DNA from: Brachionus manjavacas
Taxonomy: Eukaryota > Rotifera > Eurotatoria > Ploima > Brachionidae
NCBI GenBank assembly: GCA_019054805.1
Contig: JAHQIY010000009.1
Location: forward strand, 1,922,001-1,986,000
Direction of reading: 5' to 3'
DNA: 64,000 bases
Every line of letters begins with the position of its first letter. The stretch's first letter is position 1. Below are positions 1 through 64,000 of the stretch, piece by piece. The notes beneath the pieces are model-generated. The model was not told the DNA's origin. It worked only from the letters and a program-made list of their open reading frames with translations, and ran no database searches. Position numbers and translations under genes: made by a program.

Positions 1-373
1 GTACACCAAGGGTTTCGAATCAAGATTCATCGAATACCCGACTCCACTGTGTAATTGCTACCTTACTATTTCTTCTTTTTTTCCTGAAACTTGAACTATT
101 TAAACATGTGCCACATGAAACAATCTTTTCCAATTTATGTCTGTTCAGCTTTAATTTTTTTAGCTTATTTACTCTATTTTGATTCTTTTTTTTATCTAAT
201 TTTATTAACTTTAATTTTATTTTTATTTTATTTTTTAATTTTTATTTTTAATTTATTCTGAAGGAGCTTTAGCTCGATACAGAAAACAAATAAATAAATA
301 AATAAATAATAATTCGAAAATAAGGACTTAGATTTAATTTTAAAATAAGAATTTAGTACTAAATTCATAGTAT
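1..373. repeat. LINE 3'-end debris with an AAAT microsatellite
   Basis: No gene is seen. The stretch is T/A-rich and includes a short GAGC-TTTA-GCTC hairpin (about 266-277), followed by an AAAT-type microsatellite at about 287-310. A small hairpin before a simple-repeat tail is typical of the 3' end of a non-LTR retrotransposon. A LINE coding remnant begins immediately afterwards. The assignment rests on this arrangement only. Confidence 0.35.
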
Positions 374-472
374 ATGCCGGAAGAAATAGTTAGCGCAAGA
401 ACGTTGAACATTTTTAAGTCGAAATTAGATGCTTGGCTTGTGAAAAAAGTAGCGACTGCTATAGCTCATTAG
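374..472 (+). mobile_element. LINE reverse transcriptase C-terminal relic
   Basis: A 32-codon open stretch ending in TAG begins MPEEIVSARTLNIFKSKLD. This matches the usual end of LINE ORF2 proteins (LPEEIV.A.S.N.FK..LD). Nothing upstream in the frame continues the protein, so this is a 5'-truncated copy. A CTCGG/CCGAG hairpin follows the stop at about 481-497, probably part of the element's 3' UTR. The family (CR1/Jockey/RTE-like) cannot be fixed from so short a piece. Confidence 0.6.
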
Positions 473-546
473 AGCTCTGCTCGGGTATTTTTTCCGAGTT
501 GCAGTTCATATTACTACTATTAGATTCATCTAGTACTAGATTACAG

Positions 547-1146
547 CAGAGTTGTTTTTAAGTCACAAGTCTTAAGTCAAGTCAAGTCAATGACTTGACT
601 TTAAATTTTTTTTTTTTTAAGTCAAGTCAATGACTTAAAAAATTTTTTTTTTTTTAAGTCAAGTCAATGACTTAAAATTTTTTTTTTTTTTTCTTAAGTA
701 AAGTCAATGACTTAAAAATTTTTAAGTTTAAAAAATCGTTAAAAAAAAAGCGGCAAGTCAAAGTTACGGTCAACATTGTGGCGGGCGGTCATTTAGCCGT
801 TCAGCTTGGCGGCCAGAATTTGGGACTGCGGCGCTGAAAAAAAAGATGCCAAAATATCATAAAAAATTAAAAAGTTAAGAAAATTAAATATGTTTATTAA
901 TTAAAAAAAAACATAATTCTATTAAAAAACCAACGGCCAACAATCATCCACTACCAATAATACTCAATTTTAATGAAATAAATAATTAAAAGTATTTCTA
1001 ATCTAACTCATGACTTGACTTAAAAAAAAAAAAAAAATTTTAAGTCATGACTTTGACTTAAAAAAAAAAAAAATTTAAGTCAAGTCATAACTTTGACTTA
1101 AATTTTTGTGACTTAGACTTAAAACTGTGACTTAAAAACAAGTCTG
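547..1146. mobile_element. hAT-type MITE, copy 1 (600 bp)
   Basis: The element begins CAGAGTTGTTTTTAAGTCA and ends with the imperfect inverse TGACTTAAAAACAAGTCTG. It is flanked by a perfect 8-bp target duplication, GATTACAG, at 539-546 and 1147-1154. An 8-bp duplication and termini starting CAG are hallmarks of hAT transposons. The subterminal regions are stacks of AAGTC/GACTT motifs separated by A/T runs (about 565-740 and 1010-1130). The centre (about 750-840) is GC-richer. No transposase is encoded, so the element is non-autonomous. Copies 2 and 3 lie at 10516-11068 and 18800-19015. Confidence 0.85.
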
Positions 1147-1371
1147 GATTACAGTCAATCGACCTAACACTTGTAGCTTTTAGACAATTCCGTTATTTAG
1201 CAAAACTATCTTAACATTAAGACTGTAAACTAGTCACCGTGATCACTCAAACTTCGCATACACTCTTTGAATCAAACAACAAAAAGTTCACCCGCCAAAC
1301 TAAACCAAACTTTCAAACCCAACCTAATAAACTAAAACCTATCTGTTGCAACTAAATGATAGCAACTGAAC

Positions 1372-3039
1372 ATGTCTCGATCGCCTAGCCTCACTCATGG
1401 TCAGTACAGCTTTTTGCACTCGTCCACATCGACGCCAGTCTTGCTGCCCAGCGGCTCGCCAAGCTCGCACCGGCTCAAGTCAACCACTTTCAAGCAAATG
1501 AACCACTCTAAGATGCGCAATCAATCATCGCCGTACTATTCGGCCAGCCATGCTCACAACGCCGTCGAGCGCCACTCCTACACCAACAACATTCTCTTCA
1601 ACTACCAGCACTGCGACGACTCAGAGTCCGATCTCACCAACACCAGCCAGGACACTTCGCTCTCGTCCATACCAAAAACCAACCCGCCCACCACTCCTAT
1701 CTCGTCGCTGATCGCCACCTCCACCGAGTCCTCGCCATCCATAGTGCACAAAGCCGAGCTGCTGCACGTGACCCCGGCGACCACTTCGACCGAGTCGTCA
1801 CGTGCCATCTCAAGCAACGTCACCTCCTACTCCAGATCGTCTTCGTACACGTCTCTGAGCAGCTTCGACACCAAATCGACGCACTCGTCCGCCCAGAGCG
1901 ACTACAGCTCGCAGCCCAACTCGGCCTGCTACTCGGACATACCCAACTCGCCCACCGAAACCAGCCACTTCTACACCAAAGTGAACTTTTCGATCATGAC
2001 TGTGGACTCGAACCCGTCACGGTCCAACGACATCACCATAGTGGACAAAACCGTGCTCGGCAACTGCTCCAAAACCAACCTGGAGCCTTTGGACGAGGAC
2101 GAACAAGCGGTCAACTATGATATGGAGGGCTCGATGAGCGACTGCAGATCGGTCAAGTCCAACGTGTCCCAGCTGACCTTTGCCAGCGAGCCCACGGCTG
2201 ATCTCAACTTTTTGAGAAATCTTCTCGGCAGTAGAAAGTGTGGCGGTGAACGAGAAAGGCCCGCATGGTCCAATGTGTACACTCCGCCGGTCAAGCTCGA
2301 CCCCAGTCCCAAGACGAGCGCCGACAGCCAAGTGTCCAAAACGCTCTTTCCTGATTTTAGAAATGACTTTTTCGCACACAGCTCAGCCGAGGACACCGAC
2401 AGAGACAGCATCAAGTACTACAATGACGAGGAGGACCGCGAGAGCTGCACCAGCAAGGCCAGTGTGCCCAGCCTCATTCGCAACGACATGGACAACAACC
2501 TGGTCAACAGAGTCCACTTGAACTTGCTGTATGAGAAGCTGAACTCGACCAAGGACAGCTCGATGCTGGAGAGAACTCAAGTCGATGAGACTAGTCACAT
2601 CGAGGAGGAGGACGATCAGAAAATTTTGTTCGAGTTTATCGATGAGTGTTTTAACGGGCAAAGAAATGCCGCCGATGAGCACGAGGACGAAGAGGCAGAG
2701 GAGCGGCTGCCCAAAATTGTCGAAGAAGAGAACGAAAATGAGAGTTTTGTGGAAAAGATCAAGGCGAAGAAGTCGGCGCCTGTCGTTCAAATGACCAAGA
2801 CAGCCATGCTTAGAGCTAACAAGCTCAGGGAAATGAACACGCAGTGTCAGAGTAGAGCATTTGGCGCTAATCAGTTTAAAAAGACAAGCAAGATTGAGGA
2901 CAAAAGTAGGAGCAAGAGTGCGTCGTCAAATTTTAATTCGGCCAAGGCCACATTTAAAACGAACAGTGCCGCTCAAACGCACCCGCTAAAAAAACCAAAT
3001 CAGGTTTTGGCTTCGATTAATAATTGGCAATCGAAATAG
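1372..3039 (+). CDS. Unrecognised Ser/Thr-rich protein (555 aa)
   Basis: Single-exon reading frame with ATG at 1372. I do not recognise the family. The first ~200 residues are dominated by Ser, Thr, Pro and Asn and look disordered. Around residues 405-455 there are acidic runs (EEEDDQ, HEDEEAEER), and the last ~90 residues are Lys/Arg-rich. No signal peptide or membrane segment is seen, so a cytoplasmic or nuclear protein is most likely. Codon choice is strongly C/G-ending (TCG, CTG, AAC, GAC), unlike the AT-rich fibrinogen-domain genes next to it, and no stop interrupts 1.67 kb. A poly(A) signal AATAAA lies at 3184-3189. The protein could be a fast-evolving scaffold or phosphoprotein, but no function is proposed. 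Confidence 0.8.
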   Translation: MSRSPSLTHGQYSFLHSSTSTPVLLPSGSPSSHRLKSTTFKQMNHSKMRNQSSPYYSASHAHNAVERHSYTNNILFNYQHCDDSESDLTNTSQDTSLSSIPKTNPPTTPISSLIATSTESSPSIVHKAELLHVTPATTSTESSRAISSNVTSYSRSSSYTSLSSFDTKSTHSSAQSDYSSQPNSACYSDIPNSPTETSHFYTKVNFSIMTVDSNPSRSNDITIVDKTVLGNCSKTNLEPLDEDEQAVNYDMEGSMSDCRSVKSNVSQLTFASEPTADLNFLRNLLGSRKCGGERERPAWSNVYTPPVKLDPSPKTSADSQVSKTLFPDFRNDFFAHSSAEDTDRDSIKYYNDEEDRESCTSKASVPSLIRNDMDNNLVNRVHLNLLYEKLNSTKDSSMLERTQVDETSHIEEEDDQKILFEFIDECFNGQRNAADEHEDEEAEERLPKIVEEENENESFVEKIKAKKSAPVVQMTKTAMLRANKLREMNTQCQSRAFGANQFKKTSKIEDKSRSKSASSNFNSAKATFKTNSAAQTHPLKKPNQVLASINNWQSK

Positions 3040-3474
3040 ACTAACATTTGACTAACCGATCATGAACATTTTTTTATTACTATTATTATTATTAATATTA
3101 GAAAAGTTTTTTATAGAAAATTGAATTTTTTACATCTATGTAACTTGTTGGAATAATTTTTTCTTTTTTTTTTTATCAAATTCAATAAAATTTTAATCTA
3201 TTTTAATCTATTTTTAATTTTATACCTAAGAACTCTATTTTCTTTTGACTCTCAGTTTTATTTAATTTAGAATTTTTTTCAAGTAGTTTGTCTAATTTGT
3301 CGATGGATAAAATTTATGCTAGAAAAAAAACAATTAATAAATGTAAAAAAAAACTAATTAACTTATTTAATATTTAATCAAAATTAAGATATTCGAATTT
3401 AGAAATTCTCAAATATACAATATAAAATTATTTTCTATTTTTAAAATTCTCTTTTATTAATGTTCACCAAAAAA
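3040..3474. other. Non-coding, AT-rich 3' flank
   Basis: This holds the 3' UTR of the upstream gene, with its AATAAA at 3184, and then AT-rich sequence. Nothing else is recognised. Confidence 0.5.
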
Positions 3475-3770
3475 AGATGAAGTCGCGTGCTAGTCATGCT
3501 AGCAGAGGATCGAGGGTTCGAAACCCGCTAAGGGTGAATAAATCTTCAATATATCTCTGCAATACGGGGCGAATGTTTAAACCACTTTCATCATAAAAAT
3601 AGGGGCACCAGTTTCGACTGGGTAATAATTGCGGTGAAGATGATCAACTCGATGCAGTAGCCTCAGTGTCAGATAGGAGCTGTTGCTCAAAAAGGTACTT
3701 GAAAAAGCAGATGAGCGTCTGCTCATTATCCACTAGGATAGAATAGGGACAATTATTATTATTTTATTGA
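3475..3770 (+). mobile_element. tRNA-derived SINE candidate
   Basis: The head carries a B-box-like GGTTCGAAACC at about 3515-3525 inside a T-arm-like segment. It is preceded by an anticodon-arm-like TGCTA...TAGCA stem whose 7-base loop contains CAT. About 200 bp of GC-richer, tRNA-unrelated body follows, then an ATT-rich tail (about 3752-3765). Head, body and simple tail are the layout of a SINE. No clean acceptor stem is visible, so a functional tRNA gene is unlikely. No second copy or target duplication was found. Confidence 0.45.
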
Positions 3771-3975
3771 ATAAGTAATGAGAAGTAGAAAAATTAGGTT
3801 TTCATAAAATTTTGGTGGTAATTTAAATAATTAGAGAGATCGATTTAAAATATTTAAATTCATGTTCATGAAATTCATTTTTTAGAGTTAAAGAACTCTT
3901 GCATTTTAAGATTTTATCATATGATAATTAGCCAGCTTAAATATTCTAATCTTTTTTGTATGGAAGTTTAGAAAG

Positions 3976-4359
3976 GAACCAGAAATTGCTGAAACAACCC
4001 AAGATGTATTGACCACTAAAGAGTCTTTGATTCCTGATACAACTGAATCAACAAAAGGACCAGAAATTGATGAAACAACCCAAGATGTTTTGACCACTAA
4101 AGAGTCTTTGATTCTTGATACAACTGAATCAACAAAAGAACCAGAAATTGCTGAAACAACCCAAGATTTTTTGACCACTAAAGAGTCTTTGATTCTTGAT
4201 ACAACTGAATCAACAAAAGAAACAGAAATTGCTGAAACAACCCAAGATGTATTGACCACTAGAGAGTCTTTGATTCCTGATACAACTGAATCAACAAAAG
4301 AACCAGAAATTGCTGAAACAACCCAAGATGTATTGACAAATAAAGAGTCTTTGATTCTT
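3976..4359 (+). repeat. Orphan array of 81-bp coding minisatellite (4.7 copies)
   Basis: About 4.7 copies of an 81-bp unit encode a 27-residue repeat (EI[AD]ETTQDVLTTKESLI...TTESTK). The unit is the same as that inside the fibrinogen-domain gene at 4548-7121, but this array faces the other way. The frame is open across the array but has no ATG, and a TAA lies upstream at about 3927. After the last unit it runs only a few codons to a stop. No signal peptide or fibrinogen domain is attached. It begins at the same unit boundary (EPEIAETT) as the intact gene's array. It is probably a duplicated and inverted fragment rather than a gene. Confidence 0.85.
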
Positions 4360-4547
4360 CAATTCGTCAAATAAAAGATACAATAAATATAAGCCTTGTA
4401 CTTTAGGCTCAGAAAAAAACATATATCAAATTAAAATAAAAAGCTAATGACTAAGTGTAAATAAAAAAAATTTTTTTTTAAATTTATTTAAAATATTTCA
4501 TATTAACAAAACAATCTAAAGATTTAATTATTTTTTACCGATTTAAT

Positions 4548-7121
4548 CTATGGAATTAAATACATTTTAAATATTTTTGTATTTTGATATCCTGATGTTC
4601 CACCAAATTGATAGTTATTGAAATAAATTATATTATTTTGAATTCCTGTTTCACAGCTAAAGCAAAATCGGTTCGTATCTGGTCTGTGCCAAAATGCTCC
4701 ATTAAACGTAATTGCCATATTTGAATATTGACCAAAATTATAAGCCGAAAACTGATAACCATTATGATTTAAAAAGCCATTACAGTTAAAAATAATTGGT
4801 GAAGACACTTCTAATTTATAATTTGACGCCTTATTTCCTACTCTAAATGTTCTGTATTCTTCTACGAACATACCATTTTCAGTCTCAATTCTCAATTTGT
4901 AATTGTATTTGCTGGTCACTTTGTTAAGAATGTCCAAACCAATCCAAAAATTTGACTGTCCATCAGAAAAGCCTTCGATATAATCATTTATCGGTCTGTA
5001 GAAGAATCTTGGCTTTGCATTTATTCTTGAAGCGATCAGGATCTGATGAACCGGACTCATTAAATAGGCATAGTTAAATCTGTCCAAAGAATTGAGGTAT
5101 TCAATTTTTTCTGTTTCCACTTTATTTGGCAAAAATATGTTGGTGTACGAATTTCCTTTATCAATAATGGCAATGTTTGTTTGCAAGGCTTCGGTGCTAA
5201 AGCAAGTGGTACTATTAGATTCAAATATGTTGATAAGATTGTTAGTCGTACAAAACGAATGCATTATTATATTGGAACCGCCATTTCCAGCATGATGAAT
5301 TCTTGATGTTTCTAATTGAATCTTTGTATTGAATAGATTTGTTGTCCAAACACCAACATAAGTTTGTTGGTATGGACAATTTGTAAAAATCTGAACACTG
5401 GTAGTGGTAAAGTATATGTAAAACCCGTTTGTTATTGTTTGATTCAAATTTATGATAAAAATTTCACCAATATTAGAAATAACTTGGAAATGACCATTTA
5501 TAAAATTAAAAGAATAAATTATGTCCTGATTTGAATTGCTGATGGAAAAAGAGAAAATTAAAGAGCCAACAAGGTTAAGTTGACCAGTAAAGTGAATGAC
5601 TGTCCCGGGAATGACACTTATAACATCTCTACACTTAAATGTCGAGAGGGCAGCTTCCAGATTTAAAAAACCATGAGCATTTTTGTACAAATTTATTGTT
5701 GTCATTTGGGAAAGCAAATTTGATTGCCATGCTATTTTAAATTGGTTCGATTTAGGACAATCAACATATATATCAACTTGGCCTTCATCGTTAAATATAA
5801 AAAACAATGTATTTATCGTATTCATTTGAAGATTAAGGACCTGTTTAGCCGAATTGGATTCAAATATCAAACTATTTAAGGATGGACTATACCAAACAGA
5901 AAGCAAAAATCCATTTAGTAAATAACTTTGAAATATTATTGAAGTCTCAGTTTTAGCCTCAACACCACAAAGTTCCCATACAATAACAATGTCGCGGTTA
6001 AAATAGATACTTTGATAAACAGAGGCAGGAGTCGTGGTAAAGATGGTAGAAGTTGAAGGAAAAAATGAAGTTGATAATTTTGTAGTGCTTATTGATTCAA
6101 AACTTGTAGAAATCTCCTGTTCTTTAGTTGATTCAGTTGTATCAAGAATCAAAGACTCTTTAGTGGTCAATACATCTTGGGTTGTTTCATCAATTTCTGG
6201 TTCTTTTGTTGATTCAGTTGTATCAAGAATCAAAGACTCTTTAGTGGTCAAAACATCTTGGGTTGTTTCAGCAATTTCTGGTCCTTTTGTTGATTCAGTT
6301 GTATCAAGAATCAAAGACTCTTTAGTGGTCAATACATCTTGGGTTGTTTCATCAATTTCTGGTTCTTTTGTTGATTCAGTTGTATCAAGAATCAAAGACT
6401 CTTTAGTGGTCAAAACATCTTGGGTTGTTTCAGCAATTTCTGGTCCTTTTGTTGATTCAGTTGTATCAAGAATCAAAGACTCTTTAGTGGTCAATACATC
6501 TTGGGTTGTTTCATCAATTTCTGGTTCTTTTGTTGATTCAGTTGTATCAGGAATCAAAGACTCTCTAGTGGTCAATACATCTTGGGTTGTTTCATCAATT
6601 TCTGGTCCTTTTGTTGATTCAGTTGTATCAAGAATCAAAGACTCTCTAGTGGTCAATACATCTTGGGTTGTTTCATCAATTTCTGGTCCTTTTGTTGATT
6701 CAGTTGTATCAAGAATCAAAGACTCTTTAGTGGTCAATACATCTTGGGTTGTTTCATCAATTTCTGGTCCTTTTGTTGATTCAGTTGTATCAAGAATCAA
6801 AGACTCTTTAGTGGTCAATACATCTTGGGTTGTTTCAGCAATTTCTGGTTCAAAGCTGAAATTGTCCTGAAATATTTGATTGATTTTACTTTTTTCTTCG
6901 GAACTGATTTCTTCATTTTTCAAATCAAAGATTTCTTGAACCAGCCTTGATTCTTTATTGTCAAGAATGTTCAATTCATTTGGTAACCAATTTAAATCTT
7001 CTCCAAAAAAATCTTTTACCAAAGCTTCTCTTCGTTGTCTTTGAGCATTATTGGCATCAATTGATATTGCTAAATTCAGAATGGAGATAATTGAGAAGAA
7101 TATATTTTTTTTAGCATTCAT
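4548..7121 (-). CDS. Secreted fibrinogen-related protein with Thr-rich repeats (copy A)
   Basis: Single exon, 857 aa. The N-terminus is a hydrophobic signal-peptide-like segment (residues ~5-22). A short linker is followed by nine tandem 27-residue Thr/Glu-rich repeats (residues 93-335) and a Ser/Thr-rich stretch, probably a mucin-like stalk. A conserved region with paired cysteines shared with copy B follows (~365-640), and then a divergent fibrinogen C-terminal-like domain (~670-857) with FWIGLDILNKVTS, YKLRIETENG and a terminal FCFSC. FReD proteins are secreted lectin-like recognition molecules in invertebrates; that role here is inferred. A TATA box at 7170-7177 lies 49 bp upstream of the ATG. 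A possible poly(A) signal is at 4483-4488. Residues ~677-770 are identical at DNA level to copy B. Confidence 0.85.
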   Translation of the reverse strand: MNAKKNIFFSIISILNLAISIDANNAQRQRREALVKDFFGEDLNWLPNELNILDNKESRLVQEIFDLKNEEISSEEKSKINQIFQDNFSFEPEIAETTQDVLTTKESLILDTTESTKGPEIDETTQDVLTTKESLILDTTESTKGPEIDETTQDVLTTRESLILDTTESTKGPEIDETTQDVLTTRESLIPDTTESTKEPEIDETTQDVLTTKESLILDTTESTKGPEIAETTQDVLTTKESLILDTTESTKEPEIDETTQDVLTTKESLILDTTESTKGPEIAETTQDVLTTKESLILDTTESTKEPEIDETTQDVLTTKESLILDTTESTKEQEISTSFESISTTKLSTSFFPSTSTIFTTTPASVYQSIYFNRDIVIVWELCGVEAKTETSIIFQSYLLNGFLLSVWYSPSLNSLIFESNSAKQVLNLQMNTINTLFFIFNDEGQVDIYVDCPKSNQFKIAWQSNLLSQMTTINLYKNAHGFLNLEAALSTFKCRDVISVIPGTVIHFTGQLNLVGSLIFSFSISNSNQDIIYSFNFINGHFQVISNIGEIFIINLNQTITNGFYIYFTTTSVQIFTNCPYQQTYVGVWTTNLFNTKIQLETSRIHHAGNGGSNIIMHSFCTTNNLINIFESNSTTCFSTEALQTNIAIIDKGNSYTNIFLPNKVETEKIEYLNSLDRFNYAYLMSPVHQILIASRINAKPRFFYRPINDYIEGFSDGQSNFWIGLDILNKVTSKYNYKLRIETENGMFVEEYRTFRVGNKASNYKLEVSSPIIFNCNGFLNHNGYQFSAYNFGQYSNMAITFNGAFWHRPDTNRFCFSCETGIQNNIIYFNNYQFGGTSGYQNTKIFKMYLIP
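4812..5091 (-). repeat. 280-bp perfect inverted duplicate, arm 1 (copy A fibrinogen domain)
   Basis: The reverse complement of this stretch equals 8619-8898 base for base. Identity stops abruptly at both ends. It covers the core of the fibrinogen-like domain of copy A; protein outside the block is only roughly 60-65% identical to copy B by eye. Confidence 0.95.
6117..6845 (-). repeat. Coding minisatellite, nine 81-bp units
   Basis: Nine in-frame 27-codon units make up residues 93-335 of the copy A protein. Variation is concentrated at a few positions: Ala/Asp, Lys/Arg, Leu/Pro and Gly/Glu. Units with the same variant recur in alternation, as expected from unequal exchange or block duplication. 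Copy B lacks the array. The antisense strand is also open across it, but that is a shadow. Confidence 0.95.
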
Positions 7122-7169
7122 ATTTTTTAGATATTTTTTAAAATCATTAAATATTTTTTTTATTCTGAC

Positions 7170-7177
7170 TATTTATA
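7170..7177 (-). promoter_or_regulatory. TATA box of fibrinogen gene copy A
   Basis: TATAAATA on the minus strand, ending 49 bp before the copy A start codon. It lies in the 421-bp divergent intergenic region shared with copy B. Confidence 0.6.
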
Positions 7178-7472
7178 AGCTGTTTCACACAACAAAAGAC
7201 GAACAAAATGAAAAAAGAGAACCAAATTGAGAACGACAACAATTTAGTTCTCTTTTTTATTATCATTTTGCAATAGTTATTAATTTTTGTTTTTTTATTA
7301 AAACAAATGTATTATGTGAACAAAAAAAAATGGTATTTTCAATTTTTTTCAAAATTTGAATTACTTTTAAATTTTAATTTTTAAAACATAGAAAATTCTT
7401 TTCTTTTTAATTTTTCAATTTCCTATCTCTGAAACAAATTTTACCAAATGTTTTTTTTCTCAATGTATGGGA

Positions 7473-7480
7473 TATAAAAG
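7473..7480 (+). promoter_or_regulatory. TATA box of fibrinogen gene copy B
   Basis: TATAAAAG, a consensus TATA element, ends 62 bp before the copy B ATG at 7543. It mirrors the TATA element of copy A. Confidence 0.65.
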
Positions 7481-7542
7481 AGAAAAAAAAAATTCAATAA
7501 AATATTAAATTATTTAATAACAATTATTCAGGTATAGTGAAA

Positions 7543-9195
7543 ATGCAATTGAGTTTCAGTTTAGTCGGATTTTTGTTTTTGTTCGGCTTGGCATTTGCAG
7601 AAAGAAATACCACAAAAAATTTGTCTGAACACTTTTCGCCAATTCAGGGTCCATCAAAAACCGATCTTTCAGAATTCGACACAATTTACTACAACCAATC
7701 TGTTGTTCTTGTTTGGGAGCTTTGTGGTGTTGAGGCCCGGTCAGGAATTACCACCATATTTGAATCAGATATTGGCAATAGAGAAAAATTGATAGTTTTA
7801 TTTAACCCTTCTATTAACAGCTTAATAATTGAAACAGTTCTTAATAATGGTCAAATATTAAATAAGACAATTTTAGATCTAAAAGTAGATCAACTAAATA
7901 CATTGTTTTTCCTATTTTCAAATGAAGAAAAAATTCACATTTTTGTAGATTGTCCAAAATCAAATCGAGTAAAACTCGAATGGCAATCACCGTTTGTCTC
8001 TAAAATGAGTCTTATTCGTTTGTTCAAAAATGCTCATGGTTTTTTAAATTTAGAAACAGCTTTATCTACATTCAAATGCAGGGATTTGATCACTGTGTTG
8101 CCGGGCACAGTAATTCATTTTACTGGACAACTGAACAACGTTGGTACTTTGATATTTTCTTTTACTGTCACAAATGGAACCGTGGATATTATTTATTCAT
8201 TTAGTTTTATAAATGGAAACTTTCAGGTAATTAGTAACAATGGTCAAATTTTTAATATTCATGCGACCCAGCAAATAACAAATAGCTTTTATCTATTGTT
8301 TACAATAAATGGCATTGAAATTTACCTAAATTGTCCTTACAATCAGCAAAATGTTGGACTTTGGTCCGTTGATTTATTCAACCAAAGACTTCAAATAGAA
8401 ACTTCGCGGGTGCATCATGTGGGCAATGGGGGATCTGCACAATTAATGCTTTCTTTTTGTACAACTAATAATCTAATTAATATTATAAGTGGAAATAATA
8501 CTGAATGTATTCCTGTTCAGCATCTTCAATCAAGTGTCCAATATATTGATTCCGGAAACAGCTACACAAACATATTTTTGCCAAACCAAGTCCAAATTCA
8601 ATTAATTGAGCAATTTGGTTCTTTGGACAGATTTAACTATGCCTATTTAATGAGTCCGGTTCATCAGATCCTGATCGCTTCAAGAATAAATGCAAAGCCA
8701 AGATTCTTCTACAGACCGATAAATGATTATATCGAAGGCTTTTCTGATGGACAGTCAAATTTTTGGATTGGTTTGGACATTCTTAACAAAGTGACCAGCA
8801 AATACAATTACAAATTGAGAATTGAGACTGAAAATGGTATGTTCGTAGAAGAATACAGAACATTTAGAGTAGGAAATAAGGCGTCAAATTATAAATTAAC
8901 TGTTTCTGGTCCAGTTATTTACAATTGCAATGGATTTTCAAATCACAATAATCACGAATTTTCGGCTTATAATTTCGGAAGGTATTCAAATCAGGCTATT
9001 AGTTTAAATGGTGGATTTTGGCTTACTGGTAGTACCAATTATTTTTGTTTTAGTTGTGAAAATGTAATAAACACTTCTGGAACCGCGGCAACCACTTATA
9101 ATTTTGCAGGATACTTTTTAAAATATGGTTCAAATAACCAATATACTAGATATGATTTCAATACAAAATATTTAAAAATGTATCTAATTCCGTAG
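7543..9195 (+). CDS. Secreted fibrinogen-related protein (copy B)
   Basis: Single exon, 550 aa. I start at the ATG at 7543, because the in-frame codon two positions upstream is GTG. The protein opens with a clear signal peptide (MQLSFSLVGFLFLFGLAFA). A short linker replaces the repeat stalk of copy A. The Cys-paired region (VWELCGVEA, FVDCPKSN, FKCRD, LNCPY, LSFCTTNN) and a divergent fibrinogen C-terminal-like domain (~350-550) ending FCFSC follow. It lies head to head with copy A, so the pair probably arose by inverted duplication and may share control. AATAAA is at 9225-9230. Residues ~359-452 are DNA-identical to copy A. Ligand and role are unknown; recognition or adhesion is inferred from the family. 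Confidence 0.85.
   Translation: MQLSFSLVGFLFLFGLAFAERNTTKNLSEHFSPIQGPSKTDLSEFDTIYYNQSVVLVWELCGVEARSGITTIFESDIGNREKLIVLFNPSINSLIIETVLNNGQILNKTILDLKVDQLNTLFFLFSNEEKIHIFVDCPKSNRVKLEWQSPFVSKMSLIRLFKNAHGFLNLETALSTFKCRDLITVLPGTVIHFTGQLNNVGTLIFSFTVTNGTVDIIYSFSFINGNFQVISNNGQIFNIHATQQITNSFYLLFTINGIEIYLNCPYNQQNVGLWSVDLFNQRLQIETSRVHHVGNGGSAQLMLSFCTTNNLINIISGNNTECIPVQHLQSSVQYIDSGNSYTNIFLPNQVQIQLIEQFGSLDRFNYAYLMSPVHQILIASRINAKPRFFYRPINDYIEGFSDGQSNFWIGLDILNKVTSKYNYKLRIETENGMFVEEYRTFRVGNKASNYKLTVSGPVIYNCNGFSNHNNHEFSAYNFGRYSNQAISLNGGFWLTGSTNYFCFSCENVINTSGTAATTYNFAGYFLKYGSNNQYTRYDFNTKYLKMYLIP
8619..8898 (+). repeat. 280-bp perfect inverted duplicate, arm 2 (copy B fibrinogen domain)
   Basis: This is the partner of 4812-5091: a base-by-base comparison shows no difference over 280 positions. 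The bases on either side differ at once. The centres of the arms are about 3.8 kb apart. Confidence 0.95.
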
Positions 9196-9480
9196 AATCT
9201 TTTTGTAAAATTAAATTCAATTTAAATAAAGACATTTAGAATAATAGATTTTTTATTACTAAATATCAAAATTTTAATCTAATTAAAATATAGTATAATC
9301 TATTGGTTGAAAATTTATTTAAATTTTTTATTAAAAATAAACTATTATTTGTTAAAAAATTTCGCATTTAAATTTAAAATTTTATTTATCAAAAATAAAA
9401 TTTTCGTTTAATTTTTTAAAAATCATTCATTGGAATAAAATTTTTTTTGCATGTTTGATTTGAAATAAGTCTTAACAAAA

Positions 9481-9513
9481 AGAGATAATTGCTGTAGTAC
9501 AGCAATTATCTCT
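9481..9513. other. Perfect 15-bp stem hairpin with 3-base loop
   Basis: AGAGATAATTGCTGT, loop AGT, then the exact reverse complement. It lies about 285 bp past the copy B stop and beyond its poly(A) signal. The stem is too short and the loop too tight for an ordinary microRNA precursor. It could be a palindromic mobile-element remnant or an RNA 3'-end structure. Confidence 0.7.
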
Positions 9514-9578
9514 AAATTAATTGATTATTTACAGTCAGGTCTAGCATTCTGAATTAAGATATAAAATAATTTTTTTTT

Positions 9579-9761
9579 TCAATAAATACTTGAGAGAGAT
9601 TGAGGTTGCGATACAAGATTTTGTAAAAAAATGAATTGGCCACAACTTGAACATATTTTATTAGCACCTTCGTATATTGTCTTTTCATGGAAAAGGTTTA
9701 AAGTTTGATACCATAGGTTTTTGTATTTTTTTACTTTTTTCCTTAAGAAACAAACAAACAA
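9579..9761 (-). mobile_element. Possible relic of a helicase-type transposon ORF
   Basis: A 60-codon minus-strand open frame contains FHEKTIYEGANKICSSCG followed by QFIFLQNLVS. This resembles the short zinc-ribbon stretch (F...I..GP..ICSSC...F...V) near the N-terminal part of some Helitron/PIF1-like ORFs. The resemblance is from memory of the motif shape only. No helicase motif is nearby, and the frame is short enough to be chance. Confidence 0.25.
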
Positions 9762-10332
9762 AAAATCAAAAAAACAAATTTTTCAAAGCCTTCAAAAAGG
9801 GCAAATTTAGATCATGAATAAAATTCAAATAGTTGTGATTTTACGATATTTTTTTAATTTAAATTTATAGCAAAAATCACAAAAAGCGTTTAACTTTATA
9901 TATTAATTTAATATTAATCATATACTAATTTGTAATTAATACATATGTTTTAATGGAATAAGATTAAATATTGTTTAAATAATTATTTTAAAAGCAAAAT
10001 TAAAGTAAAATAAAAAACAAAAATATAAAAGGACCATTTTTCAAAAAAAAATTAACTCATCTGTGGTCACTTTCTTCAGGCTGAGTTGAATGTGTTGGTA
10101 TCGAAAAAATGATTAATAGCTTTCATAAATAAATATTAATTTTAAAAAAATTGAGTATTATTATTCCAGATAGAAAATAAGCCAAATTTGAACTTTTTTA
10201 TATTTGTAAAGACAGTTTTTTTTTTAGAGTTAAAGTTAAATTTTGGCTTTATTTTTGAAAAATTCAAGGTATTATATTCCATATTTATAGAAAATAACTT
10301 GATTATAAATTCCGTATTCAAGGTATTTTCTA
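9762..10332. other. AT-rich non-coding
   Basis: Nothing recognised beyond A/T runs. Confidence 0.5.
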
Positions 10333-10515
10333 GCTTTTAAGTTAATTTACAAGACTTATGTAAGACCACATTTGGAATATGCTTATCAAGTGTGTTGCTC
10401 TTACAATAGCAAAGATATCAAGTGTCCAGAGATGGTACAAAGAAGGGATATGAAATCAATATATCATCAATGTTTAAATTCGTCAGGGGCTACAATAGAA
10501 AAAACAAGTTTTATC
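10333..10515 (+). mobile_element. LINE reverse transcriptase relic interrupted by a MITE
   Basis: The frame reads KTYVRPHLEYAYQVCCSYN, then SKDIKCPEMVQRRDMKSI. This is the well-known segment near the end of LINE reverse transcriptases (YK.YVRP.LEYA..VW.P...KDI..LE.VQRR.TK.I). It stays open for 60 codons up to the MITE inserted at 10516. Joining 10515 to 11077 keeps an open frame for about another 20 codons, but that part is not recognised. Confidence 0.7.
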
Positions 10516-11068
10516 CAGAATTGTTTTAAAGTCCCAAATTTAAGTCCTATTCATTAAAAAAAAGTTCAAGTCCAGACATTAAAATTTTAAAAAAAAAAAA
10601 AGTCCAACACTCGCTTGGCTTTCATAGAAACCGCAAAAATATCACTTTTCCGCAACAATGACTACCTGGAACGAAAGAAATTTCATTTGTCTCTTCACAT
10701 TCATTGAATGCAAAAAAATTTCACGATCATGTTGAACAATAAAATGAATGGAAAAAATGCTTTGACAGTAGTTGAGAATCAGGAAAAATTTTGTAATCTT
10801 TGTTTTCTGAAAAAATACTCTGCATGTAAAAACAGCAAATTTTATTTGAAAAATTTGTAAAACCGGGAAAAAAATTGACTTTGGGATCTCGGAAATTCGA
10901 GTTATCAAGATTAAGACAATTTATTATATTAAAATGCTTTAAGAATTTTTCTAGTCATGATATTCATCGTGAAAAAAAAAGTCTTTGACTCGGACCTTTT
11001 TAAAAAAAAAGAAAAAAAAAGTCCGGACTTGGACTTGACTTGAGACTTGTGACTTTTAAACAACTCAG
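10516..11068. mobile_element. hAT-type MITE, copy 3 (553 bp)
   Basis: It begins CAGAATTGTTTTAAAGTCC and ends TGACTTTTAAACAACTCAG. The exact 8-bp duplication GTTTTATC flanks it at 10508-10515 and 11069-11076. The AAGTCC/GGACTT-rich subterminal regions match copy 1 in style, and no transposase is present. A minus-strand 88-codon frame inside (10642-10908) has no recognisable content. The element is inserted in a LINE relic, so it arrived later. Confidence 0.8.
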
Positions 11069-11076
11069 GTTTTATC

Positions 11077-12245
11077 CAAGCATGTCTACCAATTCACTCA
11101 CGCAGAAGGGACCGGGTGGGTCCATTAGAAGTGGTCCACGTCGTTTAAGCCAACAGTGAAAAAATTGTGGAAAAATTGAAAATTTTCTACAAATAGTGTG
11201 ATGATAGAACAAACTTTCGGCACAAATTTGTGAATCTAGAAAACTCAATGGTAATAAAAAAAAGATTGACAAAGCGCAAACAATATAAGCCACCATAGCT
11301 AGGAATCTACTGTCTCCAAGCTTCGTAAATGATCAAACGTGGGTCATTTACTGTAGTTACCCTTTAATATTAATATAATAATACATAATTACTTTTTTCA
11401 AAATAATACCAAGAATCTAAACTTGTTTAAAAAATAAATTTATTTCAAAGGCAAGTAGAAATCCTCTATTAGATTCGATTATTCTAATTGTTTTGTTGAG
11501 ATTTCTACAAGGATTTACAAACGATTATCAACTTAATATTACAAATTAAACTGGTTTAATTTTTTGTTTAAATTATAATATGTATCCAATGTTGAAAAAA
11601 CATTGAAAAAGTGCGATGTTTCAAATATTTTTTTCAGTTTCAAAAAATAAATAATTTTGAGTTAATATTGCAACCATTTTCATATTTGAAATTAAACTCT
11701 TTGGTTAGACAGAATTATGAGTTTAATTTTTATTTGGAAATTTGAAAAAAAAAATTTGAAAATTCTTTTTTAACTTTTAAACAATTCATTTTTTATTTTT
11801 TAGAAAAAAAAACACATGAAAAAACTTAAAAAAGTTAAATAATATAAAATAAAATAAAAAATTAATAAAAATTAAAAAAAAAGATAAATAAATCATTAGA
11901 TTAAAGTTCATATTCAATCGATGAAAAACTGGTTAGGTGAACCAAAGTTCACTTATCCGAAAAATTCTTGTTCTCAGGTTTTGTGTCAAAAGTCAAAATT
12001 TATAAAAAAATTCAAAGTTTTTTATCTTTGCAATATTAACTTGAAATTATTTTTTTTTTGAAACTGAAAAAAATTTTTGAAACATTGCACTTTTTCAATG
12101 TTATTTCAACATGAATTACTATAAATCTACTTAACTCATCAATCTGTATAATCTCTCGCATTCGTCTTGTACCTCAGTTTCGTCTCTCTAACTTACATTG
12201 TAGTTTCTTAATTTATCTCTCGATTTTTGCGCGATTAGCTACCAT
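11077..12245. other. Non-coding flank, possible LINE continuation
   Basis: The first ~80 bp may continue the interrupted LINE frame. The rest is AT-rich with no gene seen. The short block 12140-12245 is GC-richer and leads into a strong hairpin. Confidence 0.4.
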
Positions 12246-12269
12246 AGATGGCTTCCGAGTAAGCCATCT
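12246..12269. other. 9-bp stem hairpin, possible LINE 3' end
   Basis: AGATGGCTT, six-base loop, AAGCCATCT. A GC-rich tract and then a (ATT)n/T-rich stretch follow (about 12300-12320). This resembles the hairpin-plus-simple-tail 3' ends of LINEs seen at the start of the window. The assignment is tentative. Confidence 0.4.
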
Positions 12270-12524
12270 CCGCGAGCAAAGTTGCTGTAGCTTTTTATCA
12301 TTATTATTATTTTATTTATATTTTTAAATAAAAAATTATAAAGAAAAAATCGAATCAAAAAAGGAATTGGTGAATAACTTCAACTTGACAAGTCTTGTTA
12401 TTTTATTTAGAATTGATAAAGTTATTTACAAGTTTTAGAGCTGTGATATTTTAAAAGAATAAGAAAAATTTAACTTGCTAAATTTTTATTCAATTAGTTA
12501 AGTAATATTTTGAGTTATGTTTAA

Positions 12525-12707
12525 AAAAAGCCACCGAATGAACCAGCACAACATGAAGAAGTGGCTGGAAGAGTAGAGCTAAATTCTAAACCCCTGGTGT
12601 GCAGCAATCGAGGAAGTGGCAAAGACAATGGAGTGGAGAATTGCCAACCAGTGGTCAATGGGGTAGCAAATGAAGCAGCTGAAGCACAAGTCATATTAGC
12701 TAATTGA
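12525..12707 (+). other. GC-richer open island of 60 codons, unassigned
   Basis: The frame is open between TAA and TGA for 60 codons, reading KPPNEPAQHEEVAGRVELN and onward, with balanced amino-acid use in an otherwise very AT-rich region. It has no ATG in frame and no obvious splice sites. A second frame has a short ATG-started peptide (MFKKSHRMNQHNMKKWLEE) at the same place. It may be a captured exon or a mobile-element relic; no family is recognised. Confidence 0.25.
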
Positions 12708-15700
12708 TTTTTTTTTAATTGAACAATTATCTATTTTAAATGCATTTTTTGATCTCTTATTTATACAAAAAATTGTCTTTTGTTCAGGATTCTTTTTTGA
12801 ATGCTTCAGTGGCATATAAGATTTAAAATATTTGAAAGTTTAAAGAATAAAATTTGAAGTATCGATCTTTTAGAATCAACTTAAATCGACTATAAATAAA
12901 ATGAATTATTTAAAATATCAATTGAAAACAATTAGGAGTAGTTGAGATAATTTGAACAAAACGCTGTCAAAAACTCTCTTCTTTACTATCTTGAGATTCG
13001 GATGTGTTCTCTATTTGAATAAATTTGCATTTTCGTTCAAATTTTAAGCTTCGGAATTTATATCAGAAAATACTCAATAGAAAATTTAGCTAAAAGTGTC
13101 ACCAATTGTCAACTTAGCACTTGAAAATTTAATTTAACTTGGATAAAACGCTTCAAATTAATTTTTTTTTCGATACCCACTTTCAAAAAAATGCACTTTC
13201 AAACTTCCATTTGTCTTAGATAAATACTCAAGGTTTTGATTTTATTTTAGAAATAATCAAATAATTACATGATCCAGCCCTGAATTGAATTTTTTTTAAT
13301 TCTTTATCAAAGACAATAGACTAGCTAAAACCCAAAAACACTCTATTCAGAATTTCGAGGTTTAATTTGTCTTTTTTTATAATATTAATAATCTACAGCA
13401 GGAGACCTGTGGAGCGAGACTAGATGTAGTTTCGCAATGGTAGCTTACTTTTTGTGTCATAAAACGATTTAAAATGACCAAAAGCTCTGAAAAATTATTC
13501 AAAATTATACTCGATGCCTTAATCTACCGGTTTTTATATTAAACGTCAAAATTATTAAAGATGAATATTTTTTTGAGAAATAATAATAGTTTTATGAAAT
13601 CGGGTCTCTAGTCAAAAATTATTTTAAGCGAAACGTTGATAGATAAAATAAAATTTTCAATTTAGGGGTGTCCTTATTAAAAGAAGCAAAATAATCAATA
13701 ATTTTTTTTAAAATTTATTATTTATTTAGAAGTAATAAACAAATATTAAAAAATAGCTTCAAAAAGAGTTATGAAAAGAAACTTTTTCAAATAGTTATTG
13801 CTGTTGACTCTAAATTGGCTCGTTTCCTTTGGATTAGAATTTTTATTATTAAAATTTTATATTCAATTGAAAAGCTTAAACAGCTGGTAATTTTTAATTA
13901 TTTTTTTAATATTTCGAGCTTTTAGATTTTTGATTAGATGTTAAGTCTTTCTTGTGGAAGGTATGGAGTTCGCTCTTCCATAGATATTCTAGTATCTTTC
14001 AAAATTAAAATTGAATATTTTTTTTTAAATATTCTTTAAAAATTTTTATTAGAAAAAATTATAATTTGAAAAAATGCTTATAAATTTTTTTTAATCAGTT
14101 AATTTATATATCTTTTGCTCAAATTTTTAGCGATCAGAATAATTTTTGGATCAGCAACACATTTAGGACAAATTTTACGGAAATAATTTTAACTTTCCGG
14201 TTTTTACAAAATTCCAATCCACTTTTTATCTAAATTTAAAACCAAAAGAAAGTCTTTTTGTCCCAAAAAGGCATAGAAGCAAAAAATCTAGTTCCTTAAT
14301 TTTGAAAGTCTTAGCAAAAAAATTATTTAGGTAAAAAAATCCCAAGCTACATAATAAAAGTGTTGTTTTGATCGTGTTTTAAAAAATTTGTTATCTTAAA
14401 CCCCCAGAGCTCTCACAGATTAACAATCCACATGAAAGAAAATAATTCTGAGACAAACAATTAATTAAAATAATTAAAAGTCAATTTTCAAAATTGTGTG
14501 AGTATGGTGTTTTGACTTGGTACAAAGCAATGATTAGAACTTTTTAATGACCTAACCAGGAAGGAACTTTTTGATTCCTTAAGAGTGTGGAATAAAATTT
14601 CTATGGTAAATATTGAACATATATGGCATAATTAGCGTGATTATGATTTAGAATGATTATTTGTGTTACTAGAGGCAAATTGGAGCCCAATAAATAAAAA
14701 ATCCTAAGAAACTGTTTATTAGATGATAAACGTCAAGGAGAAAGAGAGCAGTTTATTTTAATAAAATAAAATGTTCTAGAACTTTCAAAATCAATTTAAT
14801 TCAAAATTATTTAAAAATTTCGATTACATAACCTGATGCTTGATAAGTTTGAATGCGAATTTTAGATACCATAGATTAAATATCAGTTTTTTAGATTAGG
14901 TGCTGATTTATTTATTTTAGTTCGATCATTTATTTCTGATGTTTATATTATCGATTCAAGAACTCAAAAAAAATCTAGTAATCTAGTAAATTAAAGCCAA
15001 AAATCAGGATTAATATCGTCTTTATATTTTAAAAGAGAAAACTTTCATAAATGACAAACAGTGTGTTTTTTTTTAATTTTTTGGCAGCTCTTTAATTAAA
15101 AAAATTTTTTTAAATACAAACCTGTTATTTAAATTAGATTCAATTATTAATTATTAGAAAAGATTTTTCAAAGAGATAATTTTTAATTTTTAAGTATAGA
15201 AATCAGTGCTATTTTAAAATAAAATTAGAATTATATAAAAAAGCAATCAATTTTATATTGATTTTAGCTATTAAAAAACACTAATAGTTGCTATTTGATT
15301 CCTGTTTTTTGATTAAAATTTTTTTTCCTCAATTTATCTTAGACTCAAATTAACCATAGAGTTGAAAATTATAACAAATCTAGAAAAAAGGAAATTAAGT
15401 TCAGATTTTAATTTATTTTAGGATTTTTTTTGAATAAAATGGGAATTGATAAATTTAAAACTTGTATAATAAAGTTTAATAAAAAAAACGCCTTAAATAT
15501 GAAAGACATGACTTTGACTTTATTGGGGAAAGCAAAAAATTCCAAGAAAATCATTCAAAAACTTCATTCATCATTTATAGAATCTTTAATTTGGTAAAGA
15601 TAAATAAATAAAATTGATTAAATTTATAATTTAGCTTTTATTCAGTTCGAAAGATCGAACTATGTACGATAAAAATCATAAAAGAAAGATAATGTATTCA

Positions 15701-16444
15701 TTTTTTAGGACTTATTTACTTTTTATCAAAAAGCCATTACCTTTATTTAAAAATTAATTTCTTAAGTAAAAATTATTTAATTTCCGATAAAGTTAAATGC
15801 ATATAAACAGTTTTAAAAATTTATTTATCCAGTAGGTGCAGTGATCTTGGAAACGACCGGATCAAATATTTTAAAATTAAATCTTTTTATTTTTAATTAT
15901 TTAATTTCTAAGAGAAAAGATAATAATTGAATTATTATCAATATCTTTAAATTGTGACAAAAATTTAAATTAAGAAATAATTTTTCAAATCAAATGAGAC
16001 TCGTAAATCTTTCTTATTTCTCAAAACAAATAAGTACGTTTCCCAATTGACTATTTATTCATTTAAATTCCGAACACGTAATTTTTTCCATCTCTTGCTT
16101 ATTTTTGTTCTGGCAATTATGCAAACACAGTTATTCTCTTTTATTCATTTTAACCTCCTTTGTTTTCTAAAAGCTTTTTGTAAATAAATTTAAATTTTTA
16201 AAAGTTAATTAATTTGATAAAAATAAAAATTAAAAATTAAATTATCAATTTTTTAATCCAAAAATGAAGTTCAATTAGTGAATAAATGGCAAAAATTTTT
16301 TTGTTCAATTTGGCTCAGAAAATAATTTGAATAGAAATTAAATTCTTAATCAATTATTCAAATAATTTCCGTCTTCATCTGTCGAGCACAAAAATAAGCA
16401 TTTTTATATTCTAGATAAAAATGACTTAGTTCTAAAAAATAAAA
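12708..16444. other. 3.7-kb AT-rich intergenic region
   Basis: No gene is seen in either strand. Only A/T runs and short palindromes are present, such as AGTTCGA-AAGA-TCGAACT at about 15646-15663. The last few hundred bases presumably hold the promoter of the leucine-rich-repeat gene, but no clear core element stands out. Confidence 0.5.
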
Positions 16445-18628
16445 ATGTTTTTTCACATGTTAATTTTAGTCGTAATAAATTCAGTCTTTGGGTTTGACTT
16501 TAAAGACATTCTAATAAAAAAACCCTACGAAATAGTGTTCGACACAACGACAACCACAAAAAAAGCGGTCCATGCTGACCAACTGGACCAACGATGCCCA
16601 CTAGAATTCGGCTCAAGCAGCTTAGAAACCGGATGCAGATGCAACTTTAATACAAGCACCATCGAATGCATTTATTCGAACAGACTTGACACAATTCCAC
16701 CATTTTACCAAGTCGAGACAGCAATCAACTGGAATGTTAACTTAAAATGCAAAAATATCTCCTTTCTGTCAAACTTTCGGCCATTTTTACCTTTAGAAAA
16801 AATCAATGTGCTCGATTTGTCCGCAAGTTTGGACCCGAGTACCGAGTGCAAAAATGCTGAAAATTCATCTTTGCTAAAACTCTCTAGACTGGGCCACCAA
16901 GTCACAAATACAATTAAAAAAAACCTTGAAATTCAGCAAATAAATTTGGAAAAGAACAATTTGAAATCAATTAATTTAATAAATAACACAAGTTATGAGC
17001 TGAAAATAAATTCATTGAGGCTATCGCACAATTCTCTCGAATCCTTGGACATAAAGACTCACTTGGACTTGTGCTATCTTGAGCTGGAAAGTCTGGACGT
17101 GTCAAACAACCAGCTAAAACGCATTGAGATAGGCTTTCTTATTTTTTTGACACGGCTCAACCTGAGTCAAAACCATTTGACATCATTTCTAGTCGACTTT
17201 TACAACAGCCGAGAATTCCGCCTGTACCATGGCAAAAGTTGTCGCTTTGCAAACACCACCAATTTGCACTCGTCACTCATTAATCTCGACGCATCCATCA
17301 ACTATCTCTCTTTTCTTCCATTTAAAATTCTGGACACAAAGTACGCGGACTTAATCTTCCTAAATTTGTCTCAAAATCGACTCAGAGAAATAAGAAATTA
17401 TGAATTTTCAAGCATGGGCGTCCTAGAGCGGCTCGATTTGAGCCACAACTTGATTGTCCAGGTCTTCAACAAATCCCTAAGTGGTCTAAAAAGCCTGCAC
17501 TATTTGGACCTAAGTGACAATCGGGTGTCTCAAATACCAGCTAGCATGTTCAATGAGCAGAAGGAAATGTTGCAGATTTTAAACTTAAATCGAAATAGTC
17601 TGAGCGAAGTTCCCCAAGAGGCGTTCAAGTTTTTAGGCCATCTAAAGCATTTGCACCTGCGCCGCAATCAAATAAAAGTGCTCAGAAATTATTCGTTTGG
17701 TTTTATGTTCAATTTAATCGAACTTTACTTGTCAGAAAATCAAATAGAATCAATAGAACTGGACGCTTTTTCAATTGACAAGCGTTCGTACTATGGACCC
17801 GGTCTGATTGAAAAACTCGACCTAAGCTTCAATAAACTGGTCTATTTAAATGAATCAATTTTTTCCTATCTGACAAACTTAAGATATTTAATAATAAGTC
17901 ACAATAGATTGAAGTACGTAGATCCTGCAGTGTTTCAAGGAGTCAATTATTTGATCTCTCTGGATCTGAGGCTAAACAAGCTCGAAAATTTGACATTTTT
18001 GACAAGCAGAAATTTTTCCCAGCTGCGCCATCTGCGCTTGGCCAACAACCGAATTGAGTTTTTGAGACCGGGCCAGTTCATGCACTTGAGATCGCTTAAT
18101 TTTCTGGATCTGTCCGCGAACAACATCAAATATATCACCACATGTGCATTCTATGGCTTGCAGAACACCATACGCAGGCTCTTTCTCAATTGGAACCGGA
18201 TATCCCGGCTGAATACATGCGCGTTCACTTTGGCTTTCAAGCACCTGAGATTCGTGCAAATAATGCACAATCCTTTGAATTGCACGAACAATTGTGAGTT
18301 CTTTTTCACGGTATACAATCCGCCCTATTCAATAAACTATCAAGGGGTCGAGTGCTTGAACAATACGCTATCTTTTACACGTGTGTGCTCCCAAAGACAT
18401 TATGACTACATTTACAAACGATGCCAGTCCGAGTCCCAGTACTTGGACTGTCCTGCTTTGCTTCATGACCACAACTACGATTTCCGCAACGAAATCTACT
18501 TTGACTATGACTACAATATTGAAAAAATGATGCTCCAGGAAACAAACTCCATCAGTCCGTTTGAAAATGAACTCGCATTACTAGTCATCAATGTAAATAT
18601 TTGTATTTTTTATGGCTTTTTTCTTTGA
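16445..18628 (+). CDS. Secreted or GPI-anchored leucine-rich-repeat protein (727 aa)
   Basis: Single exon with ATG at 16445. The protein starts with a signal peptide (residues ~1-16) and a Thr-rich linker. A cysteine cluster (CPLEF...GCRCN...IEC) acts as an N-terminal cap. At least 15 leucine-rich repeats follow to about residue 610 (LxxLxLSxNxL, e.g. LERLDLSHNLI and LHYLDLSDNRV). A C-terminal cap (NPLNCTNNCEFF...VEC...VC) and a Tyr/Asp-rich tail come next. The chain ends in a hydrophobic segment (LALLVINVNICIFYGFFL) with no cytoplasmic residues after it, which fits a GPI-anchor signal. Extracellular LRR proteins of this layout (chaoptin/connectin-like) act in adhesion; the exact orthologue is not recognised. 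AATAAA overlaps the stop codon. Confidence 0.85.
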   Translation: MFFHMLILVVINSVFGFDFKDILIKKPYEIVFDTTTTTKKAVHADQLDQRCPLEFGSSSLETGCRCNFNTSTIECIYSNRLDTIPPFYQVETAINWNVNLKCKNISFLSNFRPFLPLEKINVLDLSASLDPSTECKNAENSSLLKLSRLGHQVTNTIKKNLEIQQINLEKNNLKSINLINNTSYELKINSLRLSHNSLESLDIKTHLDLCYLELESLDVSNNQLKRIEIGFLIFLTRLNLSQNHLTSFLVDFYNSREFRLYHGKSCRFANTTNLHSSLINLDASINYLSFLPFKILDTKYADLIFLNLSQNRLREIRNYEFSSMGVLERLDLSHNLIVQVFNKSLSGLKSLHYLDLSDNRVSQIPASMFNEQKEMLQILNLNRNSLSEVPQEAFKFLGHLKHLHLRRNQIKVLRNYSFGFMFNLIELYLSENQIESIELDAFSIDKRSYYGPGLIEKLDLSFNKLVYLNESIFSYLTNLRYLIISHNRLKYVDPAVFQGVNYLISLDLRLNKLENLTFLTSRNFSQLRHLRLANNRIEFLRPGQFMHLRSLNFLDLSANNIKYITTCAFYGLQNTIRRLFLNWNRISRLNTCAFTLAFKHLRFVQIMHNPLNCTNNCEFFFTVYNPPYSINYQGVECLNNTLSFTRVCSQRHYDYIYKRCQSESQYLDCPALLHDHNYDFRNEIYFDYDYNIEKMMLQETNSISPFENELALLVINVNICIFYGFFL

Positions 18629-18633
18629 ATAAA
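18628..18633 (+). terminator. AATAAA overlapping the LRR gene stop codon
   Basis: The final A of TGA (18626-18628) is the first base of AATAAA, giving TGAATAAA. If used, it would leave a 3' UTR of only about 15-30 nt. Confidence 0.55.
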
Positions 18634-18799
18634 TGGTTTAATCAAAAAAAGAAATTTTTTTTTTTTGGGGTCTTTCATTAAAATCTGGTAAACATCTATT
18701 TTTTTGCTCTAGGTTTGGTCTAGTGGTTAGAGATCGAATTGAATTTCAGAAAAATTATCCGGTAAGCAAAATCAAGGTAAATAAGTGAATGCTTCGAAA
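18634..18799. other. Short spacer with a tRNA A-box-like motif
   Basis: TTGGTCTAGTGGTTAGAG at about 18717-18734 looks like the 5' half (D arm) of a tRNA. No B box follows, so it is at most a tRNA or SINE head fragment. Confidence 0.3.
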
Positions 18800-19015
18800 C
18801 AGACTTGTTTTTAAGTCAAGTCAATGACTTAATAAATCCATATTTGATACCAATAAAGTAGTTGCTTCCAAATTCCTGGCCGTTAATTTTGACCTATGTG
18901 CTCTGTAAATGTAACCAGATTTGGGAAAAAATTCTTTCAACAGGTCCAGATGAAGCAAGTATTGACTTGAATTTTTGTGTTTTAGACTTAAAACTGTGAC
19001 TTTTAAACAAGTCTG
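18800..19015. mobile_element. hAT-type MITE, copy 2 (216 bp)
   Basis: It begins CAGACTTGTTTTTAAGTCA and ends TGACTTTTAAACAAGTCTG. The perfect 8-bp duplication CTTCGAAA lies at 18792-18799 and 19016-19023. It has one AAGTCAAGTCAATGACTT unit near the left end, whereas copy 1 has several. It is the shortest and cleanest copy and defines the family's ends. No coding capacity is seen. Confidence 0.9.
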
Positions 19016-19693
19016 CTTCGAAATTTTGAAGTAAAAATTTAATTTTTATGTTTTATAGAAAAAATAAATGTCACAAATAAATCAGGTTTTTGATGATTGT
19101 TTATTTGAATTTTCTAACAATAAAGACGCTAATTTGTTATGATCTTAAAGTCCTTACCTGAAATCATATTTTAAATTTATTTTAATATCTATTCTATTTT
19201 CTTTTGTTTAATTAGAATAATTTTGGGAAGACCTTTGAACAGTTTGAGATGATAAAAGATAACCTTTTTACTTGGATGAAAAAAATAAGTTTTATATAAA
19301 ATTCAAAATCAGTTTTATTTTTTGATCATTTACAAAAAACTGCTTCAAAAACAAAATATGTTTTTAATTTTTTTTTAAATGTAAAAAAAATTTTTAGTGA
19401 TTCAGAAAATTTTGGGATTTTTTTTATTTTTTGATTCTTTTGCTTGGTCTAACTGACGTCAATGAGTCAGTAGGTTTATTATTCTATTTCTCAAAACTTA
19501 AAATTTTCTTGGCTATTTTAAACTTATTTTCAAAAATATTCGCCTAAAGATGCTATACTATAGAAAAATATTGCATGGAGAACTTAAACTATACTTTAAA
19601 ATCCTTTAAAGAAAAGAAAAAGTGCATTGGTACATCAGGCTAACTATAAGAAAGAGTTTATTACATCCAGGTTATGAACTCTGCAGCACAGTT

Positions 19694-19994
19694 AGAGGTC
19701 ATTGCTTGAGAATTATCGCTCAAAAAATTTAGGTTTCGTGAGATCAACGATTTCCACTCGACAGACAACACTAGAATCAACTTTCTTGCTAACCGAATTT
19801 GGAACAAATGGAATAATTTACTCGAAAAGTGGTCAATCAAAGTGAAACAAAAAGCTTCAAGAATGAGGCAGACAAATGCTAAAAGTCACATGAAAATTGA
19901 AAAAAGCACGGGCTGCTCCAGCTCAGCATCATCTGCTGTTGAGCTTTTCAAAGACATAAAATCTTTGAGCACTCAGAACTACTACTATAATTAA
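19694..19994 (+). mobile_element. LINE ORF2 C-terminal relic
   Basis: RGHCLRIIAQKI is followed, after a stop and frameshift, by a frame open to TAA at 19992 (FREINDFHSTDNTRINFLAN, then RIWNKWNNLLEKW). This matches the LINE ORF2 tail (RGH....R.NFF.NRV.N.WN.LP). The frameshift shows that the copy is dead. Confidence 0.6.
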
Positions 19995-21944
19995 TTTATA
20001 AAGCCCCAATCTTTCATTAAAACTCTATGGATCGTTCATTTCCATTTGAATTGTTCAATAAGCTAAAATAATTTAGAATTACTCAATTTTAAAAATTTAA
20101 TTTTTTGTTAAATCTTGATTTTTTAAATAAAGTTCAAAAAAAACTTTTTGTTTTAAAATAGGATATTTTAAATTAAATATTTTTTTTAATTTTAATTTTC
20201 TATTTCTTAATAAGAAATAAAAAGTCTCACTTATAATTTTCTAGTAAATAAATAAAAATTATAAAAGATATCATTTTGCAGTGAAATTAACTTGAAAATT
20301 TTTAATTTTAAAAAATAGGCTTAACGTCTCGTTACTCGCATATAAAGCTCTGCTTCCTGTACTTTTAATATAGAAAATTTCGAATTTAATTTGATTAATT
20401 TTTTGAAATTTTTTTATAAATAAGGGCACAATATTAACGCTTCTATAAATTTAACTGATATTATAGTAATTGAGTCAACTAAAACAAATGTTCTTAGAAC
20501 AAACCTAATTTTTTCTTTCCATCTCCCAAATTGTCAATTGTTTACCCAATATATTTTAGAAATTATTCAGGAAAAATGCAAAAAACTTGCCTTCGCCAAA
20601 AGATACCCTTCAAAGTTCTTCTATCAAATAATATTCCATATTTTATCAACCATTAAATTAAAGTTTAATTACTCCACAACCTCAAATCTATTCGTATTTG
20701 ATTTATTTAACTCTTTTGATTTTATAAAAAAAGTTGAAAAAAAAAGAAATAAAAAAAAATAATAATAAAAAAATCAATAAAAGGAAAAAGAACAATAAAT
20801 TAAAGGCCTTGCCTCGGAAACAACTTGGAAGTAAATTTCTTATAAAATCGAAGAAATATTCTAATATTAGAAAATATTAGGAAGTAAACAATATCAAGAT
20901 CCCAATCACTCTTGAAAACTTAGTATTTAAACTGATAAAAATTTAAGCAGTTGACTTCTGAAATATCTTTTTATGAACCAAGCTAACGACTAAATTGAGT
21001 AATTATTCTCTTATAATGTATTTTTTTTTTCTGAAATCTTAATTATTCAAAGCTGTAACTCGGAATTTAAATTTTGTTTATTTTCTTACATATTTTTACC
21101 TTTTTTATTTAATTTAACTTTTATTGATTTTGAATTTTTATTCTGATAAAACTTTAGATTTTAATTAGTAATTTTATCTCAAGTTTATTGACTGTATTTA
21201 TTTAGCTTTTAAAATCAAATTAATAATTTACTTTCTATAAATATTTACCAAACATGAATGGTAAAGTGTAAACCATTCATAAAATTAAAGATTTTTTAAA
21301 TAAATAAAACGCTTCTATTAATTTTTTAAGAGTAGAAAAAAGGCAAGTTAAACATATCAATTATTCAATAAGATTTTCTGAAAGTGTACTTAAAAAGCTG
21401 GGTGGCTTGTTAACAATTATATTTTATTTAAAAAGATACTTTTGAGTGACATATGCCGAGGACTCTCCAGAACGGCTTTATGCATTCTTTTTTTTTTTAT
21501 AATTCCTAGGTTAATCAACAGGCTTGTGCCCATGCCTCAAGAGACTGATTAACACTTCATTTATCTAAATTCAATTAAAATAAAAAGTAAAATCTATATA
21601 AAAATTATTTAATTTATAAAAAAAGTTAAGAATAAATTTGGATTTGATTATTTCACTTGGAATTTTTTATATTATCTGTCCTCGATTTTTTTTTAAAAAT
21701 TTATCAAAATTTTTAAAGAAGATTTAAGAAAAAAAGCACGATCTGAAAAAATTTTAAAACTAAAATAAGAAAATTTTTTTTGATAATTTTTTATCACCTG
21801 ATTTTTATTTCAAAATATGTGAAACATAAATGAAAAAACCCAAATGATATTTTAATCCATTTAAAAAAAAAATTAAAAAATTTTATTAAAAAATTAAAAA
21901 TTAAAATTTCCATTTTCTAAATTGAATCATTTGTCCAAGTTGAC
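19995..21944. other. AT-rich intergenic region
   Basis: No gene is supported. The 74-codon ORF at 20538-20762 is low-complexity Lys/Phe/Asn and not convincing. A structured element lies at 21510-21553. A possible poly(A) signal for the minus-strand channel gene is at about 21883. Confidence 0.5.
21510..21553. other. Nested stem-loop
   Basis: The outer stem GTTAATCA/TGATTAAC (8 bp, perfect) encloses an inner AGGC/GCCT stem. It is GC-richer than its surroundings and is followed by an AT-rich tail. It may be a LINE or SINE 3' hairpin or a small structured RNA. Confidence 0.4.
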
Positions 21945-23333
21945 TTATTTATGATTCTTAACTTCCAAAAAAATCAAAGCTATTAATTCCAAAAATTCAA
22001 TTAAAGTAAGAACACTCATTCCCAAAAATAAGCCTCCTATGCCACCAATGCTTGATAGTAAATCAACGAATTCAATTGTGGGATATTCGCTAATTTTAGT
22101 ATAGCTTAAACTTTTATAATAAATGTTTACTATTGCAATGGTATCAAAAGAATCACTTATATCTAAATAAATACCTTCTTTTTTATTATATTTCCGATAC
22201 AGCTCTTGGTATTTTGATGCAGAGAAATGGCTTGTTGAAATAGTCTTATCAAACCACATACCAGTGCATTCTAGTGGACATTCTTCAAAACATTTTCTGA
22301 AATTTTTTTCATAAACAAATATTTTATTTAAACAGCGAATCTGAGTTTGGTTTGAGCATAAAGGCAATCCTAAAAATGAAGCCATAAATGAATCTTGACA
22401 TCCGCATTTTTCTAGTAACAAATCTTGATAGCAATAATCAGTACAAAGCATTTGAGTATATCCATTTTCGTATTTACTATCGAGTTTATAATCTTTGGAT
22501 GAAAAAAAGTTTGGATAGTTGCTATTTTTATCACAATTGCTGTAGGGTTTTTCTTCTAGCTCATAAAATGTTCTTGAAAGTGCAATGTTTGTTTCTGTTT
22601 TCAGGGGTACTGTGACTGGATCTACCAAGCTAGGATATGTTGTAAGATTATGAATGTAAATCAAGCCACCTGAGTTCGGATTGAGATATTTTAAGCCTTC
22701 TGGTACGCTCAGATTCAAAATAAGTCTCAAACCACCAATTCTGTAAATATTTCTAATGGTTTTTAAATCTATTTTGTCATCTTTTTCTGAATTAAATTGA
22801 TAACAATTTCCGTGATTCGGATGCAAAAATAATTTGAATTGTGACTGATTGCATGGTAAAAAATCAAAATAACATTCGACCATAATTTTATCAATTGAAT
22901 CGCCAAATAAATATTTATTATTTTCATATTGCTTAGAATTTTTTGCTAAATTTCTATAAAAATACTCATAAAGATATGATAATGGACTTGTTTCTAAAGT
23001 GTGGTTTTCAAAACTTTTGGAAAAGTTGACTGAAAAATCTGAAGTAAAAAAGTTCATATTACAGATTGTTACAGTGGGAAACTCAGCTGAATAATGATTA
23101 ATGATTCTTGTTTTTGTAATAACTTCATTTTTCATATAATTGATGACGTTTTTACTTACCATGAGCGCACATAATCCTGTTGATAAAACTGAAAATACGA
23201 TCCAAATAGTCCTTGTAAAAAGGTTTTTGGATCTTAGAATATTTGGGAATCCATGGCTAGTTGACATTAGTAAGCATTCTTGCAAAATTTTCTTAAGGTT
23301 ATCCTTTAGGGTATCAATTTTTGTTTGCTTCAT
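21945..23333 (-). CDS. DEG/ENaC-family sodium channel subunit (462 aa)
   Basis: Single exon. The short cytoplasmic N-terminus carries the gating HG motif (TSHGFPN, ~25-31). TM1 lies at about residues 40-60. A cysteine-rich extracellular domain follows (CNMN..., CYQDLLLEKCGCQD, CFEECPLEC). TM2 has the signature GGIGGLFLGMSVLTLIE, which includes the GxS selectivity filter (Gly-Met-Ser). The C-terminus is only a few residues long. These features define an amiloride-sensitive or acid/peptide-gated trimeric cation channel of the plasma membrane. The ligand cannot be told from sequence. At 462 aa it is on the short side, as in FaNaC-like channels. Confidence 0.93.
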   Translation of the reverse strand: MKQTKIDTLKDNLKKILQECLLMSTSHGFPNILRSKNLFTRTIWIVFSVLSTGLCALMVSKNVINYMKNEVITKTRIINHYSAEFPTVTICNMNFFTSDFSVNFSKSFENHTLETSPLSYLYEYFYRNLAKNSKQYENNKYLFGDSIDKIMVECYFDFLPCNQSQFKLFLHPNHGNCYQFNSEKDDKIDLKTIRNIYRIGGLRLILNLSVPEGLKYLNPNSGGLIYIHNLTTYPSLVDPVTVPLKTETNIALSRTFYELEEKPYSNCDKNSNYPNFFSSKDYKLDSKYENGYTQMLCTDYCYQDLLLEKCGCQDSFMASFLGLPLCSNQTQIRCLNKIFVYEKNFRKCFEECPLECTGMWFDKTISTSHFSASKYQELYRKYNKKEGIYLDISDSFDTIAIVNIYYKSLSYTKISEYPTIEFVDLLSSIGGIGGLFLGMSVLTLIEFLELIALIFLEVKNHK

Positions 23334-24226
23334 TTCGATTTGGTTCTTTTTAGTGATATCAAATTTTTCAACAAAAAATCTTCAACTAAAAAAATTTCTA
23401 ATGTTTTTTTTGTTATTTAAAAATTAATAAGATTGTGGCAGTTTCAATTTTTAAATTAATTTTATCGACTTTCTTGAAATTTATCAAGAAAATTAATTCC
23501 AGAATTTCAAATCACCATCATTTATAAATAATTCATAAAACGAAAATCAGGACTGATTAAATGGTCAGTATTTATTTTAAAACACCCGCATTTTATAATT
23601 TATAAAATCTAAAAAAGTGTAACTAAAAATTTATTTTTTTTTAATTTTAAATCGAAATTAAAATAAGTAAAAAAAAATTTATTTAACTAATTTAAAAACT
23701 AATATATTAAAAAGCCTTTGTTCCTTTATTACGTATATCGTTTTTACATGCTGCTCCAATTGACACTTGCTTGACATAAAAATGTTTTTTTTATATCCAC
23801 TTTTAATTCATGTCACCATCATTTGGATAATTTATAATCTGAAGCCTCTCTTAGTATGCTCGATAAACTTAGAAAGGTGGTGAGTACAAAAAACTCTTTT
23901 TTAAGCAGCAATGCTTCTGTAGGCTGACAAAATTCAACTAATATTGCTCTTCAATGTGTCACCGAAAAAATTTGCTTCTACTTCCTATTTCATGACTTAA
24001 AGTCCAGTGGTAATGATTATTTGTTTTTTTTAAGTCCAAGTTTTGTTGAAATTATAGTGTCATTTTAATTAAGCAATCTAAAGCCATTTGTTTTGTTTTT
24101 TATGACATTGACAGAATTTCATAAGTTTTTAAAATTTAGATAATTAAAAACTTATTCGAATAAATTAAATTTAAAAAATTAACTTCAAATAAAAATTATA
24201 AAACCAGACTGATATTTAATTTGGTG
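23334..24226. other. Divergent spacer between channel gene and HIRA
   Basis: About 890 bp of AT-rich sequence that must contain both promoters. No mobile element or core promoter motif stands out. Confidence 0.4.
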
Positions 24227-27200
24227 ATGAAGCTTTTTAAACCCTACTGGGTTAACCACAATGGTATCTAGGAACGAAAAAATATTTCTTCTAAATTTAT
24301 TATTTTATTAGGAAATGCAATATTTTCAATAGATGTTCACCCGGACGGCTCCAGATTTGCCACTGGTGGTCAAGGTATTCAAAATTTAAAATAAACTACA
24401 ATTTTGTTGTAAATTGTACACAAACAACAGGAAATGATAGCGGAAAAGTGGTTATTTGGAATATGGGTCCTATTTTGGACAAGTCTAAGGAAATAGATGA
24501 AAATGTTCCAAAAGTTTTATGCACCATGGATCACCACATAGGTACTAAGGCAAATTTTATAATTTTAAATTCAACTTAATTAAAATAAAATTTATCGCAG
24601 CTTGTGTCAATTGTGTCAGATGGTCAAATAATGGCCTTTTTTTGGCAAGCGGAAGTGATGACAAGTTAATAATGATTTGGCACTTTGCATCAGGGTACTT
24701 AGATATTTACCTAATTAGGTTTTTTAATCATTTGATTATTGATAGACAAGGGTTTCAAAATATCGAAAACTGGAAATGTGGTTTCACTCTTCGGGGTCAT
24801 TCAGGCGGTAATAATAAACAAAAAAATTAAACTAATATTTCTAGTTTAAAATTTAGACATTCTGGACTTGGCATGGTCGTCGACTGACGCTTTTCTAGCT
24901 AGCTGTAGTGTTGATAACACAATCATAATTTGGAATGCTTTAAAATTTCCAGATATAATAAAAAGAATTAGCGCTCATAGTGGTCTTGTCAAAGGAGTAG
25001 CTTGGGACCCTATCGGGGAATATTTTGCTTCACAAGTAGTCAAAAATTTAAAAAATATTTTGATTAATTTCAAATTTTAAATTTAAGTCCGATGACAAAA
25101 CTCTAAAAATTTGGAAAACCTCAGATTGGAGTTTGGAAAAAACAATCGATGAGCCATTCAAGCATTGCACTGGGACCACTCATGTGCTACGCTTGGGCTG
25201 GTCTCCCGATGGCCAAATAATTTTAAGTGCACATGCCATTAATAACAGTGCACCTACGGCTCAAGTAATCGACCGGATAAATAAATGGAATACTAAACTT
25301 GACTTTGTTGGTCATCGGAAAGCTGTTACCACTGTTGTAAGTATTTTTAATTGACAAAAAATTCCAAAAAAATTAATTTAATTTTTGAAGAGATTTTATC
25401 CCAAAATTTTAAAAAGCACTGACGCAGAAAAGACTCACTGTTTGTGCGCTGTTGGCAGCCGCGATAGATCTGTTTCAATTTGGCTGACTAGCTACAGTAG
25501 GCCTTTATGTGTTATTGGTGATGTGTTTGACAACCCTGTTATGGATTTATCTTGGCGAAAAGAAGGACAACCTGGTCTATTGGCCTGTTCGATGGATGGC
25601 ACTGTTTTATACTTGGAATTCCCGCATGCTGATGTTGGCACACCATTGACTAGCAACGAAACTGATGAAATTTACAAATCTAAATATGGACTCAGTTTAA
25701 GCGAGCAAATAGCCAAGAATAACCAATTTAATTCAGACAAAAATGAAAAAAAAAATTCTCAAAATTTAAAATTTATTGAAAATCCGGAAATTTTGCTCGC
25801 CCAAACAAACGAAGTAAAAAAAGTAGTCTTCTCGGAAAATTCTCAATCGAATTTTTCCTTCAAAGGATACTCAAATCCATTTGTATCAACCAATTCAAAT
25901 TCCGAACCTCCTGAAGTAAATTTAATTTTTTAAAATAAATTTTTTTTAAATAAAATTTTCAAATTTAATCCTTCAGAATTTTAAACAAATTGAAAGAAGA
26001 ATGCCAGATGGTAGGCGCCGCATTACCCCAATATGCGTGGCTAAACCGGGCGAATACAACACACCAAAGCCATTCGGAGCTACATCTGTCCAATTGTCTA
26101 ATGAGAACTTTACCAGTTCGATTGGATTCGCTCAACCTAGCCTGTCTTCAAGTCAATTTGTGGACTTAGCCAAGCCATCGGAACCTATTAAGGAAGTTTC
26201 GGCTCAAGCGAGTCCAGCACCAGTGCCTGATCCTGTCAAAAAACCCGACACTGATATGGCAAAATTACAAAAGAAAGTTTTAGCTGTGAGAGACATCTCA
26301 AACAAGCCGGAAACAATTTTTGTCGACAAAAGACCTATTGAACAAGTTGGCACTCAAATAATTTTTTCTGGTAATCAACAGCAAGCACCAAAATTCAAGT
26401 CTAATTTGACTATCGGGGACAAATATCTAGAGCCTTTAAAATTTTCAGACAAATCGACAAAAATCGGAAAATCAAACGATTTGATATCAATTCACAATCA
26501 AATAGCCTTAAAACAAAATCAACGTTCAATCTATTTTACCACTGAGTCCGATGCCAATACGCCAAAGTTAAATTCAATAAAATATATTTTAAATAATAAA
26601 GAAAATAAACAAGAACTCAAATGGATTTATTATTTTAATGAGCCTGTTTGTGAAGTTAAACTGAACAGATCACTAGTGGCCTGTGTGTGCCACGATGCTT
26701 GCCTGTACCTGTTAAAATTATTAAATGGTTCTTTGATATCTTCACCCATTGTTTTGGATTCAAAAGCAGCTGTTTTGTCCATATCGAACTATTCAAATCT
26801 AAATTACATAATGGTTGTTACCGAAAAGGGCTTTTTGTACCTTTGGCTATTGACCGTGGACCCGAGCAAAAATGACACTATATCAGAGGCTTCTGTGACC
26901 AACTCTTTCGACACATTAACTACTCTTGTTTACCATCAATCTTGCCAATACATAGTAGAGGGTAAAATTATTGTCAAACAAAAATTAATTTATCTAAATT
27001 TAGACTTAAGGAAAATCTTTGATAAAATCATTTGTGACTGAGAATGGAACACCGGTCATGCATCTATCTGAAAATAAATCCTATTTTTACTCACTGGACT
27101 TGCGGTGCTGGCAACTAGTTCCATTAAATGGCTCGGTTTTGAAAGACAGTCTTAAACTAATAATAAAATCAAATAGCATATTTACTCAGTCGAGTGAAAA

Positions 27201-27823
27201 TGAGCAGATGAATGATAGACCTCTTGATTATATTCAGTCATATGAAAAGGGCACTAAGTATTTTAGAAATTTTATTTTAAAAAAAAAATAATTTTTATGG
27301 TTTTTAAAGTCTTTCTAGATCAATTAATTTAATTTATCAAAATTCTGATTACTCAAATGATCTCATTAACAAAAAGGACTTGACTTTGGTTCAGTTGGAG
27401 TCGCAAATAAATGCCGCTTTGGGCCTCAAGTCTGCTAAAGAGTACAAATTTTGGTTGCTGACTCTGGCTCGATATTTGGTCGAGAATAATTATGAAGAAA
27501 AGTTAGCCAGCTTGTGCAATTCTCTATTGGGACCGGTATATTCGGCAAATTGGTGTGATAGAATTTTAAATATAAAAAAAAGAGACATTTTAAAGGAAAT
27601 GCTTCCGATTATGGCTCAAAATTTAGAGCTTCAAAGACTCTACTCGAGTCTGAAGGATCAATTGAATCAAGTGGAAGAGAAAGTAAATTCGAAAAAAAGT
27701 GTTTTAAATAAAATCATGGCTTCCGAGAATATATCTTGTCGCGAAACGGTTAAAAAAAATGAAAATTGTGCCGAAGAACCAAGTGAAAAAAATCCTATTC
27801 CCATGGAACAAGAACAAGCTTAA
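24227..27823 (+). CDS. HIRA: HIRA histone H3.3 chaperone (11 exons, 1018 aa)
   Basis: Exons: 24227-24263, 24312-24374, 24431-24541, 24601-24694, 24746-24807, 24857-25035, 25088-25336, 25391-25915, 25977-26961, 27011-27257, 27319-27823. Introns are 48-61 bp, GT-AG, and all phases agree. The N-terminus (MKLFKPYWVNHNG, then IFSVDIHPDG) starts a WD40 propeller of about 365 residues (ASCSVDNTIIIWNA, HSGLVKGVAWDP, VGSRDRSVSIWLT). The ASF1-binding B domain is intact at ~448-462 (DGRRRITPIC). The C-terminal HIRA domain (~650-1000) is present (YLENQ-like helix, YARYLV). The length nearly equals human HIRA. The protein deposits H3.3-H4 independently of replication in the nucleus, with UBN1 and CABIN1. 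A possible poly(A) signal ATTAAA is at 27881. Confidence 0.95.
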
Positions 27824-29698
27824 TTATTAGTTTTGATGTAAATTGGTGTTCATTTTATTTTATGTAAAAATATTATTTGTATTAAAGAAATATTTATACA
27901 AAAAAAAACAGTCATTTTAAAATTTAGAATTAACATTCTAATATCTAAAAAAATATTAAATTAATTAAATTATTTTATTAAGTTTCGACAATTTTAAATT
28001 AGATAGAGGCTCATTTTTTTGGAGTATAATTTTTAGAAAAATTAAAATACCTGGTTATAATCATATATAATTAATTTAGAAAAAAAGGTTCTAAAATATT
28101 TCTGCAAATATGAATTTAAAATCAAAAAAATTGAATATTTTTTTGTATTCTTTAAAAGTCAGAGGAGTGTTAAAAATATTTTATTTACAATATTAAAAGC
28201 TCGTAAATAATTTTGCTTTGCATTTTAATTATATTTAAAAAAAAATTTTAAAACATTTTTAACTTTTTTTTTTACTTAAAATTTTACAAAAATATCTAAG
28301 GTTCTATTGTTTTTAGAAAAATCATTTTTAATGAGAAACTAATGCATAAAAGAAGTTTTCGGTTAAAAAATTTAAAATAATTGTCATAGTTGAATTTTGT
28401 CAATTTGACACTTTTTCAAAATTTTTACTTTAATTTTTTCTTTAACCATAACAATTAATTATTAATGGCGTTAAATGCTCTGTCTTTGAGTATTAGGATC
28501 AGACTGAATATTAAAGCCCAAATTGTGCTCAGGTCCACTACTAGCTAGCCCATGAGATTTATTCTTATAATGAGAAAAATAAGTAAAGGATGTGACTATT
28601 GCCAAAATTTATTTTGCATTTTTTGCAGTTAATTCCAAAAAATTGGCACCATTTTCAATATTTGATTTTATCGCTTTTCTGTTATCTTTAAAACATAATT
28701 TTTTGATAAATTTTTAACAACTAGGAAAATCATTTTTTTGACAAAAAGAATTTTAGAAGGGTCCAAGTTGGCTCTGTATTTTTCAAAGATTTAAAAAATC
28801 AAAACATTTGCAATCAAATTTTAAACTTAAACCAAAGTTGCTTTTAGTCAAAAGTTAATGTTTTGAATTTTTGTTTTTTTCCCTACCTGCCGGACAATAA
28901 TACATTTGAGCAACACAATAAACGCATTGAACGATAAATGGTCTTGTAAACCCTGCGGCTCAGAACTACAATATTTACTAATTTTGACATTTAACTGTCA
29001 TGACTTTCACTGAAACTTGTGACATCAAGTCTGATTTAAACAAATAGTAAAATTATATATTATAAAAATTTTAAGAGATGGACTATTTCTAATTAATTTC
29101 TAAATCTTTTAATAATTAAAATTTAGATTGTAAATTTTGATGTGTGTGATGCTTTGGTTTTTAGATTTATGAAAATTTTTAAACTTTTTGTAATATATGC
29201 CTATGCCATAAAATCCAAGAATTTTCATGGCTTAAGTTATTTAATTTAATCATACATTAAAATAAAAATAGTTTCTAGATAAGCAAAAAATTAATTATCA
29301 TTATGCAAAAATTAGTGTAGAATTTTTAAACACAATGGATAAAAAAATGAAAATTAAACGATAAAAGAAGGGGTCAAAAAATAAAAATTAAACGATAAAA
29401 GAAGGGGTCAAAAAATAAAATTTATAGTTTATTATTTTAAAAAATAATGCTCATATCTTTAAAAGACCCAGTCTTTATTCATTTAAACAAATAAACTTAA
29501 AATTGTTTTTAGAAAAAATGATTTATGGTAGAAATTTAAAAAAAGTTTAAGAAAATCATGTTCAAATGTAGTAAAAAATTCTAAAATTTATCTGTAAACT
29601 CAACAAGAGTTTTAAGTCAAATAGCTCAAAAAATTTTTTTAAATTATTGAATAATAAAATCGTAATAGCAATAAAAAATATAATTTTTATTATTTTAG
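27824..29698. other. AT-rich intergenic region
   Basis: No gene seen. It includes a 34-bp tandem duplication near the right end. TATTTTAG sits directly before the next ATG, so a 5'-UTR intron may end there. Confidence 0.45.
29350..29417. repeat. Two tandem copies of a 34-bp unit
   Basis: Two identical, adjacent 34-bp units contain AAACGATAAAAGAAGGGGTC. This looks like a recent local duplication. Confidence 0.85.
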
Positions 29699-30458
29699 AT
29701 GTCACAAGAAATATCAAAAATAATCAAACTCGAAGAGATTAAGAAAAAAAAGCTGATCGAATTGATAGAAGACTCTTTTGATAAATCTCTTATCGATGAT
29801 TTAAAACATGAAGTTAATGAAGAATTTATAAGCGTTGGTTTGTTGATGAAAATTAAAAAATTATCTAAACGAAAAGCGCAGAATGAAAATAAATTTTATA
29901 TCAACGATTGGATTATGGGCGCTGAACTCTTTGCACCAAAAATAGAACCTATCCAAAAAGTTTGTCTTGACTTTAATTAGAAAAAAGGGTAATTTTTAAA
30001 TACAGAATCCGGAACATGAAGAAAATATGAGGTGTCTGAGGGCTAGATTAGAGGAAGAGGAATATCAATCCATGGTAAGGAATGTAGACATGAATTCAAA
30101 TAGAAAAAATGACAATTATTCTGGTCTATCGGCTGATTGTAAGCTTTAAAATTTGATTTAATTTCTTAAAGGCGAATTTTAATTTAAATTAAAGTTAGAA
30201 CTCAAAGTGGTCAATTGACTTCTATAGTTAATGTGCTAGCGGTCATTGGTGGCTCGTTTTTTTTTGGCTACAAAGCAGTAGAGTTCATGTCTGAGGAACA
30301 GAATGTATCAAGGGTAAGTTTATCTCTTTAGAAATGCGGGCTTTTTATTTTTTTGTTTCAAGCAATTGATCGGTGGATTTATTTTAGCATTGATAGCAGC
30401 TGTAGCTGATTTTTATTTTTTATTCAAAAAGCTTAATAAACTGGACAAGAAATTGTGA
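29699..30458 (+). CDS. TMEM199: TMEM199/VMA12 V-ATPase assembly factor (4 exons, 202 aa)
   Basis: Exons 29699-29959, 30006-30138, 30195-30313 and 30363-30458 join in frame to 202 aa, close to the family's ~208. The N-terminal part is a charged cytosolic domain with IMGAELFAPKIEP. The next exon has the conserved RCLRARLEEEEYQSMV stretch. Two membrane helices follow: LTSIVNVLAVIGGSFFFGY (~137-155) and LIGGFILALIAAVADFYFLF (~173-192). The protein ends with a Lys-rich tail. This is the layout of yeast Vma12 and human TMEM199, ER membrane factors for assembly of the V-ATPase V0 sector. AATAAA is at 30484-30489. Confidence 0.9.
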
Positions 30459-32096
30459 ATTTATTTATTTCAAATATAATGAAAATAAAGCTTTTTTATA
30501 AAATTAAATTAAATTTTGAATTCTGATTTCAAGTCATTTGAAGAATGAAATGTTCTGCATGCACTTAAACGTGTTTTTAGATGCTTTTATATTTTGAAAA
30601 GAAATCAAGTTTTTTAAAAGCAATTTTAAACAAGCTTTCCACGCTCATTAAAACGAGACTTGGGTAATCAAATTTGTAAATTTCTCAACAAAAATTTCTC
30701 AATCAGTTAACTCTGAATTATTTGAAAAATTATGCAAAAAATTATTAATTGTAATTTTAAAAAGCTAAAAAATTTTCTAAAAATGACAAGACCATCCATA
30801 ATAAAATTTATTTTTAAATTTCAAAATTATTGAAAATTTCAATATTCAAATATAGAATTTAAAATTTTTAATGTTTAAAATTTGATTTTTTTAATTGTTT
30901 ATTTAAGATAGCAAATTTCGATTATTAAATTATTTTGAAAAATATAAAAATTGTCTTTTTCTTTTTAAGATATATTAATCGATTTGTTATTAATAAATCA
31001 ATTCCTTAATCAATTTAAAATATGCAAAGTTAACCAATATCAATCAATGTTTAATAATTTTTTTCAGTCTTAATTTTATTTACAAATTTATAATTTATTC
31101 TTAAAATTTTTTTCTGAACAAACTTTGCCGTAATTCAAAAACATTAATTTCTAAATTCAGCTATGGACCCTAAAAAGAAGAGAAACACTTTTTGTGATTT
31201 TTAAAGCAATTTTTTAAAAAAAATTTTTGTAAAAGTAGGATTGCTACAGAATTGTAAAAAAAACATTCTTTTATCATAAAAATTTTTGTTTAAACATTCT
31301 AAAAAAGGTATTTTGAAGATGTTTTGTAACAGGATTTTGGGCATATTTTTCAAAGAAAACAAAAAAATTGAAAAATTTTATTTCATTGTAAATCTATAAT
31401 TCTTGGGTAAAAAATTTAAAACTTCAATTATCAGTTTTAACATTTTAAATTAGATCAAAAAAATCAATTTTTTAATTAAAAGTTTCCAAAATTTTTACTA
31501 TTAAGTCAATAAATTATGACTTTCTTTAAGCCAAAAAGTCAATAAGGAAAAGTTACTAAAATTTTATATATAAAAAAAAATCTCAAAAAAACTTCTCTAA
31601 TGTTTAAGCCAAATAAAAAAACTTACTTATGACAAATCGTTGTCTCATTTTTTTTTTGTCAACTTTAAATAAACAAATAAAACAAACAGATATTGGTAAA
31701 TTTTTTTAATTTTAATCTTTATCTTTTTTCTAATTTGACTTCTATTTTTTTAAATCTATTTAAAAACTAAAAATCCTGCTTGATTAAACCATCTATTGTC
31801 TTGACGCTTGACCAAACTGTCTTTTAAATAAATAAACACACAAATTTAATTAATTTAACAACTTTTATTGTCAAAAAAAAAATATTTTTTTGTTATCTGT
31901 AGTATAGTCACCTGAGCCACAATTATCAATCTCACTTTTTTTTTTACAAAAAAAAATTAAGCCCAAACTATACCATTAAAGGCGACAGAAAAATAAAACG
32001 ATCGGTAAAAAAAATCAATTAATAAATATACCGAAATTTAAATGAGAAGACATTTTATGTACAACTAAAATTTAAAATAAAACATTTTTTGCAGAT
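30459..32096. other. AT-rich convergent spacer
   Basis: Between the 3' ends of TMEM199 and KEAP1. No gene or recognisable repeat. A TTTATT on the plus strand at about 31865 may be the KEAP1 poly(A) signal. Confidence 0.5.
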
Positions 32097-35000
32097 TTAT
32101 GGAAATTTAGCTTCAACAGTAACCACGGCACCATGACCGGACCGCTCACTTGACATGGGAGGCCCATCTTTCCAAATGTCCTCGGCCGGGTCGTATATTT
32201 CGATAGATGACAAAAACTCACATCCATTGTAGCCACCTAGAGCAATTATCTTCGCATTCCAGACCACACACGCCAAAGCCGACCTCGGCACAGACATTGA
32301 TGTCACATAGGTCCATTGGTTAGTCATTGTGTCATATCTCTCCACCGAGTTTAGCTGGAGATTGGTGGTATAGCCTCCAACAGCATAAATATAATTTTCC
32401 CATGTACACACTCCGGCACCACTTCTGGCCATGTTCATAGGTGCGACCACACTCCATGTGTTGGTGTCCGGATTGAAGCATTCAACCTGGTTGAGGCGAT
32501 TGCAGCCGTCGTAGCCGCCGACTGCGTACAGCAATCGGTTGACTACCGCGCAGCCCAGTCCTATCCTCGCTATGTTCATCGGGCTCACCGGTTCCCATCG
32601 GTTCTCCTGCCAATGGTACCGCTCAACTGATTTGTGGCACACACACGCATTAGCCCCACCAACTGCATAAATCAAGCTGTCAAGCACTCCCGCACCAGAC
32701 CTACTCCTCGGCACACTCATTGGCATACACTTGCGCCACTGATTCACAAACGGGTCATAGCACTCCACATCAGCACAGTCCGTATTCCCTTGCAGACTAT
32801 TATTTCGTCCTCCTATCACATAGATATAAAGAGCTAGTGACACGCAGGCCACTCCGCTGCGCGGAACACTCATGTCCTCACACTTCTCCCAGGTGAGAGT
32901 GGATTTTTTGAGACACTCGACCATACTGATTGACTTGCGCTGGTATCCGCCCAGGACGAATAGGGCAAATGTACATGGCCGTCTTGGATTCCAGGTCTTG
33001 CATGGCCTGTGCGAGATCAGGTCCTCGCACACTTTCTGCAAATACTGGCGGCTTTTGATGCTCTCTTCGAATTTAAATATCTCGTTGTTTTTCATTTGGT
33101 CTTTGAGAAAAGTTGGAGGCAAAAAGTGAAAACGCACACATTGGAACAAATGGTCCAAATGACTGCGCCGCTTTTCCGGCTCGAATTTCACCCAGTCGAC
33201 TACTGCTTTGAACACTATTGACTCACATCTAACACTCAGCTCGTCCTTGCTTAACAATTTACACAGTTGTTTTTCGTTCAGGTGCAAAAACTCATCGCTG
33301 TTTATTATTTCACAAAAGTGCTCCAACATAAACTTTTCGGCTTTTCTGATAGAAAAAAAAATTAAAAATTTTTAGAAAATTAAATTAAGGCTTTTAAAAT
33401 TTTATTATTTTTATCTTTTGGACATCACTTTTGTCAAGTTAAATATTTCTTTTTTTTTAATTCCGATCTAAAATGTTTTTAATACTTTTACAGCTAATTT
33501 AAATAAATGAAGTGTTAACCTGTCATTTTGATACTATTCAAAAATAGGCAACTTCAAAAATTAGAACGATACAGATTTTCAATCATTTTAATTAGGATAA
33601 ATAATAAATAAAATTTTTTAACATTGTTATGTGAATAAATTTATCTTGATAATTTTGTTTAGGTAATAATCCCGAAATTTGAATTTTTTTCTTTAAATCG
33701 TTTTATTGTTTCAATTTTTAAATGTCCATTTTCCTAGATTCAAATAAAAACCTTTAAATAATAAATAATAAAACAAAATAATCAAAACAATTGTACAATT
33801 TTCAGAATTATTTGTTCATATTCTCTTTTTTAATCTTCAAAAAGACGAAAATGCATTTAAAATAAACAAATTTAAACTCTCTAAGTGCATCCATATTTTT
33901 TTCATCTGCTTAAATATTAAAAGCCTGTCATTCAACTAAATTAAAAAAACAATTTTTTTTCTTAATTCAAAATTCAAAATTAAACTATAAGTTAAGTAAA
34001 TTTTAGATTTGAAACTAAAAATTCTTTTTTTGTGTTTATTTATAATTTGTTTTTTTTTTACTTATTTTTATAACATTTCTTATATATTTTGATTAATGTT
34101 TTCATTTTTAATCTAGAGTAAATTCATCACTAAATACCCCAAAATTATTAAAAAAATTTTTATAAAAAAAATTGTTGCTGAGTCTTGAAATAATTGAAAT
34201 TTTCATTAAAAACTAAAGTTTTTAAAATCTAATACCAAAAAATAGGCTCCACTCTTAGTAAATATTAGTTGAAAATAATATGAGATATAACAATGCAAAA
34301 ATGTTTTATTTAATTTAAATTAAACTCTTTGATGATAAAATTTTTACTAGTTTAATTTACTTTTTTAACTCTTTTCATGCAGATTATCTAATATTTTGAT
34401 AAAGATTTTTGTTTAATGATAATTTTTATTTTATTTTATGGTTTTTTTATTTTTTAAAATATGTCTTTAATTAAAAATGGAAATTTTTATATAAATAACC
34501 AACACCTTTTTATTTATTTTAATGCGGGTGTTCATTTTATAAGTCTGTTTAATTAGAACGCAATTACTTAAGTTTATCCGAATTTAAGTTTTCTATATTG
34601 AAAAAGGTGTTGTGGATAGACTGACAGTATTTAGCTTTGAATTTATTTTAATAGTAAAATACTTTTTTATTACTTAATAGTTTTAAATCAAACTCATAAC
34701 CACGCTTTGTACAAATTTTTGATCTTTGAAATTAATTAAAAATTTTTAAACTATCAAAAAGCATTGAGTTTTCCCCTTCCATTCTTTGGATTTATGAAAG
34801 AATTTTTTTTCTCTTTTTTCAAATAGCACCACAAATAAAATTTATTAAAAATGAAAAATAAAAGTGTTTCGTTGTAAGCTATAAAGCTAAATGAAAGCTT
34901 TTAAGTAAAAAATATTAAAAAAATAATTTTTAATGTAAGCTGAAAACTTAAATGCACATGGAAATATTTTTAATTATTTTGAATTTTTAAAATTCAACAC

Positions 35001-36432
35001 AATTTCACTTTTAAAAGAGTTGAAAATATTTCTGAGAGATCAGTTTATTAATTTGGTTATCATTCCTTCTAATATTCTAGCAGATCGATGATTATTCAAA
35101 ATTTCAAAAAACAACCTATAAAATAATAAAAATCGGAATTGAAAATATGAAAATACAGAATTGTTAAAATTTAGGATTTTCTTTTTTACAAGCAATGTTC
35201 CCCAATTTTTAAAATAAAAAAAATCTAGTAAAACTTAAATTTTGTATAATCTACCTGAAATTATTTGGTAAAAAAAATAAAAATCATGAGACTAGCTTTA
35301 TTTTATTGAGAGAGCTTTATTGAATTGAATTTTTTGGGAACATTTTGGGAAATTTTATTTTTTACTTAAAAAATAAATTTTTTTAGTAATTTCAAGATAT
35401 TAACATTCCTGGCTTTATTTTTATGGCCGCCATAATTTTGATCAAAAGTTTTACCAAAAAAGAAATGTTTTAGGGTTATTCCAGAAAAAAGAAGCAAATT
35501 CCATTTAAAGATAATTAACAATAATGATAAAGCTGAAAATAATTTTGATTAGACTAAAATTACGTGCCGCGATGAAACTATTTTGATATAAAAACAAGAT
35601 AATTTTTAAAGTAAAATTGTCCAAAGTCTAAATTAAAGTTGAAAAAAAAAATTATTTTTTTTTTAAACTAATTTTTTAATTTTGAATAAATTAATCACAT
35701 GTAAATTTTCTTAGAGAGCATGATATTAAAACATAAATTATTATGTAACATAATTATAAACAAGAAAAAATATGAAGCAAATTTTGAACTAGATTTAAAG
35801 CTAAATCATGATGATAAAATCTCGACTTACTTGGAAAGAGTGACACAGCCGTATGTCTTGGCAAAGTCCTCGATACCAATGCAGTTGTTGGCGTCCATGT
35901 TCAAGTACATGTACACACAGCATGCATTGACTATTTCCTCTACATGTAGCATCTTGGACGCCACCAGCAAACTCTGAACATTGGTGTCTTTGATGATGAT
36001 CCTATTTGTGTAGATAAAGTCAATGATAGACTTGAGCACGCTGTGCGAAATGTGATCGATGAATACATCGTCACAGAATCGGTTTTCGCGGAATCCGCCG
36101 GCAAACATCGCTTTAAAGTAGGAGCTTGCGGATGACAGAACTATCTTGTGGGCTTTGATGGTTTTGAAATTTCGGGTGAGTGGGTTGAGTGCGCTGTAGG
36201 ATGACGAGAAGTTGGAAGGCATGGTCTCGGTCTTGAGGATGACATCGCAGAACTTTTCGTCGTCGAGGAATTCTTTTAAATTGGCAAAAAAGGAGTCCAA
36301 TTTGGGCCTCGACGAACGAAATTGTAGACATGTGAATGAGCCTTCCGCAGACAAATTATCGTACTCCAGGCCATTTATTTCATCTTCAGATAACAAAGTG
36401 TTCAGATCGTTTAAGTCGATTTTTCGTGACAT
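32097..36432 (-). CDS. KEAP1: KEAP1 (BTB-BACK-Kelch CUL3 adaptor, 2 exons, 616 aa)
   Basis: Exon 1 is 36432-35831 (N-terminus and BTB); exon 2 is 33345-32097 (BACK and six Kelch repeats). A 2.5-kb intron separates them, and the join gives TLS-KKAEKF. The length is close to human (624). KEAP1 rather than another KLHL protein is indicated by GGRNNS..GNTD, NRLLYAVGGYDG.NRLN, RSGAGVC and RSALACV. The Kelch residues that bind the NRF2 ETGE motif all seem conserved: Arg380, Asn382, Arg415, Arg483, Ser508, Tyr525, Gln530, Ser555, Tyr572, Phe577 and Ser602 equivalents. The sensor cysteines are not: Asn is at 151, Phe at 273 and Asn at 288. The protein recruits a CNC-bZIP factor to CUL3. A (CT)n tract lies just upstream. 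Confidence 0.93.
33346..35830 (-). other. KEAP1 intron 1 (2.5 kb)
   Basis: AT-rich throughout. The donor is AA|GTAAGT and the acceptor CTATCAG. No nested gene or transposon is recognised. Confidence 0.7.
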
Positions 36433-36656
36433 ATAAAAATTAAATTAAAAAACTCTCTTTTTAAAAATATGTTTGTTCTCTTTAATTTTTTTCTTTTTAG
36501 TCAAAAATACTTCAATTAAAATTTTTTTTTTATTAATTCATTTCTAAATTATATATAACATCAACGTGAGTTTATGCTATTCAAGCCTCTATCATCACAG
36601 CCAAATATGTTTAGAAGAGAAAAAAACAAAAAGTAACAATTACGATGCATTTTTCG

Positions 36657-36698
36657 CTCTTTCTCTCTCTCTCTCTCTCACTCTTTCTTTCTCTCGTT
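36657..36698. repeat. (CT)n microsatellite upstream of KEAP1
   Basis: An interrupted CT/TC run about 225 bp upstream of the KEAP1 ATG; it reads as (GA)n in gene orientation. GA tracts are common in promoters, but a role here is not shown. Confidence 0.8.
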
Positions 36699-39369
36699 TT
36701 TCTATTCAGCCTTTTTAATAATGATTATGGTAAAATTATTTTAATTTTTTATTCAAATTTAAAAAAAAATATGCATATAAAGTCAATTTGTTTTTTTTTG
36801 TTGCATGAAAATCATTTAAATAAATAAACAGTGTAAAGAGATGAGTAAAACAATTGCGCGCTTCTTGCCATCAACTTGCCAAACTGGAATAAGTTTAGAA
36901 TTTGATCCATTTTTTTTTAGATCAAATTTGAATTAGATTTTACTAACTTAATTTCAAAGAAAATCTCTTCTAAGTCAACTTTCAAAGATGAGAGAAGAGC
37001 GATCACTTCTCAAAGAAATTTCTAGATTTTTTTTCTAATAAGATGGTCTGGTCGGGTGCATTATTGTATTTAAGTAAAACTTATTTTTAATAAAGCTTTT
37101 CTTTAAAAAAAATTTTCCTATTTTAGAATTTTTGCGATAAATGGTGCAGTAAATAAATGCTTTTTCATCGTGATTGTGGGTAAAATCATCTTTAAAGCTT
37201 AATAAATGTACAACTTATGCTTTTATAAGCTTTTTAAAATATAAGTTAAAAATTTTCCTGACTCTATTAAAAATAATAAAGGATCCTTGTTAGGATTGTT
37301 TATAATTTAGAATGAAATTTTAATCAAACGAAATTTTGAAATCTTAAAATTGACTTACCCAAAATGATCAATTTGGATTTGGTTTTATCAATTTTTTAGT
37401 CTAAGATTTTACTTGATGAAACTTTTTTAAATTTCTTTAACCACTTTTGCCAAAATTTTGACAAAGTCAATTGATTTTTTATAATAGATTTTTTTGTGAA
37501 GGAAAACGTGTCTGAGACTAATTTTTGTATCTGAATAATTTTTTAGAAAAAATGATGAAATTAAACTTATGTGTCTATATTTTACTAAACATAATTTTAT
37601 TTACTTAATCCATGGTAACTACACAGGCTGTGAATTGCTTTCTTTTTGGTGCTAAATTAAAAATTAATGACAATTTTCAATTTATCTCTCGAAAATTAAT
37701 CAATCATTTCATTTAATTAAAATTCCATAAAAATGTATTTAAAATAGAAATCAAAAAATTTTAAAAATTTTAATTATACCTTTTAAAATATTTGAATACA
37801 TTTCATTAAAAGAACAAAATAAGATTTGATAAGAATAAATCAAAAATATTTGTATAATTTGCATTTGACTTAGCTATTTTAATGTTATTTTTGATTTTTT
37901 AAACCAAATGCCATCTTTGGTCATCAATTAATCATGATTTTACCTAAAAATCTTTTCAATTACTTATGGGATTCTTTTTTCGTAAGCATGATGGGTCTAA
38001 TTTTATTTTTTTGAAAAAAATAGATGAGCAATCATTGAATATTTTGAAAAGAAATAAATCGAATAAGAAGAGAAATTTAATTTAAAAAATCTCTATGGTT
38101 CAACAGTATGGATAAGCCTCTTGAGCGAAAACCTAAGTTTTCACTATGATTTATTGAAAAAAAAACTTGATGAAATGAAAAAAGGAGGCTTTAATGATTA
38201 TAATTATTTAAACCCATTTTTACTAATATTATTATTTTATTATAGTTTTTTTCTGGCTGAATTTTTTTGTTGATGCTGGATGACTAAGTTTAATTTTAAG
38301 GGAATGATCAATTAAAATTCATTTTTTATTATAGATAAACTTTTCTAGTTTCAAGCTGAACGAATATGTTCTAAAATTAATTTAATTATAATAAATACAA
38401 ATATTGAAAATAACTAAAATTTAATGTTTTTAGGTTTAATCTCTGATAATTTTTTTTTAATTTTTTTTTTTAATTAAATATTTTGAAATTCAAGAATATT
38501 TGTGTTCTTGATGTAATTATAGATGATTGAAGTTCACTAGAGTAATTTAAACATATAATCAAATTTGATAATACATAATGAAATCTTGTAATCAAAATTT
38601 ATCTGATTTCAAAAATGTAAATAGTAATCCATCAAATTTTTTCAGATTATTCTATCTCGAAAAATTAAATCTAATCATCTTTTTTTCTTCTCGTTTGAGG
38701 ATTTGATTTATTTGAGGAAAAAAAGGTTGATTCAATCTATTTAATTTTGAAATTGATTTAAAAATGCTTAATATTTAACAACATGCCTAAGCATTCAGCC
38801 TAATTGATTTTTTGTTCACATAATTAAAAAATTGACCACATAAAAAAGTTCAAGATGCTAAATTTAATTTAAATTCTGAAAAAATTAAACATTAATACGT
38901 TAATTTGAAACTGATTTTTTAAATGAAAGCAAAAATTTAAAGTTAAGTACTTCAATAAATCTGAACATCCTACGAAAAATAAAATCGAAAATCATAGACA
39001 ATTAGATGAAAAAAAATTTTAAATTCTGCCAAAGTTTTTCATTTTTTAAAGAATGAATAGACCATTTTAAAGGTACCTTTTGAAATATTGATTTTTTATT
39101 GCAATTTTTGTCCTCAAGAGGGCACTGATTGGAAACTCCAAATTTTTTGAATGATATGTAGTTGTATAATTAATTTAGAAATTTGTTTTTTTTTTAAACT
39201 AAACAAGGTTTTACCTGTTGCTCCGCTGCCAGAATAATAAAGAAATTAGTATTGATTATTTAATTGATCGATTTATTTTATTTATTATATTGAAAAAATT
39301 TTTTTAAAAATTGATTTTAAAATTTTTTTTTATTAGTGTTGATTAAATGATTTAATGAATATTTCTGTA
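36699..39369. other. AT-rich intergenic region
   Basis: About 2.7 kb with no gene, RNA or recognisable mobile element seen. Confidence 0.45.
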
Positions 39370-40245
39370 CAGTATGTCACAAAAAGTTAGAATCAAACTT
39401 TTTTTTCTATTTGATTTTTTTTGTTCATTATTTCGTTAACTCTGCTATTTCTCTTTGACTTTATTAGTTCTCATACACCAAATTTTTAATTAAATACCCC
39501 ATATTTATTAGAATAACACCAAAAACAAAACAAAAAAATAAAAATATAAAATGAATCAATGCCTTTTGGTGCTAAATTTGATGATTGAGTCTCTTTCGGT
39601 TGATGTTCCAGGGCTCCAGCTGTACCTTTTGGTTGTCCTCTTTTTCTATTAGCTTGTATCGGTAAATCTTATAGTTTGCTTTCTTATAGTTAAACTTTTT
39701 AGCTGCTGATTTATTTTCTAATTGATAGCCCATATTAATCGATGCTTCGATTGGGAAATGGTCACTAGTCATGTCTATTTATTATTTTTATTTTATTAAA
39801 TAATTTTTTTTAGGTATGTGTCAATAAAAATTGGTGTCATTTTAAAAAATTAATGGTCGTTTTAATTAATTAGTTGTCAAAATTAAAAAAAATAGTGCCG
39901 TTTTATTTAATTAAGTGTTAATCCTTTTTTTTTACGGGTTATTTGATTAAAAGGGGAATTTTATTAAATTATTAGGGTAAAAAATTAATTATTTGGGGTA
40001 TCGAAATTAAAGAGCCTTTCTCTTTCAGTCTTTGTCTGATTTTTCAAAAAAACATGCAATTTGCCATTTCTGTTGATTAGTTATTTTATTTTTACCCATT
40101 TTTTCTCTATTTTGTCAGATTCTATGGTAGTATTACTATAAAAAAGCTATTATTTGAAAAAAATTCATAGTTAACGATTTTTTTAATTGCAAAAAACAAT
40201 ATTTTTATTTTTTTGAACTTGATTCTAACTTTTTGTGACTTACTG
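39370..40245. mobile_element. Tc1/mariner-like element with terminal inverted repeats (876 bp)
   Basis: The left end is CAGTATGTCACAAAAAGTTA, then GAATCAA. The right end is its inverse with one mismatch. Both ends are bordered by TA, the Tc1/mariner target duplication, and CAGT-type ends are typical of that superfamily. No transposase is present. On the minus strand (39572-39772) there is a 66-codon frame beginning TSDHFPIEASI, then FNYKKANYKIYRYKL. This matches the end of the endonuclease domain of a LINE ORF2 (SDH.P...I....NFKKA.W..F). The element is therefore non-autonomous and carries foreign LINE sequence. Confidence 0.7.
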
Positions 40246-42796
40246 TACAAACAACATTACATTTAAGAAAAACTTGAATGAATGAATATTTAATGAATTT
40301 GAATGTTTTTTTCTTTTCTTAATTTTGTAAATTAAAATTTATTTTTAAGTTGTAAAAAAATTAATATATAATATGTAATCTAAAAAAATGGATTAAGACA
40401 ATTAATAAAGCGGCAATGTGAATTTTCATACAAAAATTTCAAAACAAAATTTAAATCCTTAATAAAAAATATGGCTTTTGAACTACAGATTATTCTGTAA
40501 TTTTTAAAAGGTGAAAGAAACAATGTTTCATTTAACAGTCTAATTTAAGAAAAAATTAAAATTATTGTTTTCCAATAAATTGATTTTTTTTAATCAAATC
40601 TAATGTTAACATAGAAATGAAGAATTAAACTTTTACAATTGTAACTATGACAGAATTTTAACATTTAATAAAAAAAAATTTACAAAATGCAAAAAAATTT
40701 TCTGTTTTGAATAGATCATCTAGACAAGAAATAAATAAATTCAAAAATATTGATATTTTTTTTATCATTAAAATTTTCCTGTTAATAAAAAGTAATCTTT
40801 TTTTGTTGAATTTAGTGAAACATATTTTGTTTCATGTTGTTTCATCATCAAATTTTGAAAAGCTCAATTTTGTCAATTTAAATTAATGAAAAATAATTTT
40901 ATTTTTGTAATTTGGAAAGGTTTGTATGAAATTTCACAATGCCTATAAAAGCACTATATTCAAATATTAAAGTTAGTTATCGTCAGTATGTGCATGAAAA
41001 TTTTACTTTTTTTCACACATTTGGGTTTTAAATATTAAGATTTCAATAATTCTAATATCTGAAGCCTTTAAAAAATCTTCAAAATTTTTTCTATTTTTAT
41101 TTTGTTCAGAAGACAAATTTTCTTTGAAACTCGTAATTTCATTATAAAGGTAAGATCCTAAAAAGAGTTAATTTTTAAAATATTTCAAAGCTTGCTAATA
41201 ATTCTTAAATAATTTATTAAAAATTCGTTAGGACTCCTGATACATGAGTCATATTTGATTATTAATTATTTTAAAATTTGATTTTTAGAATTTTTAGATT
41301 CTATAAGTTTACTGAACAAATCTTAGCAGTTTAAGAGCTACTAAGATAATTCTTTCTTTAAAATCCTAAGGGACATTTTTAAGAATCTGAGATGTTCAAT
41401 TTTCCTTAATTCCTCAAGACTCCTAAATAAAATTTTCTTATGGGATAATAACCCAGGCTATTTAAAGAGCCCGTCAGGTCTATAGATCTAAATAATTTTA
41501 GCTTTAAATTAAATTTTATAAGAATTCTTGGAGAAATATTTTTATAAATTTATGTTATCAGAAGTGAAACTTAAAAAATAAAAAAATAGAATGTCTAAGA
41601 TTATGATTTATGAGTCAATATAAAAATTTTAAAAAATTGGGATTTTTTTCGATCTTTTTTGTGTTTAAAAAATTGTGAATTTAATTTCGTAAATTCTGGT
41701 AAATTTACCGAATTATCGGTGAATCCGCGTAAAAAATTTTGAAATCTTGGTAAAATGACCGAAACAAAACAGGAATGTAAATCTGGAATAAAATTGTTTT
41801 TTTGAAAAATTAATGGAAATAATTTTTTTTCAATAAATTTTAGAAGATTTTAATTGAAATTTACATTTTTAAAATCTGAAATTTTATTCGTACTTAAATT
41901 AACAAAAAATAATGAAAAATTACGATAATTTTCGAAAATTTTTGTAAATTCTTGATTTTTCACTTAAAAGAATTTACATCTAATTTTTTTTGAAAAAAAA
42001 TTAAACACCTTATTTTAATGAAGCTAAAGACAATGAGAATTTAAAAAAGTACAAATCCTTTCTGTACTTTTTTATAGGTATATTATTAATTTAATCATTA
42101 CAGATTAGATTAAAAATTAAACGGAGTTCGGGGCGGAACCCTGGTTTAGGGATTCGAGTATGGTAAGAGAATTATAAATTAATTTTTTTAATTTATTTAT
42201 TTTAATTATCAAAAAGTACAAAAAATACAAAAAATTACAAAAAGCGAAATGGTTTTATAAAAGTTTAATTTCATTGTCTATCCATGATTTAATGATAATT
42301 GAATGTTTTTCAAAAATTTCATTGTTTTATTGAAATTAAAAATTTTTAATTATTAATTAAAATAATAAAAATTAAGTTTTTTTATTTGAATTTTTTAATA
42401 AATTTATTTTGAAAATTGAGCCATAAATGTCCAAATCTTTCACTGATTCTAATTTTGTTCCGGAAAATTTAAAAAATAGAAAGCTTTGAAAAGTTAGTAT
42501 CAATTAAAAAATTTGCAAAAATATATGCCTCTTTTTAAATTCATCACTGATTAATAGGCGTTCTTAAAAGATTAATTAGTGAGGAAAAAAAATAATAATT
42601 TTCTTCCTATTAACATAAAAAATTCGAAAATTTTCTATCGAGTATTTGTATTAACCAAAGAAAAACTCAAAAAAAAAAACATATAAAAAAACCTAAATTC
42701 ATTTTAGTTTGCTAATGGATTTTATTTTTCGACTTTCCAATATGGAGACATGCTACTTAATTTAATCTAAAGTTTTTAGACAATTTTGGACTCACA
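40246..42796. other. AT-rich intergenic region
   Basis: No gene seen. A small GC-richer patch at about 42120-42170 contains GGATTCGAG, weakly like a tRNA B box, but no tRNA fold is evident. Confidence 0.45.
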
Positions 42797-45700
42797 ATGT
42801 TCGCTAAAGGAAAACCAATGCAGCAGCCGCCTCCACAGCAGCTATTACCCATAGAAACACAAGCTAAAGAAAAGTATTTTTTTGGGCTATTTGAATTCAG
42901 GCCTAGTTAGATCTGTTTTTTTCTAGGCTTACAGGATATGTTTATGAGTTTCTGGTTCATATAGGCGCAAAGAATTCAGCAAACACCTTATTTAACGAGG
43001 TAAGACTGGAGAAGCCGATCCCGATCGGGGACGCGCCAGGCTTTTTGTATTCATGGTGGAAGTAAGCACAAAATTTATAACAGCAGCGACTTAATTTTTG
43101 TCTTCAAGTGTTTTCTGGGATTTGTATTGTGCGGCGACGCCGGAACGGCGCGACTCATTCGAGCCATCCAACGAAGCCAAATTGTTTCACGAATATGTAA
43201 GGCTAATGATTTTTTATTTTTTTATTCGACCATAATTAAGAACAGCAAGGTCATGATAACATAATGATGAATCCTAACTTACAAATGATGAATTACTTTA
43301 ATGTAAATATGTTTTATTGCTTCGCATAAGACTTTTATATGTAAACCATTTGATCTCAACCCTATAGTTATGTGTTCTATAAGTTTAGGCACTTGACAGA
43401 ATTTTTTTTTTGCACCATAACGCCGCGATTGCTTTCTGGCCTGGTCTTGGGCTAAAAATTACCTTATTTCAGTCATATGGTGTCAATTAAATTGTCTTTT
43501 TGATGAACACTGTTAAAAATATAAATTAAATTTTTATTATGAAAATTTTTTTAGTCTTAAACAGGTAATCTGAGGAATAAATTAATTTAAGGAAGTTTGA
43601 TCATTTTTTTTTCTCTGCAAAAATCAATTTAAAAAAAAATTTAAAAATTAATTTGAATTTTTGACAAAAATAAAGTTTTATCACTAATTTTCCTCGATGA
43701 TTTTATTTTTACAAAGCTTAAAAAAATGTTAATAGTTGATACAAGAGTTATTTCCTTAAAGAAAACGTTTTAAAAAAATCAATGCAATGGGCAATGATCA
43801 AGAACTTCGAAAGCCCGCAAAATTTGATTTCAATTTTAATTCCAATGTTAAAATGCACCTCATCTAAAAGTATTGAAATTAAATACCAAATTATTCTGAG
43901 AGTTTTAGCAAACTTTCGCAATAGATGTAACAAAATTTGTCACACTTTGTTACATTTACAGAATATGTCTTTGACTAGGAATGTAAATCTAAGGATTACC
44001 AGAAAAAATTGAAATATTAAATTTTTGCAAACTTAATTCTTTCAAATAAATTTAGAAAAAACTTTTTTCAAATTTTCATAATTTTACTAAATTCCACAAT
44101 TTGTTAAAATTTATTAAAAACAAAATATCAGATTTAGCTCAATTCTCTTAAGCAAAAAATATCAAAAAAATAGCTAATAATTTGTTTTTAAATTCCTAAA
44201 TCTGGCCTTTTTTCCTACCGGGCTTCGACATTTGGCATAAAAAATTGCTAAATAGCAAAATTATTTTGATTTAAACAAAAATGAATAATAGCCAGGTATT
44301 TTCTGTATCTGAAGTACTATGAGTACCTGCAGTATAGTGATTTTGCGCTTAGCCATTAAGGCTTCAGTCTTTATGAATTCAGTTTGAGTAATTCTTTATC
44401 AATTTGAGCCTTGAAACTATTCTGCATTTATGATCAAAGAAGAAAAAATAATTTTTAATAGAAATACATTAGGGCTAGATTAAATTGAGAATTCCGAACA
44501 ATTTAAAAACTTTTAAAGGGATTTTCTTAAAATTTCTTACAATTATTTTCTTTAATAGAAAAAATAATTCTGAAAATTCTTAAAAATTTAATTTTTTTTT
44601 AAAAAAAATTAATCATGTCAGAATCTTATTTATGTCCAAAATCCCTTGAAAATTTAGATTTTTTTTTAAGTATTTTAATAGCTTTTAAATTTTATTTTTT
44701 ATTCTCCTTTTAATTTTTTTTTAAATTTATTTTTATTCTAAAAACAATAAATAAAATCTAGTCTTGTAATTTTTCTCTGTTAAACATCTATCTTTAAAAT
44801 TTTTTTCTAAAAAGTATCTACAAATGGTCAAATTCTATTTTTAGCCTTAGACTTTTCAAGAAGCATGTCGCTTAAGCTTAAAATCAAATTTTAAACTTAC
44901 CACTTAAATTAAAGCTTATTTTTGTTTTTTAATTAAAAAATTAAAAAGTTGCTGAAAAATTTTGATTTTAGATGCCACAAGGCCAAGGTAACCCACTGAT
45001 GAACCCTGCTCAAGTGAGTTAATAAAAATTTTGATTTTTTTAATTTTAATTTTATTTTAAAAAGCATCAACGGTTTAATTCAGCAGGTCAGCGGCCTATT
45101 CGAATGCCGATGGAATTTAATGTAAATAAACACAAATTTAAAAAAAGTCTAATTTTAGTTTTTATTCAATCAGCCAAATGGAAACATGAATCCGAATGCA
45201 ATGGGTCAGGATCCGAATCGTGTGCAGCCAGGTATGAGTCCGATAAGTAGATTGACTCCTCCTGGCAATAGAATGCAGCCTGGTATGCCAATGCAGGGTA
45301 ATTTCAATGGTGCTCCTAATTCCCAGATGAGAGGTCCACCAGGTCAAGCACCTACTCCTGGTTTACCCAACTCACAACAGATGACAAATGGACCGATGTC
45401 TCCAATGTCAATGTCAATGCAACAGCAACAGAGATGGAATCCGAATGGTAACCAAGTTGGTCCACCGCAGCAGCCTGGTCAGCCTGGCCAAGGTTTGCAG
45501 CCGCCACCTCCACCAGTAGACTACAATTATTTAAAAATAGAATATCAAGTGAAACATTTTTTTTTAGATGAATTATCCTCCAGGCTCTTCACCGCTTAAT
45601 TATCAAAATGTTCAAATGGGTGGGCACCATGGAGGACCAGGCACTCCCAACTTGATGCCTAGTCCTCAAGATGCTAATAACGATTTCAATAATTTAATGA

Positions 45701-46022
45701 AAAATGTTCCAAATCAAGTAAAAAAAAAAAAAAGAGAGAAAAAAAATTATTAAATTTATTTATCTTTAATTTATTAAGTTCCAAGAACAAAACATGGGTC
45801 ATATGGTTCCTATGAACCAAGAAATGAATATGAACAGTAAAAATTAGATTTTTGTTTGAATTTTATTTAGTTTAATTTTTAGATGAAATGATTGACTCAA
45901 TAAAGCACTCACCGATGCAAAGCATTCAAGTGAATCGTCACCCAAATGAAGAGCATAATGTTGCTAATCAAATGAATGATTTAAACTATGGTGGTTTTAA
46001 TGATCCATCATTGTTTCAATAG
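42797..46022 (+). CDS. SSBP3: SSBP/Ssdp LDB1-binding transcription cofactor (10 exons, 381 aa)
   Basis: Exons: 42797-42873, 42927-43061, 43109-43196, 43246-43302, 44972-45013, 45065-45121, 45174-45515, 45568-45717, 45779-45836, 45883-46022. The sum is 1146 nt with consistent phases. The N-terminus ([10 protein letters not shown]) leads into the LUFS/LisH domain: [20 protein letters not shown], then [20 protein letters not shown], then PERR and EAKLFHEY. The middle is Pro/Gly/Met/Gln-rich as in the family. The C-terminus keeps [14 protein letters not shown] and an [10 protein letters not shown] stretch. In animals one or more SSBP2/3/4 (fly Ssdp) proteins stabilise LDB1-LIM-homeodomain complexes in the nucleus; the paralogue number is arbitrary here. 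The small exons at 43246 and 44972 are the least certain. ATTAAA is at about 46054. Confidence 0.88.
43303..44971 (+). other. Long SSBP intron (1.7 kb)
   Basis: AT-rich. Overlapping short ORFs at 43748-44012 on both strands are not convincing, and no mobile element is recognised. Confidence 0.5.
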
Positions 46023-48161
46023 TTTTTATCTTTAGCCAAATTGTTGAGTTTTATTAAATGTTTTTTAATTTTTAATTTAAATGGTCTACGAAAGTTTTCT
46101 TCACTTTTAACCGTGGAATTAAATTAAAATCAAATTTATCTGATTTTTTTAGAATTCTTTTTTAAATTGTAAATTTTTTGTTTAAAAAATATGTAACTTA
46201 TTTTTTTGTTTAATTTCGGAAAACACCAAAATGGATAAAACCTGATTCGTAAATATTTGATTAAAAGAGACATATTTGTTACTATCGGGTTAATTTTTTT
46301 TAAACAATACAAAAATCTCTCTTCATAAAATTTGTCAAAAAAATTGAATTTAAAAGCATTAGGAAAAATAAAGATCATTTTTTTTTCAAATAATTTAATA
46401 ATTTAATAATAATAATTTTTTAACAAAAAATTTATCAAAATCATGAGTTCTAAAAATAAATAAAAATTAAGATAATTGATTAGGCTCTTTTGAGCCAAAA
46501 AATGCTGAAAAATGTCTAACTAAAATTTAGATATTAAGTCACATTACAGCAACTCTTTTATATATGAATTGTTTTATCTTTCGATCAAGTTATTTGAAAT
46601 AACTTAATAATAAAATAATTTAAATAAATTAATAACTAAATAATAAAATAATTTAATAATTTAATTTAAATAAATATTTTATTTATTTATTTAAATTAAA
46701 TTACTTAAAGGAAAAATGAACACAATAAAGTTAAAAAAAAATAAAATAAAATATTAAATTCATTTATAAAAAAGTCCCTGTTCAGAGATTAATTCTAATA
46801 AAAACAATAATTATTCATTTAACAAAACCCCCGAGGGTGATGTAAAAAAAAATAAAAATAAGTAAAGTTTTGTATTTCTAAATAAATTTAAAGAATGAAT
46901 TAGATTTTTTATTAATCAGATTAATACAATTCTTTTAATTTTTAATTGAAAACAAATTAACCAAAATGACAAAAAAAACACTATTGAATTAAAAAATAAA
47001 AAAACTAATCATTATTATTTTCTTATATAAATTTTTTTTTTAATATCTGTCTAGAGATGATTTTCCTTCAAATTAAAAATTTAATAAATTAAATTATAAA
47101 ATTAAAAATAGAGAGATTGAGATAAAAAATAATAGGTTTTGAAGTAATATTAAATGTTGAAGTATTGATAGGTTCTGAAAAAATAAGAGGTATTGATAAG
47201 GTAGCAACTACAACATTGCATTGATTTTCTAATTTTTACACCAGTTAAAATTTATCAAAGATTAAAAAATCGGAATAGTTATTATTTTATAAAAGTGTCA
47301 ATAAGTTTAAAAACATTGACTTTGGCTTTTGCAAATTTTTAAGTTATATTTTAAGTTATATTTTGACTTTTGAACAAATCTGAAGGAAAATATATAAATA
47401 TATTTCATTAAGTCTAACTTAATAATTTCATAATTAAGTCTAATTTAATTTCAGACTTAAAAGAATGATTTAAAGAATTTTTGTTATCTTGTAACAGTAT
47501 TTTAAAAAGATTTAGAATTTTTGCCAAGATAAAGAAGAATTGGAGCCATTAATTATACTGTATTTTTTTAATTTTATATCAATCTTTTTTATAAGATTTT
47601 GTGAATAAAAAGATAATAATTTAACGGGTTAATCAATTTTTTTTTATCAATCTTTTGTTTAAAAAAATAAGCTTAGACATTTTTAATATTTTTTCACTGG
47701 GTGTTCTAGTTAGTTGAGCGTTTTCTTTTTAAAATTTTACTTTTTCTTTCCATGTGATTTAAAAGAGCAAAATTATTATTAAAACTAAATAATACAAAAA
47801 ATATTTCAAAAATTTCAAGTTTTTTCAAAAGCGTCTTTGTTGTATTTAAGTTATAGATGAGTATTCTTGAAATTAAAACAAGTCTGTTACTCTTACGACT
47901 GTTTTATTATAATTTGGCTTCTTGACTAAAAATCCTGATTTTTTAAAATCTTACGTAAATAAATATCAAATTCTCACGATAGGCCTTAAATTTATATAAT
48001 TCAATCCATCAATTACTGAACATTTAAATTATTAAAAATTATGAAGAAAAGAAAATTTTAATTTTGTCACAATTCCAAGACAATTTCTAAAATCAAAAAT
48101 ATTTTATTAATTAATTGATTAATTTTAATATTTAGATTATCACTTTTGGTAGATTGATTTT
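46023..48161. other. AT-rich convergent spacer
   Basis: Between SSBP and the zinc-finger/WD40 gene. It holds an AT-only palindrome near 46655-46700. A sequence at about 47367-47385 resembles one end of the hAT MITE family but has no partner. A plus-strand TTTATT at about 48102 may serve the minus-strand gene. Confidence 0.4.
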
Positions 48162-50012
48162 TTACATAAACTTTACCAATGATACCTGACTAATTTTAGC
48201 CTCAATTCTTTTATCATCGACAAATTTTCTAAAGTCGTTGAGCTCAATAAGCTCGATTGATTCAATCAAATCAAAATGTGAAGCAAGTCTAGATACACAT
48301 GATCCAGTTTTATGGTTCCAAACTTTTATGAATTTGTTATCCGAACAAGTAATAAACTCATCGGAACTGTTCGAAACGACGCATTTTACTCTTTCAGTAT
48401 GAGCCTTAATTTCTTTCATTTCCACTCCGTCAAAATTCTTTATTTTAACAAATCCATTCATCAAACCAAAGGCTATTTCATTTTCATTTAAAAGCTCACA
48501 AGAACTAAATTGGTCACAACTAAGCTCTTGGCTTAGTTCAAATTCTAAATCTTTATCACATTTTTGAATCCATTTTCGCACTAGACCATCACTTGATGCC
48601 GAAACAAGCATCAATTTTTCTACAGATTCTGAAATAGAAGCGAATGTTTTGAACTTCAGATAAACTATAGGTGCCGAGTGAGGCTGCAGCCAAAATTTGA
48701 AAAATGGTGGAATTTCTCCGCAATATTCAGGTTTGTCAAAGTACTGATTTTCTTTTGAAATGCTCAATAAGGCCACATCGCCATTAACAAAGCCACAAGC
48801 CATTGGTAAACATAAATCTTGGTTAAAGTAATCCAAGCAACACGCTTCTCTTGCTTCAGAGCTGTCCTCAACAAGATCATAAGCCAGCATTTCATGCTCA
48901 TTTTTTCTCAAGTCATAAATCACAACTTTGCCTTTCTCGGTGACAACCAGCAGACAATTGACAATTTTTTCCTCAATTGTTTTTATCTTTAGAACTTTGG
49001 AACACGAAATAGTTTGATTTTTTAAATTAATTTTAGCCTCGTTAATCAAATGACTGTAAATGTTTAGTAAAATATTTGGCTTTTTTTCTTCGTTGAATAT
49101 TAGCTCAAGGTATTTATCTTTGGAAAATAGATTCAAATAGAATTCAAAAGATTGCCGTAAATTTATTGTGTAAAGACAATTTTCGCTGTTCAAATCCCAT
49201 AGTTTTACTTGACCATTTATGTCTTTGCTCAGTAGGATATTTTCTTTAGTCTTTGGAAGAAAAAAAAAATTAAAAAGAAAAAAACTCTCTCTTTTTTTTT
49301 GTTTATTTACCGATTTTATGCCTATTTTGCCTAAAGTTTCGGCTAATAGATCTGGTATGTTTGTTTTTTCGATTGAAAGCGATTCCAAAATTTTTATTTG
49401 TATATCATCTTTCATTTTTTCAATTTTTCTCTCCAAAATTTTGTTCACTAATCTCAGTTTGTGGCCATAAACATGATAGACATAAAAATTTTGATTTGTC
49501 TTTAAATATTGTGTAAATTTTTCCAGTTCAGTGGAAAAATTGTTCAATTTAATGCATTGTTCTCTCAAACAACTAGTCTCGACCAGTTCTTGGGTCGATT
49601 TTGTCTGACTCTCTTCAAAATGGTTCTTGACTATCTGCTTTAGTTGATCTTTTCGCTCTTGTGTTTTTTCTTTGAGCTCCATAAGGCTCGAATTCAGAAA
49701 TTTCACCGGATCCTGGGACACATTTTCATAGAATTCAAGACGTTGTTTCATTTCTGAAACCATTTTCTTAAGCTTTGGGATCAAGATCTCCTTTTTATAA
49801 GACAAGTCTGACGTCTCTTCAAAAACATGGTCTTTTCCACAAATGCAACAAGAAAACAGCTCACCGTTATCCACACAATCAAAGTGAATTTTGCAGATGA
49901 TGCTCCCGCACTCAAGTCTAAACGGCTCGGTATTGAATTCCTCGTGGCAAAAAGCACAATTCTGTGTGGTCTCATTGATTCCAGATTCTAGACATTGGTC
50001 ATTTGAAGTCAT
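48162..50012 (-). CDS. Zinc-finger (RING-like) coiled-coil WD40 protein (2 exons, ~596 aa)
   Basis: Exons are 50012-49311 and 49250-48162. The 60-nt gap (49310-49251) has GTAAAT and CCAAAG ends and a poly-T stretch, so I treat it as an intron. It is a multiple of three with no stop, so the frame reads through it. I start at the Met at 50012; an in-frame Met 17 codons upstream gives only a Lys/Ile/Phe-rich leader typical of a UTR. The N-terminus has paired Cys/His (CAFC...CGSIICKIHFDC...CCICGKDH), RING- or B-box-like but not canonical. A Lys/Glu-rich coiled coil (~75-230) follows. WD40-type repeats fill the rest (GQVKLWDLNS, DGLVRKWIQ, NKFIKVWNHKTG). It may be an E3 ligase or scaffold. No orthologue is recognised. 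Confidence 0.75.
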   Translation of the reverse strand: MTSNDQCLESGINETTQNCAFCHEEFNTEPFRLECGSIICKIHFDCVDNGELFSCCICGKDHVFEETSDLSYKKEILIPKLKKMVSEMKQRLEFYENVSQDPVKFLNSSLMELKEKTQERKDQLKQIVKNHFEESQTKSTQELVETSCLREQCIKLNNFSTELEKFTQYLKTNQNFYVYHVYGHKLRLVNKILERKIEKMKDDIQIKILESLSIEKTNIPDLLAETLGKIGIKSVNKQKKRESFFLFNFFFLPKTKENILLSKDINGQVKLWDLNSENCLYTINLRQSFEFYLNLFSKDKYLELIFNEEKKPNILLNIYSHLINEAKINLKNQTISCSKVLKIKTIEEKIVNCLLVVTEKGKVVIYDLRKNEHEMLAYDLVEDSSEAREACCLDYFNQDLCLPMACGFVNGDVALLSISKENQYFDKPEYCGEIPPFFKFWLQPHSAPIVYLKFKTFASISESVEKLMLVSASSDGLVRKWIQKCDKDLEFELSQELSCDQFSSCELLNENEIAFGLMNGFVKIKNFDGVEMKEIKAHTERVKCVVSNSSDEFITCSDNKFIKVWNHKTGSCVSRLASHFDLIESIELIELNDFRKFVDDKRIEAKISQVSLVKFM

Positions 50013-50063
50013 TTTTTTTTTGAAAAAAATAATTTTTTTTGTTATGGTTTTTAAGATTTTCAA

Positions 50064-50880
50064 ATAAATTTGTAACCATGATTATATTTTTTTAATTTTT
50101 CGAGACTTGGTTTTTTTTTTACATAGAATTTGATTAATAAATATTTTTTTCAATTATGATATTGATTAGATTAAATAGATTATTTGTTTCGAAAAATCTA
50201 CTCACAGTATTTCCTAAATAAATTTCCTAGAAATAAATTATAGTTTATCTTGAAATAAATCGGAAACAAATTAGACATCGGTTTTATTAAATTGTTTATT
50301 AACTTGGAGTAAACATATGTTCATGATGTGTCCGGAAAATAATGCAAATTTTGATTAGATCATAAAAAATATATCTTTTTATGAAGCCATGATTTGCTTT
50401 TTGTGAAAGATAAAAAAAGGTGAGCAAATAGTTTCTATTACTAAAGTAGCAAAAAAACAATGGGGGATTCTGGTTACTTTTTAAATCTCAAATTTCTCAG
50501 TATTAAATTTCAATTTACTCATAAAAAAATTGAATTCAAATTTTACTACTTATTTTTGGCAAAAAAAATAAAAAACAAATTAATTTCAACAAATTTAAAT
50601 TTTAAAATGTCAATTTTTTAAATTTTTTTACCGCACAAAAACGATCAAAAATTGCAATCAGATAAATAAAAAAAAATCATTTTAAAGAAAATTTATTTAA
50701 AATTATTTAGATTAAAAATTAAAATAAAAGGACTTGAATTTCATTAAAAAGAGCGAAATTACATGAAAAGAAAAAAATTAAATTAAATTCTTGATTTCAA
50801 TTAATTCAGATTTGTATGCTTATGATTTGCGAAACGTCTGTTGATAAAAAAAAGGAAAAAAATAATTTAATTTAATAACA
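50064..50880. other. AT-rich spacer
   Basis: Upstream of the zinc-finger/WD40 gene. No core promoter element or repeat stands out. Confidence 0.4.
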
Positions 50881-51030
50881 ATGAATAAAATTTCTCTTGA
50901 TGCCGCTAGTGTTATGCACATGGGCAAAGACAACTGCGCAACTTTACCCTCTCATTTAAAGCTATGGAATGGTACGCTTTCCCAGTCGGTTCAAAGTTCG
51001 CCAGCTATCCAATCTGTTGGTAAATTTTAG
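50881..51030 (+). CDS. Possible small protein or orphan first exon (49 codons)
   Basis: The frame reads MNKISLDAASVMHMGKDNC through to a TAG at 51030, with coding-like, less AT-rich composition. The ATG context (ATAACAATGA) is reasonable. The sequence CTGTTGGTAAAT near its end could be a splice donor. No downstream partner exon is seen on this strand before the PKA gene, which runs the other way. No family is recognised, and the frame is short enough to be chance. Confidence 0.3.
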   Translation: MNKISLDAASVMHMGKDNCATLPSHLKLWNGTLSQSVQSSPAIQSVGKF

Positions 51031-51276
51031 CTAAAAAACAACTCAAAAAAAAATACTTGAATGAGCAAATATTCAATTTAAAACGCCTCTAGCAAAGATA
51101 TAAAATTGATTCGGGATGATTTTGGGCTAGAAAAAAAAAGGAAAAAAGGCGTATAATTTTGTCATGAATATTCCTAAAGCTAGATAATAAAATAATAAAT
51201 ATTTAGAACGAAAATTTTACAAATTTTTTTTTTTGATTTTTTTTAAATAATTTAAGAATACAAATTTAGAATACTA

Positions 51277-52612
51277 TTAAAATTCAGCGAACTCTTTCTC
51301 GAATTTGCATGTAGGCGATGTCCTCAGAGGTTCTTCATCATACTCGTCAAAGTTGCTGGCATCGCCGTCCTTGCATCTGGGTATGAACGGTGCCTCTACT
51401 TTTTTCTCGTAGATGGCTATCCAGTCCGTGGGCGAAAACCACTTGTGACCTTTGATGTCATCGACTCCGTTTTTCAGATTGCCGAATCTTTTGGTCAAGT
51501 CGACCTGGAGCAGGTTGCGCAGCAGGTCTTTTAGATCCGAGCTGAAGTGAGAAGGAAATCGCACTTTTCCGCTCACTATTTTTTCGTATATTTGAATTGG
51601 CTGGTCGGCAAAAAAAGGTGGATAGCCGGCTGCCATTTCGTATATGAGAACTCCTAGGGCCCACCAGTCCACGGCCTTGTTGTAGCCTTTGGACAAAATA
51701 ATCTCCGGAGCGAGGTACTCTGGCGTGCCGCACAGAGTCCAAGTGCGACCCTTGACTCTTTTGGCAAAGCCGAAATCGGTCACTTTAATGTAGCCGTCCG
51801 AGTCGATTAGCAAATTTTCGGGCTTCAAGTCCCGGTACAAAATTTCCAAGTAGTGCAAGTACTCGAATGTGAGCACGATTTGTGAAGCATAGAAGCGGGC
51901 ATGGGTCTCCGAGAAGCGGCCCATTCGCCTCAAATGGGAGAACATCTCGCCGCCTGGCACAAACTCTAGTACCATGAACAAGTACAGGTTGTCTTTGAAC
52001 GAATAGGCTAGATTGACTAAAAACGGAAAGCTGATTGCTTGGAGAATTTTTTTCTCATTCAAAGTATGCTCGACTTGTTTTAGTTTAATAACCTTGATTA
52101 AGAAAAAAAAATAAAAAAAATTTTTTTTTTAATTTTTATTTTTAATAAAAAAAATTGAAAAATTTAAAATTACTTTTTGTTTGTCCAAAATTTTCATGGC
52201 ATAGTGCTTGTTTGATTTTAGGTTTCGGACAAGCATGACCCGGCCGAACGAGCCGGTTCCCAGAGTTCGCTTGCGTTCAAAGTCTTCCAGAGACGAATTG
52301 TCCTTGGAGGAGAAAAATATTGGTTTTAATATTTTCCAAATTTGGATCACTTGAAAATTAATTTTTTCTCAAGTGTTTTTTTAAGGTTTTTTTTTTTATT
52401 TTTTAAAGTTAAATCAACTTCTAGGTAAAAAATGACTCACTGTAATCGGTGATTCCCATCTTTGGATAAATTCTTCTTTTGCCTTCAGCAAAAATTGTTT
52501 GACTTTGGAGAGAAAAATTTTTTTTTAAAAACCAAAAAAAAAGCTAAATTAATTTCTGCCTACCATGTTCGGATTGATCGCCTTTTTTGGAACTTTGCGG
52601 GTTATTTCCCAT
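51277..52612 (-). CDS. PKA-C: cAMP-dependent protein kinase catalytic subunit (4 exons, 351 aa)
   Basis: Exons are 52612-52564, 52502-52441, 52302-52174 and 52092-51277, exactly 351 aa as in human PKA-Calpha. The N-terminus [13 protein letters not shown] has the myristoylation glycine and A-helix, followed by [17 protein letters not shown]. The Gly-loop is GTGSFGRV and the ATP lysine AMKILDK. The catalytic loop is YRDLKPEN. The DFG segment and activation-loop Thr are in [19 protein letters not shown]. The AGC tail ends in the FxxF-type EFAEF. This Ser/Thr kinase is held inactive by regulatory subunits and released by cAMP. Codon use is GC-rich relative to the region. The block 51536-52111 is identical to a second PKA gene at the window's right end. 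Confidence 0.96.
51536..52111 (-). repeat. 576-bp perfect direct repeat, copy 1
   Basis: Every base equals 63413-63988 (offset 11877). It covers 557 bp of the last PKA exon plus 19 bp of intron. Outside it the kinase coding sequence diverges at once. Confidence 0.95.
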
Positions 52613-53199
52613 TTTGTTTCTTTTGCTTGGCAGCTATTTCCTCGCTTTGGACACAGACTCAAAAATAGAAAAAACAAACAAAATAAATTTTTCTTTTTCT
52701 AAAAATCTATTTCTATATGAATTTTAATTAGTGTCTAAATGAGAGAAACATTTAAAATTTTTTTTGCTCAAAATTTGAAATAGAAACTTTCTAAATTTGG
52801 TTGCAATTTTTCAATACAGTTTCAAATTCGCTCTTCTATCCGTGTGCATTCGTTGCCTTTTCCTCACTCACGATTTTCAAGACAACACAAAACCATAAAT
52901 TTTTTAAGTAATAATAAAAATTTATGTTTCTAGTTTTATTTTTATATTCTTCTCTCATTCGAAACATAAATAAATCCAGAAAAGAAAAAAAATTCAATAT
53001 GAAAAAAATTCAAATTATGCCAGGCGCAGAGAGAGAACTAGCAAAGAGGGGCAACGCACAAAGCAAGCTCGGTGAAGAGAGAGGAAAAATGAGAATAGAA
53101 CAAATTTTATTTTGCCGTAAAGCAGCCACCAAGTCGACAAAAACAAAAATAATTTATTTCAATTTGGTGGCGTTCAGTGTATTCCTTGGGAACCATGAT
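52613..53199. other. 5' flank of the PKA gene
   Basis: Presumed promoter region of the minus-strand PKA gene. A 93-codon plus-strand ORF (52924-53205) has no recognisable content and is not called. Confidence 0.4.
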
Positions 53200-54110
53200 C
53201 GATAATAGGCCCTAGCATCATTTGGCGCTTTTAAATAAAGCAAAATATTGGCGGCACATGTGACGCGGCCTTATCGCCAGCCACATGACTCCTATCTAGC
53301 GCAATGTGTCCCTGCAAACTGATCCCGCTTGCGCAAACTAAAATTCATAATTCTTTGACAATTTTTAAATTATCATTTTAAATTAAAAAAAATATTTGAT
53401 ATTCTCTTTCTTTCTTTGATTATCTTGCCTAAAACTGATCTAATCAATCAGACTCGGTCTGACATATCACAAATGAGTCGGATCGTATAAAAATAATTTA
53501 TATCCAAATTTTAAATGGCACTTAATGGTGCATAAAATCTGCTGAAAAGCAAATATTTCTAAATATTAATTTATTAATTAAGTCGGCACTCAGCTTTCAG
53601 CGCCGATTAATTTATTTGGCATGAAACTAAACAATGACATTATTAACAAACAAAATGAGAAAAAGAAAAAAAAGAAAAAAAAAGCTTGTTACACAACTTT
53701 TGTGACTAGCTCGGGGTGAAGTTGAGAAATTTTAAAATTTTTCAGCAAAAAAAAATTATTCAAATTGCTAAATTTTGAATTTGAGCTCGCTCAAAGACAC
53801 GTCGATTTGATCATGTGTCCCCAAATATGAGTATTTGTTGTTGCTGCTTGATCAGGTGCTGGAATGTTTTGCAGCAACTAATCCGGCAAAGTTAACCGGC
53901 AAACTTAAAAAATTAATAAATTTAATTTTCTCAAAATAAGCCCTGTAAAGTCTCTTGATCCACGTAGGGCTTTATTTCGAGTGTTGTTAGCTGAAAATAA
54001 TTAAATTTGGCTAGAATTGTCGCTCTTAGTCGGAAATTGGATTAGCTTTGCTTGTGTTGGCTGCACCTGTCGCCTAATTTGGCAACAATGATCAAAATTT
54101 TGCTAAAATT
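53200..54110. promoter_or_regulatory. GC-richer non-coding block with E-box cluster
   Basis: About 0.9 kb that is clearly less AT-rich than its surroundings but has no convincing ORF. It contains several CANNTG E-boxes: CACATGTG near 53255, CACATG near 53282, CATGTG near 53813, CAGGTG near 53853 and CACCTG near 54065, plus homeodomain-type TTAAT cores. It lies 0.6-1.5 kb upstream of the PKA start. A cis-regulatory module is the simplest reading. It is inference from composition and motif density only. Confidence 0.35.
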
Positions 54111-56206
54111 TACAAGAGCATAAAATTAGGATCATAAAATCGTCATAAAACATTATCAAGAAAAAATATTATATTTGAAAAAAAAATCAATAAAATAATG
54201 ATAATTAAATAAAAACTGAGGCAATAAAGAAATTCAGAAAAAAGAGAGAGAGGGGCTCAGATAGAATTTTTTATAATTCGTTTTATACTAAAAGCTTTCC
54301 AAAATGTAATCAAAAGTTAAAACCATATTTTAGCGCAAACGCTTCAACCAAACCTGGAAATAAAATAAATTATTTTTTTCCTAAGATATATTTAAGATAA
54401 ATTGGTTGGGATCGAATTTCAATTCTTTTTCAAAAATAATCTCTTTTCTTTTTCTTTTTTTTTGTTGGAAAACTAAACGAAAAATTGTTTGCTAAATCGT
54501 CAAATTTTGGAAATTATGCATGCATAAAACATCTTCCTACGTAATCTTGGTGTTTACGCTAGCAGGCACATCTAAACAATTCCCATCACGTACCGACAAC
54601 TTAGCAGCCATCAAAAACCATTATCTGCAAAAAATTTGTTTTATTTTTACTTAAATAATTACTTTTTTTTTGATTGATTTAGTACAATTGTTTAGATTGT
54701 GGGCCCAATTTGAGCTTTCAATCAGGCCCTTGATGCCAGTTCAGCCCGGTCTTTATTTCAACACAATTTAAATTTAGAAAATTCAAGGAGTTTATTTAGT
54801 TGTTAAGTAGAATTTATTTAATTAAAATAATTCAGCTTCAAATATATAAGAGTATTTAACATCCTGAAGTAATGCTGTTTTAAATTATAGAAACATAAAT
54901 TTAAATAATCCAGGTCTAATACCCTCTTCCTTTTTTTGTTCAGAAATTAATTTCACTCCGATTTCTCTCAGACTATTTTACCCGTAAATATTTGCTAAAT
55001 TGTCAAAAAAGATTCAAAGAAACTAAACAAAAAACTTGTGTAAATTCGGCACAAGTTTTTTTATAAAATATTTTTTTTTTCTACAAAATAAATTCTGACA
55101 TTTGATACCAAGTTAAATATTGGAACAAAAAAATTTGATTAATTTAACTTTCAAATTATTAATCACTGAGAAGCATTTTTTTATTTAAATTATTTAATTA
55201 TTTAGTCTAAATTAATAAACTTGATTAATAATTAAATAGATAAAAAATTCATAATTAATTATTTAATTATTAAAATAAAGCGTCATTTTAAATTGCATTA
55301 ATTTTTAATAGAATGATTTGACATCAAAAGAAAACAAACATGAAAACTCTCCAAGTTAAATATGACATTTTTTTTAATTTCTTTTTTGAAAAAAAATAAA
55401 TAAATAAAAATTTTGTTTTAAAATTTCTTTGATTTTTTACAAAATTTTTCGTCGTCAAAAATAAAAACATAGAAAATTTCAGACTAAATATTGCTCTAAT
55501 ACTTTTATTGAAAAACTTAACAATGATCTTGTTTAATAATTCAAAAAGCTTAATTAAAAATTAGTTTAAACGTTTTTTTTATGGATCGTATAAGGACATG
55601 TACAAAATTGCTAAATGTTTGCCAATGTGATCTTTGGCTATATCTTAATTACTTTAAAATAATTAAATCAATATTTTCTTAAGAGAATTCTTAGTAAATT
55701 ATACTTTAAACATGACTGGAAAATTTTGTTGTAAATATTTTCAAGTATTTTTTTAAAGTTTATAAACAAGCGAGCAATTTTTGGAAAATCAAAGAAAAAT
55801 ATTTGCTCTTACTAAATTCTGTCATGTATTGAGCTTTACCGGAACATGGCACGCTGAAAAAAAATGATAGAAATATAAGCACAAGCACTTGACTCTGAAT
55901 ATTTATCAAGTAAAACAACAAGCTCTAGCTAAAAACAAAATATTTATTAATTAATAATTATTATCCTTGTTTGAATAAAACTTTGCTCTGAAGTAAGTAT
56001 CCATGGCAACCAAGAATATTTAGATACTCAATTTAAAAAAAAATTAAATTTTGAATCGTTTTTTTAATTTTTTTTCATATCCTATCGTTCTACTCATCTA
56101 AAAATAATTAACAACAATGAAATATTTGAGAACGAAGGCTATAAAAGCGGCTCGTTCCAATCTTATCTAAAGCAAGATAATTTTTTACGATTTACATTCT
56201 AGATAA
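54111..56206. other. AT-rich intergenic region
   Basis: No gene or recognisable mobile element. The final part is the 5' flank of SPATA1. Confidence 0.45.
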
Positions 56207-59200
56207 ATGTATACCAATAGACCTCAATACAACCAGAGCTTTGAGCCTTACAATAAACAAGAAACGAGTCGACCCGATTCCTCAAAGGTAAATTCCGCAC
56301 ACCGGACCACACTGGACATGCTTGGACCTCTTATCACGTTTTTTTTAAATATCATGTCAACATAAGATAAAAATTCAATTATTTTTTTTCATTCATGCCT
56401 TTATTGTGATAGATTTAATTAATTTCTTATTTGCCTAGATCCAATTTTGTTCTAATTAAAAATTATAATTAAAAATTAAAATTTAATAAAGCTAGTTGAT
56501 TTACATGTGTACATTTTACCGAGGGATTTTTGGAGAACAAAACAAAACTTGGCCTACAATGAAACAATCATTGAATCCATTTCTGCTGGATTTATCAGGT
56601 GAATAGAAAAAAAGACACCTTAAAAGCCTGCTAATTTTTCCCTAAGAGTAACGCCGCATATTTTGCTCCGGGATCTTCGTAGAGAAATACGGCAACAATG
56701 CACAGATGAGGAAGTGCCGAAAGATTATGTGTTTCTTAGAAGTGTAGGCCGAGCACTGACTCGTGTTAAGCCCTACCAGGAACAAGAGCTTAAAGTAAAA
56801 TACTTTCTACCACCTCAAGTAAATTTAAAAATTTTGTTTTTTATTTTTTATTTAATATTATTTAATTAACAAGGCTGTGGGGCCAGAAATTTTTTTATTA
56901 GAAATTGATGAAGAAATATCAGGAAGTTTATTGCAAAAATTTGACCGTCCCGGTGTCGATTTTTTTACTCCTGCCGAGTCGAACAATTTGCCAACATTGA
57001 AGACTCGCAGAGACAATGAATTGAGTCGCAATTCTCAGTTTTATCCGGACACAAGTGCTGCCAAAGAATCCACCAGTAGCATATCAAACTATGACCGACT
57101 AAAGGACTTGGACAAAATGAAAGAAGAACAGGAACGATTGCGGAATAGACAAATCTATTTGGAACAATTGCGCAAGAGACAAATGGAAAAAATGAGCGAC
57201 CAAAATGGTCAAGTCCCTGTTGAGGATAATTTCCCCACCGGTGACGACTATTTGGCATCGCGGGAGAAGTACAATAGTGATGATGACGATGAGGAAAGAG
57301 ATAAATCTGCTTTGGTAATTCAAAATGCCTATCGCGGATACAAAGACAGGCAAAAGATAAAAAGACTGCGGCGAGAAAAGGCCTTGCCAATTATTGAGTA
57401 AACTTCTTAGGTTTTGAATGATTTGATTTGATTTTTTTTTTCAAGAGATAATTCTGAGGAAATACTGGAAACCGGTGATGTGGATATTCTGGAAGTTGAA
57501 AATTCGGGTATTGTTTTGGAGCAAAATTGTTTACTTTTTAATTTTGCTTAATAAAGAGGAAAGCTTACGCGAAAGGATTAAAAAAACTAGACAGAGAAGA
57601 ATAGAGGTCGAGAATTTAAGAAACGATCTGTTAAAACATATCAAAAATGTTCATAATAGAATATCAATACGTCGAAAAGAAGGTTTTTTTTTTGATTTTT
57701 TTTTGTTGGGCCCAAAGGTGGTTAAATTTTTGACGCCATTTAATTAAAAGAGAAATGCCATTAGGATGATATTTAGACTTTAAGGTTAGAATTAAAGGAC
57801 AAGTTATTTTTAAATTTTTCGTTTATGTCATTAATCTTGTATTATTTTAAATTATTTCCTAAAAGTGCAAATAAAGTATTTCATTCTAATATCCGATTTA
57901 GCAGTATAAAATCTTTTTAGCTTCTTTTCCTACACTTTTTTTATTACATTTTAATTTAATTGCTTTTTAAAGGTGTTTGGTTTCTTTGCGTCATTAATCT
58001 TTTTGACTGAAAAAAAAATATGATTCTTTATTATTTAAATTTAAATTAATTAATTTAAAAAATTTTTTCTCCTTTTTTTTCTGCATTGAAATCCATTAAC
58101 TTGAATTCTGGAATAAGATTATTAACAAAATTAGTGATGAAATTCAGTGCAAACTGAGCAGTCAATGAAAAAGAAATTTTTTTTTTTTAAAAAATTAAAA
58201 TTTAAGAAAAAAATTGCAAATTTCACCTCATTTATTTAAAAAAAAAAGAGGAAATTTTTTTTTATAATTATCTAAGGAATTTGGTTAAATAAAAATATTT
58301 TTAGAGCTTTTTTACATTAACTCAACAAAAACTGATATTGGTAAGACATTTGCTAGCTGATGTTAATATTTTGTTTAAAATACCTTATGTTTTAATGCTT
58401 TGTTAAATTTATTAAGTATTTTATTCTTCAAATTTTGATGAATTTCAAGCAAATTCTTATTGAAATTGATTCACATTGACTGTCTAATTACTTTACCAGA
58501 TTTTAGCTTCTTTCTTAACCTCACATTTAAACCTTAGTTTTTAAATTTAGTAAAATAAGAGCTGCTATAAAATTTAACTCTTAATAATCAAAAAGGTTTT
58601 AATGAATTTAAGATAATCGGGTTTAAGTGCAACGATCTCTATGTGGGAAAAAAGTTTAAAATGTTTCTTTTGATAAAAATTGAGATTAGGGTATTTTGAT
58701 TTCTTGAAATATAGTGTAATTTTTACTGTTTATGTCTAGGTATGTTAAATTTTAAAAATTAGAAATAGAAAAAAAAATTTTGTTTAAGGTTTAATGAAGT
58801 AAATTTAAATCTTTTAAAAAATGAAATAATTTTTTATTTAAACTTTTATTGAAGCTTATCTTTCATTGTATTTCTTTAAATTTTTTTGACTAAATCTTAA
58901 TAATTAAATTAGCTTCCAAAAAAATTTAAAAATTAATTATTAATATTTTTTATTATTTGTTCATTTCATTTAAAAAAAAGGCAAATCGAATTTGAATTTT
59001 AGAACAAAAAAAAGGGAATTAAAATACTCAAAATTTTTTAATAATAGCTCAAAATTGGTTCTGCAAATTTTTTATAATAATTCATTTAGTGTATTAAAAA
59101 AATAAGGCTGCTGCACATAGTTGTTAAATTATAAACAAAAATAAATACCAAAAAATTTAAATTCAACATTTGTTCTAAAAATTCAGATAACTTTATCAAA

Positions 59201-62200
59201 TGACACATTATTTGTTTCATCTAATTCGCGATTTTTATTTTTTTGAAAAAAATTTTGTAAAATTGAAAACAAGCTATAAATGACAATTTTGAAAGCATAA
59301 AAATAATGATGATTGAAAGTAAATTAAAACAAATTCAAAAAGATTCAATTTTACAAAGATTTGAAAAATATCTAAAAGTTTGTCGAGCTTCATTAATAAG
59401 AAATAAGTAAATTAAAATGAACTTTACAGAGTCTCTGTTTCAAATTCATGATGAAACCTTGTACTATAAATTAAATTTTTAAAATTTAAATTAACTTAGC
59501 AGACCAGCAAAAAAATACTCGGAATTTGGCCAAAATTAAAAACACAATGTTAATTTTTATCAAAAGTAAAAATCTTCTTCTAAATTTTCTATTTTAAAAA
59601 TATTATTTTAGAAAATTAAAAATTTAAATGAGACCTTTGAAATAGGAAATATTTACCGGTTCTATTCATGGGCCTTCTGGAAGTTAACATAAATTTATAG
59701 AGAAGGTGACATTCTTTATCTTTGAAATAAACTAAAATCTAAAAACCACAAAAAATTCATTTAAAAAAAAATAACATTCAAACTTTAATTTACCACCATT
59801 ATTTACTTGAGCAGTTGGTTCTAAAAACTAATTAGCTAAAATTGCGTATTTTCTAGCAATTTTTAGTCTAATTGATCGTAAAAATAAAAGGAAATTATAT
59901 TTTCGAAATAAAAAATTTTAACATACAATTCACATTTAAAAAGCGTAAATTTAAGAATTGTTCTTAAATAAGCCTTTTTGTTGTAAATAATTGAGTTAAA
60001 AATAGAGACTCGATTTCATCTTATTTGAATTTGAATTTAAATTCGGCTTCATTAAAGATTTTTTTATAAATCAGCTTAGGCTCAGACAAAAAATTCTTTT
60101 ATTCAATTATATAAGAAATAATTAATTCAAATAAACAATAGTCGAAGAAAAAATAACACGAAATTTAATGAATACTTATAAAAAGTTTACCAAATAAATA
60201 AAATTTTTATTAAAAAAAATTACGGCTTGGAGCTATTTTAATTAATTCCAAGCTGAAAATTCTAATTTTTCAGAGATAAAATAAAATGGGCGTCAAAAAG
60301 TCAACAAACCAACCTGATTAAAAAATGTGTTTTTAGCGCGAGATCTTTGGAAAAAAAAATACTTTTCGGAAAAAAAGAAAACACCGGCGATCGAGGATAG
60401 AGTAAACTCTTTGCTTGCTGAAATCGAGACTATAAACAGTAAATTTTTTGCATCCTACGAGTCAGATAATTATGTAAATAGCTTCAGAAATTCGACTGTT
60501 AATTTGAAAAATTCAGAAATAAAGGTAATATTTAGCTAAATTTAATTACCATATCTAAATAGCGTATCTTACCCTATTCAATCTTTTTAACAAGTTAAAA
60601 TTTTAATTTAATATATTTCAATTTAATGTATAAAAAATTTTAATAATACTTTGTGTTTTATTAATGCTTTTGATGTGGTTATCTTTGACTAATATTAGTT
60701 AGCTATGGATAAGACACACTGATCGTAACTTTTGGAGCACTATTAATTTGCCTGTCTTTTTGAAGGTTTTGTCATTGAAAATTTATTTCTGCTCTATTCA
60801 CCATTTTTAATGGCATTAGAACGTTTCAAAGCACAATTCATTGCAAGAAAAATCATAGCAAGGTAAAGTGAATAAAAAAACAATTTAATTAAGTCTATTT
60901 GAAATCAATGTTTATGTTATTTAAAAAAGCTAGTTATTTTTAATGTCTAATCTTCAAAATTCAAAATTAAATTCTCCATATATTGACACAATTCATCTTT
61001 ATTGTACAACTTACATAAACCAAATATGCGTAAATCTTTTTCCTCTGGTTCAGTTGGTCTACTAAATAGTTCTCCAGCCCTTACTTTGACTAAATTACCC
61101 TCCATGTTTGCTTGTTCAACTCGTAACTTCTCTACCAACTCATTTAGTTTAAAAAAATTTTCTCATCACTTGTTAAAGCATTGTGCCAGACTTCAACAGC
61201 ATTCGTTGTTCTAGGTTGACCATTGATAGTTAATTTCCAAATCGAAATCACTATTTATTAAATTATCTTTTAGACTAGCTTGGACATTGGACTTGACAGG
61301 AGCAGATGATTTAAAATTCTTCTATTTCGAATATTTTTTAAAGAAGGCGACTCATTCCGGTTCTCTCTCAAAAAATTAAGATTCTTACTTTAAAGATGCA
61401 TTAGAAAAAACTATAACTTGCTATGAAAATTATGAAAATTTTGACTTTACTTCTTGGTACAGTTTCCATACATTGAAAATTTTGTCTATAACTCATTGAA
61501 CAATTACTGATTGAAAATGCTTTTACAGTTTACATATTACAATAAATTTAGGGTTTTCAAAAAAAAATTGAAAAAAAAACTCGCAATTCTGGGCATTGAT
61601 CATTGTCAAGAATGAACTTAACAATATTTTATATAATAGTGGTACAACGGTTTAATCATTAAAATAAAATCAACAAAAAAATAAGCTGAAATAAAAATAA
61701 ATTTAAAATCACTTTTTCAGCTGGTTTCAAAATTAAGACAGTTACCACCTTTGTATTTTTCAAGTTCTATTTTCGTAAAACTTGATTACTTAAATTTTTT
61801 TGAAACCATTGCACCTTTTTAATAAATATAGTATGCTTATTGTAGCTTAGACTTTTAGGCTTTGAATGATATACTTTTTTTTAGGCTTTATTTAATAATT
61901 AACACTTAAAAACAAAATCAATCAACTCAATTGAAGTCTTTGCACCATAATCAATTATTTTAAAATTAAGATATTTTTTCTATATTTAACAATTTATTTA
62001 AAAAATTGTCAAATATTAATCTAAAACTCTATGTAAAGAAAAATTAAAATGAAATCTGATTTGATTTTTTAATTTTAAAAATTCTTCATTTAAAAGTCCA
62101 CATTCTTTTTAATTTAAGTGCAAAATTTCAGGTCATTTAATTTTATTTATAAATAGAAATAAATAAAAAATAATGTTTCGTCTTTCTTATTTTCACCTTT

Positions 62201-63020
62201 TTTAAAAAATCATTAAATTTTTTCGTCTATTGTCAATGAAGCCACAAAAAATAAGCATGAATCTTTGTCACATTTTATTTAATAAAAAGGTTATTTAATG
62301 TATACTTTTTAGAATTTTATGGGGTATAAAAAAATCCGATGGCCAAACATTACTTTAATGTGCTTAAAGCAGTTTTCTAGATTAAAAAATTAAATATTTT
62401 GATGCTTTTTTACTAATTTTTGCCTTTTTTTATTAAAAATTACTTATCGAAGTTGGCGTAAATTTTTGAAACTAATGAAAAATGCAATGAATTTACTAAT
62501 TTTACTTATAAAGCATTTTTTACTATTTTATTTTGCGTGAAATATGGTAAATTTACCATATTAAACATAAAGAAAGTTAATTTCATAGAATGAAGCCAGC
62601 AAAGTAAAAAAAAATAAAAAGTTTCAAAAAATACGAGCAACTTATTGGCATGCACTTTGTTGTTTTTGTCTGAATTTATCTTTTACCTTTAGTATTGATA
62701 CACAATTTTTAGAGCAATTGGTCTTCTGTGTTTTCTAGATTTGAGAGATTAACAGTTAATCATTTTTGTTAAGGCTGGACGGTTAGAATTACTCAAGTTG
62801 GAGGAAGAAATTTTCAACTTAAGAAGACAAATTAATCATGCAAAACTAAAATTAGCTACTGATATAAAAGTAATTTTGTTTTTTGCGCTACACAATTTGT
62901 AGACTAGAGCCAAATTTTTAATTTAAGCTTCGCATTCAAGCCGAAAGCGAAACTAAGGCCTTAAAGTCGGAGCTTCTTCAAGCTAAAATGAATTTATTAC
63001 AGATGAAAAATAGCGATTAA
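56207..63020 (+). CDS. SPATA1: SPATA1-family protein (9 exons, 482 aa)
   Basis: Exons: 56207-56287, 56492-56598, 56647-56818, 56874-57397, 57446-57507, 57557-57682, 60337-60524, 62774-62869, 62928-63020. The total is 1449 nt with consistent phases. The N-terminal domain starts LVDLHVYILPRDFWRTK and continues with ISAGFIRVTPHILLRDLRRE, as in vertebrate SPATA1. The acidic, charged middle carries an IQ-type calmodulin-binding motif (ALVIQNAYRGYKDRQKIKR). The C-terminus is the family's coiled coil: ARDLWKKKYFSEKKKTP, then NHAKLKLATDIKLRIQAE, then ALKSELLQAKMN. SPATA1 is testis-enriched in mammals, suggesting a sperm or flagellar role; that is known of the family, not shown here. Two introns exceed 2 kb. 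AATAAA is at 63099-63104, close to the convergent PKA gene. Confidence 0.88.
57683..60336 (+). other. SPATA1 intron 6 (2.65 kb)
   Basis: Donor GAAG|GTTTTT and acceptor TTTTTAG|CGCGAG. AT-rich; no nested gene or transposon recognised. Confidence 0.6.
60945..61235 (-). mobile_element. MULE transposase C-terminal relic in SPATA1 intron
   Basis: On the minus strand one frame reads GQPRTTNAVEVWHNALTSDE. After a +/-1 shift the next reads KLNELVEKLRVEQANMEGNL and then runs to a stop (60947-61138 is the longest piece). R-T-x-N-x-V-E-x-W-H followed by a helix with ...LR.EQ... is the hallmark C-terminus of Mutator-like (MULE) transposases found in many animals. The frameshift and missing catalytic domain show it is dead. 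Confidence 0.6.
61236..62773. other. Remainder of SPATA1 intron 7
   Basis: AT-rich; nothing recognised. No terminal inverted repeats were found around the MULE piece. Confidence 0.5.
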
Positions 63021-63153
63021 TTTTGCTTTTATTTTTGCTTTATTTGCCTCAATTTTTAAAAAGCTTTTTTTCACTCATGTTGCTATATTTTGTATTAAAA
63101 TAAAAAATTTTAATTAACTTTTTTTTTTTAATTTTTATTCAAAAAAATTTAAA

Positions 63154-63969
63154 TTAAAAATCAGCAAACTCGTTTTGGAAAATACAATGAGAGGATTTTT
63201 TTAACATTTCCTCGTCATATTCCTCAAAATTAGATGCATCACCTGCTTTACACAATGGAATCAAAGGCGCAGTTACTCTTTTATCAAATATGTCTTTCCA
63301 TTTTATTTCCTGGAACCACGGATGGTCTTTTACATCATGAACACCATTTTTTAAATTTCCAAACCTTCTAGTCAAGTCTAGTTGTAGCAGGTTTGAAATC
63401 AAATCCACTAGTTCCGAGCTGAAGTGAGAAGGAAATCGCACTTTTCCGCTCACTATTTTTTCGTATATTTGAATTGGCTGGTCGGCAAAAAAAGGTGGAT
63501 AGCCGGCTGCCATTTCGTATATGAGAACTCCTAGGGCCCACCAGTCCACGGCCTTGTTGTAGCCTTTGGACAAAATAATCTCCGGAGCGAGGTACTCTGG
63601 CGTGCCGCACAGAGTCCAAGTGCGACCCTTGACTCTTTTGGCAAAGCCGAAATCGGTCACTTTAATGTAGCCGTCCGAGTCGATTAGCAAATTTTCGGGC
63701 TTCAAGTCCCGGTACAAAATTTCCAAGTAGTGCAAGTACTCGAATGTGAGCACGATTTGTGAAGCATAGAAGCGGGCATGGGTCTCCGAGAAGCGGCCCA
63801 TTCGCCTCAAATGGGAGAACATCTCGCCGCCTGGCACAAACTCTAGTACCATGAACAAGTACAGGTTGTCTTTGAACGAATAGGCTAGATTGACTAAAAA
63901 CGGAAAGCTGATTGCTTGGAGAATTTTTTTCTCATTCAAAGTATGCTCGACTTGTTTTAGTTTAATAAC
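63154..63969 (-). CDS. PKA-C: Second PKA catalytic subunit, last exon (gene runs off the window)
   Basis: This 816-bp exon is the exact length equivalent of the last exon of the gene at 51277-52612. It begins after the acceptor CTTAATCAAG with [15 protein letters not shown]. It encodes the catalytic loop [11 protein letters not shown], activation segment and AGC tail ending EFADF. Upstream exons lie beyond base 64000. The first ~186 codons are DNA-identical to the other gene. The last ~85 codons differ strongly ([36 protein letters not shown]) and use AT-rich codons. The gene is convergent with SPATA1; the stop codons are 133 bp apart. A minus-strand AATAAA lies at 63134-63139. I read it as a functional paralog. 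Confidence 0.93.
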
Positions 63970-63988
63970 CTTGATTAAGAAAAAAAAA
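63413..63988 (-). repeat. 576-bp perfect direct repeat, copy 2
   Basis: Partner of 51536-52111. The left edge falls inside the kinase C-lobe. The right edge falls about 19 bp into the intron, where the poly-A tracts start to differ (9 A then T, against 10 A then G). Confidence 0.95.
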
Positions 63989-64000
63989 AGAAAAAAAAAA

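Follow-up and report, generated by a model that had tools for sequence, protein, structure and literature searches.

The window, that is, the whole 64,000-nucleotide stretch of Brachionus manjavacas DNA that was analysed (C9:1922001-1986000), carries two genes encoding catalytic subunits of protein kinase A (PKA), here called C1 and C2, which lie in the same orientation and 11.9 kb apart. As the second copy of the sequence described below is cut off by the window end, adjoining DNA was added, and its overlap with the window was exact. The assembly searched comprised 114.17 Mb in 61 contigs. Its source is most likely B. manjavacas, a very close relative being less likely: two Cas9 guide targets published for this species, in vasa and mlh3 (PMC10395877, in part), each matched the assembly once and perfectly in a search that allowed three mismatches, reversed-pattern controls gave 1 and 2 matches at that tolerance, and all four genotyping primers matched exactly next to the targets. 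The features at the locus are as follows:

51277..52612, minus strand: gene C1, a canonical PKA catalytic subunit of 351 aa and the likely donor; open spliced frame with GT-AG introns
52564-52612, 52441-52502, 52174-52302 and 51277-52092, minus strand: the four predicted exons of C1
63154..64000 in the window, with 339 bp more beyond it, minus strand: gene C2, a PKA catalytic paralogue of 351 aa and the likely recipient
64229-64339, 64054-64182 and 63154-63969, minus strand: the three predicted exons of C2
51536..52244, minus strand: putative donor copy of the tract, 709 bp (alignment, shuffle comparison)
63413..64000, minus strand: in-window part of the putative recipient copy (full tract 63413-64124, 712 bp)
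52093..52173, minus strand: phase-0 intron within the tract, 81 bp in C1 (C2 counterpart 63970-64053, 84 bp)
51280..51537, minus strand: diverged C-terminal coding flank of C1 (C2 counterpart 63157-63414; 86 whole codons, two tract-edge bases included)

Both genes had been predicted to encode PKA catalytic subunits. In agreement with this, phmmer analysis of C1 returned PKA C-alpha as the top match among solved structures (E 2.5e-191), and the Pfam Pkinase domain was found in both proteins. C2 had been regarded as incomplete; it too is a complete gene. Inspection by eye showed the catalytic and C-tail motifs to be retained in C1 and C2. C1 has an AGC kinase core, the activation-loop Thr context, FDDY and a C-terminal FxxF, and C2 has the same core, with FEEY and FADF at the C-tail, the names being those of what we take to be the PKA motifs. 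The N-terminus of C1 (MGNN and an A-helix) matches the PKA MG- acylation site. The N-terminus of the C2 model, in which the first exon is predicted only, is dissimilar and contains neither the MG- site nor the A-helix. C1 and C2 are old duplicates. A common intron position and shared C-tail character, few characters in all, weakly suggest that they are sisters; a one-residue C-tail deletion, with GDAS, is shared by C1 and C2 and is absent from human PKA-Calpha and from C4, a paralogue in the same genome. A protein search of the assembly, considering the best candidates only, identified no kinase matches between C1 and C2, where frames of at least 70 aa were also inspected by eye. Scanning the window for tRNAs and for Rfam families at the gathering threshold gave no hits.

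The original prediction described a perfect 576-bp block shared by the two genes. Base-for-base comparison showed that 51536-52111 and 63413-63988 are indeed identical at 576/576 positions, and any extension produces a mismatch. The identity is thus real; the length was an underestimate, as the window end falls inside the block, and with the adjoining DNA the tract measures ~710 bp. The alignment contains 708 identical bases and a single interruption, a poly-A/T spot in the intron with one base in C1 (52112) and four in C2 (63989-63992), beyond which a further 132 bp are identical, up to 52244 and 64124. Both ends of the tract lie in coding sequence and the tract covers the entire intron. The involvement of the intron had been correctly anticipated, although it was put at 19 bp; the non-coding sequence is homogenised over its whole length, with one short difference. 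The tract starts in the Gly-rich loop, at its third glycine, and reaches FPSHFSS. The loop reads GTGSFG in C1 and GTGSFS in C2, the differing base being the first one outside the block. A DNA search of the assembly returned two copies at 100% identity, with the next best of its six matches at 71%.

Outside the tract, the flanking codons of C1 and C2 match at 197/318 bases. The remaining ~260 bp of the large exon, already noted as diverged, are identical at 161/258 nt and 53/86 aa (whole codons). The spliced coding alignment comprised 942 sites with 121 differences, and the longest identical run was 628 nt, compared with 97 for the longest run among 10,000 shuffles; the tract of excess identity therefore sits within longer copies that are homologous and diverged. 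At the tract edges, the identity falls to about 60% at once, without an intermediate shoulder. The tract had 0 synonymous differences over about 135 sites, whereas the C-terminal flank had 47.8 over 51.2. The two flanks had pS values of 0.97 and 0.93 and pN values of 0.22 and 0.24, whereas both were 0 in the tract. Synonymous change has reached saturation in the coding flanks. Where C1 and C2 encode the same residue by a degenerate codon, the codons were identical in 199/199 cases in the tract and in 22/65 in the flanks, and at the flank rate the former has a probability of 10^-93.

A second gene pair in the window, X and Y, are inverted neighbours with a fibrinogen C-terminal domain, and share a block within coding sequence that is otherwise ~62% identical:

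4812..5091, minus strand: fibrinogen block in gene X, 280 bp perfect (gene X open frame 4548-7172)
8619..8898, plus strand: partner block in the inverted gene Y (gene Y open frame 7501-9195)

The X/Y alignment differs at 514/1635 coding bases, and a 280-bp run was reached in 0/10,000 shuffles. The block is likely to represent a second conversion tract. Across 78 kb of window and flank, searched for paralogue pairs with frames of at least 50 aa and an E value of 1e-6, there were two coding paralogue pairs, repeat arrays aside, and both carry such a block. Tandem repeats of 81 nt (27 aa) were also present, in one array inside gene X (5949-6977) and in an inverted array beside it (3891-4376), with inner copies mostly 88-98% alike and lower values at the edges. 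In the sequence L009, a perfect 94-bp direct repeat was identified at positions 983-1076 and 3814-3907 of that sequence, 2.8 kb apart; it is apparently non-coding, and its flanks are unlike by eye.

The analysis was extended to 15 neighbouring paralogue pairs in the assembly, comprising 10 kinase, two fibrinogen and three DEG/ENaC pairs. Kinase places were picked by position only, 118 search rows resolving into 104 places, among which 22 pairs shared a contig and lay within 60 kb of each other; the 22-pair tally was made afterwards, and 10/22 were counted. The comparison also covered four cross-pairs from the C7 cluster, whose runs were at most 12, and the pairs on contigs C4 and C6 (outside the 15 longest same-contig runs), all of which were left uncounted. 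Six lay outside the block-by-block comparison, namely two further pairs on contig C17 and those on C20, at C5:2.47 Mb, at C7:1.10 Mb and on C19, the last three of which probably each represent exons of a single gene. The DEG/ENaC pairs were drawn, not exhaustively, from 101 matches on the grounds that they were adjacent and about equally identical to the query.

An identical run of at least 100 bp was present in 9/15 pairs. In 6/15, at least one exon held a perfect block of at least 100 bp that no shuffle reached, these pairs being PKA, fibrinogen X/Y, L037/L038 (=L056/L057), L044/L045, L050/L051 (=L062/L063) and L054/L055 (=L061/L060). These six showed 0.33-0.89 synonymous differences per site outside the blocks and 0-0.05 in the near-identical parts, a contrast exaggerated by construction, as the windows were sorted by identity. 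The L060/L061 block borders on 83-93% identical sequence and is a milder case. In the neighbouring kinase genes L056/L057 (contig C3, 17 kb apart), coding sequence was identical over runs of 428 and 521 nt, with an identity of about 50-78% where the coding sequence continues. No block was identified in four of the 15 pairs, which share only 28-35% of residues over the main match and include the other fibrinogen pair, L066/L067 (179/516 aa), nor in the kinase pair L042/L043 (119/177 aa). The three DEG/ENaC neighbour pairs provided no strong case: in two that were near-identical the run was reached in 8/500 and 6/500 shuffles, and a 240/458-aa pair had a 38-nt run reached in 0/500. L040/L041 was near-identical throughout (run reached in 8/2000 shuffles). 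Near-identity in 3/15 pairs leaves no basis for judging a block. Among 37 kinase loci, runs of at least 100 bp were found in 0/623 different-contig pairs and 6/42 same-contig pairs, a comparison confounded by the mostly greater divergence of the different-contig pairs. Runs under 20% GC were dropped from the 623-pair control, and the 42 same-contig pairs exclude one locus fetched twice. A 40-bp identical stretch in L017/L025 was the only one of at least 40 bp among the 623 pairs. In this small sample from one assembly, the results are suggestive of recurrent conversion. A broader claim would be that conversion between neighbouring paralogues is frequent in this genome and proceeds at unusually low DNA identity (about 60%), resetting the functional cores of local gene pairs again and again as their ends drift apart, and so yielding chimeric kinases and other proteins genome-wide; we consider this doubtful and offer it as speculation.

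The direction of transfer at the PKA locus was addressed through codon use and amino-acid conservation, which support C1 as the donor and C2 as the recipient (51.3-52.6 kb into 63.2-64.3 kb). GC3 was 112/199 in the tract, 62/104 in the homologous flanks of C1 (p=0.63) and 29/103 in those of C2 (p=3e-6), bearing out the original prediction that the block shares the GC-rich codon use of C1 and that the rest of the second gene's exon is AT-rich. Comparing dS and GC3 along both genes, which had been proposed as a check, revealed the tract/flank contrast and a C1-like GC3. The non-homologous first exons, AT-rich in both genes (C1 11/35, C2 10/35), were left out of the main test; with them included, the tract compared with C1 gave p=0.51 and with C2 p=4e-7. 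The ratio of tract to C-flank distance from human PKA was 0.54 for C1, just below the 0.58-0.73 of four comparisons involving neither gene, and 0.21 for C2, far below it. Relative to the paralogue C3, the ratios were 0.72 for C1 and 0.44 for C2; relative to C4, they were 0.88 and 0.62 and did not separate the genes. On balance, the C2 core appears foreign to the C2 tails and native to C1. GC3 and the distance ratios indicate, indirectly and by comparison within the same genome and with human PKA, a non-reciprocal transfer with a recognisable donor, and both agree with the direction first proposed. Transfer from C2 into C1 could draw on the AT-rich exons 1-2 of C1, which taken alone (11/35) differ from the tract (p=0.01), and on the short N-flank of C2, which taken alone (7/20) is indistinguishable from it (p=0.10). 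However, both the GC3 of the homologous flanks and the protein distance ratios calculated against human PKA and C3 favour C1 as the source, and the opposite direction is highly improbable.

No part of PKA is more conserved than the kinase core, whose identity might be attributed to extreme purifying selection with no recombination. The degenerate codons contradict this, as do the inclusion of the intron in the tract and the paralogue C3 of the same genome, which is identical at only 155/207 aa over the same stretch; selection alone is ruled out by the synonymous sites, and its probability is negligible. Retrocopying is also ruled out, since the presence of an intron inside the tract requires copying at the DNA level rather than via mRNA. 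Partial or chimeric duplication produces identity blocks with sharp ends. In contrast to such cases, diverged homologous coding sequence continues in register on both sides of the C1/C2 tract, which indicates that the patch was replaced and not added. The original prediction had raised the possibility of a mis-join, whereby the C1 core was placed between C2 flanks by mis-joining or gap filling. The window edge does fall inside the block, and the assembly was taken on trust. However, a 3.94-Mb contig encloses the locus, and sequence specific to C2 borders the block on either side. Two direct copies with unique flanks permit one linear order only, and reads crossing the C2 junctions should exist if these copies were assembled. 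One difference between the introns shows that the block was not pasted as an exact copy; both C2 flanks are diverged with a lower GC3 than those of C1, and the C2 frame and predicted splice sites are preserved. These observations weaken the mis-join concern, and we regard an artefact as very unlikely. Concerted evolution, in which many conversions since the duplication, possibly varying in direction, kept the core alike, is a variant of interlocus conversion and compatible with it. It would remove the difficulty of low identity, as the last event would have acted on similar sequences, and L044/L045 and L060/L061 show patchwork or intermediate shoulders. The PKA edges, however, have no such shoulder and the tract looks wholly C1-like, making a long series of events possible but less probable. 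From the abrupt tract edges, we favour one last event.

Interlocus gene conversion from C1 to C2, whether by single or repeated events, is thus very probably the explanation. A break in C2 would have been repaired by copying C1 non-reciprocally, in the manner of synthesis-dependent strand annealing. The C2 kinase core, between the glycine-rich loop and the alpha-G/alpha-H region, would thereby have been replaced, and C2 would have kept its own N-terminus and C-tail. The event is recent on the synonymous-divergence scale, because the tract carries no synonymous changes and only one short poly-A/T intron difference. C2 is still an open kinase gene, apparently functional, and would now be a chimera of the C1 core and the C2 tails. 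According to a published review (PMC3924818, in part), conversion occurs mainly above 80% identity and less often below, and tracts average 50 to several hundred bp; against these means, the C1/C2 tract is at or above the upper end. The coding DNA at the tract edges is now ~60% identical between C1 and C2, implying either that the former C2 core resembled C1 more closely than the flanks do or that recombination was mismatch-tolerant. Proximity may offset divergence, and in C. elegans conversion is described as falling with distance, with same orientation suggested as favoured (PMC3966223, in part). The same source cites 526 events across 7829 pairs for that species. Gross loss of mismatch repair has no support, as the assembly contains six MutS_V matches at five places, all above cut-off, which do not in themselves imply MSH identity or function.

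The PKA case represents a clean natural example of recent copying delimited to the base, with the direction obtained from two independent tests and a chimeric kinase created. If the small sample of pairs is representative, gene-family trees and dates for this rotifer would be wrong unless conversion is masked. On the same proviso, this animal, for which Cas9 editing has been published (PMC10395877, in part), could serve to determine the degree of similarity that recombination requires.

This kind of conversion event is already known. A literature search of open papers returned no title on PKA gene conversion in rotifers among the matches listed. In the same genus, concerted evolution is described for the mate-recognition gene mmr-b of the Brachionus plicatilis complex (PMC3495898, in part); mmr-b consists of near-identical tandem repeats, whereas the C1/C2 tract is a patch between strongly diverged genes. 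Sections of a review (PMC3966223) provide two further parallels, from C. elegans. In col-12/col-13, as in C1/C2, the near-identical stretch contains an intron and is bordered by very dissimilar flanks. The tandem genes fog-2/ftr-1 similarly represent conversion within one genome between linked duplicates, although their overall KS is 28%, in contrast to the synonymously saturated coding flanks of C1/C2. Unlike the C. elegans cases, the C1/C2 tract of ~710 bp lies inside a deeply conserved kinase.
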